Assembly: GCA_030827745.1 (NCBI GenBank)
Contig: JAURDW010000014.1
Location: 1-35,397 of the forward strand
DNA length: 35,397 nucleotides
Source of the DNA: Candidatus Poseidonia sp.
GTDB taxonomy: Archaea > Thermoplasmatota > Poseidoniia > Poseidoniales > Poseidoniaceae
Reading direction: 5' to 3'
The notes beneath the pieces are model-generated. The model saw only the letters and a program-made list of their open reading frames with translations, was not told the DNA's origin and did no database searches. Each line of letters opens with the position of its first letter. Position 1 is the stretch's first letter. Positions 1 through 35,397 of this stretch are shown here, piece after piece. Position numbers and translations under genes: made by a program.

Positions 1-1
1 C

Positions 2-2518
2 ACAGCAGACGCGATTTCAAACCGCACAGCGAGCATCGAGGGTGCAGACTGGGTCATGCCAGATGGAAGCATCGTCGCCCAAGCGGTTGAACTCTTCATG
101 GGGCAGGAACACCTCGTCGAGAGCGCTTCGGCCGGAGACACCCTTCTGTTTTTCAGCGAGGTTGAAGCGTATACACGCACGCTGTCGTGGTTTTCTTCAT
201 CGTGGTCGTTTGGCGAATGGAACGACGATTTGGACTCAATGTTCACGGTGTATGTTGGGTTTAATCAAGTTCCAGACCGCTGGGTCAACAACGGTTCGTT
301 TTCAGACGAATTTGGTTTCTCGTATCAAGAATGGTCGTGGCCGGATGAGGGGACGGTGTGGTTTGTGATGGTGATCGGCTCCCCCGTCCAAGACCTTTTC
401 ATCTCGCTGGATGGTAATGTCGCTGATCCTCCCCCAACCCTCGACGACATGACCGAACTCAAAGAGAGCATCGCCGTCACCAACCAAGAGGTCGGTGTCA
501 ACTTTGACAACGGCCAAAACTATGGAGCCCTCTACTATTACGTGAACGTCACTGAACCGCTTGCCGACCTTCGTATTCGAACGTACGGCGGTCGTGGAGA
601 TGTTGACCTCGGTGTATCGTACTACAGCCCGCCAATACCGGACGATTTCTGGTTCATTGATGACTTTGATATCGGGATTGACACCGGCGAAGGGACGAGC
701 GAGAGTTCAGAGAAGTCGGCGTGGTCAACAGGCCCCGGGAACGATGAGGAGGTTCACCTGTTCGATGTCGAACCGGGCCTCTACTACATCACGGCCTACA
801 CCTATCGGAATGCTCGGGGCTTCACCATTCTCGCCGATTTCGTTTATCCACCAACGAATGTTGAGCCTCAAGACGCCATCACGCTGACGCCCGGTGTGGA
901 GTACGGTTTGCTCAGCGGGTATGAGGGCTTGATGCAATTTTTCAAAGTCGAAGTCGCTCAGGATGTGGAACGGTTGGTCGTTGACCTTTCAGACGGAGGG
1001 GGTGAGGCAGCGTTGTACCTGCGCCATGAACAAGCCCCGACGACGGCAACGTTCGACCATCACTCCACCCTCGCCGGTGCAGACGACCGTGTGGCGTTCA
1101 ACGATCCCACGCCAGGTTGGTGGTACATCCTGCTCACCACGGATTCGGCGTTTACTGGGTTAAACATCGTCGCAGAATTTACCGACAGGTATGTTTGGGA
1201 ATACGACGGCATCCCCATTGAACTGTTCAACGGCGAGGCGGTGGACGGTATCAGCGTGGGTGAGAAAGGCTCCGTTTCCTTCTACGCCATGCTCGACGAA
1301 CCTGGAAATTTCTTCCAAGTGGAAACCTACGGTGGTGTTGGTGACGCACAAGTCTTGGTGGAGGGTGTTCAATACGAAATCGAGTTTGGCGATGGGGGCC
1401 GGCCCATGCCAGGAGATGGCATAGAAACCACCACCTCCGATGTTTCGGTGAAAAGCGGCGACACCTCGACACAGCATGTCCTCACGTTTGAAGCCCCCAT
1501 GAACGGTCGAGTGAACATCCAAGTCTTTGGGGTCACCGATGTTGAAGACCTCTCGCTTGTTGCTCGATGGGACACTTCTCAATTCCCCATTGAACCCGTC
1601 GTTCCGGTTGAACCCGAATCGGTGAAATCCTGCAGTGAATCGGCTGAAACCATGTTCAAGACCTTGGACCGTAACGGTGATGGAATTCTGGCAGACGAGG
1701 AACGAGAAAGCATCGATGCTTCTGCAAGCAAACGGGCGGGGATGGACCTCAACAAGGACGGATCGGTCGAATACAGGGAATACTTGCAATTCAAGTGCAC
1801 CTGCGAGGTTGAATTGGAAACGGTGTTCGACGGTTTTTCAGAGGGGCGAGATGAAGTGACCCTTGCATCCTTGAGGTCTCATGCGTGGGCAAACGAATAC
1901 AATTTTGACCTCTACAACGCCAACGGAGACAGCGCCCTTGACAGGGATGAATTCGAATTGCTGGTTTTGATGTGCGAAACGACGTTTGACGCCTTTGACG
2001 GCGATGGAGACGGTGTTCCCGACAAAGACGACGCATTTCCAGACGACCCCACCGAAACCAAAGACACCGATGGGGACGGTGTTGGGGACAACGCCGATAT
2101 CGTGGCTTCCGTCTCCAACGACATCGTGTACGCCACGGCAGGCACGGTCCTTGTGGTGCTGCTTGGTGTCCTTGTCCTCTTCTTGAGAAACGGTTCGGGG
2201 GGCCAAGAGCCCGATACGAAGGAGTGGAGCGACGAAACACGCCTCCATGATTCCCTCTTTGGCCAGCCCCCCGCTCCTCTCACCAGCGAACTTCCCTCCG
2301 GCACGGTGGATGGCGAACCGTCCTCAGCGTACAGCACGGCAAGCATGGAGGAATTCTTTGCGGCAAAACCGGCCCCAAGCATCACTCCAGACGCACCGAA
2401 TCAAGCCCTGATGGGCATGATGGTTGACGGTGTTGAGACCGTTGAGCACCCAACGGGAAGCGGTACCTTTTGGATTCGCCACCACCCAGAATCGTCGTGG
2501 GAAGCCAAAACGCCTTGA
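2..2518 (+). CDS. Large surface protein with PPC-like and calcium-binding repeats, 5' end outside window
   Basis: The frame is open from the first bases, so this is probably the C-terminal part of a longer protein; the first internal ATG is at 56. Numbering from the first visible codon, residues about 150-540 hold three beta-rich blocks that resemble bacterial pre-peptidase C-terminal (PPC) domains, with the recurring signature YGGxGDxxL. Residues about 541-700 carry EF-hand-like loops (DRNGDGI, DLNKDGS, NANGDSALD) and then thrombospondin-type-3-like Asp runs (DGDGDGVPDKDD, DTDGDGVGD), so calcium binding is likely. One hydrophobic helix (TAGTVLVVLLGVLVLFL, about 712-728) precedes a roughly 100-residue acidic, Pro/Ser-rich tail with no sorting motif. 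Inference: a type I membrane-anchored exoprotein, possibly a protease or adhesin whose catalytic part lies upstream. Confident as a coding region, not in function. Confidence 0.85.
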   Translation, partial: TADAISNRTASIEGADWVMPDGSIVAQAVELFMGQEHLVESASAGDTLLFFSEVEAYTRTLSWFSSSWSFGEWNDDLDSMFTVYVGFNQVPDRWVNNGSFSDEFGFSYQEWSWPDEGTVWFVMVIGSPVQDLFISLDGNVADPPPTLDDMTELKESIAVTNQEVGVNFDNGQNYGALYYYVNVTEPLADLRIRTYGGRGDVDLGVSYYSPPIPDDFWFIDDFDIGIDTGEGTSESSEKSAWSTGPGNDEEVHLFDVEPGLYYITAYTYRNARGFTILADFVYPPTNVEPQDAITLTPGVEYGLLSGYEGLMQFFKVEVAQDVERLVVDLSDGGGEAALYLRHEQAPTTATFDHHSTLAGADDRVAFNDPTPGWWYILLTTDSAFTGLNIVAEFTDRYVWEYDGIPIELFNGEAVDGISVGEKGSVSFYAMLDEPGNFFQVETYGGVGDAQVLVEGVQYEIEFGDGGRPMPGDGIETTTSDVSVKSGDTSTQHVLTFEAPMNGRVNIQVFGVTDVEDLSLVARWDTSQFPIEPVVPVEPESVKSCSESAETMFKTLDRNGDGILADEERESIDASASKRAGMDLNKDGSVEYREYLQFKCTCEVELETVFDGFSEGRDEVTLASLRSHAWANEYNFDLYNANGDSALDRDEFELLVLMCETTFDAFDGDGDGVPDKDDAFPDDPTETKDTDGDGVGDNADIVASVSNDIVYATAGTVLVVLLGVLVLFLRNGSGGQEPDTKEWSDETRLHDSLFGQPPAPLTSELPSGTVDGEPSSAYSTASMEEFFAAKPAPSITPDAPNQALMGMMVDGVETVEHPTGSGTFWIRHHPESSWEAKTP

Positions 2519-2526
2519 TGGAAGCA

Positions 2527-2533
2527 TTTTAAT
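2527..2533 (+). promoter_or_regulatory. Candidate TATA box of tRNA-Arg
   Basis: The T/A-rich element TTTTAAT is centred about 25 nt before the first base of the tRNA-Arg gene, the normal archaeal TATA-to-start spacing. It lies just after the stop codon of the surface-protein gene. Confidence 0.5.
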
Positions 2534-2554
2534 CCACGCCCGAGACGGAAGATT

Positions 2555-2626
2555 GCCCTTGTAGTGTAGTGGATATCACCCTCGCCTCCGGAGCGAGGAA
2601 CCCGCGTTCGAATCGCGGCAGGGGCG
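2555..2626 (+). tRNA. tRNA-Arg (anticodon CCG)
   Basis: A full cloverleaf can be folded by eye. The acceptor stem GCCCTTG pairs with CAGGGGC with one G-U pair, followed by discriminator G. The D arm is GTG/CAC, the anticodon stem CTCGC/GCGAG closes the loop CTCCGGA (anticodon CCG at 2588-2590), and the T stem CCGCG/CGCGG closes TTCGAAT. CCA is not encoded and no intron is visible. It reads CGG codons. Confidence 0.95.
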
Positions 2627-2643
2627 TATCACGCTGTTGAGGG

Positions 2644-3732
2644 TCAATCTTCGCCCACGAATCCATCCCAACGGCGCATGTATTCGATGAAGGTTGGGCT
2701 GAGGGCTTGGTGGGACAAGTGGCTTCGACTGAAGGGTGGTCGGGGCGGGGCCGTCGCCCCCTCTTGCAAGCATGCCGGCCAATTGTGATGGCCAATGCCT
2801 GCCCTTGCGACCCCGACGAAATCGGCACCCTGGGCCATCCCGTTTTCTGCGTCTTTGGCTGTCCAAATTCCCCCTGTTGTGATCAGTGGATGTCTTCCGG
2901 CATTCCATTCGGCGCACCATTCGGTGAAACGCTGATGGCGTTCTCCCATGGATGCTCCCTCGGTGATGTCCCAGCACGAGATGTGGAGGAAATCCAGATC
3001 CCAATCCTGCGATGCCTCAACGGTCAACTTACTGTGTTCGAGCGTTGTTCCGGTGGCAGCTTGGATGGGTGAAAGCCGGACGCCGAGCAAAAACTTCGCT
3101 GTGGTTTGTCGTCGAACTTCGTTCACAATCGAGGCGAGGAAGCGGTGCCGTGCTGGTGCAGAACCCCCCCATGCATCGGCTCTGAAATTGCTTTTTGGGC
3201 CGAGGAATTGGGAAATTAAGTACCCGTGTGCGCCATGAAGTTCCACCCCGTCAAAGCCCGCCTCTTCGCAACGCCGGGCTGCTTCACCGAAGGCACGGAT
3301 GGTGGCGAGAATTTCGGCTTCGTCCATCGCTCGCGAGGTCACGTCATGTGCAACGGTGTGCACCGATGCTGATTTTGGTTGAACATTCGTCAAGTCTTCC
3401 GGGGCCCGAACACCTCCGTGAAAGAGTTGAGCGATGGCCAAGGCGCCGTGGGTTTTGATGGACTTGGCCATTTTTCTGAGCCCGGGAATGAAATCGTCTG
3501 AGAAGGTGCCGAATGCACCGTTCCATCCTTTTCCATCGAGTTCGACATGCGTTGCAGCGGTGCAGACGATTCCAAATCCACCTTTGGCTCGTGCTTCCAG
3601 CCACCTCACCTCATCGTCTGAAACGACCCCATTTTCGTGGCTTTGCTTGTTCGTCATGGCTGCGAGGACACAGCGATTTTGGACTTTGATTCCCCCCCGT
3701 TTGAACACAAAAGGTTGCAGGGCTGGATGCAT
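2644..3732 (-). CDS. NADH:flavin oxidoreductase, old yellow enzyme family
   Basis: An FMN-dependent TIM-barrel oxidoreductase of the OYE / 2,4-dienoyl-CoA reductase N-domain type, about 362 residues, with no C-terminal FAD/NAD domain or iron-sulfur cluster region. Visible family features are the N-terminal IKVQNRCVLAAMTN strand (usually NRxVMAPMT), the substrate-site block GVELHGAHGYLISQFLGPKSN, and the C-terminal phosphate-binding TTGGIWTAKDAE followed by GADFVGVARA. The substrate is unknown; enoate or unsaturated-lipid reduction would be typical. The frame stays open upstream to a GTG at 3819, inside the tRNA-Gly gene, so that start is rejected. ATG 3732 begins just where family members usually begin; ATG 3759 is the alternative. 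It lies between two tRNA genes transcribed from the opposite strand. Confidence 0.85.
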   Translation of the reverse strand: MHPALQPFVFKRGGIKVQNRCVLAAMTNKQSHENGVVSDDEVRWLEARAKGGFGIVCTAATHVELDGKGWNGAFGTFSDDFIPGLRKMAKSIKTHGALAIAQLFHGGVRAPEDLTNVQPKSASVHTVAHDVTSRAMDEAEILATIRAFGEAARRCEEAGFDGVELHGAHGYLISQFLGPKSNFRADAWGGSAPARHRFLASIVNEVRRQTTAKFLLGVRLSPIQAATGTTLEHSKLTVEASQDWDLDFLHISCWDITEGASMGERHQRFTEWCAEWNAGRHPLITTGGIWTAKDAENGMAQGADFVGVARAGIGHHNWPACLQEGATAPPRPPFSRSHLSHQALSPTFIEYMRRWDGFVGED

Positions 3733-3813
3733 GCACCCCAACACCCGCACAACGGACATCATGTTTTCCAACCACAGGTCTCTTGAATCCCCGCGATTTG
3801 GCCGAACCGCTGA

Positions 3814-3885
3814 GCACACGTGATCTAGTGGTTATGATGGGAGGTTCCCAACCTCTCCACCCGGGTTCGACTCCCGGCGTGTGCA
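3814..3885 (+). tRNA. tRNA-Gly (anticodon CCC)
   Basis: The acceptor GCACACG pairs perfectly with CGTGTGC, with discriminator A. The D stem is ATC/GAT, the anticodon stem GGAGG/CCTCT (one G-U) closes loop TTCCCAA with anticodon CCC at 3847-3849, and the T stem CCGGG/CCCGG closes TTCGACT. No encoded CCA and no intron. The convergent archaeosortase gene stops only 2 nt beyond its 3' end. Confidence 0.95.
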
Positions 3886-3887
3886 TC

Positions 3888-4808
3888 TTACGCCTTGAAT
3901 CGCTTGGATTTGGGCGATGTTAACGCCACGATATGGCGATGCATGCTCGGGAGCATCTCAAACATGAGCAGAGCCATCAAAAACATAGCAAACAAACTCA
4001 CCACCCTCGCCACGTAGGTGTGGCCGAATTCGAAGACGCTCAATCCCCATAAATCCCAATGCGTGTAGGTCATGTGCATCCAAATCAAACCAGCATTCCG
4101 AAACACATTGAGGAGGTGAATAAGCGGCAACACGAGCAACAAGGCTCGGATTCTCCGCTTCCATGAGAGTTCCAAGACTGAGATTGCTCCGATGAAGAGG
4201 ACCATGGATTGGATGGCGGTGCAAGCCAAAACAAAATTGATGCCAATGAGGCTGCCGTCTGCGAGAATAAGTTCCGATTGAAAGGCGTATTCGCCGGTGA
4301 AATCGGTTGCAAACCATCGATTGCCTTCCCAGGCTTCCCATGTTACCCGTCCGCTCGGGTCGTTCACCCATGTCGTCCCGATTTCGATGTTTTGGCGGGT
4401 GGCAAAACCCAGAAACCATGCGGATTGCGAGGCAACGAACCAAATGGCGAGCACGCTGAGGTAGGGGACATAGGTCACCAGCATGTACGGGCCTCCAGCG
4501 AAGGCGACGGTCCCTCTCGCCCAAACCAAAGCGCTGCGTTGTTCGCCCTCGGCATGGTTCTCAAACCAGGCGGCCCAGCACGCAAGCGGAAGGGTGAGTG
4601 TGCACATGACGGTGAGCACAAGATCATCGTGGTCAAGGTATTTCCAAGCTTGTGCGAAGAAGGAAAAGCCCACGAGAACCCATCCAAGTTGAGCGAGCCG
4701 AAGACCCCCCTGTCGTCGCCTCAACCATGAGATGGCCAAGGCGAGCATACCAAGGGCGCCTACTGCCGTTGATGTGGCCTCGCTTACCAGCACATTCCCT
4801 CCTTGCAT
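3888..4808 (-). CDS. artA: Archaeosortase (exosortase-family transpeptidase)
   Basis: A 306-residue polytopic membrane protein with about seven or eight hydrophobic segments. The catalytic pattern of the exosortase/archaeosortase family is present: Cys196 in ACTAIQSM, Arg237 in NVFRNAG, and FGHTYVAR with His263 and Arg268. The 41-residue Cys-to-Arg spacing equals that of the haloarchaeal enzyme as I recall it (Cys173/Arg214). Family members cleave a C-terminal PGF-CTERM-like tripartite tail of surface proteins and attach the protein to a lipid. Start chosen at ATG 4808; an open frame continues to 5084 but its translation is hydrophilic and overlaps the divergent phosphatase gene. No PGF-type tail is seen on any protein in this window, so its substrates are elsewhere. 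The call is strong; the exact subfamily is less certain. Confidence 0.85.
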   Translation of the reverse strand: MQGGNVLVSEATSTAVGALGMLALAISWLRRRQGGLRLAQLGWVLVGFSFFAQAWKYLDHDDLVLTVMCTLTLPLACWAAWFENHAEGEQRSALVWARGTVAFAGGPYMLVTYVPYLSVLAIWFVASQSAWFLGFATRQNIEIGTTWVNDPSGRVTWEAWEGNRWFATDFTGEYAFQSELILADGSLIGINFVLACTAIQSMVLFIGAISVLELSWKRRIRALLLVLPLIHLLNVFRNAGLIWMHMTYTHWDLWGLSVFEFGHTYVARVVSLFAMFLMALLMFEMLPSMHRHIVALTSPKSKRFKA

Positions 4809-4871
4809 CCCGTGCCTTTGAACCTCTCTATCCTCAACAAAACCCAAGGGCGTCTTCACCAACGGCCAGCC

Positions 4872-5528
4872 ATGAACGGACCGTTTCTCCGCGTGACAAC
4901 GGTTCTCCCTCTTGAAAAGCGAAGGCGGTCTCCCGTGGCCTTCCTTGACCGGGACGGTGTCGTGAACCTCGGACGACCGGGCTACGTGAATTCGCCCGAT
5001 GAGGTCGTGCTGCTGCCAGGGGCGGCGGCCTGCATTGGAGACCTCAAACGAGCGGGGTATCTTGTGTGCATCGTCACCAATCAATCACCAATCTCGCGCA
5101 AGTTGTGGGGTCAAGACCAACTTTGCCGCATTCATCGTTTCCTTCAGGATTGCCTCCTCTCACAGGACGACGAGGCACACATTGACGCATTCATCACGTG
5201 CCCGCACCGGTTTGAAGACCGATGTTCTTGCCGAAAACCATCACCAAACATGCTCTTTCTCGGTCATCAAGTGCTTCGTTCCGGCCATCACTTTCCCGTG
5301 GACGAACTGTACAACGCTGGTTTCCAGGATCGCACCGTTGACTGGTGGGGGGGCAAAGTCGACCCGTTCCATCGTTTGGATGCGATGGTGGGTGACCGTC
5401 GGTCCGATATGGGTGCGGGTTGGGGTTATGGGGCCAGGTTGTTTCGTGTTGACCGCGACGTTGGTTTGGTTCAGGCCTGCGAGCGGGTACTCAACGAAAA
5501 CGACCTTGGAGACCGTTTTCAGCCTTGA
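4872..5528 (+). CDS. HAD-superfamily phosphatase, GmhB / histidinol-phosphatase type
   Basis: A HAD hydrolase of 218 residues from ATG 4872. Motif I is FLDRDGVVN (nucleophile Asp26, acid Asp28), motif II TNQS, then the zinc loop typical of D-glycero-D-manno-heptose-1,7-bisphosphate phosphatase (CPHRFEDRCSCRKPSPNM) containing the conserved Lys, then motif IV GDRRSDMGAGWGYGA. An insertion rich in aromatic residues (FQDRTVDWWGGKVDPFHR) sits before motif IV where bacterial GmhB is shorter. It starts 63 bp from the divergent archaeosortase gene and ends 9 bp before tiaS, so co-transcription with tiaS is likely. The substrate cannot be told: a sugar bisphosphate for surface glycans and histidinol phosphate are both possible. 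Confidence 0.8.
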   Translation: MNGPFLRVTTVLPLEKRRRSPVAFLDRDGVVNLGRPGYVNSPDEVVLLPGAAACIGDLKRAGYLVCIVTNQSPISRKLWGQDQLCRIHRFLQDCLLSQDDEAHIDAFITCPHRFEDRCSCRKPSPNMLFLGHQVLRSGHHFPVDELYNAGFQDRTVDWWGGKVDPFHRLDAMVGDRRSDMGAGWGYGARLFRVDRDVGLVQACERVLNENDLGDRFQP

Positions 5529-5537
5529 GGTGACGGC

Positions 5538-6734
5538 ATGGGTTGGCTGGGACTGGACGATACCGACTCGCTCAGCGGCGGTTGCACGACCGAGGTTTTC
5601 CATCGTTTGCTCAACGAACTGCCTACCGGTACGAGGGTGGGTCAACCTCGGTTGATTCGTTTGTGGCCGTTTGCCCAGCGTCGAACACGGGGGAATGCGG
5701 CCTTGGCCGTTGAACTTGATGTGGACGACACGGCCAGTCTTCTCGACCATCTTGACCGATGGTGGACTTCCAACATCTTGCCCCTTGCCGGCAGCGTTCA
5801 ACCATCGGACATCTCTTCCCGAAAACAAAGCCCAGCCAGTCCAGGCATGGTGTGGTTTGATGAAAAGCCCGATAGTTCGTTCTACTGGGCGGCCGTTCGA
5901 GGTGATGTCACCGATTTGCCGCTTCCCCCCGCTTCACGGCGTTGGGGCGGTCACGGGTGCATTGGTGCAAGTGCAGCGGTCGCATGGCCCGCCATGGAGG
6001 TCACATGGGAAGCCATCGCATGGCGACAAAGCGGTGCGAACGGGCCCCGTTCAGTCGATGAAAGCGCCTTGAACATCGTGGACGGGCTGTCCGAAGTCGT
6101 CTTCTGCAGGGATCCCCGACGGGGCAAGCAATTGGTGGCGCCCCGAGGTGTGTCACCGGTCCTCTTTGGTATTCGAGCGCTCACCCTCAAATCAGCGAGC
6201 CATGGTTGCTTAACGTTGCTTGAGGCAGAAGGCACAGAAGCGACCGCTGGTTGGCGGGTGTTTGAAACCAACCAAGCCAGCGGCGATCACCTGCAAGGGA
6301 CGCTTCCCGGTACGGTCGAAAAAGTCAGCATTGACCCGGTTCGGAAGCATGTCACCTTGACGCTTCAAGGAAAGGCGGTGGTCAAGGTGTTTGCTGAAGG
6401 CGGTCCGGTGAATGCGCTGGCCCGATGGTTGAAGCCCGGTGACACCATTGAAGTGCGTGGGCTTCGCCATCCTGACGGCAGTCTTCATGCGGAACAGATG
6501 CGCTGTATGGATGCCGTGACGAGAGCGGTTGAACGGCCGCAATGCTCTGCATGCGGACGGCGGATGAAGAGCATGGGAGCAAATCAAGGCGTTCGTTGTC
6601 CCGGTTGTAAACTTCGGACAGAGGATGCTTGGGTGGATGTCCCCTCCACGCCTCCCTATGATGGATGGGTCGAGCCGAACGTTGACGGAAGGCGTCATCT
6701 TGCACGACCGCTTTCATGGTCAAAAACGCCGTGA
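5538..6734 (+). CDS. tiaS: tRNA(Ile2) 2-agmatinylcytidine synthetase
   Basis: This 398-residue protein matches archaeal TiaS in length and architecture. It opens with the signature GLDDTDSLSGGCTT (residues 5-18), which begins the ATP-dependent kinase-like domain. A ferredoxin-like middle region follows, then an OB-fold (residues about 255-325, EKVSIDPVRKHVTLTLQGK...) and a C-terminal zinc ribbon with Cys336, Cys339, Cys354 and Cys357. TiaS attaches agmatine to C34 of the CAU-anticodon tRNA-Ile so that it reads AUA; it is essential in archaea. The target tRNA is not in this window. ATG 5538 follows the phosphatase stop by 9 bp. Confidence 0.93.
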   Translation: MGWLGLDDTDSLSGGCTTEVFHRLLNELPTGTRVGQPRLIRLWPFAQRRTRGNAALAVELDVDDTASLLDHLDRWWTSNILPLAGSVQPSDISSRKQSPASPGMVWFDEKPDSSFYWAAVRGDVTDLPLPPASRRWGGHGCIGASAAVAWPAMEVTWEAIAWRQSGANGPRSVDESALNIVDGLSEVVFCRDPRRGKQLVAPRGVSPVLFGIRALTLKSASHGCLTLLEAEGTEATAGWRVFETNQASGDHLQGTLPGTVEKVSIDPVRKHVTLTLQGKAVVKVFAEGGPVNALARWLKPGDTIEVRGLRHPDGSLHAEQMRCMDAVTRAVERPQCSACGRRMKSMGANQGVRCPGCKLRTEDAWVDVPSTPPYDGWVEPNVDGRRHLARPLSWSKTP

Positions 6735-6789
6735 AGCCTCGGTGTGTTGATGAAAACCATCAAAAGGAGTAGAATCTAAGGTTCGTTCC

Positions 6790-7047
6790 ATGGACCCGGA
6801 CACCACGAGGACTGTCGGCCTCTTTGCTGGCGCACTTTCGCTGTTGGTGATGCTTTGGTTCATCAGTCAGCGAGCGATGAAGAATCGGATGAAGATGCTT
6901 GAGGACAACGCTCCTAAAATTGCTGGAGACGATACGCTTGAAGGTGGGGCCCGAAACCCTCAACAATTTGATGAGCCCGACGATGACGCCCTTGATGAAA
7001 TGGCGAAATTGCTCGGCGACGAAGAGGATTCAAGCGTGGAAGCCTGA
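6790..7047 (+). CDS. Small single-span membrane protein, unknown
   Basis: An 85-residue protein with a short N-terminal stretch, one hydrophobic helix (residues about 8-25, VGLFAGALSLLVMLWFI), a basic patch (RAMKNRMK) and a long acidic C-terminal half ending EEDSSVEA. The positive-inside pattern puts the acidic tail in the cytosol. AAAAGGAG lies about 20 nt upstream of the ATG, too far for a standard ribosome-binding site. The last 18 bp overlap the end of the convergent gene at 7030. No family recognised. Confidence 0.65.
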   Translation: MDPDTTRTVGLFAGALSLLVMLWFISQRAMKNRMKMLEDNAPKIAGDDTLEGGARNPQQFDEPDDDALDEMAKLLGDEEDSSVEA

Positions 7048-7620
7048 ATCGTCCAAGGTAAGCGTGTTTCCCTCGCCGTTGACATGCAACACCCGTTGTT
7101 GTTGCCGTTCCCCTCGCCACAAGCGCCAGATTTCAAAGCCCATGGCTTCCATACGCTCGGCTGCACGGGCGACGATGGGGTCGGACGTTGCTCCGCTTGC
7201 GTCGACGCTCCCCTTGGAGACGAGCAAAACGGTCATGCCTTCCGGCGCCCCTTCGATAAGGCGTTCAACTTGCCCAAGGTGAACCGTGTTGATTCGGCCG
7301 CTTGAAGGGCACCAATCATCGAGGACGATCAATCCAACACTTGGAAGGGAATTTGCCGCCTCGAGCAAGGCGTCCATGGCGCGCTCAAACTTCCCTCCGA
7401 AATTCATGGCGTGAAACCGTGAACTCTCAACGGGTGAGAGGTGATTGAAGAGTTGCGAAAAGCGGGCAGGGTCGGGCATTTCTACCGATGCCCAGAGGAC
7501 ACGTTTGCCAGCGTTGATGGTGTCGGCGGCAACATGCAAACCCAACGAGGTTCCGCCGGAGCTTCCTTCGACAGCGAGGTGGATGCGCCGTCCTTTCAGG
7601 GCGAAGTCGTACCGTTTCAT
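7030..7620 (-). CDS. RecA/RadB/KaiC-like protein with degenerate P-loop
   Basis: A 196-residue protein with a RecA-fold layout: an initial strand (IHLAVEG), a glycine-rich loop EGSSGGTS where Walker A should be, a strand after AGKRVLWASVEMP, and a Walker-B-like strand VGLIVLDDW. Aligned to GPPGSGKT the invariant lysine is replaced by Thr and the first Gly by Glu, so ATP hydrolysis is doubtful. Size and strand order recall archaeal RadB or KaiC-like single-domain ATPases, but the identity is not firm. Start chosen at ATG 7620; a TTG at 7677 would extend it. It is convergent with, and overlaps by 18 bp, the small membrane protein at 6790. Confidence 0.65.
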   Translation of the reverse strand: MKRYDFALKGRRIHLAVEGSSGGTSLGLHVAADTINAGKRVLWASVEMPDPARFSQLFNHLSPVESSRFHAMNFGGKFERAMDALLEAANSLPSVGLIVLDDWCPSSGRINTVHLGQVERLIEGAPEGMTVLLVSKGSVDASGATSDPIVARAAERMEAMGFEIWRLWRGERQQQRVLHVNGEGNTLTLDDSGFHA

Positions 7621-7708
7621 ACCCTTGGCTTGATGGCCAGCGGTGAATGAGGCTTGTGGAGCCGTGACGATTCGCAAGGGCTATGACCTCTGCTCACTTG
7701 GAGGGGAC

Positions 7709-7918
7709 ATGGCTGGCGATGTCCGACCGGGCGAACGAATTCCACGACGCCCTGCACCTGAATTCGAGGAAGCCAGCAGTTTTGCCGAGGCCATCACTCG
7801 TGACGGGTTGTTCGGAACGGCTCTCGACGACAAGAATCAATACGGTCCTGTGGCGATGATGGTTCTTTTGCTCATCGTGGCTGCTATCACAGGAACGGTC
7901 ATCCGATTGCTCGGCTAA
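7709..7918 (+). CDS. Small tail-anchored membrane protein, unknown
   Basis: A 69-residue protein: a Pro/Arg-rich and then acidic N-terminal half (RPGERIPRRPAPEFEEA), then one strongly hydrophobic helix at the C-terminus (PVAMMVLLLIVAAITGTVIRLLG). The start at ATG 7709 is supported by the Shine-Dalgarno-like GGAGGGG immediately upstream; an in-frame ATG at 7643 is poorer. The layout (soluble head, C-terminal helix ending in LG) recalls the archaeal Sec61-beta/SecG subunit, but the usual motif before the helix is not clear, so I do not name it. Confidence 0.65.
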   Translation: MAGDVRPGERIPRRPAPEFEEASSFAEAITRDGLFGTALDDKNQYGPVAMMVLLLIVAAITGTVIRLLG

Positions 7919-7981
7919 ATCGGTGCGTTCCCCATCCCGCACGAGGGAAACATCATACCCTCTGTGTGCATGTGAGTTTCC

Positions 7982-8422
7982 ATGAGCGAAGGTTCGGTGA
8001 ACGTTGAGAGCCGCACCTCTTCGCAAGACAAACGCTGGACCATCATGGCCGCCTTGTTGGGCACCAACACGGCGCTCCTCCTGTTTCAAGGAATCGAGCA
8101 ATCTCGGGAGTACAACGCCGTTCGCGAGGTTGCCCTTTCCATCATCGCTGCAGCGCTGCCCTTCCAGGCGATTTATTTCCTCATCTACACCTTCATCCTT
8201 GAACACGAGCCACGCCTGCCCCCTGCACGCCTCCACAAGCTCAATCTCGCTTCGGCTTTGTGCCAAGTCGTTTCCTATGCCTCTTTGCTTGGTGTCGCCA
8301 TGATGTGGTACGAGACGTCCACTTGGGTGGGGCTTTCCTTTATTTTTTCCTCAATTTTGGCTATTTTCCTCATTCAATCGGTGATGGGTCCCGTTACCGA
8401 AGCCCCGACGGATGCAGCGTGA
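7982..8422 (+). CDS. Four-helix integral membrane protein, unknown
   Basis: A 146-residue protein with four predicted membrane helices: about residues 19-38 (WTIMAALLGTNTALLLF), 48-72 (VALSIIAAALPFQAIYFLIYTFI), 88-107 (NLASALCQVVSYASLLGVAM) and 114-133 (GLSFIFSSILAIFLIQSV). The N-terminus is hydrophilic and the loop between helices 2 and 3 is charged (EHEPRLPPARLHK). No enzymatic motif. It follows the small membrane protein at 7709 on the same strand and precedes purB; co-transcription is possible but nothing links the functions. Confidence 0.7.
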   Translation: MSEGSVNVESRTSSQDKRWTIMAALLGTNTALLLFQGIEQSREYNAVREVALSIIAAALPFQAIYFLIYTFILEHEPRLPPARLHKLNLASALCQVVSYASLLGVAMMWYETSTWVGLSFIFSSILAIFLIQSVMGPVTEAPTDAA

Positions 8423-8484
8423 CGTAGCGATGCACCAATCGTTGCGAAGGGAAGGTTGATTTAGCGAGGCGAATGCCTTGAAAC

Positions 8485-9834
8485 ATGGCCTTCTGCCCGC
8501 TTGATTACCGTTATGGATGTCAGGATTTCAAACATATTTGGTCCGAACTTGGCCGACATGAACGCCAACTGGAAGTTGAACGGGCGTTGATTTGGGCTCA
8601 CTGGCAACTTGGTCGTGTCACTGAAACCGATTACAATGCCGTGGCCGCCATCGCCAATCCCGAAGATGTGACAAAGGAACGTGTCAGCGAAATCGAGGCA
8701 GAAACCCGACATGACATCATGGCGTTGACCAAGGCCATGGCTGAAGCGGCTGGGGATGCGGGCTGGTGCATCCACCTCGGGGCAACCTCCAACGACATCG
8801 TCGACACGGCGGTGGGGCTTCAACTCAGGGACAGCATGGTCCTCTTGAGAGAGCAGTTGTGCCGTTTGATATCGGTCTGCGCTGACGTCGCTGAGCGCGA
8901 GCGCGACACCGTGATGCTCGGTCGGACGCACGGCCAAGCGGCTGTGCCGATCACGTTTGGCCTGAAGGCAGCCGTCTGGCTCGATGAGTTGCGCCGCCAA
9001 TTGATTCGTTTGGACGAAGCCTCACCTCGTATCGCCGTTGGCAAATTTCTCGGTGCCGTTGGGACTGGCGCAGCTCAAGGCGAGCACGCCCGTGAACTGC
9101 AACGGTTGATTCTCACGCATCTCGGGTTGGGCGTGCCTTTGGCGACAACCCAAGTTGTGGGTCGAGACCGGTATGTCGAATATGTCTCTTGGCTGGCAAA
9201 CGTGGCCACCACCTGCGAGAAGGTTCTGCAGGAAATTCGCAATCTCCAACGCTCCGAACTGGCCGAGGCCGGCGAGGGCTTTGATGTCAAAAAACAGGTG
9301 GGTTCCTCAACCATGGCGCACAAAAAGAACCCGATTAAATCGGAGAATGCATCTGGGCTGGCCCGCATTGTACGCTCGTTCATCATCCCAACCTACGAAA
9401 ACGCCTTGCTCTGGCACGAGCGAGACCTCGCCAATTCCAGCAGTGAACGGTTCACGCTTTCGCACGCTTCCGCACTCTGTGAGGACGTGATGGCTAAAAC
9501 AGCCGATGTCCTTTCCAACATGTGGGTGGACCGGGAACGGTGCCTTGCGAACATTCACTCACAGCGAGGGTTGGTGATGGCGGAGAAGGTGATGATTGAA
9601 CTGGTTGACCACGGGATGCCTCGCGATGAGGCGCATGAGGTTCTGCGCGCCGCCTCTTTTGAGGCGGTCGAGAAAAAGGAGGAACTGATTGACGTTTGCA
9701 GTCGAACCCCGGCCATCGCCGCCGCTTTTTCGCCCGATGACCTCGAGCGGATGTTTGACCCGATGAATCATGTGGGTGTTGCTGGCGAAATCGTTGACGA
9801 GTGTGTTGAACTTGCTCGACAAGCCGTTCAATGA
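8485..9834 (+). CDS. purB: Adenylosuccinate lyase
   Basis: Adenylosuccinate lyase (fumarase/aspartase superfamily) cleaves SAICAR in de novo purine synthesis and adenylosuccinate in AMP formation, releasing fumarate. The 449-residue length is typical. The protein starts with the family's MAFCPLDYRYG, contains GATSNDIVDTA and GRTHGQAAVPITFG (catalytic His149), and the mobile signature loop GSSTMAHKKNP beginning at Gly273, which carries the catalytic Ser. A TTGATTTA element at about 8457-8464 lies roughly 25 nt before the ATG, suggesting a nearly leaderless transcript. The stop is interlocked with the stop of the convergent diphthine-ammonia ligase gene (7 bp overlap, TCAATGA). Confidence 0.95.
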   Translation: MAFCPLDYRYGCQDFKHIWSELGRHERQLEVERALIWAHWQLGRVTETDYNAVAAIANPEDVTKERVSEIEAETRHDIMALTKAMAEAAGDAGWCIHLGATSNDIVDTAVGLQLRDSMVLLREQLCRLISVCADVAERERDTVMLGRTHGQAAVPITFGLKAAVWLDELRRQLIRLDEASPRIAVGKFLGAVGTGAAQGEHARELQRLILTHLGLGVPLATTQVVGRDRYVEYVSWLANVATTCEKVLQEIRNLQRSELAEAGEGFDVKKQVGSSTMAHKKNPIKSENASGLARIVRSFIIPTYENALLWHERDLANSSSERFTLSHASALCEDVMAKTADVLSNMWVDRERCLANIHSQRGLVMAEKVMIELVDHGMPRDEAHEVLRAASFEAVEKKEELIDVCSRTPAIAAAFSPDDLERMFDPMNHVGVAGEIVDECVELARQAVQ

Positions 9835-10475
9835 AACTGCAGGCGACCCCTTCGTCCGTCCCATTCGATGGACCAGTTCACGTCGAGTCGGCCGGAGAGG
9901 TGAGGCCCGCTGAGGACCAAGGTCTCGTATTCGCCTCCTTCGCCTTCGACATGGAAACGGTATCGCAGGGCAAGCTCTTCCAATTGAAGAAAGGAAGCCT
10001 CGTTGAGAACATGACCCAACCACGACGCATCGAGGCCATCGGCTGAGACACTCGTAATCATGATCTCAAAACCATTCTCCACCATGTTGGCCACATGCTC
10101 TCGTCCGTCTTGGTGCCACAAGGGTGTCCAGCTGCGGATGCCCAGTCGTTCCGCCATACGCTCGAGCCGTGATTTTTGATAGTCTGAACGCAAGGCTCCG
10201 CTGACGATGCCGTCAATCTCTCTTCCCTCGAGCGCTTTTTCGAGCGCAACGAGGTCGTCGGGCGTGGCCCCGCTCGCGTGAACAGCGACCCAAGGGACCT
10301 CAGCCATCTCGGCCTGTTCTTGAACGAGCGAAGTACCGGGTATTTGGAACATCGGCGAGTCCTCTCCAGTGATGCAAACGGTGACGAGGGAATCAACGGT
10401 CCACCCCTGGCAGATGGCCCACCACCACGCAGCGGCGGAATCTTTGCCCCCAGAACTCAGCACAGCCACGCGCAT
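9828..10475 (-). CDS. dph6: Diphthine--ammonia ligase (Dph6-type, ATP-binding)
   Basis: A 215-residue adenine-nucleotide alpha-hydrolase. The PP-loop ATP site SSGGKDS (residues 7-13) opens the protein and the family signature EGEGGEYET is at residues 177-185. Dph6 amidates diphthine on elongation factor 2 to give diphthamide, the last step of that modification; it acts in the cytosol. Its substrate protein, EF-2 with the target His in DAIHRG, is encoded in this window at 21517-23724. This is the short archaeal form without the YjgF-like domains of the yeast enzyme. Start at ATG 10475. It is convergent with purB and divergent from psmA. Confidence 0.9.
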   Translation of the reverse strand: MRVAVLSSGGKDSAAAWWWAICQGWTVDSLVTVCITGEDSPMFQIPGTSLVQEQAEMAEVPWVAVHASGATPDDLVALEKALEGREIDGIVSGALRSDYQKSRLERMAERLGIRSWTPLWHQDGREHVANMVENGFEIMITSVSADGLDASWLGHVLNEASFLQLEELALRYRFHVEGEGGEYETLVLSGPHLSGRLDVNWSIEWDGRRGRLQFH

Positions 10476-10590
10476 GCTTGGACGTGGAAGAAGCGCTTCA
10501 AGAGCCTATGCGTGGCCGTGGGTTGATACGGGACGGCAGATTGCCGGTGTTGACACGGAGAGAGAATCCAAACAATCGGACCCTCATCCT

Positions 10591-10623
10591 CTTAAAGTGT
10601 CAACCGAACCAAGAACTTGAGGT
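10591..10623 (+). promoter_or_regulatory. Promoter TATA element and ribosome-binding site of psmA
   Basis: CTTAAAG at 10591-10597 is a plausible TATA box within T/A-rich sequence between divergent genes. GAGGT at 10619-10623 is a Shine-Dalgarno match 6 nt before the psmA ATG at 10630. This is the likely main promoter of the superoperon that follows. Confidence 0.45.
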
Positions 10624-10629
10624 CAGACC

Positions 10630-11352
10630 ATGCAACCAAGCGGACGAGGATACGATCACGGAATCACGACTTTTAGCCCAGACGGACGACTGTTTCAAGT
10701 CGAATACGCCCGTGAATCTGTCAAAAGAGGAACCACTACGGCCGGTTTGAAATTCAAAGACGGCGTTGTTCTGGTCTGCGACAAGCGCATCATCAGTCGC
10801 CTGATCATCCCCGAGTCCATTGAAAAGATGTTCAAGATTGACGGGCACATCGGCATCGCCACCTCCGGGCTTGTCGCTGACGCACGTCAACTCGTCGCCC
10901 GTGCTCGAGTGGAGGCTCAAATCAACCGTATCACCTACGGAGCCACGGTGCCCGTGGATGTCATGGTGAAGAAAATCTGTGATTTCAAACAGTCGTTCAC
11001 CCAATACGGCGGCTCCCGTCCCTTTGGGACGGCCCTGCTCATTGGCGGTGTTGACGACAACGGCATTCACTTGTACGAAACAGACCCCTCCGGCGCCTAC
11101 CAATCCTATCACGCCGGCGCCATTGGCAGCGGCCGAAACACGGTCATCGAATTCTTTGAGGATAACTGGAAGGAAAACATGACGCTCAACGCAGCCATGA
11201 AACTTGGCCTTGAAGCCCTCCGAACGGCCAACGACGCTGAGTTGAACCGGGATGCTGTGGAAGTCACGGTCGTTGATAGCAACGGATACCGAGTTCTTGA
11301 CCGAGGCGAAGTGAACAAGCAAATCGACCGCCTCAAGCCCCTTGAGGATTGA
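10630..11352 (+). CDS. psmA: Proteasome subunit alpha
   Basis: A 240-residue alpha subunit of the archaeal 20S proteasome. The N-terminal gate and alpha signature are intact: GYDHGITTFSPDGRLFQVEYA, then the conserved KRGTTTAGLKFKDGVVLVCDKR. There is no catalytic N-terminal Thr, as expected of alpha subunits, which form the outer rings, gate entry and dock PAN/Cdc48 ATPases. The beta subunit is not in this window. The SBDS gene begins 42 bp downstream, an arrangement shared by many archaea, where psmA heads the exosome superoperon. Confidence 0.96.
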   Translation: MQPSGRGYDHGITTFSPDGRLFQVEYARESVKRGTTTAGLKFKDGVVLVCDKRIISRLIIPESIEKMFKIDGHIGIATSGLVADARQLVARARVEAQINRITYGATVPVDVMVKKICDFKQSFTQYGGSRPFGTALLIGGVDDNGIHLYETDPSGAYQSYHAGAIGSGRNTVIEFFEDNWKENMTLNAAMKLGLEALRTANDAELNRDAVEVTVVDSNGYRVLDRGEVNKQIDRLKPLED

Positions 11353-11394
11353 GCCGATGGAGGCATCCGAGGCAGACTGCCGAGGTGAAGCCGC

Positions 11395-12081
11395 ATGGTG
11401 AGTCTTGACAACGCCGTCCTTGCACGACTTGAGAAAGGTGGGAAGCGGTACGAAGTTCTCGTTGACCCGGCCCTCGTTGAAGCTTTCAAAAACGATCCAA
11501 CAAGCATTGACATCAACGATTTTCTCGCCATGGACGAGGTCTTCCACGATGCGCGTGGAGGAGAGCGGCCTACCGAGGAAGCCATTGAATCGGTTTTTCA
11601 AACACAAGACATCGCCGCCATCGCTTCTATCATCCTCGAGAAAGGTTCCATCCAACTCACGACGGCCCAGCGAAAGGCGATGGTTGAAACCATGCGGCAA
11701 CAGATTATCCACCACATACACACACAGGCCGTTGACCCAAAAACAAAATCTCCGCATCCCAAAACACGCCTCGAATTGGCTCTTGAAGAATCCCGGTATT
11801 CCGTTGACCCGTTTAAGCGACTTGAAGAACAGGTCAAGGACGCCATCTCAAAACTCAAACCCTTGATTCCACTCTCTTTTGAGACCGTGCGTTTGGCGTT
11901 CAAAGTCCCTGGCTCAGCCTACGGGAGCGTGAGTCAGGTCTTGCGTGCTTATCAGCAAAAAGAAGGGTGGTTGGAAGACGGTTCTTGGGCTGCAGTCGTT
12001 GAATGCCCAGCGGGTATGAAAGGTGAACTCATCGGCCAAGTGATGCGAAAAAGTTCCGATGCCGAAGTCAAGGAACTGTGA
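11395..12081 (+). CDS. sdo1: Ribosome maturation protein SBDS homologue
   Basis: The 228-residue length is normal for archaeal SBDS/Sdo1. The N-terminal FYSH domain reads LEKGGKRYEVLVDPALV and DINDFLAMDEVFHDARGG; the middle domain includes TAQRKAMVETMRQQIIHHIHTQAVDPKTK; the C-terminal ferredoxin-like domain has FKVPGSAYGSV and GSWAAVVECPAG. SBDS works with EF-2-like GTPases in releasing the anti-association factor aIF6 from the large subunit. ATG 11395; the preceding sequence has GAGGTG further upstream. It is followed by rrp4, the classic archaeal order. Confidence 0.95.
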   Translation: MVSLDNAVLARLEKGGKRYEVLVDPALVEAFKNDPTSIDINDFLAMDEVFHDARGGERPTEEAIESVFQTQDIAAIASIILEKGSIQLTTAQRKAMVETMRQQIIHHIHTQAVDPKTKSPHPKTRLELALEESRYSVDPFKRLEEQVKDAISKLKPLIPLSFETVRLAFKVPGSAYGSVSQVLRAYQQKEGWLEDGSWAAVVECPAGMKGELIGQVMRKSSDAEVKEL

Positions 12082-12151
12082 TACCCCTGCGCCCGTCGCT
12101 TGGGTGGCCTTTATCATGGGTTGGCGGCTCGCCGGGATTGGAGAGAAAAGA

Positions 12152-12841
12152 ATGTCCCAAGGTCAGAGCGGCGCCGAGCAGCGCCTAGTGACCCCGGGAA
12201 TGGCCGTTGGGCCATCCACCGGGAAGCGAGCAGGAAGCGGAGTTGTTGCTTCCAACGACACGTTCATCGCCACCCAACTCGGGTGGCTTCGAGAATTGAA
12301 TTCCACCGTTTCCGTTGACCCCATCAACGCAGCATACATGCCGCGCTCGGGGGACCTCATCGTTGGAACGGTTGCCGAGGTTCGAAACAATCTCTGGTTC
12401 ATGGACATCAACGGAGCGTTCCAAGGTTTGCTCCCCATGTCCCTCGCACCTTGGAAGGTAGAATTCGGTGCTGCACGCCAACACATGGATGTCGGCGATG
12501 TTGTCCTCGCACGTGTTCAAGAAGTCGACGAATGCCACAACGTGGTGCTGACCATGAAGGGCGTCGGTCTGCGCCGCTTGAACCAAGGCACGGTTGAACG
12601 CCTTCCGGTCCAACACATCGACCGCATCCGAGGCGAAAACAACGAACGGCTTCAGCGCCTTCGCGACGCTTGCGATTGCCGCATCATGGTCGGCGAAAAC
12701 GGCCGTGTTTGGATCGACGGTTCGCCCAGCGGCATCCGGTGGGCCAGGAAAGCGGTGCACATGTTGGCCTCCTCCGGCCACCGCACAGACATTGAGGACC
12801 TCTTCACAACTTTGGAAAACGAAATGAAAGGTGATGCATGA
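12152..12841 (+). CDS. rrp4: Exosome complex RNA-binding subunit Rrp4
   Basis: A 229-residue cap subunit of the archaeal exosome. An N-terminal domain (residues about 10-60) is followed by an S1 domain (GDLIVGTVAEVRNNLWFMDI...GDVVLARVQEV) and a KH domain with the GENGRVWIDG loop. Rrp4 forms, with Csl4, the trimeric cap that recruits RNA to the Rrp41/Rrp42 ring. ATG 12152 was chosen because GGAGAGA lies about 7 nt upstream and the sequence before it is unlike the family; the frame is open back to 12059. The stop overlaps the rrp41 start (ATGA at 12838-12841), implying translational coupling. Confidence 0.94.
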   Translation: MSQGQSGAEQRLVTPGMAVGPSTGKRAGSGVVASNDTFIATQLGWLRELNSTVSVDPINAAYMPRSGDLIVGTVAEVRNNLWFMDINGAFQGLLPMSLAPWKVEFGAARQHMDVGDVVLARVQEVDECHNVVLTMKGVGLRRLNQGTVERLPVQHIDRIRGENNERLQRLRDACDCRIMVGENGRVWIDGSPSGIRWARKAVHMLASSGHRTDIEDLFTTLENEMKGDA

Positions 12842-13569
12842 TGGGTGGATATGGAGATGTACAATTGCTACGGGACGACGGGCTTCGCCTTGACGGCCGA
12901 AAAATCGATGAAATGCGACCGGTGAGCATTGAGGCTGGCGTGCTTCCTGCTGCCGACGGTTCCGCCATGGTGACCCACGGGCTCAACGTTGCGGTTGCCG
13001 CGGTTTATGGCCCGATGGAAGCGCACCCTCGCAAAATCCAACGCCAAGACCGAGCGGTCATCGATGTCCGCTACAACATGGCGCCCTTTTCCACTTCGGA
13101 CCGTATTCGTCCGGGGTTCAATCGCCGTTCCCGTGAAATCTCAAAAGTCACTGCCGAGGCCTTGGAATCGGTCGTTCTCGTTGAGCGGTATCCTCGTTCG
13201 AAGATTCGCGTGGAGATTGAGATTCTCGCTGCCGAAGCGGGCACCCGTTGCGTCGGTATCACGGCAGCAGCAGTTGCTCTTGCCGACGCCGGTATTCCCA
13301 TGCGAGACCTCATTGTCGGTGTCGCCTCTGGAAAAGTCGAAGACACCGTCGTTCTCGACCTTGACAAGGCAGAAGACAATTACGGCCAAGCAGACCTCCC
13401 CGTCGGTATCTTGCCGAACACGGGCGAAATCGCCTTCCTTCAGATGGACGGAGACCTTTCGCCGGCAGAATTTGAATTGGCGATGGAATACAACTTCAAA
13501 GCTGCGAAGGAAATCCACGAAATCATGGTCGATGCGCTTCGTCGTCGCTACGAAGGGGGTGAAGCTTGA
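12838..13569 (+). CDS. rrp41: Exosome catalytic subunit Rrp41
   Basis: The RNase PH-type phosphorolytic subunit, 243 residues, that degrades or tails RNA 3' ends in the hexameric ring with Rrp42. Active-site residues are visible: Arg96-Arg97 in FNRRSRE for RNA/phosphate binding and Asp180 and Asp186 in KAEDNYGQADLP. The six-residue spacing matches Asp182/Asp188 of the Sulfolobus enzyme as I recall it. Start at ATG 12838, overlapping rrp4 by 4 bp; a second ATG follows directly. It ends in a TGATG overlap with rrp42. Confidence 0.96.
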   Translation: MMGGYGDVQLLRDDGLRLDGRKIDEMRPVSIEAGVLPAADGSAMVTHGLNVAVAAVYGPMEAHPRKIQRQDRAVIDVRYNMAPFSTSDRIRPGFNRRSREISKVTAEALESVVLVERYPRSKIRVEIEILAAEAGTRCVGITAAAVALADAGIPMRDLIVGVASGKVEDTVVLDLDKAEDNYGQADLPVGILPNTGEIAFLQMDGDLSPAEFELAMEYNFKAAKEIHEIMVDALRRRYEGGEA

Positions 13570-14354
13570 TGGTTGAACTCGTTCCTGCTTTGCTTCGCCA
13601 AGAACTTGCTCGCCTTGCGGAAGATAACAAGCGCCTCGACGGCCGTGGCCGCTGGGACGGACGCGACGTGACGCTCGAGGTGGATTGCCTCTACAACGCT
13701 GAGGGTTCCGCCAAAGTCGTCATCGGTGGCACGGTGGTTTACGCTGGTGTCAAGTTCGAATTGCGAACACCCTGGCCCGACCGACCCACGCAAGGCTCGT
13801 TGATGTGCGGTGCAGAACTCCGTCCTGTCGCCGGTCGAAAGTACGAACCTGGCCCCCCTTCACCCCAATCCATTGAGTTGGGTCGTGTGGTTGACCGCGG
13901 GATTCGCGAATCCGGTTGCATCAACATGGACAGCCTCTGCATTGTGCCCGGCGAGAAAGTTTGGGGTGTCATGATCGATATTCACGTACTCTCAGACCAG
14001 GGCAACATCTTCGATGCCTGCGGCTTGGCTGCCATCGCTGCGCTACGAACGGCAGTGGTTCCTGCTGAACGCTTTGATGTCGGTGAGGACCACCGTTTGG
14101 AAGTGAGCGGTACGCCCATCATGGCGTCGTTTACCCGAGTTGGTGGTCGCTATGTCCTTGACGCCTCTGAACAAGAAGAATTGGGCGGTGACGAACGCAT
14201 TCACATCACGCTTGGTGACGAAGGGCACCTCCACTCCCTACAGAAGGGCCTAAAAGGGGTGTTCACTCCCGCCGAATTTGCCGAGATCTTTGAGGTGGCG
14301 CAACAACGCTGTGTTGAACTTCGAAAACTCGTCGCAGAAAAGGAGGGGAATTGA
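13569..14354 (+). CDS. rrp42: Exosome structural subunit Rrp42
   Basis: A 261-residue RNase PH-fold protein that pairs with Rrp41 in the exosome ring and helps bind RNA but is not itself catalytic. Family blocks visible are NKRLDGRGRWDGRD near the N-terminus, GRVVDRGIRESG, the long central DIHVLSDQGNIFDACGLAAI, and TPIMASFTRVGGRYVLDA. The Arg/Asp catalytic pattern of Rrp41 is absent. ATG 13569 shares its A with the rrp41 stop (TGATG). The next gene, rpl37ae, begins immediately after the stop. Confidence 0.95.
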   Translation: MVELVPALLRQELARLAEDNKRLDGRGRWDGRDVTLEVDCLYNAEGSAKVVIGGTVVYAGVKFELRTPWPDRPTQGSLMCGAELRPVAGRKYEPGPPSPQSIELGRVVDRGIRESGCINMDSLCIVPGEKVWGVMIDIHVLSDQGNIFDACGLAAIAALRTAVVPAERFDVGEDHRLEVSGTPIMASFTRVGGRYVLDASEQEELGGDERIHITLGDEGHLHSLQKGLKGVFTPAEFAEIFEVAQQRCVELRKLVAEKEGN

Positions 14355-14750
14355 TTGGCAAAGCGAACCCAGAAAGCCGGCGCAACCGCACGGTTCGGAG
14401 CACGGTACGGTGTGTCCGTCCGACGAAATGCAGGCGCTGCCATGGCCAAGCGCTCCCGCAAATACACGTGTCCTGTCTGCCAGTACCCCAAGGTTGAGCG
14501 ACAATCTGTGGGTATTTGGTCCTGCAAAAAATGCGATCACACCTTCGCAGGCGGTGCATGGGAACCCTTCACACGGGCTTCCGACGCCAACAACCGCATT
14601 CTCCGTCGCTCAGTTGACGGGGCTACCACGGCCGATATGGCCTTCATCGCTCAAGAAGCAGCCATGAATTACGAGCGCGAACTCGCAGACCGTCCTCCCG
14701 TTGGCGAAGAAGAGGAAGCCCCTGCTGACGCTGCGGGCGAAGAAGAGTGA
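14355..14750 (+). CDS. rpl37ae: Large-subunit ribosomal protein eL43 (L37Ae)
   Basis: The N-terminal 90 residues match archaeal L37Ae: a basic segment (AKRTQKAGATARFGARYG) and a four-cysteine zinc finger at Cys39, Cys42, Cys57 and Cys60 (CPVCQYP...CKKCDHTFAGGAW). After it comes a C-terminal extension of about 40 residues ending in a Glu/Asp/Ala-rich tail (EEEEAPADAAGEEE) that ordinary L37Ae, at about 90 residues, does not have. The start is TTG 14355, directly after the rrp42 stop, set by the strong ribosome-binding site AGGAGGGG at 14341-14348. Exosome-L37Ae-Pcc1-prefoldin is a conserved archaeal order. Confidence 0.93.
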   Translation: MAKRTQKAGATARFGARYGVSVRRNAGAAMAKRSRKYTCPVCQYPKVERQSVGIWSCKKCDHTFAGGAWEPFTRASDANNRILRRSVDGATTADMAFIAQEAAMNYERELADRPPVGEEEEAPADAAGEEE

Positions 14751-14759
14751 GCTGAGGCC

Positions 14760-14990
14760 GTGCCCATGTGGCAACTTGACCTCCACATCGCATCTCGAAA
14801 CCTCGAAGACACCCGTGCCCTCGCTGCAAGCCTTGCAACGGATTGCGAGGTGGTCTGGCAGGGCGAATCCTCCTTCTTCTTTCACCTTGAGGAAGGAGCC
14901 TGCAAAGACCTCAGGGCGATGTGGAACACCCGGCTTCGGGGTCTCATTGCTACAGACAATGTGCTGAAAGTGTTCGGAAAGCATTCTTGA
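14760..14990 (+). CDS. pcc1: KEOPS complex subunit Pcc1-like
   Basis: A 76-residue protein at the position (L37Ae - Pcc1 - prefoldin beta) where archaea encode the KEOPS subunit Pcc1, which dimerises to support t6A37 tRNA modification. The size fits, as do the N-terminal strand (MWQLDLHIASRNLEDTRAL) and the C-terminal helix (LRAMWNTRLRGLIATDNVLKVF). Sequence similarity by eye is modest, so context carries weight. Start GTG 14760, 9 bp after the L37Ae stop; ATG 14766 is an alternative. The rpoP gene, often found between L37Ae and Pcc1 in other archaea, is absent here. Confidence 0.75.
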   Translation: MPMWQLDLHIASRNLEDTRALAASLATDCEVVWQGESSFFFHLEEGACKDLRAMWNTRLRGLIATDNVLKVFGKHS

Positions 14991-15334
14991 ACCACGGCCT
15001 CGCCCTTCGGCTCGGTGAGCCTTTGGAAAACATCGATCAACTCCAACTCGTGGTCGCAGAGGTTCAAGCTGCCCGCCAACAAGTCAGCAGCGTCCGCGCT
15101 CAAGTCCAAGAATTGGAAGGGACCATCGCCGCCGTCCAAGCCCAGCCCGATGGTTTGGCTCTTCACCGACAACTTGGTGGTGTTCTCATCGAGGTTTCGG
15201 ACCGAGAAGCGCTCGTTTCTGAACTCAAAGAGACGTTGGATTCTTTGACCACGCATCTTGAGCGGTTTTCCGAGCGGGAAAAACAATTGATTCAGACCTA
15301 TGAGGAATTGAAGAAATCCCTGCAAGGTGCTTGA
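14987..15334 (+). CDS. pfdB: Prefoldin subunit beta
   Basis: A short coiled-coil protein of 115 residues from TTG 14987, whose TTG overlaps the pcc1 stop (TTGA). It has two long helices flanking a beta-hairpin region: an N-terminal helix (LQLVVAEVQAARQQVSSVRAQVQEL), a turn with the conserved-like GLALHRQLGGVLIEVSDREA, and a C-terminal helix (LKETLDSLTTHLERFSEREKQLIQTYEELKK). This is the beta-class prefoldin layout. The hexamer delivers unfolded proteins to the thermosome. An ATG at 14921 would need a 70-bp overlap with pcc1 and adds sequence unlike the family, so it is rejected. Confidence 0.85.
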   Translation: MNHGLALRLGEPLENIDQLQLVVAEVQAARQQVSSVRAQVQELEGTIAAVQAQPDGLALHRQLGGVLIEVSDREALVSELKETLDSLTTHLERFSEREKQLIQTYEELKKSLQGA

Positions 15335-15336
15335 GC

Positions 15337-16344
15337 ATGACCCCAAGACCAATCGAAACGAGCGACCTTGAGCGTCTGCATCGGTGGCTCTCAGACGCCG
15401 TGAGCAAGGGGCCGGTCGCCGTGATCACCGGGAGGAACGGAGACATGGATACGGTGGGTTCAGCGGTTGGCTTGGCCGCGAGCCACCCCCACATGATGGC
15501 TTGTGGCCTCCATCTGGGTCGGCTCGCCAAGCAATTGGTCGAAGAACACCGCGCTCCCTTTCGGAAACTGGCCGAAGGGTACACGGCTTGGCCCGCTGGT
15601 CTGGCCGGGGCCGTGATCGTCGATGCCGCCTCCCCCGAACAAGTTGGACTTCCAATTCCTGCCGTCCCCCTCTGCATCATTGACCACCACGCCACCGACG
15701 GATGGTCGTTGTCAGAAAACGACCTCGCCATCAAATGGGACGTTCGCTCAACAACCGAAGTGGTCGCTCGATATCTTGACCTCCATGCTTCGGAGGCCTT
15801 GTCGCCTGCTGTTTGTGAATTTTTACTCGCTGGATTGGTGACGGACACCGGAAGGTTCCGCCATGCCGATGCTGGTTCTTTTTCGACGGCAGCCCTCCTC
15901 ATTGAGCGGGGGGGTATTGATTACCAGGCCTTCGTTCAAACCCTCGAGGACCAATCGCCCAGTCCAAGCGACCGGGGAGCGATTCTTCGTGGTTTGCAAC
16001 GTGCTGACACCACGGAAGCCGGTGCTTGGACCGTTTTACGGACAACGGCAGGGACGCTTGAGGGGAAAGTCGCCAGCCTCCTGAATGGCTTGGGGGCTGA
16101 TGCAGTGGTCGTAACGCGCCATCGCGACGGTCAGACACGCCTCACGGTGCGTGCTCCACGGTCGAGTGTTCTCGCAGGCCTTCACATGGGCATCGTGATG
16201 GAACGGGTCGCACAATCCATTGGTGGCGAGGGCGGAGGCCATGACGGAGCAGCCGGTTGGACCGGGCCCGCCGACCCCATCGCCGCCGAAACGGCTTTTC
16301 TTGATGCTGTGGCTCGAGTTGAACGAAAGGAGGTTGGACGGTGA
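15337..16344 (+). CDS. DHH/DHHA1-family phosphoesterase
   Basis: A 335-residue protein with the layout of archaeal RecJ-like/nanoRNase proteins. The DHH domain shows GRNGDMDTVGS (residues 32-42), VIVDAAS and IIDHHATD (Asp116-His117-His118); the DHHA1 domain ends in the substrate-binding GGGHDGAAG. In the first motif the usual metal-binding His (HxNPDxDxxGS) is Gly32, while both Asp residues remain, so metal binding may be altered. The predicted role is Mn-dependent degradation of short RNA or nucleotide phosphodiesters. The start is ATG 15337; TTG 15331, overlapping the prefoldin stop, is possible. A DHH gene after prefoldin beta is common in archaea. Confidence 0.85.
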   Translation: MTPRPIETSDLERLHRWLSDAVSKGPVAVITGRNGDMDTVGSAVGLAASHPHMMACGLHLGRLAKQLVEEHRAPFRKLAEGYTAWPAGLAGAVIVDAASPEQVGLPIPAVPLCIIDHHATDGWSLSENDLAIKWDVRSTTEVVARYLDLHASEALSPAVCEFLLAGLVTDTGRFRHADAGSFSTAALLIERGGIDYQAFVQTLEDQSPSPSDRGAILRGLQRADTTEAGAWTVLRTTAGTLEGKVASLLNGLGADAVVVTRHRDGQTRLTVRAPRSSVLAGLHMGIVMERVAQSIGGEGGGHDGAAGWTGPADPIAAETAFLDAVARVERKEVGR

Positions 16345-17411
16345 CCATCATTGAAACTCCAAGAGGGCCGGGCGTTTTTGTTTCGAAATGGCGCGAAGAG
16401 GGCCCTGTGGAGGGTGATGTTCTCCTCGCTTGGAAGGAGGAGATGAATTGGTCATCCTGGTTGACCCTCGCCGAAGCGGCGTTGTTCATGGATGCCCCTG
16501 AACTCCTTGATGCGATGGATGTTCATCTTACTGCTGGCGAACGAGCCGTTCTGGGTCTGGTCCGTCGCCGTTGGCTCGGCGATACGCATTTGGATGAAGC
16601 CATCGAAGATGCCCTTGCCGTTGTACGCTCTCCAGAAACGCGTGACCTGGCTCTCGAAGGCCGCCTTCGGATGGAGCGTGGCCTCGCTCGTTTTGAGCAG
16701 GGTGACGCCGAGGGTGCCGAAGACGACTTGACATGGGCGGAAGTTCGACTGAAGTCGGTAGCGAAAGCGAGCAGGGATCATGACCTTTCCTTGTTGAACA
16801 AGGCCGCCTATCACATGGCCCAAGGTGAAGCGCTGATGGCGCTTCAAGTCTATGGCGACATATCGAGGAACGGTGGTCATGCTCACGAAACCATCGCCAT
16901 TTCTCGCCTTGGTGCCAGCAGAATTCGGCAAGCCATCGGCCACACCTTTGATGCGTGCCGCCATGCATGGAACGCGCACAAGCATGCGATACTCGCCGCT
17001 CAAGTTCAAATGGCTATTGAGGCAGGAGCCTTGTTTCTTGACCTCGCTTGCGAGCATCAAAGCACAACGGCCGACCCTATGCACGTTCAAGTTGAATCAG
17101 CGAAGCCTGTTGACCTCAACGAGGAACGCCCTGCTCTGCACGTTCATCCTGACGATATCAACGGTGTCTTTGATTGGTGCTTGGAGCACATGCCAGCAGG
17201 GTACGAAGGCGTTGAACGCCCCGATGTACGAGCGATGTTGACGCTTGCTCACCGCATGGGTCGAATGGAGGCCTTTGCCGGTTTGATGGAGAACCCTTCG
17301 CAGGTAGACGACCCGATGTTGGCAGCGGTCGCTCAAGCATGCGCTTCATCCGAGGCTCAAACCGAGGCTTGGGGGCATCGCTTGGCTCAGTTGACGTCGT
17401 TGTCTTCATGA
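16341..17411 (+). CDS. Unknown alpha-helical protein at the end of the exosome superoperon
   Basis: A 356-residue soluble protein starting at GTG 16341, which overlaps the DHH stop (GTGA), so translational coupling is likely. The sequence is almost wholly helical with Ala/Leu/Glu-rich repeats of about 34 residues in the middle (for example LALEGRLRMERGLARFEQGD and LNKAAYHMAQGEALMALQVY) that resemble TPR units. The N-terminal 30 residues look beta-like (TIIETPRGPGVFVSKWREEG). No catalytic motif and no signal peptide. I do not recognise the family. The six last bases overlap the stop of the convergent Nudix gene. Confidence 0.75.
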   Translation: MTIIETPRGPGVFVSKWREEGPVEGDVLLAWKEEMNWSSWLTLAEAALFMDAPELLDAMDVHLTAGERAVLGLVRRRWLGDTHLDEAIEDALAVVRSPETRDLALEGRLRMERGLARFEQGDAEGAEDDLTWAEVRLKSVAKASRDHDLSLLNKAAYHMAQGEALMALQVYGDISRNGGHAHETIAISRLGASRIRQAIGHTFDACRHAWNAHKHAILAAQVQMAIEAGALFLDLACEHQSTTADPMHVQVESAKPVDLNEERPALHVHPDDINGVFDWCLEHMPAGYEGVERPDVRAMLTLAHRMGRMEAFAGLMENPSQVDDPMLAAVAQACASSEAQTEAWGHRLAQLTSLSS

Positions 17412-17819
17412 AGCAAAAAACAGAGCAAGATCCTCGAATTCGTCCTCCGTCCAAGTTTTGACGGGGGGCGTTGCCGTCCACCACGCCACTTTGGCCACCA
17501 TGGCGTCGTTCACGGTCCAGGATGCCTCTGTTGTTGGCGTCACCTGAACATGGCCAACCCAACCCTCTGGGTAGTAGGTTCGATTCCACCTCACCAAAGT
17601 GCCCGCAAGACCCGTTTCTTCACGAAGTTCACGAAGCAACGCCTTTTCTGGCGACTCACCGGGCTCCAAATGGCCACCAGGAATTTCCCATCCTCGTTCG
17701 GGATGCTCAACGAAGAGGATTCGCCCCCCTTCGCCCATCGCCGTGAGTTGCTCTCCCTCAACGGTGACCCATGCCAGCACAAAACGCGGGGCGTTTGCTT
17801 GCAACCAACCACCTACCAC
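17406..17819 (-). CDS. Nudix hydrolase
   Basis: A 137-residue protein with a complete Nudix box, GGHLEPGESPEKALLRELREETG, preceded by the beta-strand region RILFVEHPERGWEIP. Nudix enzymes hydrolyse nucleoside diphosphates linked to another moiety; the aromatic content (WNRTYYPEGWVGH) and size are like MutT/ADP-ribose-pyrophosphatase types, but the substrate is not predictable. GTG 17819 overlaps the end of the upstream gene (TAG at 17813-17815), so it is the last gene of the UbiD-helical-repeat-Nudix operon. It converges on and overlaps the gene at 16341 by 6 bp. Confidence 0.88.
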   Translation of the reverse strand: MVGGWLQANAPRFVLAWVTVEGEQLTAMGEGGRILFVEHPERGWEIPGGHLEPGESPEKALLRELREETGLAGTLVRWNRTYYPEGWVGHVQVTPTTEASWTVNDAMVAKVAWWTATPPVKTWTEDEFEDLALFFAS

Positions 17820-18811
17820 TCGGATTGAACACGTTCAAGCCATGCTTCCGCCCATTCTTCTCCGCCAGCAACCAGCCGACGGGCCAAAAAGAAGGCCGCT
17901 TGAACATCGCCTTGCTCAAGCAACGTGGCGAGTTTCCCTTCATCCGGATGGGCCTTTGCCTCGGGAGCTGTTGATGGTTGTTCAACAGGCGGCGCCTCGG
18001 GTGACGAGATGCGCTCGGTGAGGGTCTGCATGCCTTTCAAGAAGGCCTCGCGGTGTTCGATGGAAGGTCCAGACCATGCCTGCTTTTCTAAACCGTCCAT
18101 GTTGCCTTTGAGGCGCTCAAGGAATCGGGTCCGCTCCTCGCTGTGGGGTCGCAATTGTTGGACTTGATCGTAGCACGACCAGGCATCGTCAGCCTCTCCC
18201 CGGCGTTCGTGGAGCCTGCCGAGCTCGAGCCACAACTCATGGTTCATCGGGCGGTGAGCGAGGAGGTGGCGGGCCAAATCCATGAACATCTCGACAAAAC
18301 CAGCCGAGCGGAGCCGTTCCAATCGCCGTCCGTACACAATGTTGGCTCGTTGGTCTCGAAAATCGAGGCGACGGCACCTCTCGGCGAACTGCTCAACAGA
18401 TGACCGAGGTTTGTCCTCAGAAACTTGTTTCCACCAAACTTCGGGGTCCAGAGAATCGTTGGCAAACGTGGCCTCGAGCAAGGTCCTGCCGTGGGCGAGG
18501 AAATCAATGCCCTTGAGCTGATCCACGTGTTCAGGGTCCCTTCCAAGAACGCTAAAGACATCTTCGAGGACGGTGTGCAACCCTTCGGCGTCACCGTTCA
18601 AAACCTTCAGTTCCGCCAAGCATCGCCAGTTGCGTTCATCGGTGAAATCATGGAGCAAGGCTTGGCGAGCATTTTGTTCGGCCCAAGCCAGGTTTTCGGT
18701 TTCTCGCGCAGGGTCGTCTTTTGCGAGCTTCGCAAATTTGAGTGCTGTTGAGCGGTACCGATTGCCAAGATTCCTGCGAGGGTGTTGCAAGAGGTCTTGG
18801 CTGTCGGTCAT
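17813..18811 (-). CDS. TPR-like helical-repeat protein, unknown
   Basis: A 332-residue helical protein with TPR-like units, the clearest being HRPMNHELWLELGRLHERRG followed by EADDAWSCYDQVQQLRPHSE. Further helical pairs lie at about residues 35-80 and 100-170. A Pro/Glu-rich linker (SSPEAPPVEQPSTAPEAK) near residue 275 leads to a short C-terminal helical segment. No signal peptide or membrane helix. It starts 9 bp after the UbiD stop and overlaps the Nudix start, so the three are probably one transcript. A scaffold role is a guess. Confidence 0.75.
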   Translation of the reverse strand: MTDSQDLLQHPRRNLGNRYRSTALKFAKLAKDDPARETENLAWAEQNARQALLHDFTDERNWRCLAELKVLNGDAEGLHTVLEDVFSVLGRDPEHVDQLKGIDFLAHGRTLLEATFANDSLDPEVWWKQVSEDKPRSSVEQFAERCRRLDFRDQRANIVYGRRLERLRSAGFVEMFMDLARHLLAHRPMNHELWLELGRLHERRGEADDAWSCYDQVQQLRPHSEERTRFLERLKGNMDGLEKQAWSGPSIEHREAFLKGMQTLTERISSPEAPPVEQPSTAPEAKAHPDEGKLATLLEQGDVQAAFFLARRLVAGGEEWAEAWLERVQSEW

Positions 18812-18820
18812 TGAATCGCC

Positions 18821-20092
18821 TCACTGCACGGACATGAAGCCCGATGGGTCCACGCCGTGGTCGATGGTTGCGTCGTAGCCTATTTTTGAGGTGTTGCCGT
18901 CGTCGTACCTTGAAGGGTCCAGCGAGCTTCCCTTTTGATTGCTGAGAATCAGGGTGTCCTTGTCGGGTTGCCATCGGGTCATCAAGGCCCATTCAACCCT
19001 GACCGGATCGGTGATGTCAATGTCCTCATCAACAACCGTGACCATCTTCATGCTTTTATGACCGTCAAACGCGGCCTTGATGGCTTTCATCCCGTCGTCC
19101 GGATGGACCTTCTTGATTTTCAGGACCGCTCCAAGCCAGCCGCATCCACCTTCTGTCATGTGCACGTCGGTGCAGGTTACAACGTTGTTTACAGCGTCTT
19201 TGATGGTGGGCGCCCGAGGCAAACCCATGAGCGTTTTGTGTTCGGCTTCGCCAGGAATCAAAGCGTGGAAAATGGGTTCGTTGCGATGCGACAGACCGTC
19301 AACTTCGATCACGGGTTCTTGGCGAACATCGTCCACCGTTCCCGTGATGTCAACGTAGGGGCCCTCGTCGTCGTCGTCAAGGGTAATGCGACCCCACCAG
19401 ACATACTCGGCGTCTGCAGGTGCGTGAACGCCGTTTGGTAATTTCACGAGCCGAAGTGGTTGGTCGTACAACTTCTCATGCAGAGCCGCTGCAATGGTCA
19501 GCTCGTCGATGTTCTCGTTGAACGACATCGCTGCTGCAAGCAGCACAACGGGGTCAGGCGCATTGACAACGGCGACCTTGACCTCGCGCCCCTCGGACCT
19601 TGCCGTCGTGACCATCGTTCGCAAATGGCGCGGGACCAACCGGACAACCAAGTGGTTTGCATCGCGGAGGAATTGACGGTGGAAGGAGACGTTTCGTATG
19701 CCGTTGTCTTCGGCGATGATGATGCTGGCGGATGAATATCGCCCGCGATCTTGTGGCCAATGATGCGGGATGGGGATGGAGCGCAAATCAACGGTCTCTG
19801 GCCGAACTTCTCGGCACGGTGCCTCGTCTTCATTCACGATGACGGGCTGACTCGGGTGCTTCATGGCCCAGCCCAAGGTGTCAATGTAGGCTTCGGGCTC
19901 AATGCCGATGGCGGCGCACAACCGGTCACGAGTAAGCATGTTGACGGCAGCGCGGTGGCCGGGGCACTCCTCGATGGCGTTGAACACGGTCATGGCGTGT
20001 TGAGTGGCTTGAGAATGATGCAACATGCCGTGGACAAGGCTCACGGCGCCGTTTTCGTGGGATGCGGCGCCAAGATGGTCGCGAAAGGCCAT
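18821..20092 (-). CDS. UbiD-family (prenylated-FMN) decarboxylase
   Basis: A UbiD-family protein of 423 residues from ATG 20092 (MAFRDHLGAA). Visible family blocks are AAVNMLTRDRLCAAIG, the domain-linking NVSFHRQFLRDANHLVVRLVPRH (with the Arg of the prFMN site), the hinge VNAPDPVVLLAAAMSF, and KIKKVHPDDG near the C-terminus. The usual EIVLEG and GDHTGYY segments read EYVWWG and VDITGT here, as in divergent members. In many archaea a UbiD homologue is anhydromevalonate phosphate decarboxylase, which makes isopentenyl phosphate; the isopentenyl phosphate kinase in this window would use that product. That role is inference. An open frame continues to a TTG at 20227 inside the rps12 promoter; I reject that start. 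No ubiX is present. Confidence 0.85.
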   Translation of the reverse strand: MAFRDHLGAASHENGAVSLVHGMLHHSQATQHAMTVFNAIEECPGHRAAVNMLTRDRLCAAIGIEPEAYIDTLGWAMKHPSQPVIVNEDEAPCREVRPETVDLRSIPIPHHWPQDRGRYSSASIIIAEDNGIRNVSFHRQFLRDANHLVVRLVPRHLRTMVTTARSEGREVKVAVVNAPDPVVLLAAAMSFNENIDELTIAAALHEKLYDQPLRLVKLPNGVHAPADAEYVWWGRITLDDDDEGPYVDITGTVDDVRQEPVIEVDGLSHRNEPIFHALIPGEAEHKTLMGLPRAPTIKDAVNNVVTCTDVHMTEGGCGWLGAVLKIKKVHPDDGMKAIKAAFDGHKSMKMVTVVDEDIDITDPVRVEWALMTRWQPDKDTLILSNQKGSSLDPSRYDDGNTSKIGYDATIDHGVDPSGFMSVQ

Positions 20093-20200
20093 GGTTTCCC
20101 CACGGGGAGGCGTTGCTTGAAGTTGTTCCTCCGTTTCGGGGGGGATGTTGGGGTCAAAACCAAACAACGCCGCCTCGGTTTCGCCGGCTCGGAGGGATTT

Positions 20201-20244
20201 GATTAAATAGGGGCGGTAAGTCGGCAACTTGCTTCAATGAGGTG
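20201..20244 (+). promoter_or_regulatory. Promoter TATA box and ribosome-binding site of rps12
   Basis: GATTAAATA at 20201-20209 is a good archaeal TATA box; transcription would begin near 20230. GAGGTG at 20239-20244 is a Shine-Dalgarno match 6 nt before ATG 20251 and only 3 nt before ATG 20248, which decides the rps12 start in favour of 20251. Confidence 0.55.
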
Positions 20245-20250
20245 AACATG

Positions 20251-20679
20251 ATGGGCAGAGGACTCTTCGCAGGTGCAAAGATGGCCAAGGACCGACAAAA
20301 GTTTCGTTGGTCGGATCGCCGTTACAAGAAGCGCATGCTCAAGTCCCGAGCCAAGCACGACCCGCTCGCCGGTTCCACCCAGGCCAAAGGCATCGTTATC
20401 GAGAAAGTTGGAATTGAGGCCAAGCAGCCCAACTCCGGCATCCGCAAAGCCGTCAAAATCTCGCTTATCAAAAACGGCAACAAACTCACGGCCTTCGCCC
20501 CGGGCGATGGCGCTATCAACTTCATTGACGAGCACGATGAAGTGATGGTGGAAGGTATCGGCGGACGCATGGGGCGTTCGTACGGTGACATCCCCGGTGT
20601 TCGCTACAAGGTTATTCAGGTCAACGGTGTTTCGCTCGACGAAATGGTCCGTGGCCGCAAGGAGAAACCCGTCCGTTGA
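20251..20679 (+). CDS. rps12: Small-subunit ribosomal protein uS12
   Basis: A 142-residue archaeal S12. Highly conserved blocks are present: [10 protein letters not shown] near the N-terminus, [20 protein letters not shown], the decoding-centre loop [28 protein letters not shown] and the C-terminal [15 protein letters not shown]12 lies at the decoding site and the EF-2 interface. It begins the archaeal str-type cluster rps12-rps7-EF-2. Its stop lies within the GAGGTG ribosome-binding site of rps7. Confidence 0.97.
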
Positions 20680-20689
20680 GGTGTTCATG

Positions 20690-21301
20690 ATGAGCGACGA
20701 AGAATCCCCAGTTGTTGAAGTCAAACCCATTGCCGGCATCGGTACCAAGGTGTTCGGAAAGTGGGATGCTTCCGAAGTCACCTGCCGAGATCCCGGCTTG
20801 GCTCCCTACATCAACCTCACCACCGTCGGTGTTCCTCACACCGGTGGACGTCACGCCAATGCGTGGTTTGGTAAGGCCAAACTTTCCGTGGTGGAACGGT
20901 ACATCAACAAACTCATGCGAACCGGTGCTTACACCGGTAAGAAAATGGGTGCAATGAAAGCCTTCGAAGGCGCTCTTGACCACATTTCAGAGCGCTCCGG
21001 AAACAACCCGCTTCAGGTCTTCGTTGACGCCATTTGTTCGGCCGCTCCCATGGAAGAGATCACCCGGATTAAATTCGGTGCCGTCTCTCAGCCAAAGGCC
21101 GTTGACTCGTCTCCCTCTCGCCGCCTTGACGTGGCCTTGGCTAACCTTGCAAAGGGCGCTCAGCAAGGAACCCACAAATCGAAGCGCACGCTCAAGAACT
21201 GCATCATCAACGAACTAACGAAAGCCAGCGAGGGCGATGTGACGTCCTATGCTGTTGGCAAGAAAGAAGAGTTGGAGCGCATCGCTGCCTCAGCTCGGTG
21301 A
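20690..21301 (+). CDS. rps7: Small-subunit ribosomal protein uS7
   Basis: A 203-residue archaeal S7, with the N-terminal extension usual in archaea (KPIAGIGTKVFGKWDASEV). Conserved segments include INLTTVGVPHTGGRHANAWF, LSVVERYINKLMRTGAYTGKK and the C-terminal SRRLDVALANLAKGA...LKNCIINELTKASEGDVTSYAVGKKEELERIA. GAGGTG at 20678-20683 is 6 nt before ATG 20690, favouring it over ATG 20687. S7 organises the head of the small subunit. Confidence 0.97.
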   Translation: MSDEESPVVEVKPIAGIGTKVFGKWDASEVTCRDPGLAPYINLTTVGVPHTGGRHANAWFGKAKLSVVERYINKLMRTGAYTGKKMGAMKAFEGALDHISERSGNNPLQVFVDAICSAAPMEEITRIKFGAVSQPKAVDSSPSRRLDVALANLAKGAQQGTHKSKRTLKNCIINELTKASEGDVTSYAVGKKEELERIAASAR

Positions 21302-21516
21302 TGCTTCACTGAAGGGCCCTCCAAAGGCTTTGACGGGCGCTCTACGCCAAGTTTCCATGGCGCGTTGTTATTCCAGCATACATCACACTTGACGTTGTCT
21401 TCTCGGAGGATAAATCGCTTCCGAGTGGATTGGAGTCGCCTTTTTCGGTCCTCCCGAACGCGGCACTTAAGAACCCGATTCAGGTGGGGCAAAATAACGA
21501 GAACACGGTGGTAACC
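21302..21516 (+). promoter_or_regulatory. 215-bp spacer between rps7 and EF-2 with candidate EF-2 promoter
   Basis: No gene is seen. The spacer is long for this window and contains A/T-rich stretches, GGATAAAT near 21408 and ACTTAA near 21463, either of which could be a TATA box giving EF-2 its own transcript. GGTGGT at 21507-21512 lies 4 nt before the EF-2 ATG. The choice between the two TATA candidates cannot be made by eye. Confidence 0.35.
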
Positions 21517-23724
21517 ATGGGACGCAAAGAAGACAACATCAAGAAAGCTACCGAAGTGATGCACATTCTGCCTCAAATCAGAAACTTGTGCATCGCCGCC
21601 CACATTGACCACGGGAAAACCACGCTCTCAGACAACCTGATTGCCGGCGCGGGCATGATGTCAAACGATCTGGCAGGTGCTGCACGGGTTCTGGATTTTG
21701 ACGAACAAGAGTCGGCGCGTGGAATCACCATCAACGCCGCTTCCGCATCCATGGTTCACGGTGTGGAAGGGACGGATTACCTCATCAACCTCATCGATAC
21801 ACCGGGCCACGTTGACTTCGGTGGCGACGTGACGCGTGCCATGCGTGCCGTTGATGGCTGTTTTATCCTTGCTTGCGCCGTTGAAGGGCCTATGCCGCAG
21901 ACCGAGACCGTGGTTCGTCAGGCTTTGAAAGAGAAAGTCAAGCCCGTGCTGTTCATCAACAAAGTGGACCGGCTCATCAACGAACTCCAAGTCACGCCTG
22001 AGGACATGATGGCGCGATTTACCGAGACCATCAAGAAAGTCAACAAACTCATCAAGCAATTCGCTCCCGAGAACAAGAAGAAGGAGTGGCAGGTATCGGT
22101 CCAGGACGGAACCGTGGCCTTTGGTTCTGCTTACCACAACTGGGGCATTACCGTCCCCTACATGGCCAAATCAGGGATTTCCTTCAAGGAGATTTTTGAA
22201 TACTGCAACAACGAAGACCAAAAGACGCTCGCTCAGAAAGCTCCCGTCCACGAAGTTTTGCTCGACATGGCTGTCAGCAAGCTTCCCGGGCCCATTGAAG
22301 CCCAGAAGTACCGCATCCCCAACATCTGGACCGGTGATTTGGAATCTGAAATTGGTCAAGCCATGATGAACTGCGACCCTGAGGCAGAGTTGGCCATGAT
22401 GGTCACCAAGATTTGGATGGACCCCCACGCTGGCGAAGTCGCCGTTGGCCGCGTCTATTCGGGCTCCATCAATCAAGGCGAGTCGGTGTTTGCCATCGGT
22501 GCAGCCAAGTCAGAGCGTGTTCAGCAAGTTGCCATGATGGTTGGCGGCGACCGAATCACCGTGCCGAAAGTGGTTGCTGGTAACATCGCCGCTGTGACTG
22601 GAATCCGTTCCGCTGCTGCCGGTGTGACCTTGTCTCGCAACAAGGACTTCACGCCCTTTGAAGCCATTCGCCACTACTCCGACCCGGTCGTGACCGTTGC
22701 CGTTGAACCCAAGAGCATGAAAGACCTTCCAAAGTTCATTGACGCCCTTCGTTCCTTGGCCAAAGCCGATGCATCCCTGCAGGTGACCACCAACCAGGAA
22801 ACAGGTGAAGCCCTGCTTGCTGGTATGGGTGAACTCCACCTGGAGATCACCGTGTACCGGATTGAGGAAGAGCAGAACATCAAGGTCAAGGTGAGCCCTC
22901 CCATCGTCGTTTATCGAGAAGGTATCCAGGGTTCCAACCGAGGCAACTCCTTTGAGGGCAAGTCGCCCAACCGCCACAACCGCTTTTTCTTTGAGATTGA
23001 AGCCCTTCCCGAGGAAGTCGTGAACGCCCTTCGCGCCGGTGAACTCGGCGACGGGCCGGTTCGAAACAGCGATTCCAAGGAAGTTGGAAACAAATTCGGT
23101 GAGTACGGCATGGACAAGGACGTCATGCGGAAGATCTACGCTATCAACGGAACGAACGTGCTCGTGAACGATACCAAGGGTATCCAAAACCTGCACGAAA
23201 CTCGGGAACTCATTATTGAAGCCTTTAACGAAGTTTGTGTGAAAGGCCCCATCGCCGACGAACCCGTGCAGGGCATGTTCGTCCGACTCGTTGATGCAAA
23301 GCTGCACGAGGACGCCATTCACCGTGGACCTGCTCAGACCATCCCTGCCGTCCGCAACGGCATTAAGGGGGCCATGATGCGTGCCCGTACGGTCATTCTT
23401 GAACCGATGCAGAAGGCCTTCATCTCCGTTCCAAACGACTGGCTTGGTCAAGTGACCAGAGAAGTGACGACCCGCCGAGGCATCATCGAAGACATGCCTT
23501 CTGAAGGGAACGTGACCACTGTGGTCGGTGTGATTCCAATCGCTGAAACATTTGGCTTCTCGAACGACATCCGTGCCGCCTCACAAGGTCGCGCCGTTTG
23601 GAACACCGAAAACCTTGGATTCGAAATTCTGCCACCGCAACTCTTCGACAAGGTCGTTGGTGAAATCCGACAACGCAAGGGCTTGAAACCCGAACCCAAT
23701 CCCGAATCTTACTACGCTGATTGA
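21517..23724 (+). CDS. fusA: Translation elongation factor 2
   Basis: Archaeal EF-2 of 735 residues, the translocation GTPase. GTPase motifs: G1 AHIDHGKTT, G2 region ARGITINAAS, G3 DTPGHVDFGG, G4 NKVD. Domains II-V follow, with the beta-strand ending in DAIHRGPAQTIPAVRN; His602 in this loop is the residue that becomes diphthamide. Dph6, which completes that modification, is encoded at 9828-10475. The C-terminus GLKPEPNPESYYAD is normal. ATG 21517 (MGRKEDNIKK) begins where archaeal EF-2 begins; an upstream ATG at 21430 adds unrelated sequence. Confidence 0.97.
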   Translation: MGRKEDNIKKATEVMHILPQIRNLCIAAHIDHGKTTLSDNLIAGAGMMSNDLAGAARVLDFDEQESARGITINAASASMVHGVEGTDYLINLIDTPGHVDFGGDVTRAMRAVDGCFILACAVEGPMPQTETVVRQALKEKVKPVLFINKVDRLINELQVTPEDMMARFTETIKKVNKLIKQFAPENKKKEWQVSVQDGTVAFGSAYHNWGITVPYMAKSGISFKEIFEYCNNEDQKTLAQKAPVHEVLLDMAVSKLPGPIEAQKYRIPNIWTGDLESEIGQAMMNCDPEAELAMMVTKIWMDPHAGEVAVGRVYSGSINQGESVFAIGAAKSERVQQVAMMVGGDRITVPKVVAGNIAAVTGIRSAAAGVTLSRNKDFTPFEAIRHYSDPVVTVAVEPKSMKDLPKFIDALRSLAKADASLQVTTNQETGEALLAGMGELHLEITVYRIEEEQNIKVKVSPPIVVYREGIQGSNRGNSFEGKSPNRHNRFFFEIEALPEEVVNALRAGELGDGPVRNSDSKEVGNKFGEYGMDKDVMRKIYAINGTNVLVNDTKGIQNLHETRELIIEAFNEVCVKGPIADEPVQGMFVRLVDAKLHEDAIHRGPAQTIPAVRNGIKGAMMRARTVILEPMQKAFISVPNDWLGQVTREVTTRRGIIEDMPSEGNVTTVVGVIPIAETFGFSNDIRAASQGRAVWNTENLGFEILPPQLFDKVVGEIRQRKGLKPEPNPESYYAD

Positions 23725-23734
23725 GGCTTCCTCA

Positions 23735-24196
23735 ATGGTGGCAAGGGCGGTAGGCCTCCATGTCAACCCCGAAGGGGGTGTGCCGAAGCATCCTCGAGAT
23801 CACCTCGTAATCAACCAATCAGGTTGTGTCGGCGACAAGCAACTCGACACTCGCCACCATGGCGGGCCTCAACGAGCGGTGTGCCTTCTCTTGACCTCCG
23901 TCCTTGAACATCTCCAAGCAGAGGGCCACCCCATTCGGCCTGGTACGACCGGAGAAAATCTACTCGTTGACGGTTTGGAACCGGATGCTTTGTCGGTTGG
24001 CGCACGAATCACGGTGGGCGAGGTGGTGCTGGAGGTCACCGGAGATGCACCCCCATGCAAGACCATCAGGGCCTCCTTTGAGGGCGGTTCGTTTCGAGAA
24101 TTGAGCCACCGCCAGCGTCAAGGGCACACGCGGTGGTACGCCCGTGTTCTCGTTGAGGGCACGGTGTATCTCCACGACCCTGTTTCTCTTCAGTGA
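23735..24196 (+). CDS. MOSC-domain protein
   Basis: A 153-residue stand-alone MOSC domain (molybdenum cofactor sulfurase C-terminal type). Family features are GCVGDKQLDTRHHGGPQRAV, the GTTGENLLVDGL segment, ARITVGEVVLEVTGDAPPCKTI with the conserved Cys proposed to carry sulfur or molybdenum cofactor, and the final ARVLVEGTVYLHDPVSL. It is about 10 bp downstream of EF-2 on the same strand, probably by tight packing rather than function. The stop is interlocked with the stop of the convergent isomerase-prenyl synthase gene (TCAGTGA, 7 bp overlap). Confidence 0.88.
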   Translation: MVARAVGLHVNPEGGVPKHPRDHLVINQSGCVGDKQLDTRHHGGPQRAVCLLLTSVLEHLQAEGHPIRPGTTGENLLVDGLEPDALSVGARITVGEVVLEVTGDAPPCKTIRASFEGGSFRELSHRQRQGHTRWYARVLVEGTVYLHDPVSLQ

Positions 24197-25941
24197 AGTC
24201 GTGCGAGTTGGAAGTCGGTCAATTCCCGAAGCGCAACCAAGGCGGGCCCGTCTTCTATCCGGTCGAGGCAGGCGTGGGCTTGAGCGTGAAACGCTTCGGC
24301 CATTTCCCGTGCATATGTGACTGACCCAAGCTCCTGCAAAGCGGCAAGGCCGTCGCTGAGGGAGGCTTCACTGACTTCGTCCCCTTTTCCAAGGGCGCCG
24401 AGCAAACGCTCCTTGACCGGACTCTCCGGTTGTCGAAGCGCATGAATCACCATCAAGGTGCGCTTGCCCTGAGCGATGTCGGACCCGGCGGGCTTGCCCA
24501 AGGTTTCAGAGTCGGAAAGGACATCGATGATGTCGTCCATCAATTGGAAGCAAAGCCCAACCGCTTTGCCCCATTCAGCCATCAATTGGATGGTCTCCTC
24601 GTCAGCCCCTGAAATCCGAGCACCGATTTCAGCGCAAATGAGGAACATGACGGCCGTTTTCCCTTCAATCATTTCGAGGTAATCTTCCTCCGAGACGTTG
24701 AGGCGGTCTTCGAACTCGATGTCCAATTGTTGCCCTTCGCTGACTCGCCGCACCATCCAAGCGATGCGGTTGACCAACGGAGCGACATCGTGAGCCTCAA
24801 GGTTCTCTGCTTGGACCAGGCGTTCAAAAGCAATGGCGAGCATGGCGTCGCCTGCGTTAATGGCCGTTGGCATGCCATACTCCACATGGACGGCGTTCCT
24901 TCCCCGTCGAACTTCGTCATCGTCCATAATATCGTCGTGGACGAGGGTGAAATTGTGGACGGTTTCAATGGCCGCACCGATGTCAAGCAAACCGGAGTGC
25001 GCTTCACCCACCGCTTTTGCGATCAACCAAGGAAGCGTCGCTCGCATGCGCTTCCCACCGCCTTCAATGAGGTGCATCATGGCGTTGCCGAGGCGTTCGT
25101 GCCGTGATGCTCGGAGGCTTGATTCAATTCGGGCTTCAATGAGTGGCTTGACTTCCATAATGGAGGTGAGCAAATCTGCTCCTTCAGCACCGGGGAGCAT
25201 GTGGCTGATGTCGCCCATGTCGTGAATTCGGTCGTCGGCTAGTTCAGCGAGTTTTTCGGCGTGAGCGTGGTGCTGCCACCAGTCTTTGGTCATGATTCGG
25301 GCGGCGATGGAACGGAACCAAGGTGCTACTGCCTCGTGGGCAGGGCGTTCTTCAATGAGCATCGCTTCCAAGGCTTCGTTGCTCACCCACATGACCTCTG
25401 CGACCTCGTTGGGGTTCGGCTTCAACTCCACATCGGCGGTCATGACGAGAATGTGGTCGATTTCTCGCTCAATCCATGTGGCGTTCATTCGGGCGGCGTA
25501 ACGCATCTTGGTCATGAACGTCAAATCGCTTTCGGAGATGGTCGTCGGGTCAATGCCAAGTTCCTGCTCCAACTTCCTGATGGCTGCTCGTTTAACACCC
25601 ATCGCATCAACTTCGTCCAACTCGCCTTCCTCGTGCAGCGGGTGCGAACAACACGCATTGGCCCAAACTCCAGGAAAGGTGACTTTGTCCATCGAGCGGC
25701 GTTGGAGGAGCATTTCCCCTTTGGAATTGAACAGAAGGACACTGAATGCTCGGTGAAAGGCGCCTGCGCCTCGATGGGCTTCCAACTTGGACATCGGTCC
25801 AAGAACTTCATCGCGCTCACTGACATGAATGACCGCCTCGGCCATCAAGGCCGCTTGCGCTTCGTCGCTTTCGCTGAGCGATGAACGGTCATCTGCCGTC
25901 AGTTCAACGTGTGGAACATCACCAATGCCGTAGCCTCCCAT
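24190..25941 (-). CDS. Fused isopentenyl-diphosphate isomerase (type 1) and polyprenyl diphosphate synthase
   Basis: A 583-residue fusion. Residues about 35-225 form a Nudix-type IPP isomerase: HRAFSVLLFNSKGEMLLQRR, the Cys motif WANACCSHP (Cys98 aligned to the catalytic Cys) and the acidic pair Glu158/Glu160 in WIEREIDH. Residues about 260-583 form a trans-prenyl synthase: GGGKRMRATLPW, first Asp-rich motif DDIMD (Asp336-Asp340), GKPAGSDIAQGKRT and second Asp-rich motif DDIID (Asp469-Asp473). Phe331, five residues before the first motif, is the kind of bulky residue that limits archaeal enzymes to C20, so geranylgeranyl diphosphate is the likely product. Both active sites look intact and the frame is unbroken. 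Isopentenyl phosphate kinase, the preceding pathway step, lies 54 bp upstream. A single polypeptide would interconvert IPP/DMAPP and condense them for ether-lipid chains. Confidence 0.93.
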   Translation of the reverse strand: MGGYGIGDVPHVELTADDRSSLSESDEAQAALMAEAVIHVSERDEVLGPMSKLEAHRGAGAFHRAFSVLLFNSKGEMLLQRRSMDKVTFPGVWANACCSHPLHEEGELDEVDAMGVKRAAIRKLEQELGIDPTTISESDLTFMTKMRYAARMNATWIEREIDHILVMTADVELKPNPNEVAEVMWVSNEALEAMLIEERPAHEAVAPWFRSIAARIMTKDWWQHHAHAEKLAELADDRIHDMGDISHMLPGAEGADLLTSIMEVKPLIEARIESSLRASRHERLGNAMMHLIEGGGKRMRATLPWLIAKAVGEAHSGLLDIGAAIETVHNFTLVHDDIMDDDEVRRGRNAVHVEYGMPTAINAGDAMLAIAFERLVQAENLEAHDVAPLVNRIAWMVRRVSEGQQLDIEFEDRLNVSEEDYLEMIEGKTAVMFLICAEIGARISGADEETIQLMAEWGKAVGLCFQLMDDIIDVLSDSETLGKPAGSDIAQGKRTLMVIHALRQPESPVKERLLGALGKGDEVSEASLSDGLAALQELGSVTYAREMAEAFHAQAHACLDRIEDGPALVALRELTDFQLARLH

Positions 25942-25995
25942 CGTTTCACCAGTCTTTCGGTGGCGCGGAGGCTACATGAAGAGTTCTCTGCGCTC

Positions 25996-26805
25996 TCATG
26001 CAAGCAACGAGGTGCCGAGAACGGTGCGACCAAGACATGCATCGGCCACGCGTTGTTCGTGTTCTCCACTCACGAGCATCACCTCAATGCCGCGTTCAAC
26101 GACTTGAAAACCACGGTCAACCTTGAGTCCGATGCCGCCGGTCACGTCCATTTCTGTCGCATGGCTGCCTTCGAAGGCTCGGTCTTTTCGCAAGGTATGG
26201 AGGAGTTCTTGCGCCTCACCGGGCACAGGCGGTGCTGCCAAAACCCCGTCAACACCGCCCATGGCAAAGACAAGGCGTTTTACTCGGGGCAACTCAACGG
26301 CCAGACGAACGACCAAGTCGTCACCGGAGAGAATTCCAAACTCCGCTTCACCATCGCACTTGACGACATCACCGTAGGTCACCAAGACGATGCCGCTAGG
26401 TGCATCTCGAAACACGGTGAGGTCGCCGGTGAAGTCCGGGCCTGTGTTGCTCGCCCATTGGTGAGGCGGGAGGGTGACGGCACTGATATCCCGCTTGGTG
26501 AGGGCTTCCATCACGTACGAATTGAGGGTCAGCATGTCTTGCCGGACCTCTTCAACCGCCTCATCCTGAGACATCTCGCCCTCGAAGGTCTGGTGGTTGA
26601 TTCTCCCCTCAGCGAGGCGATACTGCTTCGCTTTGAGGTGGCCGAATGAACCTGCCCCGTGAACGAGCACCACGTCAAGGTCATGGGCCAAACATGTTTC
26701 CAATTGTTCAGCAAGCCGGTCCAAGATATCGGCTCGGACCGTTGTCATGGTGCTTTTCTCGGTGATGAGGCCACCGCCCCACTTCACCACCACCCGGTCT
26801 CGCAT
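25996..26805 (-). CDS. ipk: Isopentenyl phosphate kinase
   Basis: A 269-residue amino-acid-kinase-fold enzyme that phosphorylates isopentenyl phosphate to IPP in archaeal mevalonate pathways. Signs: N-terminal VVKWGGGLIT (Lys8), the diagnostic HGAGSFGH with the phosphate-binding His56 that separates this family from other amino-acid kinases, the nucleotide-site block GILSGDDLVVRLAVEL, and GGVDGV plus DVTGGIGLKVD. The downstream gene in the same direction is the isomerase-prenyl synthase fusion, so the pair makes an IP-to-prenyl-diphosphate unit. Start ATG 26805; the divergent zinc-ribbon gene starts 86 bp away. Confidence 0.95.
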   Translation of the reverse strand: MRDRVVVKWGGGLITEKSTMTTVRADILDRLAEQLETCLAHDLDVVLVHGAGSFGHLKAKQYRLAEGRINHQTFEGEMSQDEAVEEVRQDMLTLNSYVMEALTKRDISAVTLPPHQWASNTGPDFTGDLTVFRDAPSGIVLVTYGDVVKCDGEAEFGILSGDDLVVRLAVELPRVKRLVFAMGGVDGVLAAPPVPGEAQELLHTLRKDRAFEGSHATEMDVTGGIGLKVDRGFQVVERGIEVMLVSGEHEQRVADACLGRTVLGTSLLA

Positions 26806-26890
26806 GGTCTTGGGAGAGGAAAGAGCATCATGAGGCTACCGTTGCCGGGCGGTGCAAGGTTTCATGAGGCATCGGGGGGCAGCACCGTGC

Positions 26891-27226
26891 ATGAGCGAAG
26901 AGCCAACGGTTGAGGCTTTCATGCGCCATCTCCAAGTCTGTCTTGAGGAGGCCCGCACCATCGCCGACGGGAAAGAACGTCAGGAACGGTGCTGGCAATT
27001 GGAATCGGCCCTTCAGGAGGCCATCATTTACAAAAATCGGATTGAGGAATTGCAACGACGCGGTATGGACCCCATCCGATTGGTGGAGAGCGAGGGCATC
27101 AACACGCCGCCCCCGGCTCCAAAAAAGGTGGAGGCCCTGATGTCCGGTCACGTTCACTGCGGTACATGCCGAGCTGTCTTGGAACTCGACTTGGCGTTCT
27201 GCCCTGCGTGCGGAGCAGAAAAGTGA
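26891..27226 (+). CDS. Small zinc-ribbon protein, unknown
   Basis: A 111-residue protein. The first two thirds are helical and charged (TVEAFMRHLQVCLEEARTIA, then QERCWQLESALQEAIIYKNR), probably a coiled coil, followed by a Pro-rich linker (GINTPPPAPKK). The C-terminus is a zinc ribbon with two CxxC pairs (HCGTCRAVLELDLAFCPACGAEK). ATG 26891 (MSEEPT) chosen over ATG 26852 because GGGGGGC lies upstream and the extra N-terminal residues look non-coding. It ends 4 bp before the convergent kptA stop. No family recognised. Confidence 0.7.
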   Translation: MSEEPTVEAFMRHLQVCLEEARTIADGKERQERCWQLESALQEAIIYKNRIEELQRRGMDPIRLVESEGINTPPPAPKKVEALMSGHVHCGTCRAVLELDLAFCPACGAEK

Positions 27227-27230
27227 ACCG

Positions 27231-27929
27231 TCACTCTTCTTCTTCCCGAATCCATTCTTCAATGACTTCGAGAATCAACGGGTCCTCGGCATCCACTTGA
27301 TAGAGGTATTCTCCGGGGACTTCGTCGGTCAAGAAAACCGTTGTACCGGCCCGGTAAATGGTGTGACCGTCAGCGATGGCTCGGACGGTGTCCACTTCCA
27401 AGATTGCAGGACGGTCAATGCGGACATGGCCCGCTTCCATGGCGTTTTGGATGGATCGAGAGAGGTGGACGTTTTTTCGGTCCCCGGAGGTGATGCCGTA
27501 TTCGAGCATCGTGCTGACCTCTTCCGCCTCGCAGGGGTAAAACAGGGCCTCGGGGATGTCGTCGGTCGGCAGGTCGAGGTCCAATTCGATGGAGTGACCG
27601 TAGGTGGCCCGAATCATACCGTTTTCAACTTGATACCGACCCTTCTCGTCGGCGTTGGCGATGGCCTCGAAGTGCCAGCCTCGTAGCCAGTGGTAGTGGC
27701 GACGTTGGTTGCCGATGGCTTCGGAGAGTTCCCGAGTGTTGACCCAGCCGTTGATGTCCATGTCGACGTTGAATTTTTCTGGGGCGTGGCGCAAAACCAA
27801 CGCCAGCATGCGACCCAAGGAATTGGCTTCGCGGTCGCTCATGATGAATTTCCCTTCGTCGTTGCAAACGGCACAGTTGGTTCCGGAAAAATGTCCGTGG
27901 CTTCGGCATTGGCGCAGCATAATGTCCAT
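27231..27929 (-). CDS. kptA: RNA 2'-phosphotransferase (Tpt1/KptA family)
   Basis: A 232-residue KptA/Tpt1. The NAD-dependent family transfers an RNA 2'-phosphate to NAD+. Catalytic blocks: LRHAPEK (Arg47-His48), IRATYGHSIE (Arg107, His112), SGDRKNVHLS (Arg151, His155). The N-terminal 25 residues carry an archaeal-style zinc finger (CRSHGHFSGTNCAVC) that the bacterial form lacks. The C-terminus is very acidic. Archaea have no yeast-type tRNA ligation, so its natural substrate is unclear; 2'-phosphate removal or ADP-ribosylation of RNA ends has been proposed for such enzymes. ATG 27929; ATG 27920 is nearly equal. Confidence 0.92.
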   Translation of the reverse strand: MDIMLRQCRSHGHFSGTNCAVCNDEGKFIMSDREANSLGRMLALVLRHAPEKFNVDMDINGWVNTRELSEAIGNQRRHYHWLRGWHFEAIANADEKGRYQVENGMIRATYGHSIELDLDLPTDDIPEALFYPCEAEEVSTMLEYGITSGDRKNVHLSRSIQNAMEAGHVRIDRPAILEVDTVRAIADGHTIYRAGTTVFLTDEVPGEYLYQVDAEDPLILEVIEEWIREEEE

Positions 27930-28036
27930 GCGGGAGAGGCCTGTTCAAGAACCCTGCGGGTTGAAGGGGCGTTGAACCGTTCAAGCGAACGCTTGTTCGC
28001 CGTCGGTATGAAATGCTGGTGTTTGTTGCGAGGGTC

Positions 28037-29209
28037 ATGGTGGATGTTGCCGTCGTCGGTGCAGGTCAAACACGCTACGGGAACCACGCCCTCGGCCTCA
28101 AAGGGATGTGGGCAGAAGCTGCGCGAAACGCCTTCGCCAGCGTGGACAGCGATTTTGAACCCTCCATGGTCGATGAGGCCTTTATCGGAAGTTTGGCCTT
28201 CGGTGGCGCTCAATTGGGGAACACAGCCGCTCTGTTAACCGAACATTCGGACATGGACGGTGTTCCCGTGCGCCGGGTTGAGAACGCTTGCGCCTCCTCG
28301 GGTTTCGCTCTTCGGGACGCATGGATGGCCATCAAAAGCGGACAGGCCGACGTTGTGGTGGCCGGTGGCATCGAGAAAATGAACGACTTGACGCCCGAAC
28401 GGCGTCGGTACTGGCTCGGCGTATCGGGCGACACGGAGTGGGAACGCCTTGCTGGCCTGACCTTTCCGGGGACCTACGCCCTGATGGCCCGTAGGTACTT
28501 TCACGAATTTGATTCAACCCACGATGATTTGGTGCATGTGAGCGTCAAAAATCATCTCCACGGTTCGATGAACCCCCAAGCTCACATCCAAAAGGAAGTT
28601 TCCTTCGAGAAAGCATCCGGGGGCTTCATGGTTGCCGACCCGCTGACGTTGTACGATTGTTGCCCAACATCGGACGGCGCCTCCTGCGTCGTTCTCGCAG
28701 CCGACCACGTCGCCAAGCGCATGACCGATACGCCGGTTTGGATTCGCGGCTCAGGTGCAGCATCCGACCATTTGGCTCTCCATGACCGGCCGTCCATCAC
28801 CCAACTCAAAGCCACCCAGGTGGCGGCCAAAAAGGCCTACGGTATGGCCAACCTTGCACCGAGGGACATTGACCTCGCCGAGGTGCACGATTGTTTCACC
28901 ATCGCTGAAGTGCTCGCCACCGAAGACCTCGGCTTCGCTGAGCGAGGCGAGGGCGGCCGTTTTGCTCGCGAAGGCCAAGGTGTCCTGAACGAGGGGAACG
29001 TGACGGTGAACGCCAGTGGAGGCTTGAAAGCCAAAGGGCATCCTTTGGGGGCAACCGGGACGGGGCAAGTCGTTGAGGTGTTCAAACAACTTCGGGGGCA
29101 AGCTGACGAGAAGCGCCAAGTGGACGACGCCGAGGTGGGGTTGACGCACAACGTCGGCGGCTCGGGGGCCACCTGTGCCGTCCATGTCTTTGGGAGGGAC
29201 CGAACATGA
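28037..29209 (+). CDS. Archaeal-type thiolase (acetyl-CoA C-acetyltransferase)
   Basis: A 390-residue thiolase of the SCP2-like archaeal subfamily. The nucleophile is Cys85 in ENACASSGFAL; LAEVHDCFTIAE carries the His of the HDxF motif; GGLKAKGHPLGATG is the C-terminal His motif and HNVGGSGATCAVHVF the ending. In archaea this thiolase makes acetoacetyl-CoA and forms a complex with HMG-CoA synthase through a DUF35 protein. The next gene overlaps by 4 bp (ATGA) and is DUF35-like. ATG 28037 (MVDVAVVGAGQT) fits the family; GAGGG lies just before it. No HMG-CoA synthase gene is recognised here. Confidence 0.93.
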   Translation: MVDVAVVGAGQTRYGNHALGLKGMWAEAARNAFASVDSDFEPSMVDEAFIGSLAFGGAQLGNTAALLTEHSDMDGVPVRRVENACASSGFALRDAWMAIKSGQADVVVAGGIEKMNDLTPERRRYWLGVSGDTEWERLAGLTFPGTYALMARRYFHEFDSTHDDLVHVSVKNHLHGSMNPQAHIQKEVSFEKASGGFMVADPLTLYDCCPTSDGASCVVLAADHVAKRMTDTPVWIRGSGAASDHLALHDRPSITQLKATQVAAKKAYGMANLAPRDIDLAEVHDCFTIAEVLATEDLGFAERGEGGRFAREGQGVLNEGNVTVNASGGLKAKGHPLGATGTGQVVEVFKQLRGQADEKRQVDDAEVGLTHNVGGSGATCAVHVFGRDRT

Positions 29210-30036
29210 CAGGGGAGGTTTGGATGGGCTATTTGGTGGATCACCACACCGAGTACACGGTGGCTCAATCGCCCTTCGTCCTCGATGGAGTACGTGTGTT
29301 TGGCGCTGACAGCGACGCAACGACCCTTGCCATTGCCGCAGTGCTTCACCGCCTTCAACACGACAACATCGGGTTGGTGACGGTCCCCGAGGGCATGGAC
29401 GCGGCCACCGTGGCGGCCGCATGCAACCTTGCTGTGTGGGACGATGCATCCGACGCCGAGGCCGAGTGGGACCTGCTTCTTAGCGACGAAGCCATCGTCG
29501 TCCTCGCACGCCGGGACGCCGAGGTTGAACTCTTTGAAATGGACGTGGCCGTTGAGGTCGACGAACCGTTCCATCGCGCCATGGAAGAGGCATGGAGGGA
29601 CGAATTGAGCCTTCAGCATGTCAGCCAGGGTGCATATGTATCCCAAGCCCAATACGAAGAGGCGGCCCGTCCGCGACTTTTCCTTCAGGGTCAAGTGTCC
29701 GATGAGAAGGCCGTTTGGCCGCCTCGATTCTCATCAACAAGCAACCTCGCTGACTCAAGTCGCGTTCGGCTCAAGCCCAGCGGGCGTGTTCTTTCATGGA
29801 CCACATTGTCCGCTGCGGGTGCGCCTTCCGAATTTGCGCTGAGAGCCCCGTTGCTTGGCGGTGTTTGCACCGTTCTCCTTGCACTTGATGACGGTCCCAA
29901 CGGGGTGTTTTTGGTGGTTGATGACGAAGATGCCGAAGCCTTCATGGATGCACCCGTTGAACTTGTCGTACGACGAATCTACGGTCAAGAAGGGTTCATC
30001 CGCTACGGCCTCAAAGCCCGCCTCATCGTCGCCTGA
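29206..30036 (+). CDS. DUF35-like OB-fold protein with extra N-terminal domain, zinc cysteines lost
   Basis: A 276-residue protein coupled to the thiolase by an ATGA overlap. Residues about 145-276 follow the DUF35 acyl-CoA-associated OB-fold plan: the RPRLFLQGQ strand, the WPPRF turn, then GRVLSWTTLSAAGAPSEFAL, APLLGGVCTVLLALDDG and a final RRIYGQEGFIRYGLKARLI. DUF35 normally has a four-Cys zinc ribbon before the OB-fold; here those positions are Gln/Ser and only the PPR remains. Residues 1-140 are an additional acidic, Ala-rich domain I cannot assign; VFGADSDATTLAIAAVLHRL loosely recalls the start of HMG-CoA synthase. The likely role is a partner or scaffold of the thiolase in acetoacetyl-CoA/HMG-CoA formation. 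Confidence 0.8.
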   Translation: MTGEVWMGYLVDHHTEYTVAQSPFVLDGVRVFGADSDATTLAIAAVLHRLQHDNIGLVTVPEGMDAATVAAACNLAVWDDASDAEAEWDLLLSDEAIVVLARRDAEVELFEMDVAVEVDEPFHRAMEEAWRDELSLQHVSQGAYVSQAQYEEAARPRLFLQGQVSDEKAVWPPRFSSTSNLADSSRVRLKPSGRVLSWTTLSAAGAPSEFALRAPLLGGVCTVLLALDDGPNGVFLVVDDEDAEAFMDAPVELVVRRIYGQEGFIRYGLKARLIVA

Positions 30037-30073
30037 CAAAGCATTCATAGAAAGCCAAGTTCACGGGGAACCC

Positions 30074-31090
30074 ATGGCGGGATTTGGTGGTATGCGAAAA
30101 GGTCGGGAGGAAGCCAAAGACAACCTCAGTTACAACGAAGGTGGAGATTGCCCTCGCTGCGGTGGAAATTCCCAAGACTCCACGATGGCTGGATATCTTC
30201 AATGCGGGGCGTGCAACCACGAATGGGCCGACCCGAATTACGTTGCGGAGAAGAAGAAGCCAGATCCTCCATCCCACAAGCGGGACGCCGAGTTGATCGA
30301 GCAATTCAAACATGAAATGGCTTCAGGGGAGTTGGCCAATGTCCTCGGTGTCAAAAAGGACTTGACCGGAGAGCAAGAGCAATCCCTGAAACGGCTCGAG
30401 GAGAAGTGGATGAGCGGCATGCAAGGTCACTACAACGCTGCCGCAGAGGAACGAAAACCGTTGATGATCAGTTTTGACGACGACGATAACATCGTTTCGA
30501 CCGAGGTTGCTGCTCTTACCATCGTCTCCAACGGCTTTGACGGTGGAGAGGAGATTCGGCTGGAATACCCCGGAATGGGGACCGAATTCTACGCCTACAA
30601 CGAACGCAGCCCGACAGGTTGGAAGCGGGGCCCAAATGCTGAAACAACCGCACGGTCCATCACCAACGTCATCAATCGGTCCTCAAAATTGGTGTATGCG
30701 AACCTCGACGGTGCTCGGATTTCGTTTGAATTGAGGGACGACAACCTCAGCGCCGCCTCCTTCGTTCTTTTCGTTGATGACCCGGGCGGCACCGACATTG
30801 TGGCCGAAAAAGGTGGTGTTGTGCTTGACCACCGCGATTTTTCTACGATTCAAGACTACAAAAACGTCGTGGAAATGGTCCTTGAAGACGGCATCATCTC
30901 ACCCAGCGAAGATCAGTTGCTTTGGGCCATGCGCCAACAACTCAACATCGACGACGCATACCACATCCAGATGGTCATGCAACTTTGCGGTGAAAACACC
31001 CTCAAGGAATGCACCGGTTGTGGAGGGATGGCAGAATTGTATCCTGAACACGCTGCATGGTACTGTCATCCGTGCGAAGCTTGGTGTTGA
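30074..31090 (+). CDS. Protein with N- and C-terminal zinc ribbons, unknown
   Basis: A 338-residue soluble protein. An N-terminal zinc ribbon has Cys26, Cys29, Cys44 and Cys47 (CPRCGG...CGACNHEW), similar to ribbons of transcription factors and topoisomerases. A helical stretch (RDAELIEQFKHEMASGELAN, then LKRLEEKWMSGMQGHYNAAA) and a beta-rich core (residues about 130-240) follow. The C-terminus is a second ribbon with Cys313, Cys316, Cys331, Cys334 and Cys338 (CTGCGGMAEL...CHPCEAWC). ATG 30074 is preceded by CGGGGA. It lies 129 bp before the MamK-like actin on the same strand. No family recognised. Confidence 0.75.
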   Translation: MAGFGGMRKGREEAKDNLSYNEGGDCPRCGGNSQDSTMAGYLQCGACNHEWADPNYVAEKKKPDPPSHKRDAELIEQFKHEMASGELANVLGVKKDLTGEQEQSLKRLEEKWMSGMQGHYNAAAEERKPLMISFDDDDNIVSTEVAALTIVSNGFDGGEEIRLEYPGMGTEFYAYNERSPTGWKRGPNAETTARSITNVINRSSKLVYANLDGARISFELRDDNLSAASFVLFVDDPGGTDIVAEKGGVVLDHRDFSTIQDYKNVVEMVLEDGIISPSEDQLLWAMRQQLNIDDAYHIQMVMQLCGENTLKECTGCGGMAELYPEHAAWYCHPCEAWC

Positions 31091-31219
31091 GCTTCCGGTG
31101 TGCCCTGGTTTCTATAGAACTTTGAAACCGAGTTTCTCCACCTGCTGCGGTTGCCTTTACCGTAAATCGTTTGGGGTTTCTTCATAAACTCAAGCGATGT
31201 CGGTTTAGTCGGTGAGCCT

Positions 31220-32245
31220 ATGGCAGAAGATGTGTTGTATATCGGAATTGACTTGGGAACCTTCCGCTCCGTGATGGTTTCTTCAGACAGCCACGAAGTG
31301 GAAGAATTGACGGTTATTGGTACCCCGAAAGACCCCATTGCCCGAAACTTCCTCAAGCGTGACGTTCTCTTTGGAAACGAGGCCCTCAAAAACCGCCTTG
31401 CTCTCAATCTGTTCCGCCCCTTGGAACTGGGTGTCATCAAGGACACACCCGAAGACCGGGAGTTCATCGCTCACTTCATCACCCACCTCATCGGTTTGTC
31501 CGACCCAGAGGAATACGACCGGGTGGTTGCAGTTATCGGAGCGCCCGCCGAGGCCAGTCACGTCGACAAGACCGCCATCTTCGACGCCGCAGCGGGTTCA
31601 GTGAACTCCGCCATGATTATCTCCGAACCCTTCGCCGTGGCTTACGCCTTGGACATGATCCACCACACGTTGGTCATTGATATCGGAGCAGGAACGACCG
31701 ACCTTTGCCGTGTTTACGGTACCATCCCCGGCCCAGGTGACCAGATGCACACTGGCCACGCTGGCGACTTCGTCGACAACCAACTCATCAAGGAAATCCA
31801 ATCCAAGTACAACGGTGCTCAAATCACCAAGGACATGGCTCGTCGCTGGAAGGAACAGTATTCCTTTGTGTCCACGAGCACACCCGACGACCCAGTGATG
31901 GTTGATTTCTCGATTGAAGGCAAGGCCATGACCCTCGACATCACCGATTGCATGCAGCGAGCTTGCGAGTCCATCGTTGACCCCATCGTTGAGAACGTCA
32001 AGAAGCTCATCGCTGGTTCCAATCCAGAATACCACGACGAGTTCCGCAAGAACATGGTTCTTGCCGGCGGTGGCTCCTCCATCAAGGGACTGGGTGCACT
32101 CATCGAGCGCCGCCTCTCGGACATGGGTGATGTCAACGTTCACGTCGTGGACGACCCCGTTCGCTTGGGTGCGATGGGCGGTCTGCGACTCGCCATGGAA
32201 GTCCCCGAAGAGATGTGGAAGAATCTCACGCTCGCCTCGCGGTGA
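31220..32245 (+). CDS. Actin/MreB-superfamily ATPase resembling MamK
   Basis: A 341-residue actin-fold protein. Phosphate-1 loop IGIDLGTFRS (residues 8-17), connect-1 region ISEPFAVAYAL with Glu136, phosphate-2 loop VIDIGAGTTDL with Asp154, adenosine motif VLAGGGSSIKGL (280-291). The Glu-to-Asp spacing of 18 equals that of MamK (Glu143/Asp161 in Magnetospirillum, as I recall). Segments such as GTIPGPGDQM, KEQYSFVST, the NPEYHDEFRKNMVLAGGGS block and the ending EVPEEMW match remembered MamK sequence better than MreB or Hsp70. There is no MreB-type N-terminal amphipathic helix and no Hsp70 substrate domain. A filament-forming cytoskeletal role is the best inference. No magnetosome gene is nearby. 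ATG 31220. Confidence 0.88.
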   Translation: MAEDVLYIGIDLGTFRSVMVSSDSHEVEELTVIGTPKDPIARNFLKRDVLFGNEALKNRLALNLFRPLELGVIKDTPEDREFIAHFITHLIGLSDPEEYDRVVAVIGAPAEASHVDKTAIFDAAAGSVNSAMIISEPFAVAYALDMIHHTLVIDIGAGTTDLCRVYGTIPGPGDQMHTGHAGDFVDNQLIKEIQSKYNGAQITKDMARRWKEQYSFVSTSTPDDPVMVDFSIEGKAMTLDITDCMQRACESIVDPIVENVKKLIAGSNPEYHDEFRKNMVLAGGGSSIKGLGALIERRLSDMGDVNVHVVDDPVRLGAMGGLRLAMEVPEEMWKNLTLASR

Positions 32246-32583
32246 AGTGCTCCAACGAACGCTTCACATTTTCAAGCCGGTTTTTGGCGCAGAACGGTTG
32301 GCTCACGCCCAAGATGTCGGGAATGTCACGTTCATTTTTGATTTTCGATGCACATCGTCAAGGTGGAACACCACGGCCTCGCCCTTGAACGCATTCAGGC
32401 TTTGGCATCTCCGGCCCACGGCAGCCAGCGACCTCGACCACACCCCAGTGTCAACGAAGAGTCGTTGCTCGAACGCCCCTCATGCCCGTCGAGAAACGTG
32501 GTCATTCAATCACGCCGTTTGAGCGTTGTTCGCCTCGACAAGGAGTGGCATGTTGCCGAAGATTCGTTACATGTAAACAGAGC
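32246..32583. other. Intergenic region without a supported gene
   Basis: About 340 bp between the MamK-like gene and the lipoprotein promoter. A plus-strand frame is open from an ATG at 32348 but runs 80 bp into the lipoprotein gene, has no ribosome-binding site and a Pro/Ser/Arg-rich, unlikely translation. The minus strand has only short frames. A remnant of a decayed gene is possible; no RNA gene could be folded. Confidence 0.4.
32331..32345 (+). terminator. Possible oligo-T terminator after the MamK-like gene
   Basis: TTCATTTTTGATTTT, about 90 nt beyond the actin stop, is the most T-rich stretch in this gap; archaeal RNA polymerase terminates at such runs. No hairpin was seen. Confidence 0.25.
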
Positions 32584-32590
32584 GTTTAAG
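32584..32590 (+). promoter_or_regulatory. Candidate TATA box of the lipoprotein gene
   Basis: GTTTAAG is centred 29 nt before the ATG at 32616. No Shine-Dalgarno sequence lies between, so a leaderless mRNA starting at or near the ATG is likely. Confidence 0.5.
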
Positions 32591-32615
32591 TGCGTCTCAA
32601 AACCGCAAAGGCCCA

Positions 32616-34376
32616 ATGTCAAAGAAACTGATTGCTCTTGTTCTCGTCGCTCAACTGTTCATCGCTGGGTGCCTTGGTTCATCCGACTCGGATGAATCGG
32701 TTGGGTGTCAGAACCCCAGTGCCCTCAATTACGATCCCTTGGTTGATTTGAACGACGACGCTCTTTGCGTGTCCATGGACGTCTACGTCGCAGGCCTGCA
32801 GGATGTCCTCTCCCAAATCGGTGGCCAACCGGTCGTGGGCGGGACGGCTTTTGGCTACACCCTTGAGCCGCTTGATGCCACTTCGGGCATGAAATCCACG
32901 GTGGCTTTTGCTGATGACACGCTGTATCTTTCGGCTGAAGAAAATGGTTCAACCAGTCAAACTTGGGTCTCGTCAGGGAGCATCATCATGGAATCCGAGG
33001 GCGAATCCTACAGCATGGCCCCCGCTATGGAGGTGTCCATGTTGTTCAGAGAACTCTGGAATTCGGGGCCCAACCTCGCCGTCGTTGCGGGGTCCGCTGG
33101 GGAGGTTCCGGTGCTCGAAAACGGGTCCTACAGCACGACCTTCACAGCCGTGGATTCGGTCGAGAATGAAGACGGCGTTTCAGACCAAATCAGTTACAAA
33201 CTCGTCCTCCACCTTGATGCTGAAACGTTTGCCTTTGTCTCTGCATTGCTCACCATGACCGATGCTGAGGGGGTCACCTCCTACGATGTCAAGTTGATGA
33301 ATCAAGGCGGGGTGCCTGCCGCCCCGACCGATGCGATGGCGATCGGCATACCCTTTGAACTCGAAGCGAAGGAAATCACTTCAAGCATGATGGCCCGTTT
33401 TGCCCCCAAGGGGCAGCCTCAACTCGACCTTCTTGCTGAAGACATTAACGTGTGGGATTGTACCGCATATTACCTCAGCTCGTCGGCCACCGCTTACGAC
33501 CTTCCAACGATGATGGCTGCGGTTGACAACGCCGAAATGCCCTCCTGGTGCAACCAAGAAAAGGAGGACTTCGTGTACAACAACACCGGCTCGGCCGACT
33601 TCGTGTATTCCACGTACCTCGTGACGTACTCCGTTTCCGAATGGGACGGCAAGACGTACACGGACGCAAGGACTGTGTCCTTTCAACCCGATAAGGTGAT
33701 GTGGAACAGCGTCAATGGATGGGTGCTGGGTGAAGGCGAAGAATGCGATGAGTCGACGGGCTACACTCCGGCTGATGGGCAGTGCGTTTACTATCGCAAT
33801 TCAGAAACGAGTTGGGTCAAGAACAACGACATGTACCTCAACCTCTCAAATTCCTACGACGAACCGGTGTATCAGCGTTACGAACGCCTCGGTGATGATG
33901 TGATCGTTATCGGATACACCTCCCAAGCCTCTGTTTGCAACGACGGGACCATCATTTCCGACTGGTCGGTCAACGACGGAATCGTTGATTGCGCAGACGG
34001 CGGTGACGAGGATGGAAGCATGATCATGTTCGATTGCGGGGATGGCGAATCCGTTTCGAACAGCGCCCTTAACGATGGAAACCCCGACTGTGCAGACGGC
34101 TCCGACGAGACGCTCCAATCCATTGAATACATGGTGAACGATGCATCGGACTTTGCTGGATTCTCAAAGGACTACCAAGTGGTCCTCTCTTCGTGCGACA
34201 GCACCGGGGCATGCACGGTCGTTCTTGAAAGCGGTCCACTTGACAACATAGACTCGACCACGGGTGTGGTTTGGATTGACCGCGATTATTCTGGAACGGT
34301 TTCAGACGGCGACGAGATTTTCCTCTCATCAAGCCGCGACCAACCGTGGAACACGGTTGAATTGACGCGTGTTTGA
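32616..34376 (+). CDS. Secreted lipoprotein with LDL-receptor-A-like motifs
   Basis: A 586-residue protein with a lipoprotein signal peptide: KK, a hydrophobic stretch (LIALVLVAQLF) and lipobox IAGC with Cys19. Next comes a Cys-bounded motif (CQNPSALNYDPLVDLNDDALC), a pattern common in surface proteins of marine microbes. The beta-rich middle (about 60-430) has no recognised domain. Residues 441-500 hold two tandem units like the C-terminal half of LDL-receptor class A repeats, each with two Cys 18 apart (Cys441/459 and Cys474/492) and the endings VNDGIVDCADGGDED and LNDGNPDCADGSDE, which probably bind calcium. The protein is acidic and faces outward. Its ligand is unknown. Confidence 0.85.
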   Translation: MSKKLIALVLVAQLFIAGCLGSSDSDESVGCQNPSALNYDPLVDLNDDALCVSMDVYVAGLQDVLSQIGGQPVVGGTAFGYTLEPLDATSGMKSTVAFADDTLYLSAEENGSTSQTWVSSGSIIMESEGESYSMAPAMEVSMLFRELWNSGPNLAVVAGSAGEVPVLENGSYSTTFTAVDSVENEDGVSDQISYKLVLHLDAETFAFVSALLTMTDAEGVTSYDVKLMNQGGVPAAPTDAMAIGIPFELEAKEITSSMMARFAPKGQPQLDLLAEDINVWDCTAYYLSSSATAYDLPTMMAAVDNAEMPSWCNQEKEDFVYNNTGSADFVYSTYLVTYSVSEWDGKTYTDARTVSFQPDKVMWNSVNGWVLGEGEECDESTGYTPADGQCVYYRNSETSWVKNNDMYLNLSNSYDEPVYQRYERLGDDVIVIGYTSQASVCNDGTIISDWSVNDGIVDCADGGDEDGSMIMFDCGDGESVSNSALNDGNPDCADGSDETLQSIEYMVNDASDFAGFSKDYQVVLSSCDSTGACTVVLESGPLDNIDSTTGVVWIDRDYSGTVSDGDEIFLSSSRDQPWNTVELTRV

Positions 34377-34530
34377 GGCCGGTGGCTGCACAAAGACAGC
34401 GGGTTCTGCCCGTTGTCGGTCTGTCCGCTGAAATCAACCTTTTGGACGCCATGACGGGTTCGTGTGAGCCCCCATGGTGCTTCGTCAATGAGCATTGGAA
34501 TGACCATTGACGGTGTTCGGCCACATTCTT

Positions 34531-35250
34531 ATGATGCATGAACGCCGCCGTGAAGTTGTGGCCGACCCGTCAAAGGAGCATTTTCCTCATGTTCGGGTGT
34601 ACACCATGCCTCGTGAAGTGTACCTTAGCATGATTGTCAAAACAGTCCCGGAATATCACGATTTTTATTCCAAACTGGATTGGCTCCACTCAAGGAACCT
34701 TCAACATGACCCTGTGGAGAACGTGATGACGATGGCGGCCTTGGCCTTTCCCTCCAAAGGTCAACGGCTCACTGAGGGGGGGGTCGTGGTCCGATGTGGT
34801 GCGCCCAAAGAGGATGGCGTGATAGAGGTTTTTGCTCGTTTTCGGGGTCCATTTCGAAGCGGTTACGCTAATGGTGGAGAAGAGGTTGGGCTAGGTGCCT
34901 TTGACCTCCTTTCCTGTGAATGGGGCAATTTCGGGCTGATGTTGCGTTTTCTGGTTCACCACCCAAGTTATCGTGATTGGTCGTATTTTCAACAAATGGA
35001 GGGGTATCTTGTCAATCCGTCAACGGTTCTTCAGGTCTTCAAGACCAGCTCGTCGTTCTCAGGAGACATACACGAAACCTTGTATCTTGCGCACAGCATG
35101 GGGTATTTTGACTCCCCTCGTCGAACCACATTACGAGAGATCGCCCTGGTTCGAGGTGTATCCCATACCATGATTTCCCGTCATCTCCGTACTGCGGAGC
35201 GCCAATTGGTTGCGAACATGCTCTCTCTTGACTGGCAGGACGACGGTTGA
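34531..35250 (+). CDS. Transcriptional regulator with bacterio-opsin-activator-type HTH
   Basis: A 239-residue protein from ATG 34531. The C-terminal 50 residues match the HTH_10 (Bat) family plan: LYLAHSMGYFDSPRRTTLREIALVRGVSHTMISRHLRTAERQLV, read as the usual A...GYFxxPR...LA..lGvs...s.hLRrae pattern. The N-terminal 180 residues form an unassigned sensor-like domain with several conserved-looking aromatic residues and no GAF or PAS signature that I can read. In haloarchaea such regulators control bacterio-opsin and other light- or redox-linked genes; a rhodopsin link here is not shown, since no opsin is in the window. The start is uncertain: TTG 34507, GTG 34513 and ATG 34534 are also in frame. 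It follows the lipoprotein on the same strand after 154 bp. Confidence 0.82.
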   Translation: MMHERRREVVADPSKEHFPHVRVYTMPREVYLSMIVKTVPEYHDFYSKLDWLHSRNLQHDPVENVMTMAALAFPSKGQRLTEGGVVVRCGAPKEDGVIEVFARFRGPFRSGYANGGEEVGLGAFDLLSCEWGNFGLMLRFLVHHPSYRDWSYFQQMEGYLVNPSTVLQVFKTSSSFSGDIHETLYLAHSMGYFDSPRRTTLREIALVRGVSHTMISRHLRTAERQLVANMLSLDWQDDG

Positions 35251-35397
35251 AGATTGCGAAGTCGAAAATCATGCGACTCGGCGGAGGCCATTGTTCCGCT
35301 CACGGTTTGAGCAAAATACACACCTCCTGGTGACAAACAACGCTCGATTTGGTCGTTCGTTCTGGCTGTGTCCACCTGCCCCCATTCGTTCTGTCAA
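35251..35397. other. Right edge, no gene seen
   Basis: The final 147 bp after the regulator hold no supported gene on either strand. GCAAAATACAC near 35312 is a weak A/T-rich element that could belong to a promoter of a gene beyond the edge. Confidence 0.3.

Follow-up and report, generated by a model that had tools for sequence, protein, structure and literature searches.

The stretch of DNA analysed here (the window) comprises 35,397 nucleotides of contig JAURDW010000014.1 from Candidatus Poseidonia sp., and carries on its minus strand a long open reading frame that appears to begin as a type 1 isopentenyl diphosphate (IPP) isomerase and to end as a trans-prenyl diphosphate synthase. This raises the question of whether the two halves truly form one chain, how such a chain could have arisen in an archaeal lineage and what, if anything, is gained by the joining.

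Two predicted enzymes in one reading frame

A first-pass annotation, made from the sequence alone, had read positions 24190–25941 as a single frame of 583 residues joining an isomerase and a prenyl synthase, and the open reading frame together with the Pfam and NCBIfam matches bears this out. The features of the gene are as follows:

24190–25941, minus strand: fused type 1 IPP isomerase and trans-prenyl diphosphate synthase gene (583 aa; ATG at 25941, stop ending at 24190, no internal stop)
25306–25833, minus strand: isomerase half, residues 37–212, match to TIGR02150 (NCBIfam, 146.8 bits, cut-off 105.8)
25648–25650, minus strand: codon of the catalytic Cys98, CCSHP motif (present in 68/68 fused proteins)
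25462–25470, minus strand: Glu158–x–Glu160 of the isomerase (present in 68/68 fused proteins)
25171–25269, minus strand: junction, residues 225–257, including RIHDMGDISHM (from comparison with the unfused sister-order isomerase L120)
24193–25170, minus strand: synthase half, residues 258–583 (PF00348, E 5.3e-67)
24922–24936, minus strand: first aspartate-rich motif DDIMD, residues 336–340 (D336, D337 and D340 in 68/68)
24523–24537, minus strand: second aspartate-rich motif DDIID, residues 469–473 (D469, D470 and D473 in 68/68)

The domain search that the first-pass annotation had proposed matched both expected families, with a NUDIX domain at residues 62–209 (E 2.8e-16) and a polyprenyl_synt domain at residues 282–521 (E 5.3e-67, 226.1 bits against a cut-off of 27). 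These are the only Pfam domains of the protein, a squalene synthase domain being absent, and the TIGR02150 score lies above the cut-off for a type 1 (Nudix) IPP isomerase equivalog. Residue conservation was assessed on 68 fused proteins from 68 genomes. Cys98, Glu158, Glu160 and the six motif aspartates, which had been described as intact, are so in every one of them, and the architecture supports the prediction of a bifunctional single chain.

In the isomerase half, the invariant positions are H56, H63, R82, K86, W93, C98, H100, E127, E158, E160 and W208, while a Tyr occupies position 148 in 67/68 proteins and is unreadable in the remaining one. Given this invariance of the catalytic and metal positions, we reject a degenerate isomerase half. 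Alignment with the Escherichia coli isomerase matches the Cys, His, Tyr and Glu residues to their counterparts, Cys98 falling on the Cys of CGHP, and we take the catalytic and metal-binding roles of Cys98 and of the His and Glu positions to carry over from that enzyme. The nearest solved structures, 2icj and other human IPP isomerases, score 160–168 bits, as against 56–64 bits for bacterial isomerases.

The synthase half has both the PF00348 domain score and the two aspartate-rich motifs of a trans-prenyl diphosphate synthase, and its best solved relatives, 5jfq and 1wy0, are both named geranylgeranyl pyrophosphate synthetase. None of the NCBIfam synthase models that it matches reaches its cut-off, the best being two models of archaeal short-chain synthases, IdsA (289.6 bits, cut-off 468) and GGPP synthase (261.9 bits, cut-off 500). 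These cut-offs are narrow, since an unfused outgroup synthase (L103) likewise falls below them with 305.2 and 300.2 bits; as they are missed, we label the synthase half GGPP-type rather than a GGPP synthase equivalog. The residue five positions before the first aspartate-rich motif governs product length in this family of enzymes. It is a Phe (Phe331) in all 68 fused proteins and an Ala in a second synthase of the source genome, which by the chain-length rule fits a C20 enzyme for the fused synthase and a longer-chain enzyme for the second one.

Distribution of the fusion and of isomerase types

We surveyed 145 genomes of the order Poseidoniales with the whole fused protein, counting the match table by hand, and found one open frame spanning the junction in 128 of them, from 19 of the 21 genera. 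The first-pass annotation had suggested looking for the same fusion in other Poseidoniales, and had named a frameshift or stop between the halves in other assemblies as evidence that would undo its reading; the junction is unbroken in all these 128 genomes, including G132, where a stop occurs later in the synthase half near a contig end. It had also allowed that the fusion might be universal and already characterised: near-universal in the order it proved to be, but we found no published description of it in the open-licence literature. In the main text of an archaea-wide screen for fusions (PMC11237513), no word starts with isopentenyl, prenyl, Nudix, isoprenoid or mevalonate, though the fusion may still be listed in that screen.

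The other 17 genomes fall into three kinds. Three (G109, G150 and G156), all from genus g9, have two adjacent, overlapping genes. The assembly breaks at the locus in three more: in G119 the locus stops at a contig end, in G020 it is divided between two contigs, with one piece at a contig start, and in G127, whose genus is otherwise fused, the apparent split (L192/L254) comes down to ten consecutive N at the junction. The last 11 genomes have no fused locus and only the distant second synthase. A full match to elongation factor EF-2, an essential gene and the usual neighbour of the locus, is also missing from ten of these 11, G063 being the one that retains it, so that most of the absences are probably assembly gaps.

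The first-pass annotation had further pointed to a Nudix isomerase where many archaea use the flavin-dependent type 2, and the survey of isomerase types agrees. A comparison by hand across 292 genomes of the phylum gave 187 with the flavin type IDI2 (TIGR02151) over cut-off and 86 with the Nudix type IDI1 (TIGR02150) over cut-off, with no genome having both. The class to which Poseidoniales belongs contributes 87 of these genomes, 81 of them with IDI1 over cut-off and not one with IDI2 over cut-off. In the five other carriers of IDI1 (G280, G282, G327, G433 and G451), the gene stands alone and belongs to another branch. In G030, a genome assembled as one contig, the fusion itself is the one match to TIGR02150, and TIGR02151 has no match. 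From these profile searches the fusion is predicted to be the sole recognisable IPP isomerase, and surveys seeking only the archaeal flavin isomerase would wrongly score the order as lacking an IPP isomerase.

Two rival readings can be weighed at this point. That an assembly error or a frameshift has merged two real genes deserves practically no credence: the source assembly consists of 117 contigs at 81.5% completeness, but the same joined frame recurs in the 128 genomes, G030 included. It is also very improbable that the Nudix half has become a relic or serves in regulation, with DMAPP coming from elsewhere. Six f2 genomes do hold weak TIGR02150 matches elsewhere (57–76 bits, below cut-off), which would suit such a reading, whereas the invariant catalytic and metal positions, the score above the equivalog cut-off and the lack of IDI2 over cut-off in all 87 genomes of the class argue for a working isomerase.

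Gene order, unfused relatives and a proposed history

The surroundings of the fused gene in the window include:

25996–26805, minus strand: isopentenyl phosphate kinase (IPK; NF040647, 166.1 bits, cut-off 120), 54 bases upstream of the fusion
23735–24196, plus strand: MOSC-domain gene (Pfam), between EF-2 and the fusion
21508–23724, plus strand: elongation factor EF-2, convergent neighbour (TIGR00490, 1029.2 bits, cut-off 738.45)
18821–20227, minus strand: UbiD-family decarboxylase (TIGR00148, 298.7 bits, cut-off 244.85)

Of the 68 fused loci, 67 have IPK directly upstream in the same orientation, the exception being L080. EF-2, which served as synteny anchor and independent marker, lies 3' of the locus within about 1.6 kb in 25 of 29 Poseidoniales genomes with the locus, the split genus included (hand count). 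The archaeal modified mevalonate pathway, as outlined in a published account (PMC10040528), proceeds by dehydration, decarboxylation and then phosphorylation to IPP. The UbiD-family decarboxylase would be a candidate for the decarboxylation step before IPK, and its presence, along with that of an aconitase X encoded in the source genome, fits this pathway.

In outgroup loci from the same phylum (L103–L113, picked from high-scoring synthase matches), IPK, IDI2 and synthase genes follow one another, tightly packed, in ten of 11, and L113 has only the synthase in the stretch examined. Four loci picked via the flavin isomerase (L116–L119) have IPK adjoining IDI2 and no synthase in the stretch examined, so the IPK–IDI2–synthase order is common and not universal. 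With IPK upstream and EF-2 on the 3' side of the fused loci, the Nudix isomerase thus sits in the slot of the flavin isomerase.

Unfused forms of the pair occur in a related order and within Poseidoniales itself. In a sister order of the same class (family code f3), probably Marine Group III, 17 of 21 genomes (hand count) carry the Nudix isomerase and synthase genes side by side on a single contig, and none of the 21 has them fused; the two genes overlap by 1, 4, 7 or 10 bases, and no IPK was found within 7–13 kb around the pair at seven loci (L120–L126). Genus g9 has separate IPK, isomerase and synthase genes in each of its four genomes (G109, G150, G156 and G188), and the isomerase and synthase genes share 4 bases, or 31 in G109 with the start codon chosen by script. 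The named relatives used in these comparisons come from the best 80 of 585 relatives in a contig scan for synthase motifs, and several of them are the same contigs as the loci of the genome survey.

Comparison with the unfused genes also bears on the junction, where the first-pass annotation had described a short linker. The stretch itself exists, but it seems to be mostly former isomerase C-terminus and synthase N-terminus, and hardly a designed linker. Between APWF and the GGGK motif lie 74–95 residues in the fused proteins (84 in the window protein); the isomerase tail (33–35) and synthase head (39) of the sister order add up to 72–74 at four loci, and those of g9 to 76 at two loci and 85 in G109. 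Moreover, RIHDMGDISHM at the junction resembles EIHNMGEVAWN, the C-terminus of the unfused isomerase L120. Both the lengths and this likeness suggest that the linker is mostly old sequence.

Taking gene order and junction together, we consider it very likely that the fused gene encodes a bifunctional enzyme, the sole recognisable isomerase, which would have arisen by in-place replacement of IDI2, gene overlap and then frame joining. In the ancestral IPK–IDI2–synthase operon, the flavin isomerase gene would have given way, at the same position, to the gene of a Nudix isomerase from the group that includes the human enzyme. The Nudix isomerase and synthase genes would then have come to overlap by a few bases, as they do in the sister order and in g9, and loss of the stop would finally have joined the frames with almost no new linker. 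We infer both activities, the C20 product and the direction of these events from sequence comparison.

The place of g9 bears on the number of events. In the EF-2 tree it lies outside all other Poseidoniales (99/100), in which case one fusion event is enough, and it lies outside the others in the locus tree as well, weakly (73/38). It falls inside family f1 by genome grouping and by the tree of the synthase half (85/85), and AU tests did not reject a position inside its family (EF-2, p 0.39; locus, p 0.32). Genus g9 may therefore be an early unfused lineage or may have been split secondarily, and both readings stand. On the synthase sequences, a clade of the sister order and Poseidoniales was weakly rejected with all rows included (p 0.035) and was not rejected when three long rows were left out (p 0.27). 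The result with all rows cuts against the simplest history.

As for the source of the isomerase, a small tree unites human IDI1 with the isomerases of the class in a clade (100/99) that includes neither the E. coli kind nor the phylum's other copies. Since eukaryotes are represented there by one row and bacteria by few, transfer may have run in either direction. The isomerase half of the window protein shares 42% identity with human IDI1, 35–43% with the other copies in the phylum and 33% with the E. coli enzyme, and identity alone therefore does not single out human IDI1. For the IDI1 genes of Haloarchaea and Thaumarchaeota, a 2012 review (PMC3533463) considers transfer from bacteria likely.

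Possible role of the tether and comparable systems

In the proposed pathway, the neighbouring IPK would make IPP, the N-terminal Nudix half would convert part of it to DMAPP, and the C-terminal half would prime on DMAPP and add IPP, most likely yielding GGPP for membrane lipids. The tether most likely keeps the two steps in a 1:1 ratio and close together, and true channelling, in line with the direct supply of DMAPP to the elongation site that the first-pass annotation had envisaged, is no more than possible. Each GGPP takes three IPP to one DMAPP, so the tether does not obviously serve a simple hand-off, and co-expression or local enrichment would give the same sequence picture as a hand-off of DMAPP.

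How much the fusion matters to the enzyme can be seen in two ways. It may be a neutral by-product of gene expression, in which overlapping and probably co-translated genes lost a stop and gained 1:1 synthesis with no kinetic benefit, the halves working independently; to this we give only slightly less than an even chance. The overlaps of 1–31 bases between the unfused genes, a junction that adds at most about 20 residues, and the fact that g9 manages without the fusion all speak for it, while retention of the fusion in most genomes and genera of the order speaks against it. We find it less probable, though still a reading to be reckoned with, that the synthase half preferentially captures DMAPP within the chain or across a synthase dimer, leaving little of it free. 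Consecutive reactions in one chain, the predicted status of the fusion as sole recognisable isomerase and its lineage-wide retention would be in keeping with such capture; on the other side, the stretch between the domain anchors varies over 74–95 residues, and the need for a strict hand-off is lessened by the stoichiometry given above. Engineering bears on both readings. In a 2019 paper in Nature Communications (PMC6751169), the same two activities, Idi and CrtE, were assembled to raise flux, in E. coli and yeast and with artificial peptide tags; the assembly increased carotenoids in E. coli 5.7-fold, although direct fusions were less efficient than peptide-tag assembly. That benefit favours channelling or local enrichment and counts against a neutral by-product, less so given the poorer performance of direct fusions. 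Unlikely, in our view, is a more far-reaching scenario in which a Nudix isomerase gene would have passed between the ancestor and the eukaryotic line, whichever of them was the donor, and the ancestor would have put it in the place of the flavin isomerase in its lipid operon and built a channelling IPP-to-GGPP enzyme with no free DMAPP pool; the presumed dehydratase earlier in the pathway would also be one chain, of large and small subunits, and the pathway would be turning into an assembly line.

Returning to the reading that we prefer, a bifunctional enzyme formed by replacement, overlap and joining, the fusion is order-wide, directly testable and made of known parts. It would be a natural counterpart of the tether built by metabolic engineers, with the sister order and g9 as natural unfused controls for the effect of tethering on flux, and it would offer a slot-by-slot record of how one isomerase family replaces an unrelated one in an archaeal lipid operon and then fuses to its neighbour.

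Several known systems share part of this arrangement. The archaeal IPK–IDI2–GGPP synthase clusters have the same order and slot, and IDI2 and synthase often overlap, but the isomerase is of flavin type 2 and the genes are separate; in several archaeal lineages IDI2 and synthase are spaced by 1.3–2.9 kb. In Nitrosopumilus (L241), a Nudix homologue of IDI1 occupies the same slot between IPK and GGPP synthase and overlaps the synthase by 14 bases; it differs in being unfused, in having Ala at the position of the catalytic Cys and in forming a long branch outside the Poseidoniales isomerase clade. Diatom IDI–squalene synthase, according to three papers (PMC6723447, PMC12175399, PMC12168105), is likewise a natural fusion of an IPP isomerase with a later isoprenoid enzyme, but it is eukaryotic, and its partner acts further down and does not use DMAPP.

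Mobile elements were searched as well. Forty matches in phage records included none covering 80% of the fused protein, a scan of viral contigs with the plasmid fusion described below found no relatives, and the plasmid records, of which 514 matched, likewise gave no match covering 80% of the Poseidoniales protein. The one record known to be fused among the 20 of these that were listed, and others may exist, is plasmid CP123774.1 (recorded as Bacillus subtilis DK01, from a mixed-culture source), whose protein WGP08112.1 has a NUDIX isomerase followed by a polyprenyl synthase in one frame of 543 aa. Its isomerase differs from that of Poseidoniales in being of the bacterial kind (SCCGHP, grouping with E. 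coli), and the plasmid fusion is apparently independent. The plasmid gene adjoins a second synthase gene and a UbiA gene.

Fusions within the pathway and its gene neighbourhood

The large and swivel (small) parts of AcnX, a protein presumed to be the phosphomevalonate dehydratase, were found by Pfam as a single chain in all three genomes of the class that were checked (G000, which is the window's own genome, G044 and G157).

L271:1329-3308 (own genome, contig C37), L272 and L273: AcnX loci

The outgroup genome G377 encodes the two parts by two genes, and a Nudix domain continues in frame after the small one. Together with the isomerase–synthase fusion, the joined AcnX parts make two fusions in this pathway. 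In the archaeon Dive100_bin4.136, this type of gene neighbourhood contains a further fusion, directly after a gene for the flavin-dependent isomerase (IDI2).

L223:2747-5053: RNase J and prenyl synthase in one 768-amino-acid frame

Unfused Nudix isomerases and related matches

Elsewhere in the phylum, five genomes of families f6 and f21 in which no flavin-type isomerase scored over its cut-off have stand-alone Nudix isomerases forming a separate branch (L249–L253); they represent a second replacement of the flavin type, this time unfused. Weak matches to the Nudix isomerase model TIGR02150 (57–76 bits, below the cut-off) occur elsewhere in the genome in six members of family f2 (G029, G031, G033, G055, G074 and G082), and in G055 this is the sole match to the model. 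In Nitrosopumilus sp. LS_AOA, a Nudix isomerase homologue occupies the same slot, between IPK and GGPP synthase.

L241:3962-4642: Nudix isomerase homologue

This protein passes TIGR02150 (109.7 versus a cut-off of 105.8) and carries Ala at the catalytic Cys position (GTFASHP); either it works differently or DMAPP comes from another source.

Copies and records of the fusion, and a bacterial-type counterpart

Genome G012 holds two full-length copies of the fusion, on contigs C19 and C25, each 78% identical to that of the window, which reflect either a strain mixture or a duplication. One Poseidoniales locus (L172) lies on a contig labelled Rhodobiaceae bacterium (CALDQY010000021.1), which was probably misbinned. 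A fusion of the bacterial type is carried by a plasmid whose record names B. subtilis as host and a mixed culture as source.

L127:5953-7584 (plasmid CP123774.1): isomerase–prenyl synthase fusion

Since the best model for its synthase part is mycobacterial, the host label may be wrong.

Second prenyl synthase and an MreB-like protein

L002 (own genome, contig C79): second prenyl synthase with a DDIND motif; Ala stands five residues before the first motif
Window 31220-32245, + strand: MreB-like protein

Judging from its sequence, the second synthase likely makes longer chains, and a match of its type was counted by hand in 28 of the 29 genomes of the genus sample. The MreB-like protein, which also matches the salactin profile and, with a score under the cut-off, the volactin profile, is possibly a cytoskeletal actin homologue.
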